DNA from: Candidatus Pullilachnospira stercoravium
GTDB lineage: Bacteria; Bacillota; Clostridia; Lachnospirales; Lachnospiraceae
Direction: 5' to 3'
Assembly: GCA_018713585.1 (NCBI GenBank)
Contig: DVON01000293.1
Span: 1-36,168, forward strand
Length of the DNA stretch: 36,168 nucleotides
Of the stretch, positions 1 through 36,168 are shown in pieces. The first letter of the stretch is position 1. Each line of letters opens with the position of its first letter. A program made the position numbers and the translations under genes. The notes under the pieces are model-generated. The model saw only the letters and a list, made by a program, of their open reading frames with translations. It searched no databases and was not told where the DNA came from.

Positions 1-70
1 AATTGTTTAAAGAACTTTCGAGGAATGTGTTTCACTGTTCAGTTATCATGGTTCTCTGTCTTGCGACAGC
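1..70 (-). other. Leader of an rRNA operon (16S expected beyond the left edge)
   Basis: Minus strand reads ...GAACCATGATAACTGAACAGTG...GTTCTTTAAACA, a boxA-like motif (consensus TGCTCTTTAACA) at 4-15, downstream of a consensus promoter with an A-tract UP-like region. The rRNA gene itself is not in the window. Confidence 0.6.
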
Positions 71-76
71 TTTTGT

Positions 77-105
77 ATTTTATCACCGAAGTCCGCATCT
101 GTCAA
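77..105 (-). promoter_or_regulatory. Sigma-A promoter, probably rrn P
   Basis: Minus strand TTGACA (105-100), 17-nt spacer, TAAAAT (82-77). Upstream is the A-rich CAGAAAAAAACCGAAAAAACATC. Confidence 0.8.
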
Positions 106-154
106 GATGTTTTTTCGGTTTTTTTCTGAGCTTTCGCTCGCGGCTTTCGCCGAA

Positions 155-243
155 CGGAGAAGGAGGGATTTGAACCCTCGCGCCGCTATTAACGACCTAC
201 TCCCTTTCCAGGGGAGCCCCTTCAACCACTTGGGTACTTCTCC
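155..243 (-). tRNA. tRNA-Ser(GGA)
   Basis: Acceptor GGAGAAG/CTTCTCC, T-loop GGTTCAAATCC, long variable arm, anticodon stem-loop CTCCC-CTGGAAA-GGGAG (anticodon GGA). Confidence 0.93.
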
Positions 244-274
244 ACAGTGCCTGATTTCTATCAGTTTTATTTAA

Positions 275-359
275 CGGAGAGGGTGGGATTCGAACCCACG
301 CGCCCTGCGGACAAACGGTTTTCAAGACCGCCTCGTTATGACCACTTCGATACCTCTCC
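275..359 (-). tRNA. tRNA-Ser(TGA)
   Basis: Acceptor GGAGAGG/CCTCTCC, GGTTCGAATCC T-loop, anticodon stem-loop GCGGT-CTTGAAA-ACCGT (anticodon TGA). Confidence 0.93.
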
Positions 360-408
360 ATATCTTTTCAGTGGTCTTTCGCGCCTGTCTCGCTCAGAGA
401 CAAGAGCT

Positions 409-437
409 ATTTTAGCATCCCATCCCGCTCCTGTCAA
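409..437 (-). promoter_or_regulatory. Sigma-A promoter of the tRNA-Ser pair
   Basis: Minus strand TTGACA (437-432), 17-nt spacer, TAAAAT (414-409). Confidence 0.8.
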
Positions 438-447
438 TACCTAATTT

Positions 448-1158
448 TTATTTTTTTCCATTTTTCTCGTCAAAAAAATTATCGGCGATTACCAGGTCCT
501 CCGGCGTGGTTATTTTTATATTATAATAGGAACCCTCATAGAGCTTTACCGGATGATTTCCGTACCGTTCCACCACCATGGCGTCGTCGGTGATTTTGCT
601 GCAATCACCTGCAAGGGCCTTCTGATACGCCTCCAGCACCAGCGGGAACCGGAAGATCTGGGGGGTCTGTACATTCCACACCCGGCTTCTGTCGGGCGTC
701 TGGATCACAAAACCTTCTTCGTCAACGATTTTTACCGTATCCTTCACCGGCATGCCCGCCGCGCAGGCGCCGCACTGCCGCACCGTTTCCAGTCCCCGTT
801 CCAGAATCTCTCCGTCCACAAAGGGACGGGCTCCGTCGTGGATAAACACGTAATCGCAGGAGCCGCAGGCCTGCAGTCCCTGATATACGGAATGATATCT
901 TTCCTTTCCTCCGGTAACAATGGCGGTTACCTTCCGAAATCCGTACCGCTCCACAATCTCCTTCCGGCAGTATCCGGTCTCTCCCTCTCCGGTTACCAGA
1001 ATAATGCCGTCTATCCAGGGACAGTCCTCAAAACATTTCAGAGAGTAATAGAGTACCGGATATTCCCGGATCATCAGATACTGTTTGTGGACGGCCGCCT
1101 GCATCCGTTTTCCCTTGCCTGCGGCCAGAACCACCGCCATACATCTTTCCTTCATCAC
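448..1158 (-). CDS. ispD: 2-C-methyl-D-erythritol 4-phosphate cytidylyltransferase
   Basis: [14 protein letters not shown] nucleotidyltransferase signature, [27 protein letters not shown]. Confidence 0.93.
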
Positions 1159-2186
1159 CGTTCCCCCAGTTTCAGATTCGGCACTGCGTTCAGATCCAGC
1201 CCGTGCCGCGTCCCTTTCCGATATTCATAGTAAGCAGCCACGCCGATCATCGCGGCATTGTCTGTACAGAAAATGGGTGACGGGTGGTAAAAACGGATAT
1301 GCTCCGCCTCACAGGCCCGCTCCATGGCCTGCCGCAGCGTGCTGTTTGACGCCACGCCCCCTGCGATGGCAAGCCGGTCCATTCCATAAGCTTTTGCCGC
1401 CGCCACTGCCTTTTCCACCAGTGTCTCCACCACCGATTTCTGGAAGGAAGCCGCGATATCCGCCTCACAGATGGGCTCCCCCTGCATCCGGCAGCGGTTG
1501 ATATGATTCAGCACCGCCGATTTCACGCCGCTGAAGCTGAAATCGTAGGGGCCATCCTCCAGCTTTGCTTTGGGAAACGGAATGGCGTCCGGATTTCCCT
1601 CCCTGGAAAGCTTATCGATTTTGGGACCGCCCGGATATCCCAGCCCGATGGCCCGGGCCACCTTGTCAAAGGCCTCGCCGGCCGCGTCGTCCCTGGTTTT
1701 TCCCAGAATTTCAAATTCTCCGTAATCCTTCACAATCACCAGATGGGTATGGCCTCCGGAGACAATGAGACATAAAAAGGGCGGCTCCAGATCCGGATTT
1801 TCAATGTAGTTGGCAGAAACGTGTCCCTCAATGTGATGGACTCCCACCAGCGGAAGTTTTTTCGCCCAGCTGATGGCCTTTGCCTCTGCCACGCCCACCA
1901 GCAGCGCCCCGACCAGTCCCGGTCCATAGGTGACGCCCACAGCGTCCAGGTCATCCAGGGTAACGCCGGCATCCGACAGCGCTTCCCCGATGACCTGATT
2001 GATTTTTTCTATATGCTTTCTGGACGCGATCTCCGGAACCACGCCGCCGTACAGCTTGTGCAGCTCAATCTGAGAGGAAATCACATTGGACAGCACGGTT
2101 CTCCCGTTTTTTACCACGGCGGCCGCCGTCTCATCGCAGGAACTCTCTATAGCCAGTATGAGAATATCTTTTTCATCGCTCATCAT
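1155..2186 (-). CDS. tsaD: tRNA N6-adenosine threonylcarbamoyltransferase
   Basis: [39 protein letters not shown]. Overlaps ispD and rnz by 4 nt. Confidence 0.96.
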
Positions 2187-3097
2187 TCATCCTCCTCAAA
2201 AGCCAGATCCACGGATTTTCCGTCTTTGCCCGCGCAGGCGTTGGGGAAAATCTCCCGCACCTGGGCCATATATTCCTCCGGTTTTACCAGGGACGGACTG
2301 AAATGCGTCAGCCACAGTTCCTTTGGCTGTGCCTCCCTGGCAAGCCTTGCCGCCTCCCGGAAGGTCATATGCTTGTACTCCCTGGCTTTCGCCTCTTTTC
2401 CCGGCTCTCCGTACATGCCTTCGCAGATCATCAGATCGGATCCCGCGGCATGACGGGCAATGGCCTCCACCGGACGGGTGTCGGTGCAGTAGGTTACTTT
2501 GAGTCCTTTTCTTCCCGGCCCCAGCACCATATCCGGCGTATAGACCGTTTCTCCCTCCACAACGGTTTCCCCTTTCTGCAGAGGATTCCAGTATTTCAGG
2601 GGAATTCCCTTTTCCTTTGCCGCCTCCACGGAGAATTTTCCCTGCCGGTGGATCTCCACCGTATATCCGTAGCAGGTCACATTGTGGTTAACCCGGAACG
2701 CGGTGATATCGTAGCCGCCCACCTGAAACTTCTCTTCCGTTCCGGAAAATTCCCGGTATATAACAGGGAAGGGCAGTTCCGGCGCGATCACCCGCAGGGC
2801 GGAGGCCACCCGTTCCAGCCCCTTCGGCCCCGCCAGAAGCAGCGGCTCGGTCCGCTCCGCATTTCCCATGGTCAGAAGCAGGCCCGGAAGCCCGCTGATA
2901 TGGTCGGCGTGGTAATGGGTAAAGCAGATCACATCGATGGGCTTGAAAGACCAGCCTTTGGCTTTCACCGCCACCTGCGTACCCTCCCCGCAGTCGATCA
3001 TCAGGTTGCTTCCATTATACCGCATCATCAGGGACGTAAGAAAACGCCGGGGGAGCGGCATCATTCCCCCGGTTCCCAGCAAACAAACATCTAACAT
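2183..3097 (-). CDS. rnz: Ribonuclease Z (tRNase Z)
   Basis: [32 protein letters not shown] metallo-beta-lactamase motif, LTHFSPS. Confidence 0.92.
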
Positions 3098-3118
3098 AAT
3101 CTTCCTCTGTCATTTTAT

Positions 3119-3367
3119 CTAAATCAGTTCTACACACTCCTGCACATCCGCCGGAATCTGAAAACTTTTTACCACTTCGTCGTAGCATGCTTCACACAGG
3201 TCAAAGGAATGGTGTTCTCCGTCTTTCCCAGAGAAATATCCCCAGTCCGCCTCCACAGAGCAGACCCCTTCCATCACCGTTCCGTTGGCCACCAGCAGTC
3301 TCTTTCCGCATTTGTTGCAGATCACAGCTGAAATTTTTTCTTTTCTGTCGTCTCGGTAAATTTTCAT
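3119..3367 (-). CDS. Small zinc-ribbon-like protein of unknown function
   Basis: 82 aa with two Cys pairs (CNKCGK...CEACYD), SD present, collinear with the operon. Confidence 0.7.
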   Translation of the reverse strand: MKIYRDDRKEKISAVICNKCGKRLLVANGTVMEGVCSVEADWGYFSGKDGEHHSFDLCEACYDEVVKSFQIPADVQECVELI

Positions 3368-3430
3368 TGATATCCTCCTTCAGGCGTTCTTTGGTTACAG
3401 CCCAATGATACCAAATCCTTATCCTTTTTC

Positions 3431-3895
3431 CTACTGGGAATGGTTTGCAGTACTGGAAGCAGCCTCCCATTTCATGACAATACCGTCCTCCCGGGGGGCC
3501 TCATAATAATTTTTCCTGACGCCCACTTCCTCAAATCCCAGTTTCCGGTACAGATGAATGGCGCCGGCATTTCCCGCCCGCACCTCCAGAAAGAGAGTGC
3601 CAACCCCTGCGCCCTCAAGACGCGCAAGCAGCTCCGCCAGCATCCGGCCGCCGATTCCTTCCTTCTGCCGGCTGCGCTTCACCGCCACGTTGGTGATATC
3701 ACCTTCGCCGGAAGCCGTCACCACGCCGCAGTATCCCAGAATCTCTTCCGCTTCCTCGGCCACCAGAAACAGCGTATCCTCCCGGATCAGGAAACTGAAA
3801 AATCCCGTCTCTGTCCAGGGAACTGAAAAATTTTCTTCCTCAATCCGCATCACCTGTTCCAGATCATCGATCTGCATTTCTCTAATGGTCACCAT
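3431..3895 (-). CDS. rimI: Ribosomal-protein-alanine N-acetyltransferase (GNAT)
   Basis: VTIREMQIDDLEQVMRIEEENFSVPW...NVAVKRSRQKEGIGGRML...LEVRAGNAGAIHLYRKLGFEEVGVRKNYY. Start placed at 3895, inside the 3' end of tsaB. Confidence 0.93.
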   Translation of the reverse strand: MVTIREMQIDDLEQVMRIEEENFSVPWTETGFFSFLIREDTLFLVAEEAEEILGYCGVVTASGEGDITNVAVKRSRQKEGIGGRMLAELLARLEGAGVGTLFLEVRAGNAGAIHLYRKLGFEEVGVRKNYYEAPREDGIVMKWEAASSTANHSQ

Positions 3896-4604
3896 GATTC
3901 TTTTTCGCTTCCCTTTCTGCCCGTTCCCGCTCCGCCTGGGACATCCGCAGGTATTCCGGACGGTGCTCCGCCGCCGTTTCCACCTGTCCGCGGGCATAAT
4001 AAACAGCCCCCAGCGCCGCCACGGCCCCGGCCCTCTGCCGGTTCAGGTGAAGAGGCGCGAAGGAAAACGGAACCTTGGTCAGCTGCTCCAGCTGTTCCCG
4101 GTATACCGCCACCCCGTCGCCCAGGTAAATCACTTCCCGGCCCAGGCTGTTGATCTGTTCCACAATTGCCTCCACTCCCACAGCCATCTGGGGCGCCACG
4201 GTCGCCATCTTATGATCCCGAAATTCATACAGGCCGGTATACACCTGATTTCTCCTGGCATCCATCAGCGGGCAGATCAGTCCCGGCACATCGTACAGAT
4301 TATACGCCAGGGCGTCCACGGTGGGAACCGCCACCAGCGGCTTGTTCAGGGCCAGTCCCAGCCCCTTGGCCGTGGCCGATCCGATGCGCAGGCCCGTAAA
4401 AGATCCCGGCCCTGCCGCCACCGCGATAGCGTCAATGGTATCCAGATCCAGCTCCGTCATGCCGGCAATGGCGTCCAGCATGGGAAGCAGGGTCTGCGAG
4501 TGTGTCTTCTTATAATTTACGGTATACTCCGCCAGCAGGGTGTCATCCTCAACGATGGCCGCCGATGCCACCAGCCCGGAGCTGTCCAGTCCCAGCAATT
4601 TCAT
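3882..4604 (-). CDS. tsaB: t6A biosynthesis protein TsaB
   Basis: MKLLGLDSSGLVASAAIV, AAGPGSFTGLRIGSATAKGL, PLMDARRNQVY. Confidence 0.94.
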   Translation of the reverse strand: MKLLGLDSSGLVASAAIVEDDTLLAEYTVNYKKTHSQTLLPMLDAIAGMTELDLDTIDAIAVAAGPGSFTGLRIGSATAKGLGLALNKPLVAVPTVDALAYNLYDVPGLICPLMDARRNQVYTGLYEFRDHKMATVAPQMAVGVEAIVEQINSLGREVIYLGDGVAVYREQLEQLTKVPFSFAPLHLNRQRAGAVAALGAVYYARGQVETAAEHRPEYLRMSQAERERAEREAKKNHGDH

Positions 4605-4619
4605 AATTTCCTCCTATTC

Positions 4620-4654
4620 TGGCCGAATGGCCATAGAGGTACCCTCCTGAGGGT
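4620..4654 (-). repeat. Double-hairpin intercistronic element, copy 1 (upstream of tsaB)
   Basis: Minus strand ACCCT-CAGG-AGGGT-ACCTCTA-TGGCC-ATTC-GGCCA. It ends 15 nt before the tsaB ATG. Confidence 0.85.
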
Positions 4655-4666
4655 TTCCTCTCTTTC

Positions 4667-4703
4667 CGGCCGAATGGCCATAAAGGTATCCTCCTCAAAG
4701 GAT
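4667..4703 (-). repeat. Double-hairpin intercistronic element, copy 2 (tandem with copy 1)
   Basis: Minus strand ATCCT-TTGAGG-AGGAT-ACCTTTA-TGGCC-ATTC-GGCCG. It overlaps the tsaE stop codon. Confidence 0.85.
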
Positions 4704-5135
4704 TTCCTCACCCAGTCCCTCGATGGTTATCTTCCGGTAGTCAAATCCTTTTTCCAGATCCTTTTCGATTTCCACGGAAATCACCTGTTCCGGCAGCAGT
4801 TCCCGGATCCGGTCCGCCCACTCGATCATGCAGACGCCGTTTCCGAAAAAGTAATCGTCATAGCCGATCTCTTCCATCTCCTCAATATCCCCGATCCGGT
4901 AGACATCGAAATGGTAAAAAGGAAGCCGCCCTTCCTGATATTCCTGCACAATGGTAAAGGTGGGGCTGGATACGGCCTCCGTGATGCCCAGCCCTCTGGC
5001 TATTCCCTGGGTAAATACGGTTTTTCCCACCCCCAGATCCCCTCTCAGGGTGTAAATCTGTCCGGCACGGGCCTGCCGTCCCAGACGTTCCCCCAGCCGG
5101 AAGGTTTCTTCGGGGCTGTTTGTCTCTATAATCAT
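4695..5135 (-). CDS. tsaE: tRNA threonylcarbamoyladenosine biosynthesis ATPase TsaE
   Basis: LRGDLGVGKTVFTQGIARGLG (P-loop), SSPTFTIVQEY, FYHFDVYRI. Confidence 0.94.
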   Translation of the reverse strand: MIIETNSPEETFRLGERLGRQARAGQIYTLRGDLGVGKTVFTQGIARGLGITEAVSSPTFTIVQEYQEGRLPFYHFDVYRIGDIEEMEEIGYDDYFFGNGVCMIEWADRIRELLPEQVISVEIEKDLEKGFDYRKITIEGLGEEIL

Positions 5136-5169
5136 TCTTTTCCCGCCTTTTCTGCGAATTTACTGGCAA

Positions 5170-5267
5170 CAATTTCGGCCTTCCACTGTCCCGCCAGGCT
5201 GCGGGGAACGCAGCCTGTGTACATTCTTTCGTGACAGCGAAGCCGGAAGGCTGAACTGATATGTTAC
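5170..5267. repeat. Composite palindromic (MITE-like) intergenic element, copy A
   Basis: Right end GTGACAGCGAAGCCGGAAGGCTGAACTGATATGTTAC (5231-5267). The left end is an inverted relative (minus strand GGGACAGTGGAAGGCCGAAATTGTTGCC). Between them is the perfect 8-bp hairpin AGGCTGCG-GGGAA-CGCAGCCT. Confidence 0.6.
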
Positions 5268-5554
5268 ATTTACTGAAAGTCCGCCGGACAATGCTGTGTT
5301 TTTCCTGACATCCTGGCTTCCCGGCAGACAGCGACTCTGCTCATTATAGCACAGGGGTTCCCCTGCGGCAAGCTTCCTCTTGCGCCTTTCTCTTCCACAT
5401 ATTATAATATCTACAGTTCACTGACAGCGGCAGCACATTTTCTGCTTCCCAAAAATGGCACCGCTTTGTGAACGGCAGGTTACTGTCCGCGGCAGTTCAA
5501 CCTCCGGCAGAACTGCTGCCAATACCTTCATATTTAAAAAGGAGAGATGACAAC

Positions 5555-6073
5555 ATGGCAAATCCTATTGTTACCATCACCATGGAAAATGGCGATGTGA
5601 TGAAAGCCGAATTATATCCGGAGATTGCTCCGAATACTGTCAACAATTTTATCGACCTGGTGCAGAAGGGGTTCTATAACGGCCTGATCTTCCACCGGGT
5701 AATTCCGGGCTTCATGATCCAGGGTGGCTGTCCCAACGGCAACGGCATGGGAGGTCCCGGTTATTCCATCAAAGGAGAATTTTCCCAGAATGGTTTCGCC
5801 AATAATCTGAAACATACTCCGGGAGTTCTTTCCATGGCCCGGGCCATGCACCCGGATTCCGCCGGAAGCCAGTTTTTCATTATGCACAAAACTTCTCCCC
5901 ATCTGGACGGCGCCTACGCGGCCTTCGGAAAGGTGACGGAGGGGCTGGAAATTGTGGATAAAATCGCTTCCACACCCACCGACTTCCGGGATATGCCGCT
6001 GGAGCCCCAGAAGATCCACACCATCACCGTGGAAACCTTCGGCAAAGAATATCCAAAACCGGAAACCTGCTGA
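5555..6073 (+). CDS. Cyclophilin-type peptidyl-prolyl cis-trans isomerase
   Basis: [58 protein letters not shown]...[18 protein letters not shown] upstream of 5555. Confidence 0.95.
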
Positions 6074-6079
6074 TTTTCA

Positions 6080-6120
6080 GGGACATCATACTCTTAGCGA
6101 GCCATGATGTCCCTTTTTTT
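6080..6120 (+). terminator. Intrinsic terminator of the cyclophilin gene
   Basis: GGGACATCAT...ATGATGTCCC (10 bp) followed by TTTTTTT. Confidence 0.93.
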
Positions 6121-6153
6121 GCGCGCCACGCCCGCAAGCAACCCATCCCGCAT

Positions 6154-6210
6154 GAGCGGACATCTGCCGGGCAACCGGCAGAGAAATTCGTTGCCGTAAG
6201 CTGTCCGCTC
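6154..6210. other. Nested inverted repeat with possible pseudoknot
   Basis: Outer stem GAGCGGACA/TGTCCGCTC (9 bp); inner hairpin CTGCCG-GGCAAC-CGGCAG, whose loop GGCAAC is complementary to GTTGCC at 6190-6195. Confidence 0.55.
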
Positions 6211-6216
6211 AACAGT

Positions 6217-6906
6217 TCAGACTCCCGGGCCCATCTCTTTTTCCGGCGTCAGTTTCTCTCCCATCAGAACCTTTCCGTCCAGATCGGCATAGTAAAAGCT
6301 TTCCCCTCTGGCAAGTTCCACCCGTCCACTGGTGGCCTCCACCAGTTCTTTCTCCACCCGGTCCGTTTCTGAAACAGGAACCAGAATCCTCACTTTCACC
6401 CGGTCCGTATATTCACTGTCGAGGGTCAAAAGTCCCTTCTGGCCGATCAGATACAGAATCTTTCCAATTCCGTTATAGTCTGTCCGGATCTCCAGAACCG
6501 TCCCGTACTGCCGCTCTATAATCCGGCTCCGGGCCAGTCCCTCCTGCACAGCCCGGGAATAAGCCCGCACCAGTCCGCCGGTTCCCAGCAGTGTACCGCC
6601 GAAATACCGGGTTACCACCACGGTCACATTATAGAGATCCTCTCCCAGAAGTACGTCCAGCATGGGATGTCCTGCCGTACCCTGAGGCTCTCCGTCATCA
6701 CTGGCCCGCACCAGCTCCTTCCTCTCCCCGATCACATAAGCATAGCAGTTGTGGGTAGCGTTCCAATATTTTTTTCTGACCGCCTCAATAAACGTCAGGG
6801 CCTCCTCCTCTGTCTCTGTCAGCCGGACGGTGGCGATAAAACGGGATTTTTTCTCCACAATTTCTCCGGTCCCGCCCATGTAAATTGTTTTAAAACGCTC
6901 CAGCAT
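6217..6906 (-). CDS. YigZ/IMPACT family protein
   Basis: EKKSRFIATVRLTETEEEALTFIEAVRKKYWNATHNCYAYVIG...RASDDGEPQGTAGHPML...VVVTRYFGGTLLGTGGLVRAYS. Start uncertain (6906, or an upstream ATG). Confidence 0.93.
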   Translation of the reverse strand: MLERFKTIYMGGTGEIVEKKSRFIATVRLTETEEEALTFIEAVRKKYWNATHNCYAYVIGERKELVRASDDGEPQGTAGHPMLDVLLGEDLYNVTVVVTRYFGGTLLGTGGLVRAYSRAVQEGLARSRIIERQYGTVLEIRTDYNGIGKILYLIGQKGLLTLDSEYTDRVKVRILVPVSETDRVEKELVEATSGRVELARGESFYYADLDGKVLMGEKLTPEKEMGPGV

Positions 6907-7062
6907 AAGTCTTTTGTCCTCTCTGTTCTCTTCCTTACTGATACGTTTCATTATAAAATCCTTTCCGGCCTTTTCGCAATAGGAAAATGTGAACTTTTTA
7001 TTTGGGGCTTTTAATAAAAAATGGAATTTGATATAATAATCCAATATAAAGGAGGGACTATC

Positions 7063-9705
7063 ATGAATTACGGAAAAAAATCGACGCAGAAAAAGCGTAA
7101 AAAACTCGCTTCCGCCTCTCCCAAAGTGGAAAAGCGGGCAGGCGTCAGTATTCTGCGGATTCTTTTTCTCACGTTCGCGGCCCTGTGCGTAATCATCTGC
7201 TGCATGGGTGTCGGCGCGTTCCGGGCAATCATTGACAATTCCCCGGATATCTCGGACGTGAATATTATGCCCAGCGGCAATGCCACCTTTGTCTATGACG
7301 CTGACGGCAACCAGCTGCAGAAGCTGTCTGCTCCGTCAGCCAACCGGGTATCGGTCTCCATCGATCAGATCCCGCTGGACATGCAGCATGCCATTGTGGC
7401 CATTGAGGATGAACGTTTCTACGAACACCACGGTATCGATATCAAAGGAATTGTCCGGGCCTTCTTTAACGGCGTGGCCCGGGGCTTCCATTTCAACGAA
7501 GGCGCCAGTACCCTGACACAGCAGCTGCTGAAAAATAATGTGTTCACCAACTGGACCAACGAGGGAACACTGGAGCGATTCACCAGAAAGTTCCAGGAGC
7601 AGTATCTGGCTCTGCAGCTGGAGGCTTCTCTGGACGCGGCCGGAGAGGATACCAAAAGCGTAATTCTGGAGAATTACCTGAATACCATCAATCTTTCCGC
7701 CGGTACCTATGGCGTGCAGGCTGCGTCCCAGCGGTATTTCGGCAAGGACTGCAGTGATCTTACCCTGTCGGAATGTGCCGTTCTGGCTGCCATCCCGCAG
7801 AATCCTTACCTGTATAATCCCATCCGGCATCCGGACGAAAACGCCAAACGGCGCACAAAGGTACTGGACAATATGCTGGAACAGGGGTATATCACCCAGG
7901 CCGAATATGATGAAGCCATGGCAGACAATGTCTATGACCGGATTCAGGCAACGGATTCCCAGCAGGAAACCTCGCCGTATTCCTACTTCATCGACGAGAT
8001 GACTTCCCAGATCACCAACGATCTTCAGGAAAAGCTGGGCTATACGGAGGTACAGGCCCAGAACGCGCTGTACAGCGGCGGCCTCCGGATCTACACCACC
8101 CAGGATCCCGACATCCAGGCGATTCTGGATGAGGAATACCAGAACGAAGAAAATTTCCCTGCCAACACCAGAATCGGTATCGACTGGGCGCTGACAGTGC
8201 AGAAACCTGACGGCACCACCCAGAACTACAGCAAGGAAATGATGAAGCTTTACTTTATGGACACAGAAGATGATCAGTTTGATCTGCTGTTTGATTCCCA
8301 GGAGGACGCCCAGGCTCATATTGATGCCTATAAGAACTATGTTCTTTCCGACGGATCCACCATTGTGGCGGAGCGGCTCAGCTTCGCGCCCCAGCCTCAG
8401 TCCTCCATGGTGATTATGGATCAGCATACCGGATATGTGAAGGCCCTGGTGGGCGGCCGCGGAAAAAAGGAAGCCAGCCTGACGCTGAACCGGGCCACGG
8501 ATACCTACCGGCAGCCGGGTTCCACTTTCAAGCCGCTGGCTGTGTACGGCCCGGCCATCAATGACTTCGGCAAAACGCTGGCCGACACTTATGTGGACCA
8601 GCCGGTAAAATATACAGACGAGGACCGGATTGTACGCAACGCTTACAGCGGCTACCGGGGAACCATGACGATCCGGGACGCCATCCGCATTTCCTGCAAC
8701 AGTATTGCCGTACAGTGCTTCCAGGAGATTACTCCCCGGGTAGGTTATAACTATCTGAAGGAGTTGGGTTTTGAACGGGTAACCGAACGGTCCGAGGTGA
8801 AAAATTATCTGGGTGAAGTCGAGATCTTCTCCGATGTGCAGGATCCCACCGCTCTGGGCGGTATTACCTACGGTGTTTCCAACCTGGAGCTGACTGCCGC
8901 ATATGCCGCCATCGCCAACCAGGGAACGTACATCAAACCGATTTTCTACACAAAGATTCTGGATCAGGACGGAAATGTGCTTCTGGAAAATGAGCCGGAA
9001 ACCCGCCAGGTATTCAGTGAGAGCACCGCGTTTCTTCTCACCAGCGCCATGGAGAGCGTAGTGGAGGAAAGCGGCGGCACCGGAAATGACTTCCAGCTCT
9101 CCAATATGCCGGTAGCCGGTAAAACCGGTACCACATCAGCCACCCGTGACGTATGGTTCGCAGGATTTACCCCCTACTATACCTGTGCGGTCTGGGCCGG
9201 ATATGATACCAACGAACTTCTGGAAGATGATTGCAAGAATTTCCACAAAACTCTGTGGACCAATGTGATGTCAAGGATTCATCAGGAGCTTCCCTCCGCC
9301 GACTTCGAGGTGCCTTCCAATGTGAAGCAGGCAACTATCTGTGCGGAAAGCGGACTTCTGGCCGGTATGGGCTGTTCCACCAGAACAGAATACTTTGATG
9401 TTTCCACCATCCCCACCGCAAGGTGTACGCAGCATTATGTTCCGCCGACGCCGGAACCCACGCCGGTTCCCACCGTCACACCTACTCCCACTCCGGAGGC
9501 AGGTACGGATCCCAATGCTCCTGTCACCGAAACACCGGCGGCAACACCTACGCCGGATGCCGGTTCGGAGGGCAGCGCCACGCCGACAACACCTCCCGCG
9601 GAGAACTCCGGAGGAGAAACCACCACGCCGGCTCCAGCGACTCCGGCGCCCACTCAGGCGCCTGACGCCGGGGCAACCGATCCCGGGGCTGTGGTACAGC
9701 AATAA
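7063..9705 (+). CDS. Class A penicillin-binding protein (transglycosylase/transpeptidase)
   Basis: AIEDERFYEHHGIDIKG, GASTLTQQLLKN, RQPGSTFKPLAVY, AGKTGTT; SD GGAGGGA. C-terminal Thr/Pro-rich tail. Confidence 0.96.
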   Translation: MNYGKKSTQKKRKKLASASPKVEKRAGVSILRILFLTFAALCVIICCMGVGAFRAIIDNSPDISDVNIMPSGNATFVYDADGNQLQKLSAPSANRVSVSIDQIPLDMQHAIVAIEDERFYEHHGIDIKGIVRAFFNGVARGFHFNEGASTLTQQLLKNNVFTNWTNEGTLERFTRKFQEQYLALQLEASLDAAGEDTKSVILENYLNTINLSAGTYGVQAASQRYFGKDCSDLTLSECAVLAAIPQNPYLYNPIRHPDENAKRRTKVLDNMLEQGYITQAEYDEAMADNVYDRIQATDSQQETSPYSYFIDEMTSQITNDLQEKLGYTEVQAQNALYSGGLRIYTTQDPDIQAILDEEYQNEENFPANTRIGIDWALTVQKPDGTTQNYSKEMMKLYFMDTEDDQFDLLFDSQEDAQAHIDAYKNYVLSDGSTIVAERLSFAPQPQSSMVIMDQHTGYVKALVGGRGKKEASLTLNRATDTYRQPGSTFKPLAVYGPAINDFGKTLADTYVDQPVKYTDEDRIVRNAYSGYRGTMTIRDAIRISCNSIAVQCFQEITPRVGYNYLKELGFERVTERSEVKNYLGEVEIFSDVQDPTALGGITYGVSNLELTAAYAAIANQGTYIKPIFYTKILDQDGNVLLENEPETRQVFSESTAFLLTSAMESVVEESGGTGNDFQLSNMPVAGKTGTTSATRDVWFAGFTPYYTCAVWAGYDTNELLEDDCKNFHKTLWTNVMSRIHQELPSADFEVPSNVKQATICAESGLLAGMGCSTRTEYFDVSTIPTARCTQHYVPPTPEPTPVPTVTPTPTPEAGTDPNAPVTETPAATPTPDAGSEGSATPTTPPAENSGGETTTPAPATPAPTQAPDAGATDPGAVVQQ

Positions 9706-9742
9706 ACAATGGAAACCCGCTTCGCGAACTTTCATTATTACG

Positions 9743-9795
9743 AATACAAAAACGGCATCTGCACTATGAAAAGCAGCAGATGCCGTTTTTGTATT
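9743..9795. terminator. Bidirectional terminator (PBP / ROK kinase)
   Basis: Perfect 20-bp inverted repeat AATACAAAAACGGCATCTGC / GCAGATGCCGTTTTTGTATT, T-rich on both strands, between convergent genes. Confidence 0.93.
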
Positions 9796-9807
9796 TCGTT
9801 ATTACCC

Positions 9808-10752
9808 TTATTCTTCCACTACCAGTTTAGCCGCTCCGTAGATACCAGCGTCATTGCCCAGCTTTGCCAGAACAATGGGAGTCTCCTTACAAGTGGTAAA
9901 TGCGTCTCTACGGAAATATTTCTCCACCGCCTCGATCAGGGGCTGTCCGGCCTTGGAAACACCTCCGCCCAGTACAATTACATCCGGATCCACCACACAG
10001 GAAAAGATTGCCAGCGCATTGCCCAGGTAGGAAGCAAACTTGTCCACAATCCTGGCAGCCACCAAATCACCTGCTTTGTATGCGTCAAAAACGGATTTCG
10101 CGCTGATTTCTTCCGTTCTCAGAGAAGAAGGCTCCTGATCCGCGTCAAGGATTCTTTTTGCCAGACGTACCAGTCCGGTGGCGGAAGCCATCTGTTCCAG
10201 GCAGCCTCTGTTTCCGCAGTTGCAGCGTTCCGTCTCTTCCGGTTCCACACAGGCATGACCGATCTCGCCTCCGGCGCCGTGGGCTCCGGTCACAATCTTT
10301 CCATCCACAATAATTCCACCGCCGACACCGGTTCCCAGTGTTGCCATAATCAGGCTGCGGTAACCTTCGCCGCCGCCTTTCCACATCTCTCCCAGAGCTG
10401 CCACATTGGCATCATTTCCCACCTTTACGGGAATACCACCGCCCAGCAGGCCTTCCAGATCATCTGCCAGCATGGTATAACCCCAGTGGAGGTTCACCGC
10501 CACGGCCACCTCCCGCTCTTTCAGCACAGGACCGGGTACGCCCACGCCTACGCCGGCAATCTGCTCACTGTTCAGTTTTCTTTCCTCCATCTTATTCAGA
10601 ATCGCCCGGGCCACATCCGGAAGAATCCCTTTTCCGCCTTCGCTGGTATCCGTCACGATTTCCCATTTATCAAGGACCTCTCCATCCGTGGTGAACAGTC
10701 CGCATTTTACAGTGGTGCCTCCGATATCAATTCCAAAACAATATTGTTTCAT
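9808..10752 (-). CDS. ROK family glucokinase
   Basis: FGIDIGGTTVKCGLF, GGEIGHACV, CNCGNRGCLEQMAS ROK zinc motif. Confidence 0.94.
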   Translation of the reverse strand: MKQYCFGIDIGGTTVKCGLFTTDGEVLDKWEIVTDTSEGGKGILPDVARAILNKMEERKLNSEQIAGVGVGVPGPVLKEREVAVAVNLHWGYTMLADDLEGLLGGGIPVKVGNDANVAALGEMWKGGGEGYRSLIMATLGTGVGGGIIVDGKIVTGAHGAGGEIGHACVEPEETERCNCGNRGCLEQMASATGLVRLAKRILDADQEPSSLRTEEISAKSVFDAYKAGDLVAARIVDKFASYLGNALAIFSCVVDPDVIVLGGGVSKAGQPLIEAVEKYFRRDAFTTCKETPIVLAKLGNDAGIYGAAKLVVEE

Positions 10753-10755
10753 CTG

Positions 10756-11688
10756 TTAATCCTCCCTCTTTCTTGCCAGATTCGCCTGTACTCTGTTATA
10801 CAGCTCCTGTGCGGCATTATATCCCATCTTCTTCTGTCTGTGGTTGACCGCGGCGGCCTCCACAATAATTGCCAGATTTCTTCCCGGACGAATGGGAAGC
10901 GAATGGCAGACCACCTTGTTGCCCAGAATCTCCGTATACTCTTCTTTCAATCCCAGACGGTCGTACTCTTTTTCCCGGTCCCATTCCTCCAGCTTGATTA
11001 CCAGATCGATGGACTGGGTATTTTTCACATGCTCTACGCCAAACAGAGTCTTTACATCGATAATTCCAATACCGCGCAGTTCGATAAAATGCCGGGTGAT
11101 ATCCGGCGCTCTTCCCACCAGAGTCTCATCGCTGACCTTACTGATCTCCACCACATCATCGCTGACCAGACGGTGTCCTCTTTTAATCAGCTCCAGGGCT
11201 GCCTCACTCTTCCCAATGCCGCTCTCGCCCATGATCAGGACTCCCTCGCCGTACACATCCACCAGTACACCGTGGATGGAAATACAGGGCGCCAGCTGAA
11301 CGGTCAGCCAGCGGATAATCTCCGCCATAAAATTGGAGGTGGTGCGCTCTGTGCAGAGTACCGGAACATTATGCTTCCTGGCCAGTCCCAGCATATCTTC
11401 ATCCGGCTCCGTCATGGTGGTAAAAATCACACAGGGAATCTTCTTGGAAATAAACGTCTCAAAGCACCGGATTCTTTCCTCTCTGTCCATATGTTTCAGA
11501 TAGGTAAACTCCACATACCCGATAATCTGAACCCGTTCTGAAGCAAAATGCTCAAAATACCCTGTAAGCTGCAGCGCGGGACGGTTAATGTCCGGCACCG
11601 TGATCCGGATCGGGCCCATATCCACTTCCGGCGTCATGTTCTTCAGGTTCAGCGCCTCGACCATCTTGGTCAATTTCACAGCCTTCAT
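10756..11688 (-). CDS. hprK: HPr kinase/phosphorylase
   Basis: GVLIMGESGIGKSEAALELIKRGHRLVSDD, ELRGIGIIDV. Confidence 0.96.
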   Translation of the reverse strand: MKAVKLTKMVEALNLKNMTPEVDMGPIRITVPDINRPALQLTGYFEHFASERVQIIGYVEFTYLKHMDREERIRCFETFISKKIPCVIFTTMTEPDEDMLGLARKHNVPVLCTERTTSNFMAEIIRWLTVQLAPCISIHGVLVDVYGEGVLIMGESGIGKSEAALELIKRGHRLVSDDVVEISKVSDETLVGRAPDITRHFIELRGIGIIDVKTLFGVEHVKNTQSIDLVIKLEEWDREKEYDRLGLKEEYTEILGNKVVCHSLPIRPGRNLAIIVEAAAVNHRQKKMGYNAAQELYNRVQANLARKRED

Positions 11689-11754
11689 AACTGGCCTCCT
11701 TTTTCCCACAATTTCTTGTTTTATTGTAGCACAGGGCATGTGCAACTTCAAGAA

Positions 11755-11777
11755 AGAATCCTGCCTTGCAGGATTCT
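11755..11777 (-). terminator. Probable terminator after uvrC
   Basis: AGAATCCTGC-AAG-GCAGGATTCT, 10-bp perfect stem on the minus strand, followed by TTCTT. Confidence 0.65.
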
Positions 11778-11781
11778 CCGC

Positions 11782-11823
11782 CTGCGGCGGGTCGCACAAG
11801 CGACATCTTCCTCTCCGCCGCAG
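11782..11823. other. Coaxial nested hairpin
   Basis: Outer CTGCGGCGG/CCGCCGCAG (9 bp) enclosing the immediately adjacent inner hairpin GTCGC-ACAA-GCGAC. Confidence 0.6.
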
Positions 11824-11848
11824 TGCGATCCCCGCGGGAGCTGAATGG

Positions 11849-13714
11849 TCACGGATTTTCCCGGGCAGACGGTTCTTCATGGAAAAAGGCATACACCTGG
11901 CGGGCAGCAGCCTCGTTCATGGAGGGTACCGCTTTCAGCTGGTCAATCTGCGCGTTCTGGATGGCTTCCAGCGATTTGAACTGGCGCATCAGCGCCTTCC
12001 TTCGGGCCGGACCGATTCCATCAATATCGTCCAGAATCGAATGAATCTGTCCCTTACTGCGCAGAAGCCGGTGGTATTCGATGGCAAACCGGTGTACCTC
12101 ATCCTGAATTCTGGTGATCAGCTTAAACCCTTCGCTGGAATGGCTGATGGGGATCTCCCGGTCCTGATAGTACAGGCCCCGGGTCCGGTGGCTGTCATCC
12201 TTTACCATACCGCAGACGGGAATCTGAAGATGCAGCTCCTCAAGCACCTGACAGGCCACATGCACCTGGCCCTTTCCGCCGTCCATGAGAATCAGATCCG
12301 GAAAACGGTTGAATTTTCCGTCCTCCCGGCCGTTTTCTTTTTCATCCAGCCCCCTCTGAAATCTTCTGGTGAGAACCTCCTGCATGCTGGCGTAATCATC
12401 GGGGCCTTTCACGGTCCGGATCTTGAATTTCCTGTAATCGTTCCGCTTGGGCTTCCCTTTTTCGTACACCACCATGGAGCCCACGGACTCAAAGCCGCTG
12501 ATATTGGAGATATCGTAGGATTCCACCCGTTCGATATCCTCCAGCCCCAGAAGAGCGGCAATCTCCTTCATGGCGCCGATGGTGCGGCCTTCCTCCCTCT
12601 TCAGCTTCTCCCGGTCCTGGCTGAGAACCATCTGGGCATTTCTGGCCGCCAGCTCCACCAGCTTTTCCTTTGTCCCCTTTTTGGGCACCTGGATGTGGAC
12701 TCTCTGGCCTCTCTTTTTCGTCAGCCATTCCTCCAGCACCTGAATTTCCTCCACCTCCTCCTGGAGCATCAGCACTTTCGGCACAAAGGGAGTCCCCGCG
12801 TAGAACTGCTTGACGAAATCCTGGAGAATCTGGCTTCTGGAGGTTTCCACAGCCACCCGCAGGTAGAAATGATCCCTCCCGATCATCTTGCCGTCCCGGA
12901 TAAAGAACACCTGCACCACCGCGTCCGTCTCATCGCAGGCCAGGGCGATCACATCCTTGTCCTCTCCGGTGCTGCCCGTAATCTTCTGCCGTTCGCCGAT
13001 TTTCTCGATATTCTGGATCAGATCCCGGTACTCTCCGGCCTCCTCAAAGCGTAGCTCCCCGGCTGCCGCCTGCATCTTTCCCTCCAGCTCTTTCACCAGC
13101 TTTTTATAATCGCCGTTGAGAAAATCCAGCACCCCGTCGATATTTTTCCGGTATTCTTCCTTTGAAACATACCCCTGACAGGGCGCCTTGCACTGGTGAA
13201 TATGATAATACAGGCAGGGGCGCTCCTTCCCGATGTCCCTGGGCAGATTCCGGCTGCAGTTACGGACAAAATACAGCTTCCGCATCAGCTCCATGGACTC
13301 CTTCACCGCGCCCACGCTGGTATAGGGCCCGAAATAGCGGCTCTTATCCTTTTTCATCTGCCGCGCCAGAACCACCCTGGGAAAATCCTCCTGCACCGTC
13401 ACCCGGATATAGGGATATCCCTTGTCATCCTTCAGCATGGTGTTGTACTTGGGCCGGTGTTCCTTGATCAGATTGCACTCCAGTACCAGCGCCTCCAGCT
13501 CCGAATCCGTGATAATGTATTCAAATCTCGCGATCTGCTGCACCATCTGTTCTTTTTTCACACCCAGATTTCTGCTGCTCTGAAAATACTGGCGCACCCG
13601 GTTTCTCAGACTGATGGCTTTTCCCACATAGATTATGGCGTCTTTCGCGTCGTGCATGATATAAACTCCCGGTTTTGCCGGAAGCTTTTTCAATTCTTCC
13701 TGAATATCAAACAT
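11849..13714 (-). CDS. uvrC: Excinuclease ABC subunit C
   Basis: [34 protein letters not shown] (GIY-YIG), [30 protein letters not shown] (HhH). Confidence 0.96.
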
Positions 13715-13751
13715 AATTTCCTCCTGGCTTGCCATGAAAAAGCCGTAAATA

Positions 13752-13776
13752 TTCAGCCTTCCGGCTTCGCTGTTAC
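13752..13776 (-). repeat. Partial copy of the GTNACAG palindromic repeat
   Basis: Minus strand GTAACAGCGAAGCCGGAAGGCTGAA matches copy A (GTGACAGCGAAGCCGGAAGGCTGAA) with one mismatch. Confidence 0.6.
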
Positions 13777-13816
13777 AAAAAACCAGCAAAACACATTCCG
13801 CGGGTTTTGCTGGTTT
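13777..13816 (-). terminator. Intrinsic terminator of ftsH
   Basis: AAAACCAGCAAAAC...GTTTTGCTGGTTTTTT on the minus strand. Confidence 0.9.
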
Positions 13817-13837
13817 TCATATTACTTCAAAAAACTG

Positions 13838-15829
13838 TCATACAGGATCCGCGGCCGCTTCCGCGCCGGTCTCCTCTGCCGCTTCCGGCAGCTTAAGGGG
13901 CTCTTCCCCTTCCACCGTTTCTTCGGATCCTTCCACCCTGTGGAAAATCTCCATAAATTCTTTTCCGGTGATGGTTTCCCTCTCGATCAGGAAATCCGCG
14001 ATCTTGTCCAGGGATTCCCGGTGGGCCGCCAACAGGCTCTTGGCCTCCTCGTAGGCACCTTTCAGCATCTTCATGACCTCCTGGTCGATCTCTGCCGCCG
14101 TGGCATCTCCGCAGTTGAGCACAGCCCGGCCGCTCAGATACTGATCCTCCACTGTAGCCAGTCCCATAAGGCCAAACCGCTGGGACATGCCGTACTGGGT
14201 AATCATGGCCCTGGCCACTTTGGTGGCTTTCTCGATATCATTGGCAGCTCCCGTAGTCACATTGCCAAATACCAGCTCTTCCGCCGCCCGGCCACCCAGA
14301 AGGCCCACCAGCATGGCTTCCAGCTCGCTTTTGGTGTTCAGGAACTTCTCCTCCTCCGGAACCTGCATCACATATCCCAGCGCTCCCATGGTTCTGGGAA
14401 CGATGGTAATCTTCTGCACCGGCTCCGCATCCTTCTGAAGGGCGCTGACCAGGGCATGTCCCACCTCATGGTAGGAAACGATCCTGCGCTCTTCCTGGCT
14501 GAGGATCCGGTCCTTCTTCTCCTTACCAACAAGGACCACTTCCACCGCTTCATACAGGTCTTTCTGGGAAACGGCCTTTCTGCCGTTCTTCACGGCAAGA
14601 ATCGCCGCCTCGTTGATCATATTGGCCAGATCCGATCCCACAGCTCCCGACGTTGCCAGGGCAATGGCATCCAGATCCACCGTCTCATCCATGGATACGT
14701 CCTTGGAATGTACCTTCAGAATACTCACACGGCCTTTCAGATCCGGCCGCTCCACAATCACCCTCCGGTCAAAACGGCCCGGACGCAGAAGCGCAGGATC
14801 CAGAATCTCCGGCCGGTTGGTGGCAGCCAGAATCAGGATTCCCTTGGAGGAATCAAATCCGTCCATCTCCGCCAGCAGCTGGTTCAGGGTCTGCTCCCGC
14901 TCGTCATTTCCGCCGCCGTACCGGCTGTCACGGCTTTTTCCAATGGCATCCACCTCGTCGATAAAGATAATACAGGGGGCATTTTTCTTGGCCTCCTCAA
15001 AGAGGTCACGAACACGGGAAGCTCCCACACCCACGAACATCTCCACAAAGTCCGAACCGGACAGGGAGAAAAAGGGAACGTGGGCTTCTCCTGCCACCGC
15101 TTTAGCCAGCAGGGTCTTTCCGGTTCCTGGCGGTCCCACCAGAAGCGCTCCTTTGGGAAGCTTCGCCCCGATGGCCGTGTATTTTGCCGGATTATGCAGA
15201 AAATCCACCACCTCCTGCAGGGATTCCTTTGCCTCATCCTCTCCGGCCACATCCTTAAAAGTGACACCCGTATCCTTCTGCACATATGCTTTGGCCCGGC
15301 TTTTTCCCACGCCGCCCATCATGCCTCCGCTCTTGTTCATTCTCCGGATAATCCAGTTCATACCCACAAACAGCAGAATCACCGGCACAAGCAGGGTAAA
15401 CAGCGAAAATACCAGAGAGCCTGTGGTATCCGGCTCCCGGCTGTTAAACGCAATTTCTTCACCACTGGCCTCTTCGGCATTCTCCAGCCTGTTGACCAGT
15501 TCTCCCCCGCTCTCCATCATTCTTGTAGAATACTGATACTCCACTCCCTGTTCCTTCTGCTCACGGGGTGTGATTGTCAGCATACCGCCTTCTTCCTCCA
15601 CAGCAGCCACCTGATTATTTTCCAGCATCTCCAGAAATTTACTGTAGGAAATTTCCCGGGATGTGGTACCCTGCATCATACTGCTGAAGGTGGTCCAGAT
15701 CATCAGCGTGGCCAGAATACAAACCAGCAGAATCAGGATCGACGACCGGTTTTTGGGTCCTCCCGGGCCATCCAGCCCCGGACCTTCCGGCCCCTGGTAA
15801 TTGTTATGGTTGCTTGGTCTCTGATCCAT
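13838..15829 (-). CDS. ftsH: ATP-dependent zinc metalloprotease FtsH
   Basis: [26 protein letters not shown]+ [11 protein letters not shown] zinc-binding motif; SD AGGAGGAG before 15829. Confidence 0.97.
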
Positions 15830-16026
15830 AATCTCCTCCTTATAACACCATATTATTATAAAGATTTCCGGTGGATAAATCAACTCTTTTCCCTTTCCCC
15901 TCCGTCAAAAAAGGAAAATTTCATTTTTTTTTCACATTTAAGTAGCATTGAAGGAATCTTTTGTAGTATACTGAGTAATGTATTTTTTTTAGGAACTACA
16001 GAAAAACATATAGGAGGACAGGATTT

Positions 16027-17508
16027 ATGAAAATCGGATTTGATAATCAGAAGTACCTTTCCATGCAGTCTGAGCATATCCGTGAGCGCATCAGCCAATT
16101 TGACAACAAACTGTACCTGGAATTCGGAGGCAAGCTGTTTGACGACTTCCATGCCTCCCGGGTGCTGCCCGGCTTCGCCCCGGACAGTAAACTCCAGATG
16201 CTGATGCAGCTGGCAGACCAGGCAGAGGTGGTCATCGTCATCAGCGCCGGTGACATCGAGAAAAACAAGGTGCGCGGGGATCTGGGCATCACCTATGACA
16301 GCGATGTTCTGCGTCTCATCGATGTCTACAAGGAAAGAGGGCTGTATGTGGGAAGCGTGGTTATCACCCAGTATACCGGCCAGAACAGTGCCGCGCAGTT
16401 CAAGGCGCGGCTGGAAAAGCTGGGGATCCGTGTGTATATCCACTACTCCATTGAGGGATATCCCAACAATATTCCGCTGATTGTCAGCGACGAAGGATAC
16501 GGCAAAAACGACTATATCGAGACTTCCCGCCCGCTGGTGGTGGTGACGGCTCCCGGACCTGGAAGCGGAAAAATGGCCACCTGCCTTTCCCAGCTGTACC
16601 ATGAGCAGAAACGGGGCATCCGGGCCGGATACGCCAAATTTGAGACCTTCCCCATCTGGAATCTGCCGCTGAAGCACCCTGTAAACCTGGCCTATGAGGC
16701 CGCCACTGCAGACCTCAACGACGTGAATATGATTGACCCCTTCCATCTGGAGGCCTACGGGGTGACCACCGTCAACTACAACCGGGATGTGGAGATCTTC
16801 CCTGTGCTGGAAGCCATGTTTGAACGGATTTTCGGGGAAAGCCCCTACAAATCTCCCACAGATATGGGTGTGAATATGGCCGGAAACTGCATCGTGGACG
16901 ATGAGGCCTGCCGTCAGGCATCCCTCCAGGAAATCATCCGCAGATACTACGAAGCCATCATGGGACTGGCAGACGGAAGCCGTCAGGAATCTGAGGCCTA
17001 CAAGATCGAGCTGCTGATGAAGCAGGTGCACATTTCCCCGGAGGACAGAAAAGTGGTGGGCGCCGCGTTGGAGAGGGAAAAGCTCACCGGAGGTCCCGCC
17101 GCTTCCATGGAGCTGCCGGACGGACGCATGATTACAGGAAAAACCTCGGATCTTCTGGGCGCCTGCGCGGCGGTGCTTCTGAACGCCTTAAAGGAGCTGG
17201 CAGGAATTCCCCATGAAACCCATGTAATTTCTCCTTCCTGCATCGAGCCGATCCAGACCCTGAAGACTTCCTACCTGGGCAGCAAAAATCCCCGGCTGCA
17301 CACAGACGAGGTGCTGATCGCCCTTTCCAGCAGCGCCGCTTCCAGCGATGTGGCAAAGCTGGCTCTGGAACAGCTGCCGAAGCTGAAGGGCTGTCAGGTA
17401 CATTCCTCTGTGATGCTCTCCGATGTGGACCGGAAGCTGCTGAAACGCCTGGGCTGCCAGGTAACTTCGGAGGCCAGATACGAAAAGAATTCCCGGGTAT
17501 TCCACTGA
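16027..17508 (+). CDS. DUF1846 family protein
   Basis: MKIGFDNQKYLSMQSEHIRERISQFDNKLYLEFGGKLFDDFHASRVLPGF is characteristic of DUF1846; SD AGGAGG. Confidence 0.92.
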   Translation: MKIGFDNQKYLSMQSEHIRERISQFDNKLYLEFGGKLFDDFHASRVLPGFAPDSKLQMLMQLADQAEVVIVISAGDIEKNKVRGDLGITYDSDVLRLIDVYKERGLYVGSVVITQYTGQNSAAQFKARLEKLGIRVYIHYSIEGYPNNIPLIVSDEGYGKNDYIETSRPLVVVTAPGPGSGKMATCLSQLYHEQKRGIRAGYAKFETFPIWNLPLKHPVNLAYEAATADLNDVNMIDPFHLEAYGVTTVNYNRDVEIFPVLEAMFERIFGESPYKSPTDMGVNMAGNCIVDDEACRQASLQEIIRRYYEAIMGLADGSRQESEAYKIELLMKQVHISPEDRKVVGAALEREKLTGGPAASMELPDGRMITGKTSDLLGACAAVLLNALKELAGIPHETHVISPSCIEPIQTLKTSYLGSKNPRLHTDEVLIALSSSAASSDVAKLALEQLPKLKGCQVHSSVMLSDVDRKLLKRLGCQVTSEARYEKNSRVFH

Positions 17509-17577
17509 TTTTTCATATACGGCGGGCGGCAGCCCGGATGCTTTCGCCCGCCGACAGAGTCCTGTTTACCGAAAAAA

Positions 17578-17617
17578 CAGCCGAAGCTTCGCGTTCAGAC
17601 GCCTAAAGCTTCGGCTG
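17578..17617. terminator. Bidirectional terminator (DUF1846 / galE)
   Basis: CAGCCGAAGCTT...AAGCTTCGGCTG (12 bp) with T-rich flanks on both strands. Confidence 0.88.
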
Positions 17618-17675
17618 CTTTCTTTTTGCCGCGGCCATTCCGGAAATATCCGGCAACGCCGCGGTTTCTTTTTCT

Positions 17676-18707
17676 TTATTTTTCCGTGTTGTAACCGTCC
17701 GGATTCTGGCTCTGCCATCTCCAGGAATCGGCACACATCTCATCGATGCCGTACTGTGCTTCCCAGCCCAGCTCTTTTTTGGCTTTCGCGGGATCGCAGT
17801 AGCACATGGCGATATCGCCGGCTCTTCTCTCCTTGATCTGGTATTTGATCTCATGGCCGCAGGCTTTCTCAAAAGCGTGTACCACTTCCAGCACACTGTA
17901 GCCGTGGCCTGTTCCCAGATTGTAAACGCTGACGCCTTCCTTATCTTCCAGCTTCTTCAGCGCCTTCACATGGCCCACTGCCAGATCCACCACATGGATG
18001 TAATCTCTCACGCCGGTTCCGTCGGGAGTATCGTAATCATCGCCGAATACGCCCAGGCACTCCAGCTTGCCGATGGCCACCTGCGCCACATAGGGAAGCA
18101 GGTTGTTGGGAATACCCTTGGGATCCTCTCCGATCATACCGCTCTTGTGAGCGCCGATGGGATTGAAGTAACGCAGCAGAATCACATTCCACTCCGGATC
18201 TGCCGTGTGCAGGTCAGTGAGAATCTGCTCCAGCATCCATTTGGTCCATCCGTAGGGGTTCGTGCATGTTCCCTTGGGGCACTCTTCCGTGATGGGTACA
18301 AAGGCCGGATCCCCATATACGGTTGCGGAGGAGCTGAAGATGATGTTCTTTACTCCATGATTTCTCATGGCATCGCACAGATTCAATGTGCCGGCGATGT
18401 TGTTCTCATAGTACTCGATGGGCTTCACCACGGACTCGCCCACCGCCTTCAGACCGGCGAAATGGATCACCGCATCCACCGCCTCCTTGTCAAAGATATC
18501 GTTCATTGCGGCTTTGTCACGGATGTCCGCATTATAGAAGGTTAATTTTTTCCCGGTGATCTGCTCTACCCTATCCAGCGCTTTCTCGCTGGCGTTGTAC
18601 AGGTTATCCACAACCACCACTTCATAGCCGGCGTTCAACAGTTCCACACATGTATGGCTTCCGATATAACCGGCGCCGCCTGTCACCAAAATTCTCATCT
18701 TCATCAC
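17676..18707 (-). CDS. galE: UDP-glucose 4-epimerase
   Basis: MRILVTGGAGYIGSHTCVELLNAGYEVVVVDNL, FSSSATVYGDP, YGWTKWMLEQIL, YIHVVDLAVGHVKAL. Confidence 0.96.
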   Translation of the reverse strand: MMKMRILVTGGAGYIGSHTCVELLNAGYEVVVVDNLYNASEKALDRVEQITGKKLTFYNADIRDKAAMNDIFDKEAVDAVIHFAGLKAVGESVVKPIEYYENNIAGTLNLCDAMRNHGVKNIIFSSSATVYGDPAFVPITEECPKGTCTNPYGWTKWMLEQILTDLHTADPEWNVILLRYFNPIGAHKSGMIGEDPKGIPNNLLPYVAQVAIGKLECLGVFGDDYDTPDGTGVRDYIHVVDLAVGHVKALKKLEDKEGVSVYNLGTGHGYSVLEVVHAFEKACGHEIKYQIKERRAGDIAMCYCDPAKAKKELGWEAQYGIDEMCADSWRWQSQNPDGYNTEK

Positions 18708-18755
18708 CCTCCTGAAAAAACTTTTTCTTTGGCAGAAGCATTTCTCTGCTTTTTT

Positions 18756-18784
18756 AGTGTAGCATTATCCAGTGGAGAATTCAA
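18756..18784 (-). promoter_or_regulatory. Probable galE promoter
   Basis: Minus strand TTGAAT, 17-nt spacer, TACACT. Confidence 0.55.
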
Positions 18785-18862
18785 TTAATTTTCATCCGTT
18801 ATTTTTGCATTTTCAGCCATTTACGGAAAATCCCGGCTAAAATCCGCACTCCGGGCCGCCGG

Positions 18863-20431
18863 TCAGGTTCTGAGCCGGAAGGTTTCCGATCCTTTTTTAT
18901 ACACCAGCACACAGGCGCCGATGCTGTAAAGCGCCGCGAAGCAGATGGCCAGCAGGCCGAAACCAAAGATCGGCAGGCGGACGCGGATGCAGGCAAAACA
19001 GATCAGATAGGTGACGGAGGATACCAGCGAAGAAGTTTTGCTTTTGATCTCCAGCGCCGCGTTGTAAGGCTGCAGCAGATAATAACAGATCAGGTTATGT
19101 ACCGAGAAAAATACGCTCATGGCCAGGATCGACACAAATAGGATCCCGTAGTTCAGCGGATTTTCCGTCCCGCCGGTAAGATACAGAAGTATGGCCAGCC
19201 CCGCGCCGATTACCAGCGCCGGAGGAAGATTCAGGCGGATACACTCCCGCAGACGGATTCCGAACAGTTTCAGAAGATTCTCCGGTTTCCGGTAAAAGGC
19301 GTAGGTAAGCATCATGTGATCACAGTTCATGAACATGATCCGCGTGGTCAGAGACCCCCGGTTGATGCTGTACATGATAAAAACAAAGTATGGCAGGGAG
19401 CTTATGAGAAACCGGTTGACCCCCTCTCCGACCTCCGGAAAGAACAGCACCAGGGCCGTACAGCCTGCCCACACTGCCGCGGCAAAAGCCGTCATCCGCC
19501 AGGTGGATTTCCAGAGAACTTTCCGGTGTCTTTTCACAAACAGTTCATGGAAGTACTCAAATCCTTTTTTGCTGCTGGTGATTTTCCGGTCGCTGCTGAT
19601 GTATTTTTTATCCTGATTGGCGATGGTCTGAACCGCCGAATCCATCTGATACCTTTTTCCGGCAAGAATCTGCTGATACATTTCCCGGTAGTACCGGAAG
19701 GTGCGGATCTTTCCGACGCCGGTCAGGCCTGCCGCCAGCATGACCACGGCCATTGCCAGGACAGCCGCCGCGGGAATCGTAATTCCCAGAGCGGGCAGAC
19801 CATATGCGGCCGCCAGCAGCACTCCCATGAGAATCCATTCCACCTTTGACAGGGAATTTTCGTTGACCGCGTCCCCGGTTTTCTCATAGCGGATAAGGTC
19901 CCAGGCCGCCACCGCCAGCTTTCCGCCCAGAATCAGCGGAAGGAACATCAGGCTCTCCCAGACAGCCAGATTTGCCTGCATTCCAGCCACAATCAGCATG
20001 GGCAGAAATCCCACCGCCTGGCGCAAAACCGTGTAGATATAATTGGATATAGTATATTTCCTGGCGTCCATCCGCAGCAGAAACATGGCATAATATTTGT
20101 CGTTGGAGGGATCAAACATGTAGGTGTTGGCGTACATGCCGATCACCGAAAGCATCGCCAGAATATGGATAAAAATCTCCCCCTGGTCACCTTTATAAAG
20201 CCCTGCCGGCAGCAGAACCATCAGCCAGAGATACAGGAATTTTCCCAGAAACATGGACACCAGTTCCCAGAGGCCGGCAAAAATCCCCGCCAGAATCTTC
20301 AGCCCCCGCACACAGTACAGCCGGTCCGGAAGCAGCCTTCCCAACAACGGCACACATTTCAGCGAATAGAGAAATCCGTTGACCCGGTAAGTTATTTTCA
20401 GCCGGAAGGATATGATAAAACTATCAAGCAT
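18863..20431 (-). CDS. ABC transporter permease (ABC-2-like membrane protein)
   Basis: Multiple hydrophobic segments; overlaps the ABC ATPase gene by 8 nt. Confidence 0.82.
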   Translation of the reverse strand: MLDSFIISFRLKITYRVNGFLYSLKCVPLLGRLLPDRLYCVRGLKILAGIFAGLWELVSMFLGKFLYLWLMVLLPAGLYKGDQGEIFIHILAMLSVIGMYANTYMFDPSNDKYYAMFLLRMDARKYTISNYIYTVLRQAVGFLPMLIVAGMQANLAVWESLMFLPLILGGKLAVAAWDLIRYEKTGDAVNENSLSKVEWILMGVLLAAAYGLPALGITIPAAAVLAMAVVMLAAGLTGVGKIRTFRYYREMYQQILAGKRYQMDSAVQTIANQDKKYISSDRKITSSKKGFEYFHELFVKRHRKVLWKSTWRMTAFAAAVWAGCTALVLFFPEVGEGVNRFLISSLPYFVFIMYSINRGSLTTRIMFMNCDHMMLTYAFYRKPENLLKLFGIRLRECIRLNLPPALVIGAGLAILLYLTGGTENPLNYGILFVSILAMSVFFSVHNLICYYLLQPYNAALEIKSKTSSLVSSVTYLICFACIRVRLPIFGFGLLAICFAALYSIGACVLVYKKGSETFRLRT

Positions 20432-21131
20432 GGTCTCCCTCCTTCAGTATTCCGATGATTTTTTCTTTAAATGTTTCCTCATCCAGTGCTCCGCGTTCTA
20501 CCCTCTCCAGGGTTCCCCGGGAGAGTACCACAATCTCGTCGCACAGATCCAGCGCCAGTTCCATAATGTGGGTGGAAAAGATCAGAATGTGTCCTTCCTT
20601 CAGTTTCCGCAGCAGCTGCTTCATCTCTTCCGCCACCACCACGTCCAGGGAGGTCAGCGGTTCATCCAGCAGAAGAATCTTCGGCTGGGCGATGATGTTG
20701 ATCAGCATCTGCATCTTGTTTTTCATTCCGTGGGAATAATCCTTCATCAGTTTGTCCCGGTCCTCCGGCTCCAGATTGATCAGCTGGAAATACTCGTCCT
20801 CCGTCCTGAGATTTTCGATGTTTTTCCGGTTAATGTCCAGAAAGAAACGGACGAACTCTCTTCCCGTGAGAAATTCCGGTACGGTAGGAGTGGACAGCAC
20901 ATAGCCCAGCTCCTCCGCCCCGATTTCCCGCGCCTCCCCGTTCTCCCGCAGGAAAAATTCTCCTCCGTCGCACCGGATATCCCTGCTGAGACAGTTGAAC
21001 AGCGTGGTTTTTCCGGCTCCGTTTCTTCCCAGCAGGCCATAGATTTTCCCGTCCTCAAAGGAAAAATCGATGCCTCTCAGTACCTCTTTCTTTTCAAATT
21101 TTTTCTGCAGATCTTTGATTACCAATTCCAT
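20424..21131 (-). CDS. ABC transporter ATP-binding protein
   Basis: YGLLGRNGAGKTTLFNCLS (Walker A), SHGMKNKMQMLINIIAQPKILLLDEPLTSLDV (signature/Walker B). Confidence 0.95.
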   Translation of the reverse strand: MELVIKDLQKKFEKKEVLRGIDFSFEDGKIYGLLGRNGAGKTTLFNCLSRDIRCDGGEFFLRENGEAREIGAEELGYVLSTPTVPEFLTGREFVRFFLDINRKNIENLRTEDEYFQLINLEPEDRDKLMKDYSHGMKNKMQMLINIIAQPKILLLDEPLTSLDVVVAEEMKQLLRKLKEGHILIFSTHIMELALDLCDEIVVLSRGTLERVERGALDEETFKEKIIGILKEGDHA

Positions 21132-21156
21132 ACATTTGCTTTCCTTTCATCAGTAT

Positions 21157-21192
21157 TGGCCCGATGGCCATAAAGGGATCCCTCCTGGGGAT
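21157..21192 (-). repeat. Double-hairpin intercistronic element, copy 3 (upstream of ABC ATPase)
   Basis: Minus strand ATCCC-CAGGA-GGGAT-CCCTTTA-TGGCC-ATCG-GGCCA, 25 nt before the ATG. Confidence 0.85.
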
Positions 21193-21222
21193 TCATATTT
21201 TCCTGTGACGGTTACCGTTGTT

Positions 21223-21582
21223 TTAAACAACTTCGGAGCCAAAGGGCATCAGCGCCAGCTTCGCGATTTTAAAATGCTGCAGGCCAAAGGGAATTCCCAC
21301 AATCGTCACGCACAGCAGGCATCCCAGCACCGCGGATTCCAGAGCCAGCGGAATTCCCGTCAGCAGGATCCATAAAATATTCAGCAGCAGGGAACCGGCG
21401 CCGCCCCCGTAACGGATTTCTTTTCCAAAGGGGAAGAAACACAGGGAGGCGAATTTGAAGCACTGCAGCCCCACCGGAATTCCCACAATCGTCACACACC
21501 ACAGGGCTCCCGCCAGAAGCCAGCCAAGCCCGCTCAGACAGCCCCCCAGAAGAAACCACAGTAAATTACCCAGACAGCCCAT
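21223..21582 (-). CDS. yccF: YccF domain protein
   Basis: MGCLGNLLWFLLGGCLSGLGWLLAGALWCVTIVGIPVGLQCFKFASLCFFPFGKEI, with a second YccF repeat (LLCVTIVGIPFGLQHFKIAKLALMPFG). Confidence 0.93.
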   Translation of the reverse strand: MGCLGNLLWFLLGGCLSGLGWLLAGALWCVTIVGIPVGLQCFKFASLCFFPFGKEIRYGGGAGSLLLNILWILLTGIPLALESAVLGCLLCVTIVGIPFGLQHFKIAKLALMPFGSEVV

Positions 21583-21646
21583 AAAAATCCTCCTTCCTTA
21601 AATCAGGCCGTATTCCGTAACCGGCCGGCTTTCCGGCAGCAGATTT

Positions 21647-22063
21647 TCACAGCTGCTCCAGCCGTTCCAGCAGATGTTTCACCTGATAAATGGCATCCTC
21701 CACCTGCTCCCTCGCCTCCCCGATCCTGGACTGCACCAGATAGTCCGTAATGAGTCCGTCGAAGAAAAAGTCCGCAAAGGAGAGGAAACCGCCCACCTCC
21801 ATCCGCAGCTCCAGCGGAAGATTCACATCCTTCAGTTCCCGCTGAAAATCCAGCAGGCGCTCTCTGGCGTTCTCCATCTGAAAGGCGGCGTCTTTGATTT
21901 TGGAATGTTTCATCATATCCGTCAGAAATCCCCCTCCCAGTAAGTCGAAAATTCCCCAGTTTCTGGCGCTTCCCAGGCTTTCCTGAACGTCATACAGACT
22001 CTCCAGGGCCCGCTGGCCTGCTCTTTTTGCCTGTTCAATTTCCACATAATTCAGATTTTCCAT
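21647..22063 (-). CDS. Uncharacterised 138-aa helical protein, first gene after the riboswitch
   Basis: SD AGGAG before the ATG; Glu/Lys/Leu-rich helical composition; no family recognised. Confidence 0.75.
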   Translation of the reverse strand: MENLNYVEIEQAKRAGQRALESLYDVQESLGSARNWGIFDLLGGGFLTDMMKHSKIKDAAFQMENARERLLDFQRELKDVNLPLELRMEVGGFLSFADFFFDGLITDYLVQSRIGEAREQVEDAIYQVKHLLERLEQL

Positions 22064-22185
22064 TTAATCTCCTCTTTTTGCCCGCCATTTTTTCCGACGG
22101 GTACTATCGTATCATAATTTTCATTAGTTTTGACTGCACCGGTGCGGCATGAAAAAAGGATTGGAATATAATTTTCCATGAAATG

Positions 22186-22228
22186 AAAAAGACTTTTATC
22201 ATAACTATGCCGTTACAATAAAAGTCTT
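22186..22228 (-). terminator. Expression-platform terminator of the riboswitch
   Basis: AAGACTTTTAT...ATAAAAGTCTTTTT. The 5' arm shares CTTTT with aptamer P1. Confidence 0.88.
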
Positions 22229-22313
22229 GCTATTTCATTTGATACGGATGCCCTCTCGGAGCATCGGATGACGCTTTCAAAACCACCGTTACGGTGTTCA
22301 GCTACTCCCTTTT
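22220..22313 (-). ncRNA. yybP-ykoY (Mn2+-sensing) riboswitch aptamer
   Basis: AAAAGGGAGUAGCU...CACCG-UAA-CGGUG...GCGUCAUCCGAUGC...GGCAUCCGUAUC...AUAGCAAGACUUUU. This matches the known architecture (GGGGAGUAGC, CGUCA..., UUAGCAAGACCUUU) with P1 AAAAG/CUUUU. Confidence 0.9.
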
Positions 22314-22327
22314 CATTGCCTGAAGAT

Positions 22328-22356
22328 AATATAGCATTTGCCGTCATCTCTGTCAA
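22328..22356 (-). promoter_or_regulatory. Sigma-A promoter of the riboswitch operon
   Basis: Minus strand TTGACA (356-351), 17-nt spacer, TATATT (333-328), a few nt ahead of the aptamer. Confidence 0.85.
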
Positions 22357-22415
22357 TTATCTTTTTGAAATTTTCCCGTTTTGTCAGAAAAAACTAAGTT
22401 TTTCTTCGGATTTTC

Positions 22416-23411
22416 TCAGGCGAGCTCCGACAGAGAGATCACTTCCGCCGCCTCCTTCGTTTCCAGAATCCGGTCATAGAGACGGGAGGCCTCCAGGGTC
22501 ATGCTGTGGGGCGCCACCTGGCTTTCGATGGCTCCGCTGCGGACACAGTTCACCACCTCCCGGATCTCGTAAACAAATCCGTTTTCCTCATGATCCTCCG
22601 CAAACACCTCCGGCTCTTTGCCATCCTCATACAGCCAACATTCCTGTCCGTAATGGGGATTTTTCATCTCAATCCGGCCTTTGCTTCCGAAAAATACCGC
22701 CTTATCACCCAGGTCTGTCAGAAAGCTTGCCGCGAGCCGGGCCAGACAGCCATCCATCTTCACTTGAAGAAGCTCGGCTCCATCCACATCCGTATCCGTC
22801 CAGATGGTCTGGATATCCACTTCTTTCACCGGTTTTTCCAGAATTCCGGTGAGAATATCATAGCAGTATACGGTCAGATCATACATGGCTCCGCCTCCCA
22901 GATCCCGGTTAAAGTACCGGTTCTGCGGATCTAAGGGTGCCTGGAATCCGATATCCACCTGGGCCATGGTCACCTTTCCGATTCTTCCCTCCGCAATCCA
23001 CCGACGGATCGCTGCCATTTTGGGAAGAAAACGGCTCCACATGCCCTCCATCACAAACACTCCCAGCTGTCTGGAACGTTCAAACACGGTTTTTGCCTCC
23101 TGATATGTACGGAACATGGCTTTCTCGCAGAGTACCGGCATCCGGTAATCCAGGCAGAGCATAGCCAGCTCGTAATGGGCGTTGGTGGTAACCGCAATGT
23201 ACACAGCGTCCAGCTGTTCCTTTTTCAGCATCTCCTCGTAATCTTCATAAACGCCGGGAATCTGAAATTCTCCGGCCAGTTTTGCCGCTTTCCCCGGGGT
23301 CCTGCCCGCCACGGCCGCCACCACGGCGATGCCGGTGCGCTGTACCGCGTCACAGAACTGACGGGTAATATTTCCTGCTCCCATGATTCCAAATCTGAAT
23401 TTTCCTTCCAT
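22416..23411 (-). CDS. Gfo/Idh/MocA family oxidoreductase
   Basis: FGIMGAGNITRQF Rossmann motif; LCEKAMFRTYQEAK; GGGAMYDLTVYCYDIL. Confidence 0.92.
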   Translation of the reverse strand: MEGKFRFGIMGAGNITRQFCDAVQRTGIAVVAAVAGRTPGKAAKLAGEFQIPGVYEDYEEMLKKEQLDAVYIAVTTNAHYELAMLCLDYRMPVLCEKAMFRTYQEAKTVFERSRQLGVFVMEGMWSRFLPKMAAIRRWIAEGRIGKVTMAQVDIGFQAPLDPQNRYFNRDLGGGAMYDLTVYCYDILTGILEKPVKEVDIQTIWTDTDVDGAELLQVKMDGCLARLAASFLTDLGDKAVFFGSKGRIEMKNPHYGQECWLYEDGKEPEVFAEDHEENGFVYEIREVVNCVRSGAIESQVAPHSMTLEASRLYDRILETKEAAEVISLSELA

Positions 23412-23434
23412 CGTTTTCTCCTTTTCATTATTAT

Positions 23435-23470
23435 TGGCCGAATGGCCATAGAGGTATCCCCGTAGGGGGC
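23435..23470 (-). repeat. Double-hairpin intercistronic element, copy 4 (upstream of Gfo/Idh gene)
   Basis: Minus strand GCCCCCTACGGGGATACCTCTATGGCCATTCGGCCA, 23 nt before the ATG. Confidence 0.85.
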
Positions 23471-23507
23471 ATTTTTCCGGCCTTTTTGTTCCGGATGGGT
23501 ATTTTCC

Positions 23508-24320
23508 TTATACAACCGGGATCTGAATCTCCGTCACATAGTCCTTGCTGCTGCGTGAAGTGAGACTGTCCAGAATACAGTACTCAAGAGCATATTTTCC
23601 CGGCCGATAATCACTTTTTCCAACTGCCTCCCATACCTTCCTGCAGGTGTTTCCGGATTCCTGATACGGCCCCGTATGATAGCCTCTGGCATAAAGTCCC
23701 GGCGGCTTTTCCATACACAGCGGATCCTTCACCGGTTTTTCCAGCAGCAGAAACATAAAAGAGGCCTGATGCCAGTTTCCGGCATCCATACTCTCCCGGG
23801 AATACATGGCTCCGATCTGATAATAATAGGGGTAATTCTCCCGCTTTGCCCGGCGCAGCAGCCGCTTCTGAGCCAAATCCTGCTGCAGAAGGTCTCCGCA
23901 GCCATCTACAGATTCCAGCAGCAGATATTCCGGCTCTGTCTTTTCCAGAAAGACAATCCGTTTTTCATCTTTCCGGAAAGCCTCCAGAACCTCGATTTTG
24001 TCATCTAACTTTTTCTGCAGTTTCCATATCCGTTCCATCCGCTGTTCCATCTTCTGTTTCTGTTCCCTCATCAGAGACAGCGCCAGTTCCACCGACCGGT
24101 TTTCCATAAAACTTTTGATTTCTTCCAGAGACAATCCCATTTCTTTCAGGATCAGAATATTGTCCAGCAGTTCCAGCTGGTCCGCGGAATAGTACCGGTA
24201 GCCGTTGTCCGAATCCACATAATTCGGTGAAAACACGCCCTTTCTGTCATAGAAGATCAGTGTCTGTTTGGAAATATTGCTGAGCTTTGCCATCTCTCCT
24301 ACGGTAAACAAAGTTGCCAT
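23508..24320 (-). CDS. MerR family transcriptional regulator with C-terminal effector domain
   Basis: MATLFTVGEMAKLSNISKQTLIFYDRKGVFSPNYVDSDNGYRYYSADQLELLDNILILKEMGLSLEEIKSFM. Confidence 0.94.
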   Translation of the reverse strand: MATLFTVGEMAKLSNISKQTLIFYDRKGVFSPNYVDSDNGYRYYSADQLELLDNILILKEMGLSLEEIKSFMENRSVELALSLMREQKQKMEQRMERIWKLQKKLDDKIEVLEAFRKDEKRIVFLEKTEPEYLLLESVDGCGDLLQQDLAQKRLLRRAKRENYPYYYQIGAMYSRESMDAGNWHQASFMFLLLEKPVKDPLCMEKPPGLYARGYHTGPYQESGNTCRKVWEAVGKSDYRPGKYALEYCILDSLTSRSSKDYVTEIQIPVV

Positions 24321-24388
24321 CCTTCCCCTCCTTTCTTTGAATCCGTTTTTGACACTTATCCGCTCCCGGAAGCTCCCGGGAAAAGGAA

Positions 24389-24523
24389 GACTCAGTCCCC
24401 GGGATCCCGCTGCCAAGGCAGCGCGGTCTACACTCTGTTCCGGTCGGCGCTAAACGTGTGCCACCGGCACACAACGACAACGCCCTCACGGAACAGTGGA
24501 AAGCTGAACTGTCACGACTCAGT
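24389..24523. repeat. Palindromic intergenic element, copy B, flanked by 8-bp direct repeats
   Basis: GACTCAGT at 24389-24396 and 24516-24523; outer stem CTGTTCCG/CGGAACAG; inner hairpin GTGTGCC-ACC-GGCACAC; GAACAGTGGAAAGCTGAACTGTCAC end related to copy A. Confidence 0.5.
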
Positions 24524-24544
24524 TTTCTTTTTTTCAAAAAGAGC

Positions 24545-24575
24545 TTGACAATATACCAACTATATTCTTTATACT
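24545..24575 (+). promoter_or_regulatory. MerR-type promoter with 19-bp spacer
   Basis: TTGACA (24545-24550), 19-nt spacer, TATACT (24570-24575), between the MerR gene and the divergent YitT gene. Confidence 0.75.
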
Positions 24576-24666
24576 GACTATACCGCAGCAGACATCCGGA
24601 TGCAAGAAAAATTTCTGCGGTATCTCCGGAAATATTATAAGAATATATGAAAGAAAGGAGTTTTTT

Positions 24667-25320
24667 ATGGTTACCCCAAACAAGGGCAGGATCCTGGTAT
24701 GTAAACGTTATGCCGTGTTGCTGACGGGCGTAATGATTCTGTCCTTTGGACTTTTTAATATTCACAGTCAAAGCAAAATCACTGAAGGAGGTATTCTGGG
24801 ATTGACCCTGTTCCTGAAGCACTGGTTTCACATTTCACCGGGAATCAGCGAATTTGTCCTGGATCTTTTGTGTTACCTGGCAGGGTTACGGATTCTCGGA
24901 AAAAGCTTTCTGAAAAACGCGCTGATTTCCAGTGCGGGTTATGCCCTTTTCTATTCTCTCTGGGAATTTACAGGCCCGTTTCTTCCCAACCTTGGCCACC
25001 GTCCGCTGTTTGCGGCTGTTGTCGGAGGATTGTTTGTAGGAGTGGGCGTCGGACTGGTGGTTCGGGCTGGCGGTGCCACCGGAGGCGATGACGCTTTGGC
25101 GCTGATCCTATCCCGCAAAACACCGCTGACGCTTTCAAAAGCTTACCTGTTTACAGATGTTGTGGTTCTGCTCTTATCAGCCACTTACATTCCGCTGGTA
25201 AAAATCGGCTGTTCACTGGTGACTGTGACCATTTCTTCCATTTTGATCGGGAAAATCCAGGCTCCGGGGAAATTCCGGCTTACCTGCTCCACACCTTCGC
25301 GATCCATGAATAACCGGTGA
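24667..25320 (+). CDS. YitT/YczE-type integral membrane protein
   Basis: Multiple TM segments; GLFVGVGVGLVVRAGGATGGDDALALILSRKTPLTLSKAYLFTDVVVLLLS. Confidence 0.82.
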   Translation: MVTPNKGRILVCKRYAVLLTGVMILSFGLFNIHSQSKITEGGILGLTLFLKHWFHISPGISEFVLDLLCYLAGLRILGKSFLKNALISSAGYALFYSLWEFTGPFLPNLGHRPLFAAVVGGLFVGVGVGLVVRAGGATGGDDALALILSRKTPLTLSKAYLFTDVVVLLLSATYIPLVKIGCSLVTVTISSILIGKIQAPGKFRLTCSTPSRSMNNR

Positions 25321-25360
25321 AAAATCTGAGACCGACCTTTCATTACCCGTCAGAAAAATA

Positions 25361-25400
25361 CCCCGAAGGATGACCATACCGGTATCCTTACGGGGTTCTG
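25361..25400. terminator. Bidirectional terminator
   Basis: ACCCCGAAGGAT...ATCCTTACGGGGT (single bulge) between convergent genes, with A/T tracts. Confidence 0.8.
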
Positions 25401-25418
25401 CTTTTTCAAATAACTACA

Positions 25419-25847
25419 TCACAGATATTGTTTCAGCTCCTGCACATTCTTTTCCTCTGTTTTCATCAGCCGCTCCATAAGCTTTACAGCATCCTTATCC
25501 GCATGTGCATACTTTTTCAGATTCTGGGCCGCCTCCACGATTCCCATGTTGCTTCCCGTAATCAGCATTTTCGCGATATGGGAGGAGGAAGAATCTGCCA
25601 TTGTCTGCATGTTGATCATCAGGTACGTCTTCAGACGGTCCAGAGCGCTGATTCCTTTCTCATCGTATCCGTTTTCATTCAGAAGCTTTCTCGCTTCCTG
25701 CTGAAAATCCTCATAGTTCACCAGCTGGTTTCGCAGATGCTCCTTCATACCATCCTCCTCCACCAGATCTATGATCTGTTTCATGGTATTCACGCCCATC
25801 TCCGCATTTTGATAAACAAAATTTAAAAGCTCCGCATTCCCATTCAT
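25419..25847 (-). CDS. Uncharacterised four-helix (ferritin-like or spore-coat-like) protein
   Basis: All-helical 142 aa, MNGNAELLNFVYQNAEMGVNTMKQIIDLVEEDGMKEHLRNQLVNYEDFQQEARKLL; SD AGGAG. Confidence 0.7.
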   Translation of the reverse strand: MNGNAELLNFVYQNAEMGVNTMKQIIDLVEEDGMKEHLRNQLVNYEDFQQEARKLLNENGYDEKGISALDRLKTYLMINMQTMADSSSSHIAKMLITGSNMGIVEAAQNLKKYAHADKDAVKLMERLMKTEEKNVQELKQYL

Positions 25848-25872
25848 CCCAGAAAATCTCCTTTCCTCTATT

Positions 25873-25907
25873 TGGCCGTATGGCCATAAAGGTATCCCCG
25901 CAGGGGC
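25873..25907 (-). repeat. Double-hairpin intercistronic element, copy 5
   Basis: Minus strand GCCCCTGCGGGGATACCTTTATGGCCATACGGCCA, 25 nt before the ATG at 25847. Confidence 0.85.
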
Positions 25908-26039
25908 TTCCTCGGATAGTATTTCACCATTTGTTCCAAACTATGCCTGCAAGTCCTTGTGCCGGGGCAGTTCCCGTATTTTCCTGTATTTTTCCGTCTA
26001 TCCTCCGGATTCAGCAGGGAAGCGGCTTTCTGTGGAGTC

Positions 26040-26072
26040 AAAAATGCCATGCAGCTGGAGTCTGCATGGCAT
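26040..26072 (-). terminator. Terminator of the acetyltransferase gene
   Basis: ATGCCATGCAG-ACTCCAG-CTGCATGGCAT (11 bp) followed by TTTT on the minus strand. Confidence 0.9.
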
Positions 26073-26085
26073 CTGGTATACGCTT

Positions 26086-26736
26086 TTACTCTTCCCGCAG
26101 CGTATAGGGGAAATCCACTTTCATGTCGCGGAAATAGTATTCCCGGTCTCTCTCTGTGATGGGACGCATCACACGGCAGGGATTGCCCACGGCCACCACA
26201 TTGGCGGGGATGTCCCTGGTGACGATGCTGCCCGCGCCCACCACGGAATTGTCTCCGATGGTCACGCCGGGAAGGATCACGGAGTTGGCTCCGATCCAGA
26301 CGTTGTCGCCGATATGAATCGGAAGGGAATAGTGGGCCACCAGTTCCCGGTACAGGGGATATACCGGATGGCCGGTGGTGGTGATGGTCACATTGGGGCC
26401 GATCATTACCCGGTTTCCGATGTAAACATCCATATCATCCACAATCACCAGATTGAAATTCGCGTAGAAATGCTCTCCCAGATGAACGTGGGAGCCATAG
26501 GACATATGTACCGGATTTTCAATGAATACATGATCTCCGCAGTCGCCCAGTATTCCCTTCAGAATCTCTTTGCGCTTTTCGTCCTCGCTGGGTCTGGTGC
26601 TGTTGTAGTCGAACATAATCTCCTTGCACCGGCGGCGCTCCGCCTCCAGCTCCTTCTCCTGCTGAATATCCACCGGATCCTTGTGGCCATGCTCATAGAA
26701 AAGCATGCCGTTCTTCATACGTTCCTTCAGTGTCAT
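26086..26736 (-). CDS. Maltose/galactoside O-acetyltransferase family (left-handed beta helix)
   Basis: MTLKERMKNGMLFYEHGHKDP...HVHLGEHFYANFNLVIVDDMDVYIGNRVMIGPNVTI...IGDNVWIGANSVILPGVTIGDNSVVGAGSIVTRDIPANVVAVGNPCRVMR. Confidence 0.94.
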   Translation of the reverse strand: MTLKERMKNGMLFYEHGHKDPVDIQQEKELEAERRRCKEIMFDYNSTRPSEDEKRKEILKGILGDCGDHVFIENPVHMSYGSHVHLGEHFYANFNLVIVDDMDVYIGNRVMIGPNVTITTTGHPVYPLYRELVAHYSLPIHIGDNVWIGANSVILPGVTIGDNSVVGAGSIVTRDIPANVVAVGNPCRVMRPITERDREYYFRDMKVDFPYTLREE

Positions 26737-26876
26737 AATACGTAAAAACCTCCTGATTGTTTCCTGTGTTATCCACATGGTATTACCTATTATACCCGAA
26801 TCCTCCCCGGATATCCACAGAAATCTCACAGATTTTACTCCGGAAATGTAACCATTCCGCCTTCCCTGTCACAAAA

Positions 26877-27860
26877 TCACCGGAGATCCAGACTGTCATC
26901 CAGAAATTCAAAAATTGTCCCATAGTACAGCTGGGGATCCTTATCCTGGGACTGGGCGTGTCCCGCTCCTTCCACCAGTAGCAGCTGTTTCGGGCAGGAA
27001 GCCGCTTCGTAAAGATCACGGGTCATCTGCGGGTCGATCATCTCGTCCTCCAGTCCGTGAATAAACAGGGTGGGAATCCGGCTGTGAGCCACCGCCCGGA
27101 TGGGGGCGGCATCCTTCAGATCATAGCCTCCCCGCAGCTGCAGCATCAGATTGGCCACCGGCAACAGTGGAAAGGATGGCAGATGGAACCATTCCCACAT
27201 CTGCTTTTTGAACATTTCATAGGCGTCCGTGTAGGCACAGTCGGACACCACAGCCTTCACATTGTCCGGAAGGTCCTCTCCGCTCATCAAAAGAGCGCAG
27301 GCAGCTCCCATGGACTGCCCCTGAATCACAATCTGGGCCTCCGGGTTCTCCTCCAGGATATGGGATATCCAGATCTCATTGTCCAGCCGGTCCGTCCAGC
27401 CCATTCCGATAAAATCCCCCTCGCTCTCTCCCTGGCACCGCATGTCCGGTACCAGCGCATGGAAACCTCTCTGTACATATTCCATGGCGATGGGATACAT
27501 GGCCTCCTTCCAGCCGGTATACCCGTGAAGCAGGAGCACCCACCGGCTGCTCTCCTCCCGGGGATGAAACTCCTCCGCCACCAGCCGGTATCCGTCTGCC
27601 GTCTCTGCCGAAAGTGTCTGACGGTCCACCGTCTCCAGCCACCGGCTTGTCTCTGAATACGCTTCCTGCTGGTTGGAGGTGATATCATCCGTATGTACCA
27701 GCGCCGCCATACTGTCCTCCGTGATGGTCTGGAAGGCTTCCAGCTTCTCCATAAAAGAGGGAACCAGAGCCGCGCTCACCAGCAGATTGGCGCCGATCAC
27801 CAGAACCAGTGTCAGCACCAGCACCACAACCCCCGCTGTTATGATGATCTTCTTTCTCAT
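26877..27860 (-). CDS. Membrane-anchored alpha/beta hydrolase
   Basis: N-terminal TM; LLLHGYTGWKEA, QGQSMGAACALLM nucleophile elbow, FIHGLEDEMID, GAGHAQS. Confidence 0.92.
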   Translation of the reverse strand: MRKKIIITAGVVVLVLTLVLVIGANLLVSAALVPSFMEKLEAFQTITEDSMAALVHTDDITSNQQEAYSETSRWLETVDRQTLSAETADGYRLVAEEFHPREESSRWVLLLHGYTGWKEAMYPIAMEYVQRGFHALVPDMRCQGESEGDFIGMGWTDRLDNEIWISHILEENPEAQIVIQGQSMGAACALLMSGEDLPDNVKAVVSDCAYTDAYEMFKKQMWEWFHLPSFPLLPVANLMLQLRGGYDLKDAAPIRAVAHSRIPTLFIHGLEDEMIDPQMTRDLYEAASCPKQLLLVEGAGHAQSQDKDPQLYYGTIFEFLDDSLDLR

Positions 27861-27902
27861 GCCGTATCTGTCTTAAATCCTCGCCGTGTCCCAGGCTGTC
27901 TG

Positions 27903-28406
27903 TCAGTAGCTTCTGATTCTGTCTCCGCTTTCGTCGCGGGTTTTCTCAATCTTCCGGATTTCCACATAGTAGCCGTACTGGTCGTTTACCTGCACCAGCA
28001 CCCGGTCCCCCACCTTGTGGCCCATAATTGCCTTCCCGATGGGGGATTCTGTGCTGATCAGCCCTTCCAGGGAATTTCCCCGGATGGAGGTCACCAGCCG
28101 GTACGTCTCTTCCACATCGTCCTCCTCCACATAGAGGGTGACGGTATTGTCCAGGCCCACCTCGTCCTCGCCGGAATGATCGGTGATGATCTCGGCGGTT
28201 TTCAGCACCCGCTCCAGGTAGCGGATCCTGCTTTCATTCTGGTTCTTTTCCCGCTTCGCCGCGTAATATTCAAAATTTTCGCTGAGATCGCCCTGGGCTC
28301 TGGCTTCTTTCACCGCCTCGATGGCCTCCTTGCGGACCACCAGCTTCCGGTGGTCGATTTCCTGCTGAATTTTCTCCACATCCTGTGGGGTCAGTCGTTC
28401 CCGCAT
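27903..28406 (-). CDS. greA: GreA/GreB family transcription elongation factor
   Basis: RKEAIEAVKEARAQGDLSENFEYYAAKREKNQNESRIRYLERVLKTAEII...ISTESPIGKAIMGHKVGD. Confidence 0.93.
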   Translation of the reverse strand: MRERLTPQDVEKIQQEIDHRKLVVRKEAIEAVKEARAQGDLSENFEYYAAKREKNQNESRIRYLERVLKTAEIITDHSGEDEVGLDNTVTLYVEEDDVEETYRLVTSIRGNSLEGLISTESPIGKAIMGHKVGDRVLVQVNDQYGYYVEIRKIEKTRDESGDRIRSY

Positions 28407-28433
28407 ATTTCTGTCTCCTTTCCATGCCGATGG

Positions 28434-29450
28434 TCATGGGCGTAAAGCCTTTTTCAGCAAATCCACTTCGTCCATCTGCATGCAGAATGCCGGATCCTGC
28501 GCGCGGACATGCTGCTCGAGTACTTCCAGATCCATCCATTCCACCCGCTCCACCTCTTCCGGCTGCAGGCGCAGTGTTTCGGCAGCCACCGGACGGGTAT
28601 ACAGATACACCGCCGCGATTTCCCGGTCCACGACCCGCTTTCCGGAAAATTCCTGATCCGTCTGGCCCCACCGGAGGGTGAGAAATTCCAGGTCTTCCGG
28701 ACCGGCCGCAATCCCCAGTTCCTCCCAAAGCTCCCGCAGCGCCGTCTCCTGATAACCGTCGCCCGCATCCACATGGCCGGCGGAGGAAATGTCAAAGCAG
28801 CCGGGATATACGTCTTTTTCCCTGCTTCGCAGCTGCAGCAGCACCTGCCAGCGATCTCTATGCCTGCGGGCAATCCAGGTATGGGCCGTGGCGTGCCAGT
28901 CGCCGTCCCGGTGCACACAGCCCCGCTCCTTCACCTGCCCGGTTTTATTTCCTTCTTCATCCAGCACCTCAAACAGCTCCAGGGGCTTTCCATCCAGAAT
29001 GGCTCTGCGCAGCAGGTCTCCCTCATACACCAGCTTCAGGGAGAAAAAGGGCGCCTCCCGGGCCAGAAGGTCCAGAAAGATCAGATCCCCACTCCACAGA
29101 TTCAGCCGGGAAAGCTCCTCCTTTTTCACCCAGCAAAGCTCTCCCTCGTCGCAGTCCTTCAGCGTTCCCGAAAATCCGTCTGCCGTATAAAGACACATAT
29201 ATTCCGTACCATACCCTTCCTGGGTGAAGGTCACCAGCCCCCGGAACCTCCAGGAAGTCAGCACAAGACCTGTCTCCTCCCGGACTTCCCGCAGCAGACA
29301 GTCCTCCGGGCTCTCTCCCTCCTCAAAATGGCCGCCGACGCCGATCCATTTTCCTTTGTTCACATCCTCCTTCTTCCGGATCCGGTGCAGCATCAGATAG
29401 CTGTCTTCAGTTTCCAGATAGCAGAGAGTTGTCATGCAAGAGCGTTTCAT
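28434..29450 (-). CDS. Tandem Nudix hydrolase (two Nudix boxes)
   Basis: GGHFEEGESPEDCLLREVREETGL (box 1) and GHVDAGDGYQETALRELWEELGI (box 2) in one ORF. Confidence 0.93.
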   Translation of the reverse strand: MKRSCMTTLCYLETEDSYLMLHRIRKKEDVNKGKWIGVGGHFEEGESPEDCLLREVREETGLVLTSWRFRGLVTFTQEGYGTEYMCLYTADGFSGTLKDCDEGELCWVKKEELSRLNLWSGDLIFLDLLAREAPFFSLKLVYEGDLLRRAILDGKPLELFEVLDEEGNKTGQVKERGCVHRDGDWHATAHTWIARRHRDRWQVLLQLRSREKDVYPGCFDISSAGHVDAGDGYQETALRELWEELGIAAGPEDLEFLTLRWGQTDQEFSGKRVVDREIAAVYLYTRPVAAETLRLQPEEVERVEWMDLEVLEQHVRAQDPAFCMQMDEVDLLKKALRP

Positions 29451-29482
29451 CTTGGAAATTCTCCTTTCATTACTTCTACTTC

Positions 29483-29518
29483 TGGCCGAATGGCCATAAA
29501 GGTATCCCCGCAGGGGAT
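29483..29518 (-). repeat. Double-hairpin intercistronic element, copy 6 (upstream of Nudix gene)
   Basis: Minus strand ATCCCC-TGC-GGGGAT-ACCTTTA-TGGCC-ATTC-GGCCA. It abuts the MATE stop codon and lies 32 nt before the Nudix ATG. Confidence 0.88.
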
Positions 29519-29519
29519 T

Positions 29520-30869
29520 TCAGGATCCGATCAGGTGATGGTCAAGCCATTTTCTGCGGTGAAAACGGATGGTATAGAAGATTCCCCGCACCGTCCAGTC
29601 CGTAAACATGCCGATCCAGACACCCATGGGGCCGAAGCCCATGACACGGCACAGGAAAATGCAGAGACTCACCCGGAAAATCCACATGGAAGCGCAGGAC
29701 AGGATCATGGAAAATTTCACATCTCCCGCAGCCCGCATACCATAGGCAGGAATGAAGGAGAACACCCAGACAATGGGCTTTACAATGGTGATCCAACCCA
29801 TCATATACAGGCACATGCGGGCGCTTTCCGCTTCCATACCGCCGATGATGGTCACCGGCTTTGTGGCTGCGTAAACCAGCAGGCAGCCCGCCAGAATCAC
29901 AATCTCGGAAATCACGGACAACTTCTTGATATAATAAACGGCATCATCCCTTCTTCCTGCTCCGATGCACTGACCCACCACGGTCATCAGCCCGATACCT
30001 ACGCCAATGGCGGCAATACCGTTGAGGCCCTCCAGGATATTGGTCATGGCCTGAGCAGCAATGGCCGCCGTTCCCAGGGTGGACACCGTTGACTGAATAG
30101 CCAGCTTTCCGAACTGGAACATGCCGTTTTCCACACCGGTGGGGATACCCACCGCCAGAATCGTCCGGATCCTTTTGGCGCTGGGGCGGATGCCCATATA
30201 ATGGTTCACCACCACTTGCTGGCGGGGCAGACGCAGATAACATAAAATCACCACAGCGCAGAAAATGCGGGATATCAGCGTGGAAATGGCCGCGCCGGCC
30301 ACACCCATGCCGAAACCGAAAATAAGAATCGCGTTTCCCACAATGTTCATAAGATTGGAAATCACCGACACCGTCATGGGAAGCCCTGTGTTCTGCTGGG
30401 CCCGGAATACCGACGCGCCTGCATTATAAAGGGCGATGAACGGAAAAGACAGAGCGGTAAAGAAAAAATAGGTCATGGAATTTTCCATCACCGCTGCTTC
30501 CACTTCCCCGAAAATCAGACGGAGCAAAGGCTCATTGAACCCGATGCAAATGACCGTCAGAAAAATGGAGATTCCCGCGGTCACCAAAAGCAGCTGCTCG
30601 GCGGAATACCGGGCGTTTTTCGTATCCCCCTGTCCGATGTACTGGGAACAGATAATAGCGCCGCCCGCTGCCAGGGCGGAAAACACCTGAATCACCAGCA
30701 CATTGATGGAGTCCACCAGGGATACCGCCGAGATAGCCGCGGAACCCACATTGCTGACCATCATGGTGTCCGCCGTTCCCATCAGTGAAGCCAGAACCTG
30801 CTCAATCACCACCGGGACCAGCAGCAGACGCAGGTCCCGGTTTGAAAACAAATGCTTTTTCTCTTCCAT
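29520..30869 (-). CDS. MATE family efflux transporter
   Basis: LRLLLVPVVIEQVLASLMGTADTMMVSNVGSAAISAVSLVDSI..., polytopic membrane protein. Confidence 0.95.
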   Translation of the reverse strand: MEEKKHLFSNRDLRLLLVPVVIEQVLASLMGTADTMMVSNVGSAAISAVSLVDSINVLVIQVFSALAAGGAIICSQYIGQGDTKNARYSAEQLLLVTAGISIFLTVICIGFNEPLLRLIFGEVEAAVMENSMTYFFFTALSFPFIALYNAGASVFRAQQNTGLPMTVSVISNLMNIVGNAILIFGFGMGVAGAAISTLISRIFCAVVILCYLRLPRQQVVVNHYMGIRPSAKRIRTILAVGIPTGVENGMFQFGKLAIQSTVSTLGTAAIAAQAMTNILEGLNGIAAIGVGIGLMTVVGQCIGAGRRDDAVYYIKKLSVISEIVILAGCLLVYAATKPVTIIGGMEAESARMCLYMMGWITIVKPIVWVFSFIPAYGMRAAGDVKFSMILSCASMWIFRVSLCIFLCRVMGFGPMGVWIGMFTDWTVRGIFYTIRFHRRKWLDHHLIGS

Positions 30870-30884
30870 CTTCCTCTTTTCCCC

Positions 30885-31715
30885 TTACTCGTGAAGCTCC
30901 AGCGGCAGACCGTCGGGATCCTTGAAAAAGGTCATCTTTTTACCGGTAAATTCATCCGTCCGCACCGGCTCCGTGGCGATCCCCAGTCCATTGAGCCATG
31001 CGATGGTTTCCTCTATGTTCTCCACCCGGAAAGCCAGATGGCGCAGGCCGCAGGCCTCCGGATAGCTGGGCCGGGGCGGGCTGTCCGGGATACCGAAAAT
31101 CTCCAGCTCACAGTCCCCCAGTTTCAGATCCAGCTTATAATCTCCTCTTTCTTTCCGGAAATTCTCCCGGATTACTTCAAATCCCAGAAGATCCACATAA
31201 AAATGCCGGGATTTTCTGTAATCCGACACAATCACTGCCACATGATGAATCGCTTGTAATTCCATGGTTTTCTCCTTATCCTGCCGCAAAAAAATCATAC
31301 TTTTCCGGTACCTTTCCCTCCGGGCATAGTCTTCAGGCCCCGGGTGTGAAATCCGGCCAAGATCCATGTTGTGGGCCAGATCCGCCATCTTCACCCGGCG
31401 GGCCATGGGATTTTTCCGGATCTCCTCCAGGTAACCCCGGTAAGTGAAATCCGGCCCCGGCTGCCGGGTCAGAAGTCTCACGGCCTCCACAATATCCGGC
31501 GGAAATTCCCTGGCCAGCTCCTCAAGGGTTACCTTTGTGTCCTCCACCACATCATGAAGAACCGCCGCGATCCTGTCCCGGCCATCCTCCAACATGGAAG
31601 CCACCGCCAGCGGATGCCGGATATAGTCCGTACCACCCTTGTCCACCTGTCCCTTATGCGCGCTGGCGGCCAGACGAACCGCCTTCTCATAAAGCCTGGA
31701 TTCCTCTTCCGTCAC
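30885..31715 (-). CDS. HD (RelA/SpoT hydrolase-like) domain fused to VOC/glyoxalase-like domain
   Basis: HD: RHPLAVASMLEDGRDRIAAVLHDVVEDT...VKMADLAHNMDL. VOC: MELQAIHHVAVIVSDYRKSRHFYVDLLGFEVIRE...FFKDPDGLPLELHE. GTG start at 31715 after AGGGAGG; the ORF is open to 31832. Confidence 0.85.
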   Translation of the reverse strand: MTEEESRLYEKAVRLAASAHKGQVDKGGTDYIRHPLAVASMLEDGRDRIAAVLHDVVEDTKVTLEELAREFPPDIVEAVRLLTRQPGPDFTYRGYLEEIRKNPMARRVKMADLAHNMDLGRISHPGPEDYARRERYRKSMIFLRQDKEKTMELQAIHHVAVIVSDYRKSRHFYVDLLGFEVIRENFRKERGDYKLDLKLGDCELEIFGIPDSPPRPSYPEACGLRHLAFRVENIEETIAWLNGLGIATEPVRTDEFTGKKMTFFKDPDGLPLELHE

Positions 31716-31891
31716 CTTGCCGCCTCCCTTTCCTTCATGTTCCGCGGCCTTCCGGCCAACTGCTTTGTACCGCTTCATTTGTAACCGTTCAGCCTTCAGC
31801 TGTCCCGCAAAGGAGACCGGACGGTTACCCACTGCATTTACAACCAGTTTACGCCCGCAGAAGGAAAATGTAAAGCCCGCAAATTACATCC

Positions 31892-33379
31892 TCACATGGC
31901 CGGCAGCAGGCAGGACAGCACAGCTCCTGCCAGAAGAAGCGTCGCTCCGATCCATAAGATCCAGCCCTTTTTGCCCCGGCGGCGAAGGGAAATCCCGCAC
32001 AGCGCCAGAAGCAAAAGCACGGCGGCAAAGCTGGCAGCGGCAAATACCCGGGCAGCCAGATGCCTGGCCAGCATAGCCGCCGCAAATGCCGGGATCAGCG
32101 TGGCGGCCGCTCCAGTTCCCCAGCCGGCCTGTCCGCCGGCGCGCTTCCCGCCCGGCCTGCGGGTCATTTCCCGGAAGGCCAGCGTGCCGGTCCGCACCGC
32201 CGTATCCAGCACAGCCAGCAGGAAACTACAGGCCGCCATCAGAAACAGGGCAATGGTGAAATCATAGGGAATCCCTGCCTTTGCCTGAAGGTCCGCGGCT
32301 GCTGCGGCGAAAAACTGCGGCGCTTCCTCCAGTCCCATGGCCGCCGCGTCTGCCCGGACCAGAGCGAAGGACAGAAGAAGCACCAGTACGGCACAAAGAC
32401 TTTTCAGCAGCGCAACTCCCACTGCCGCCCGTTCAAAATCAGACCGTTTCTGGTATCTCAGCGGCGAAACCGCCAGCGCCGCCCCGTCAAACCCGCTGAC
32501 AACTCCCCACAGAAGCACCGCGAGAAATGCCCACAGACCGGCGGAGGCGCTGTCCGGCATTTCGAAGGCCTCCACGGCAGGCTGCGGATTTCCCGCCAGA
32601 ACTCCCGCGCATCCCGCCGCCAGAACAATCCCCGCCAGCACCAAAAGAATCTGCCCCCTGGGCCTGGTCTGCACCCAGGCCGGAATCAGTCCGGAAAAAA
32701 AGGCAAGCAGAAAAATTCCCACAAGCCAGACCGTTTCCTCCAGGTAAATGGGATACGTTTTTCCCAGCCAGGCAGAATCCAGAATCACCAGGCATACGGC
32801 CACCGCCTTCACCAGGCGGCTCACATTCCGGTACCGGCACACAATTCCCAGACCGGCGGCCCCCACGCAGAGAATCACACAGGAGGCGGCCCCGGCGGCA
32901 CCCACGGAATTGCGCAGCAGTTCCCCGGATTCCGTCTCCACAAATCCCCGGAAACTGGCGGCCGCCGTATGCCCGGCAGCGGCCGCTGCCATCACAGCCA
33001 GCAGCCAGACCAGGGCCGCAGCCGCCCTCCGCTTCCCCCCGGAAATGGCGCGGCCCTCTGCCGCTGATTCCCGGTTTTCTCCCTCCTGTACCATCAGGCA
33101 GCCGGAAACGGCCAGATTCTGTGCCGCCCCGAAAAGAATCCCCCCGCCCACAGCGGCAGCCAGGGCAGGCACCCAGCCCCACTGCATCGCCGCAAAGGGA
33201 GAAATCATCAATGGAAGTCCCAGACAGGACGCGGCAAGCTGCCCCAGGCCCGTCCACCGTTCCCTGGCCGGGAAAGGATTTTCCGCCCCTTTCGCATCTT
33301 TCTTTATCAGGCGGCTGTAAAACCAGAATCCGCCTGCCAGCACCAGCAACGCCGCTGCCAGCATCCATCTTCCGCTCAT
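31892..33379 (-). CDS. CstA (carbon starvation)-like membrane protein, divergent
   Basis: Polytopic; LWGVVSGFDGAALAVSPLRYQKRSDFERAAVGVALLKSLCAVLVL resembles CstA ...ISGFHATQSPLMARCLKNE..; FLLAVLDTAVRTGTLAFREM resembles the CstA C-terminal ..DTALRSARL... segment. Confidence 0.65.
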   Translation of the reverse strand: MSGRWMLAAALLVLAGGFWFYSRLIKKDAKGAENPFPARERWTGLGQLAASCLGLPLMISPFAAMQWGWVPALAAAVGGGILFGAAQNLAVSGCLMVQEGENRESAAEGRAISGGKRRAAAALVWLLAVMAAAAAGHTAAASFRGFVETESGELLRNSVGAAGAASCVILCVGAAGLGIVCRYRNVSRLVKAVAVCLVILDSAWLGKTYPIYLEETVWLVGIFLLAFFSGLIPAWVQTRPRGQILLVLAGIVLAAGCAGVLAGNPQPAVEAFEMPDSASAGLWAFLAVLLWGVVSGFDGAALAVSPLRYQKRSDFERAAVGVALLKSLCAVLVLLLSFALVRADAAAMGLEEAPQFFAAAAADLQAKAGIPYDFTIALFLMAACSFLLAVLDTAVRTGTLAFREMTRRPGGKRAGGQAGWGTGAAATLIPAFAAAMLARHLAARVFAAASFAAVLLLLALCGISLRRRGKKGWILWIGATLLLAGAVLSCLLPAM

Positions 33380-33382
33380 AGG

Positions 33383-36163
33383 TCACTCCTCATTTTCCGT
33401 TTTTTCATCCTGGCCGGGCAGCGTTCTTTTGCCCAGACGGACTTCCTCCATCATTTCCGCCAGCTCCTGCGGCAGATGATCCAGCAGGTAATTTTTATCC
33501 GAAGAACGGAGCTGCATATGCTCCCGGCGCAGCTCCTTTCGGGCAGCGTCAATTTCCTCTTTCAGATCCCGGGCGGAAAGCCGCCGGGCCCCCTGTCCCA
33601 TGATAATCACCTGCTCGGTGGCGTCCGAGGTGGCCACAGTCACCTGATACTGTTTTCCCATCTCGTGAACCGTTTTTTCGATATACTGGTCGGCGGTTTC
33701 CGCCTCCTTTGTGTATACCACGTGGATATTGTTGTAGCGGGAAACTTCCCCTTGGCCGCCTTCCACCCGGTAAGCGTCGAACACCAGAATCACCGTCATC
33801 TGGCGGAAGCCCTGGTAATCGCACAGAATATCCATCAGCTTGTTTCTGGCGCTCTCGATGTTTGTTCGGGCCAGATCCGCCAGCTCCTCCCAGGCGAAAA
33901 TAATATTGTAACCGTCCACCAGCAGGTATTCCCTTTCCGGTTTTCTGTTCTTCGGTGCCCGCCGGGGTGCCAAAGAAGTCAGAGACCGTTTCTTTTCGGT
34001 GCCGTTTTTGACGGCGGAGGCGCTGCGGTTCATGCCGAATCTGCGCTCCTTGATGGGGCCGTAGGTGCGGACGAAAATTTCTTCCAGCTCCTCCTGGGTG
34101 ATCCACTCCTGGCGGGTGCGGGCCTGGCGGGCCTTCTCCATCACCTGACGGCTCTCCTCCTGCTTTACGGGCGCCAGCACACTGTCCAGGTGCATATATT
34201 CCGGCACCTGCTCCCAGCTTACCACGAATCCGGCGCCGTGGGCGCAGAATACCGAGTCCGCCGGATTTTCCGTATCCTTCTCCGGATCGTAGCCGGCGGC
34301 GGCAATCACCTCTTCGCTGTTATGGCAGGGAACGTAACCGCCAAGGGTGCAGGCCATTCTGCCCCTGCCCGCCGTGTAGGCCGTCACCTCCGCCGGGTAT
34401 CCCTGAAGGCAGGCCACCGGGGCGCTTCCCGTCAATACGGCCATCTCCCCTTCCAGCTCAGGCGGTCCGAAGGTTCCGTTCATCCGCTGCAAATCCGTCA
34501 TGGCCCGGCCCACCTGGGCGGAGGGAACCTCCAGCCGGAAATCATACACCGGCTCCAGCAGCACATTCTTCGCCTGCATCAGTCCCTGACGCACTGCCCG
34601 GTAGGTGGCCTGGCGGAAATCCCCGCCTTCGGTGTGTTTCTGATGCGCCCTGCCGGAGGCCAGCAAAATCCGCATGTCCGTGATTTCCGAACCCGTCAGC
34701 ACACCCCGGTGCGCTTTTTCCTCCAGGTGCGTCAGCACCAGCCGCTGCCAGTTCCGGTCCAGCACATCCTCGCTGCAGACGGTATCAAACTGAAGTCCGC
34801 TGCCCGGCTCCCCGGGCTCCAGAAGAAGGTGAACCTCCGCATAGTGGCGCAGCGGCTCAAAATGCCCCACTCCCTCCACCGTGTCCGCGATGGTTTCCTT
34901 ATAGACAATGCTTCCCGCGTCAAAACCGACGCCCAGCTCAAACCGCTCCCTGATCAGGTTCTGCAGGATTTCGATCTGCACCTCCCCCATCACCTGTACC
35001 CGGATTTCATTGGCGGAGGCGTCCCAGAGCATGTGCAGTTCCGGAATCTCCTCCTCCAGCGGCCGCAGCATCCGGTAGGCCCGGTGGATATCCACATCCG
35101 CAGGAAAAGAAAGCCGGTAAGTCAGCACCGGTTCCAGCACCGGCAGCTCAGAGGCAGGCTCCGCCCCCAACCCCTGACCGGAATACGTCTTCGTCAGTCC
35201 CGTCACCGCGCAGACCATTCCCGCCCGGGCTTCCTGCACCATCTGAAATCCCGTTCCGGAGTACAGGCGGATCTGATCGGTTTTTTCCTCCCAGGACTCG
35301 CCCTCCCGGCTTTTCCCTTTCAGAGGTTTTTTCACCTGCAGACAGCCGCCGGTCACTTTCAGATACGTCAGCCGCGCACCCTGGGCGTCCCTGCCGATTT
35401 TGTATACTTTCGCCCCAAAGGTTTCCGGATATTCCGGCAGGCGGGCGTAGCGCCGGATTCCTTCCAGCAGCCTGTCCACCCCTTCGTTTTTCAGGGCAGA
35501 GCCGAAATAGCAGGGAAATACCTTTCTCTCAGCAGTCAGCCGGGAAATATCCTCCGCTTCGATCCCGCCATCCTCCAGGTACTGCTCCATCAGCTCCTCG
35601 TCACACATGGCCAGCTCTTCCAGCCACGCTTCCCGACTCCTGTCCTCGCCAAAGTCCACGCAGCCGTCATCCAGCCGGGCTTTCAGCCCGGCCATGAGCG
35701 CCTCCCGATCCGTTCCCGGCTGATCCATCTTGTTGATGAACAGGAAGGTGGGAATCTCATAACGCCGCAGCAACCGCCACAGGGTCTCCACATGACTCTG
35801 CACGCCGTCCGCCCCGCTGATCACCAGCACCGCGCAGTCCAGCACCTGCAGCGTCCGCTCCATCTCCGCGGAAAAATCCACATGTCCGGGAGTATCCAGA
35901 AGCGTCACCTGCCAGTCTCCCAGGGTCAGACGGGCCTGTTTGGAGAATATGGTAATTCCCCTGGCCCGCTCCATGGCGTCCGTGTCCAGGAAGGTGTCCC
36001 TGTGATCCACCCTCCCCAGCTTCCGGATGCTGCCCTGCAGGTACAGGATCGCCTCCGCCAGAGTGGTTTTTCCGGCGTCCACATGGGCCAGAAGGCCGAT
36101 GTTTATGTACTTTTCCGGCTTTTCCGCCGGGTTGTTTTTTCTATTTCCAGACGTATTTTCCAT
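33383..36163 (-). CDS. Tet(M)-like ribosome-associated translational GTPase with C-terminal NYN/YacP (Rae1)-like domain
   Basis: GTPase: NIGLLAHVDAGKTTLAEAIL, DTPGHVDFSAEMERTLQVLD, NKMDQ. NYN at 33386-33931: EYLLVDGYNIIFAWEEL...VILVFDAYRVEGGQGE...VVYTKEAETADQYIE...VATSDATEQ. ATG 5 nt from the window edge. Confidence 0.92.
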   Translation of the reverse strand: MENTSGNRKNNPAEKPEKYINIGLLAHVDAGKTTLAEAILYLQGSIRKLGRVDHRDTFLDTDAMERARGITIFSKQARLTLGDWQVTLLDTPGHVDFSAEMERTLQVLDCAVLVISGADGVQSHVETLWRLLRRYEIPTFLFINKMDQPGTDREALMAGLKARLDDGCVDFGEDRSREAWLEELAMCDEELMEQYLEDGGIEAEDISRLTAERKVFPCYFGSALKNEGVDRLLEGIRRYARLPEYPETFGAKVYKIGRDAQGARLTYLKVTGGCLQVKKPLKGKSREGESWEEKTDQIRLYSGTGFQMVQEARAGMVCAVTGLTKTYSGQGLGAEPASELPVLEPVLTYRLSFPADVDIHRAYRMLRPLEEEIPELHMLWDASANEIRVQVMGEVQIEILQNLIRERFELGVGFDAGSIVYKETIADTVEGVGHFEPLRHYAEVHLLLEPGEPGSGLQFDTVCSEDVLDRNWQRLVLTHLEEKAHRGVLTGSEITDMRILLASGRAHQKHTEGGDFRQATYRAVRQGLMQAKNVLLEPVYDFRLEVPSAQVGRAMTDLQRMNGTFGPPELEGEMAVLTGSAPVACLQGYPAEVTAYTAGRGRMACTLGGYVPCHNSEEVIAAAGYDPEKDTENPADSVFCAHGAGFVVSWEQVPEYMHLDSVLAPVKQEESRQVMEKARQARTRQEWITQEELEEIFVRTYGPIKERRFGMNRSASAVKNGTEKKRSLTSLAPRRAPKNRKPEREYLLVDGYNIIFAWEELADLARTNIESARNKLMDILCDYQGFRQMTVILVFDAYRVEGGQGEVSRYNNIHVVYTKEAETADQYIEKTVHEMGKQYQVTVATSDATEQVIIMGQGARRLSARDLKEEIDAARKELRREHMQLRSSDKNYLLDHLPQELAEMMEEVRLGKRTLPGQDEKTENEE

Positions 36164-36168
36164 GAAAA

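Follow-up and report, generated by a model that had tools for sequence, protein, structure and literature searches.

A double-hairpin repeat with an SD in its tail, placed in one orientation before start codons in a Lachnospiraceae genus, is probably a mobile element

The window (the whole stretch of DNA analysed, 36,168 nt) is contig C17 of a Lachnospiraceae draft genome of 2.98 Mb in 293 contigs (G000), which belongs to the same genus as Candidatus Pullilachnospira intestinigallinarum. Six copies of a double-hairpin repeat are present in it, all on the minus strand and at the positions given for them in an earlier note on this DNA, and the distances of 15–32 nt between start-proximal copies and start codons described there were obtained again (Table 1). 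Two copies form a tandem pair before tsaB, in which the tail GAAAGAGAGGAAA connects the first unit to the second, and the other four are single units. In the sister genome (G001), the tsaB pair is also present and the four single ones are absent or remnant.

Table 1. Coordinates of the repeat units and associated features in the window.
Feature	Position	Strand	Details
tRNA gene	155..243	-	Rfam match
tRNA gene	275..359	-	Rfam match
Downstream gene, TsaB-type protein	3882..4604	-	Pfam TsaD family
Purine tail of tsaB start-proximal unit	4605..4619	-	SD GAATAGGAGGAAATT; abuts tsaB start codon
Start-proximal unit before tsaB	4620..4654	-	Hairpin 1 ACCCT/AGGGT, linker ACCTCTA, hairpin 2 TGGCC-ATTC-GGCCA; start codon 15 nt after hairpin 2
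First unit of tsaB tandem pair	4667..4703	-	Hairpin 1 overlaps the end of the upstream gene
Single unit	21157..21192	-	25 nt before ABC-transporter ATPase gene (start 21131)
Single unit	23435..23470	-	23 nt before GFO/IDH/MocA oxidoreductase gene (start 23411); sister species has just a hairpin-2 remnant
Single unit	25873..25907	-	25 nt before gene for 142-aa protein (start 25847), for which no Pfam match was found
Single unit	29483..29518	-	32 nt before NUDIX-domain gene (start 29450); site empty in sister species

A covariance model built from the six window copies gave about 159 matches in its own genome, 91 in the sister genome and, at that setting, none in 39 other relatives (E-values from these short-calibrated models are rough), and the matches were not random in orientation or position. 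By sequence scan of the stretches around covariance-model matches in the whole genome, 156 distinct copies in 112 clusters were counted, so that the six copies first listed, although real, were a large underestimate. Clusters were single (72), double (36) or triple (4); 40 of the 112 are thus tandem. The unit is ~42–48 nt long and consists of hairpin 1 (AUCCCC-loop-GGGGAU and variants), an ACCUNUA linker, hairpin 2 (UGGCC-AUNC-GGCCA) and a purine tail of one of two types (GAAAGAGAGGAAA or AATAATGAAAGGAG), and the SD sits within this tail (GAAANAGAGGAAA or ...AATGAAAGGAG). In tandem arrays the units repeat directly, one per 43–48 nt with junctions at GGAAA, and the SD of the gene is carried by the tail of the last unit in the array. 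Linkers are similar among the units of one locus, which points to local duplication. In the two-hairpin architecture described at the outset, hairpin 1 is not universal, its 5' arm missing in many single or first-of-array copies, and the SD tail had been left out.

No Rfam 15 family matched the units in the window at the gathering threshold, and at relaxed settings (E up to 3–5) the units in the window and in related loci were likewise unmatched. The earlier note, too, had named no riboswitch or leader of this form. The two tRNA genes are the sole Rfam matches in the window. No description of such a Lachnospiraceae repeat was found in the open-access literature. The family is uncatalogued, and its members keep a fixed orientation and distance to the start codon.

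For analysis of position, gene calls and start codons were taken from a purpose-written simple gene finder. In at least 92 of the 112 clusters, hairpin 2 is followed, in sense and after 10–45 nt, by a start codon with its SD, and the distances peak at 14–15 and 22–27 nt; by chance, about 7.6% of intergenic strand-positions fall 13–45 nt before a start in sense. The constant orientation and start distance first noticed in six copies hold genome-wide. Clusters between co-directional genes numbered 79 of 112 and often touched the upstream stop codon. In ~0.76 Mb, mostly sister genome plus window, 51 clusters were sense-before-start and about six were real exceptions, one of them truly antisense, counted after backwards-read palindromes and one coding look-alike had been removed from the listing; most antisense 'copies' in that scan were the palindrome read backwards and were rejected. 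Preference for GGAAA alone would place an expected 16% of intergenic insertions in the sense pre-start slot, and preference for GAAAGG 47%; about 90% was observed. Slot occupancy exceeds both expectations and so calls for additional targeting or for selection on position, by way of a target with greater SD specificity or of the loss of copies that lie elsewhere. The start codons had been called unrelated, and no functional theme was found among 20 downstream genes examined. Downstream genes include those for TsaB, NUDIX, ABC ATPase, oxidoreductases, MetRS, GatB and GatC, and further a translational GTPase, a cytidine/adenosine-type deaminase, a histidine-biosynthesis enzyme, MatE, a response regulator and others.

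Distribution over Lachnospiraceae genera is patchy. An exact-core scan of the species collection matched Candidatus Pullilachnospira intestinigallinarum many times and gave one copy each, with the same pre-start layout, in Petralouisia muris and a further Lachnospiraceae MAG. The Petralouisia muris copy (NZ_SRYA01000016.1; L045 116–153, minus strand) has the complete layout, and the start of the gene behind it resembles an old-yellow-enzyme-type oxidoreductase, as read from the translation; horizontal transfer of the element or of the gene is possible. In the family-wide scan, the first model matched at least 16 of 397 genomes, and a second, multi-genus model matched diverged versions in at least 28 of 397 (at least 25 of 334 genera), both counts being lower bounds because 16 candidates were scored per genome in the large family scans. 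An order-wide sample (n = 295) yielded matches in the own genome and in a single member of the same family, and in no other. Genomes G389 and G068 are copy-rich, with 38 and 46 matches (E up to 0.01; the weakest are uncertain); their versions retain AUACCUNUAU and have an altered hairpin 2 (UGCC-AUUC-GGCA; UGGCC-UUAAAGGCA-GGCCA). Hairpin 1 reads GCCC/GGGC or ACCC/GGGU in these two and AUACCC/GGGUAU in G055. These versions, too, have a purine tail, an SD and a start codon close behind, and are often tandem; across genera ACCUNUA and hairpin 2 are kept, and loops and tails vary.

Mobility was analysed by comparison of G000 with G001, the only same-genus genome in the sample; both are incomplete drafts. 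Both flanks were orthologous at 45 sites, and copies were present in both genomes at 29 of these, with a different unit number at 10 of the 29. The remaining 16 sites have no intact copy; on inspection, about 10 of them were judged cleanly empty, three to hold remnants and three to be artefacts. Empty sites retain the SD of the gene, for example at the junction ACAACTG-TGAAAGGAG, where G000 has a 47-nt insert. In genome G192, two strong model matches were rejected as ordinary elements, as both lie inside a tyrosine-recombinase-like integrase gene (L222 and L231, near locus position 1516, minus strand). There, a clean in-frame insert of 42 nt, one unit long and directly 5' of AAGGAAA, adds 14 codons (AEALKDTSMPFGNS): the protein reads DVYGDN-AEALKDTSMPFGNS-KEIIADC, and relatives have DVYGDN(K/R)(G/E)IIADC. 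The insert is absent from the four relatives covering the site (L249–L251 and L254). This case shows insertion of a unit where no start codon is near, oriented to a GGAA tract in the way seen at SDs. Both G192 loci have identical sequence over 286 bases upstream and 119 bases downstream of the compared site, which implies that the integrase host gene itself is repeated. From filled and empty orthologous sites, the change in unit number and the in-frame insertion, the repeat is judged to be mobile. The earlier note had considered a randomly inserted REP/MITE unlikely; these sites nevertheless show the behaviour of an interspersed repeat that moves.

Searches of G000, G001 and G192 gave no Y1_Tnp transposase, and no transposase was identified. 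Carriers G055, G068 and G370 possess Y1_Tnp genes; a RAYT/Y1 transposase as mover was rejected, being absent from the two copy-richest genomes. Flanking direct repeats at some loci were significant at first and were no longer so once flanks that might be unit remnants had been excluded, after which no consistent target-site duplication was seen. The unit has no obvious terminal inverted repeat. The missing transposase, the failure to see a consistent target-site duplication and the excess of pre-start positions over the GGAAA and GAAAGG expectations weigh against a mobile repeat.

With moderate confidence, we favour a small interspersed repeat (MITE/REP/BOX-like), mobile but non-autonomous, whose copies all insert the same way round at SD-like tracts. 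These target tracts would be rich in purines and contain GGAA, as SDs do; as the unit ends in GGAAA and would land directly 5' of the SD, the gene would keep a well-placed SD and stay translatable, so that copies before starts could survive, and the regenerated GGAAA would permit tandem growth. The copies are presumably transcribed within leaders and intercistronic regions. The insertion chemistry and the exact target rule are inferred; the hairpins may serve mobilisation, with survival at SDs through tolerance. It is plausible that translation or the stability of the mRNA is affected secondarily.

For the six window copies, hairpin 1 had been described as showing compensatory change. Within the genus, swapping of hairpin-1 arms gave almost as high a complementarity as the real combinations (z 0.2 for single, 2.1 for first and 1.6 for internal copies), and pair counts on a mixed alignment revealed no excess of hairpin-1 covariation; alignment A4 is a chosen sample, not a random one. 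Given these results and the missing 5' arms, the covariation in the window is mostly C-runs facing G-runs, which pair by composition, and covariation of hairpin 1 within the genus was not supported. Between genera, the claim fared better: in 23 copies from other genera, the pair beside the CCC/GGG core is C-G in 12, A-U in 6, G-C in 3, U-G in 1 and a mismatch in 1 (raw copies, kinship ignored), and the evidence for true compensatory pairs is good. Selection on a DNA hairpin would explain this covariation just as well. In hairpin 2, which is otherwise almost invariant, variation is seen at the free loop base and at the A/G closing the loop. Changes of A20 to G, which leave a U-G wobble in the sense RNA, outnumber those of T7 to C by 93 to 10, a count that may be inflated by shared ancestry of one tail class and by reverse-strand readings. 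Across 25 orthologous pairs, differences amount to about 2% at the hairpin-2 stem and fixed loop bases, 16% at third codon positions and 44% at the free loop base. This strong constraint on hairpin 2 would reflect either function in place or ability to spread; fitting function in place too, it was counted against the mobile-repeat reading. The fast-changing free loop base suggests that units are exchanged. In the two-unit array L004 and its G001 ortholog in L165, the CCTTCATGG unit and the CCTTTATGG unit stand in swapped order between the species, as if units had been exchanged.

A dedicated cis-regulatory RNA, whose hairpin 1, ACCUNUA and hairpin 2 beside the SD would be recognised by a trans-acting factor (protein or small RNA) that controls more than 100 genes through translation or stability, spread copies being kept for function, would account for position and orientation beyond the target-motif expectation, for the conservation of linker and hairpin 2 across genera, for the compensatory pairs, for the constraint at orthologous sites and for tolerance of sense-side wobbles. 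It is nevertheless rather doubtful, because the downstream genes share no function, hairpin 1 is missing in many first copies, copies are gained and lost between sister species, DNA-hairpin selection explains the covariation as well, and the hairpins do not affect predicted SD accessibility. In folding predictions, this accessibility was 0.61, vs 0.50 in other genes of the same loci, and after shuffling of the upstream part it was unchanged (natural 0.583 vs 0.582, p = 0.90), which makes the purine tail, not the hairpins, responsible; exposure of the SD by the hairpins was therefore rejected. Of the compensatory change taken in the earlier note as a sign of selection on RNA structure, the part between genera holds. 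Regulation through RNA structure is possible, and so is a shared role in translational control. Unlikely, in our estimate, is a combination of spread and function, a mobile RNA control cassette: sense insertion at SDs would put one recognition site (hairpins plus ACCUNUA) on more than 100 unrelated mRNAs, a trans-acting factor would read them as a post-transcriptional regulon, and tandem number would be the tuning knob.

Three further devices were considered. A hairpin that processes or stabilises mRNA between the genes of an operon would suit the many clusters between co-directional genes; it is very unlikely, as the short stems are only partly formed in the folding model (predicted pairing 0.60 for hairpin 2 and 0.45 for hairpin 1). 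An SD-sequestering switch or thermosensor, with linker CCUUU or CCUCU pairing with SD AAAGG or AGAGG and enclosing hairpin 2, is scarcely credible: although linker–SD complementarity is visible in many copies of the own genus, mean predicted linker–SD pairing is just 0.17, the SDs are more open than those of control genes, and other genera have a CCUGU linker with three complementary bases only. Hardly to be expected, too, is a leader-peptide device, that is, an upstream ORF from the AUG of UAUGGCC with the G-run of hairpin 1 as SD-like sequence. This AUG is conserved across genera, 8–9 nt after a G-rich stretch, but its frame relative to the main start varies (38, 27 and 27 of 92), stops are inconsistently placed, and two G389 copies have a stop as early as the third codon. 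The regulatory reading is the more exciting one, and the mobile-repeat account is the most economical.

Rickettsia palindromic elements are small palindromic repeats able to insert in frame into protein genes; their units are longer and frequently lie within ORFs. The in-frame G192 copy is like them, and location in an ORF is a rare exception in the repeat described here. The filled and empty sites are MITE-like. BOX, REP/BIME and the TAACTGA repeats are the closest kinds, and none matches in both build and position. With BOX, which offers the best comparison, the repeat has in common about a hundred short modular copies, partly tandem (boxB), RNA-foldable and patchy over related species (PMC3049150). 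BOX elements lie in transcribed intergenic regions and effects on nearby genes have been reported, and the pneumococcal repeats BOX, RUP and SPRITE are enriched downstream of genes (PMC3049150); the present repeat is almost always sense and directly before the SD, and, by description, sequences and lengths of the BOX modules and their host differ. REP/BIME are also short palindromic extragenic repeats with more than 100 copies, often clustered, some at fixed short gene distances within 15 nt of stop codons (PMC2817692, PMC12306157). They differ in alternating orientation instead of direct tandem order, in lying on the stop-codon instead of the start-codon side and, for REP/RAYT, in the Y1_Tnp transposase, which the two copy-richest genomes lack. 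In Beggiatoaceae, the TAACTGA direct repeats (169 sets with a patchy spread among distant taxa, and proposed as binding sites for a post-transcriptional regulator) are likewise tandem and just upstream of start codons of unrelated genes (PMC4679880); they are heptamers without hairpins in a setting where SDs are rare, unlike the double hairpin with SD tail.

The family lives almost solely in the short pre-start space, in one orientation and with the SD at its end, which suggests a way for a repeat to spread in operons while translation goes on. With 0–4 tandem units before orthologous genes in sister species, it offers a natural series for translation-rewiring tests. A rare copy in reverse orientation between two genes (L016 ~1499, minus strand; L169 ~5348–5392) is kept in both species, with one unit in G000 and two in G001.
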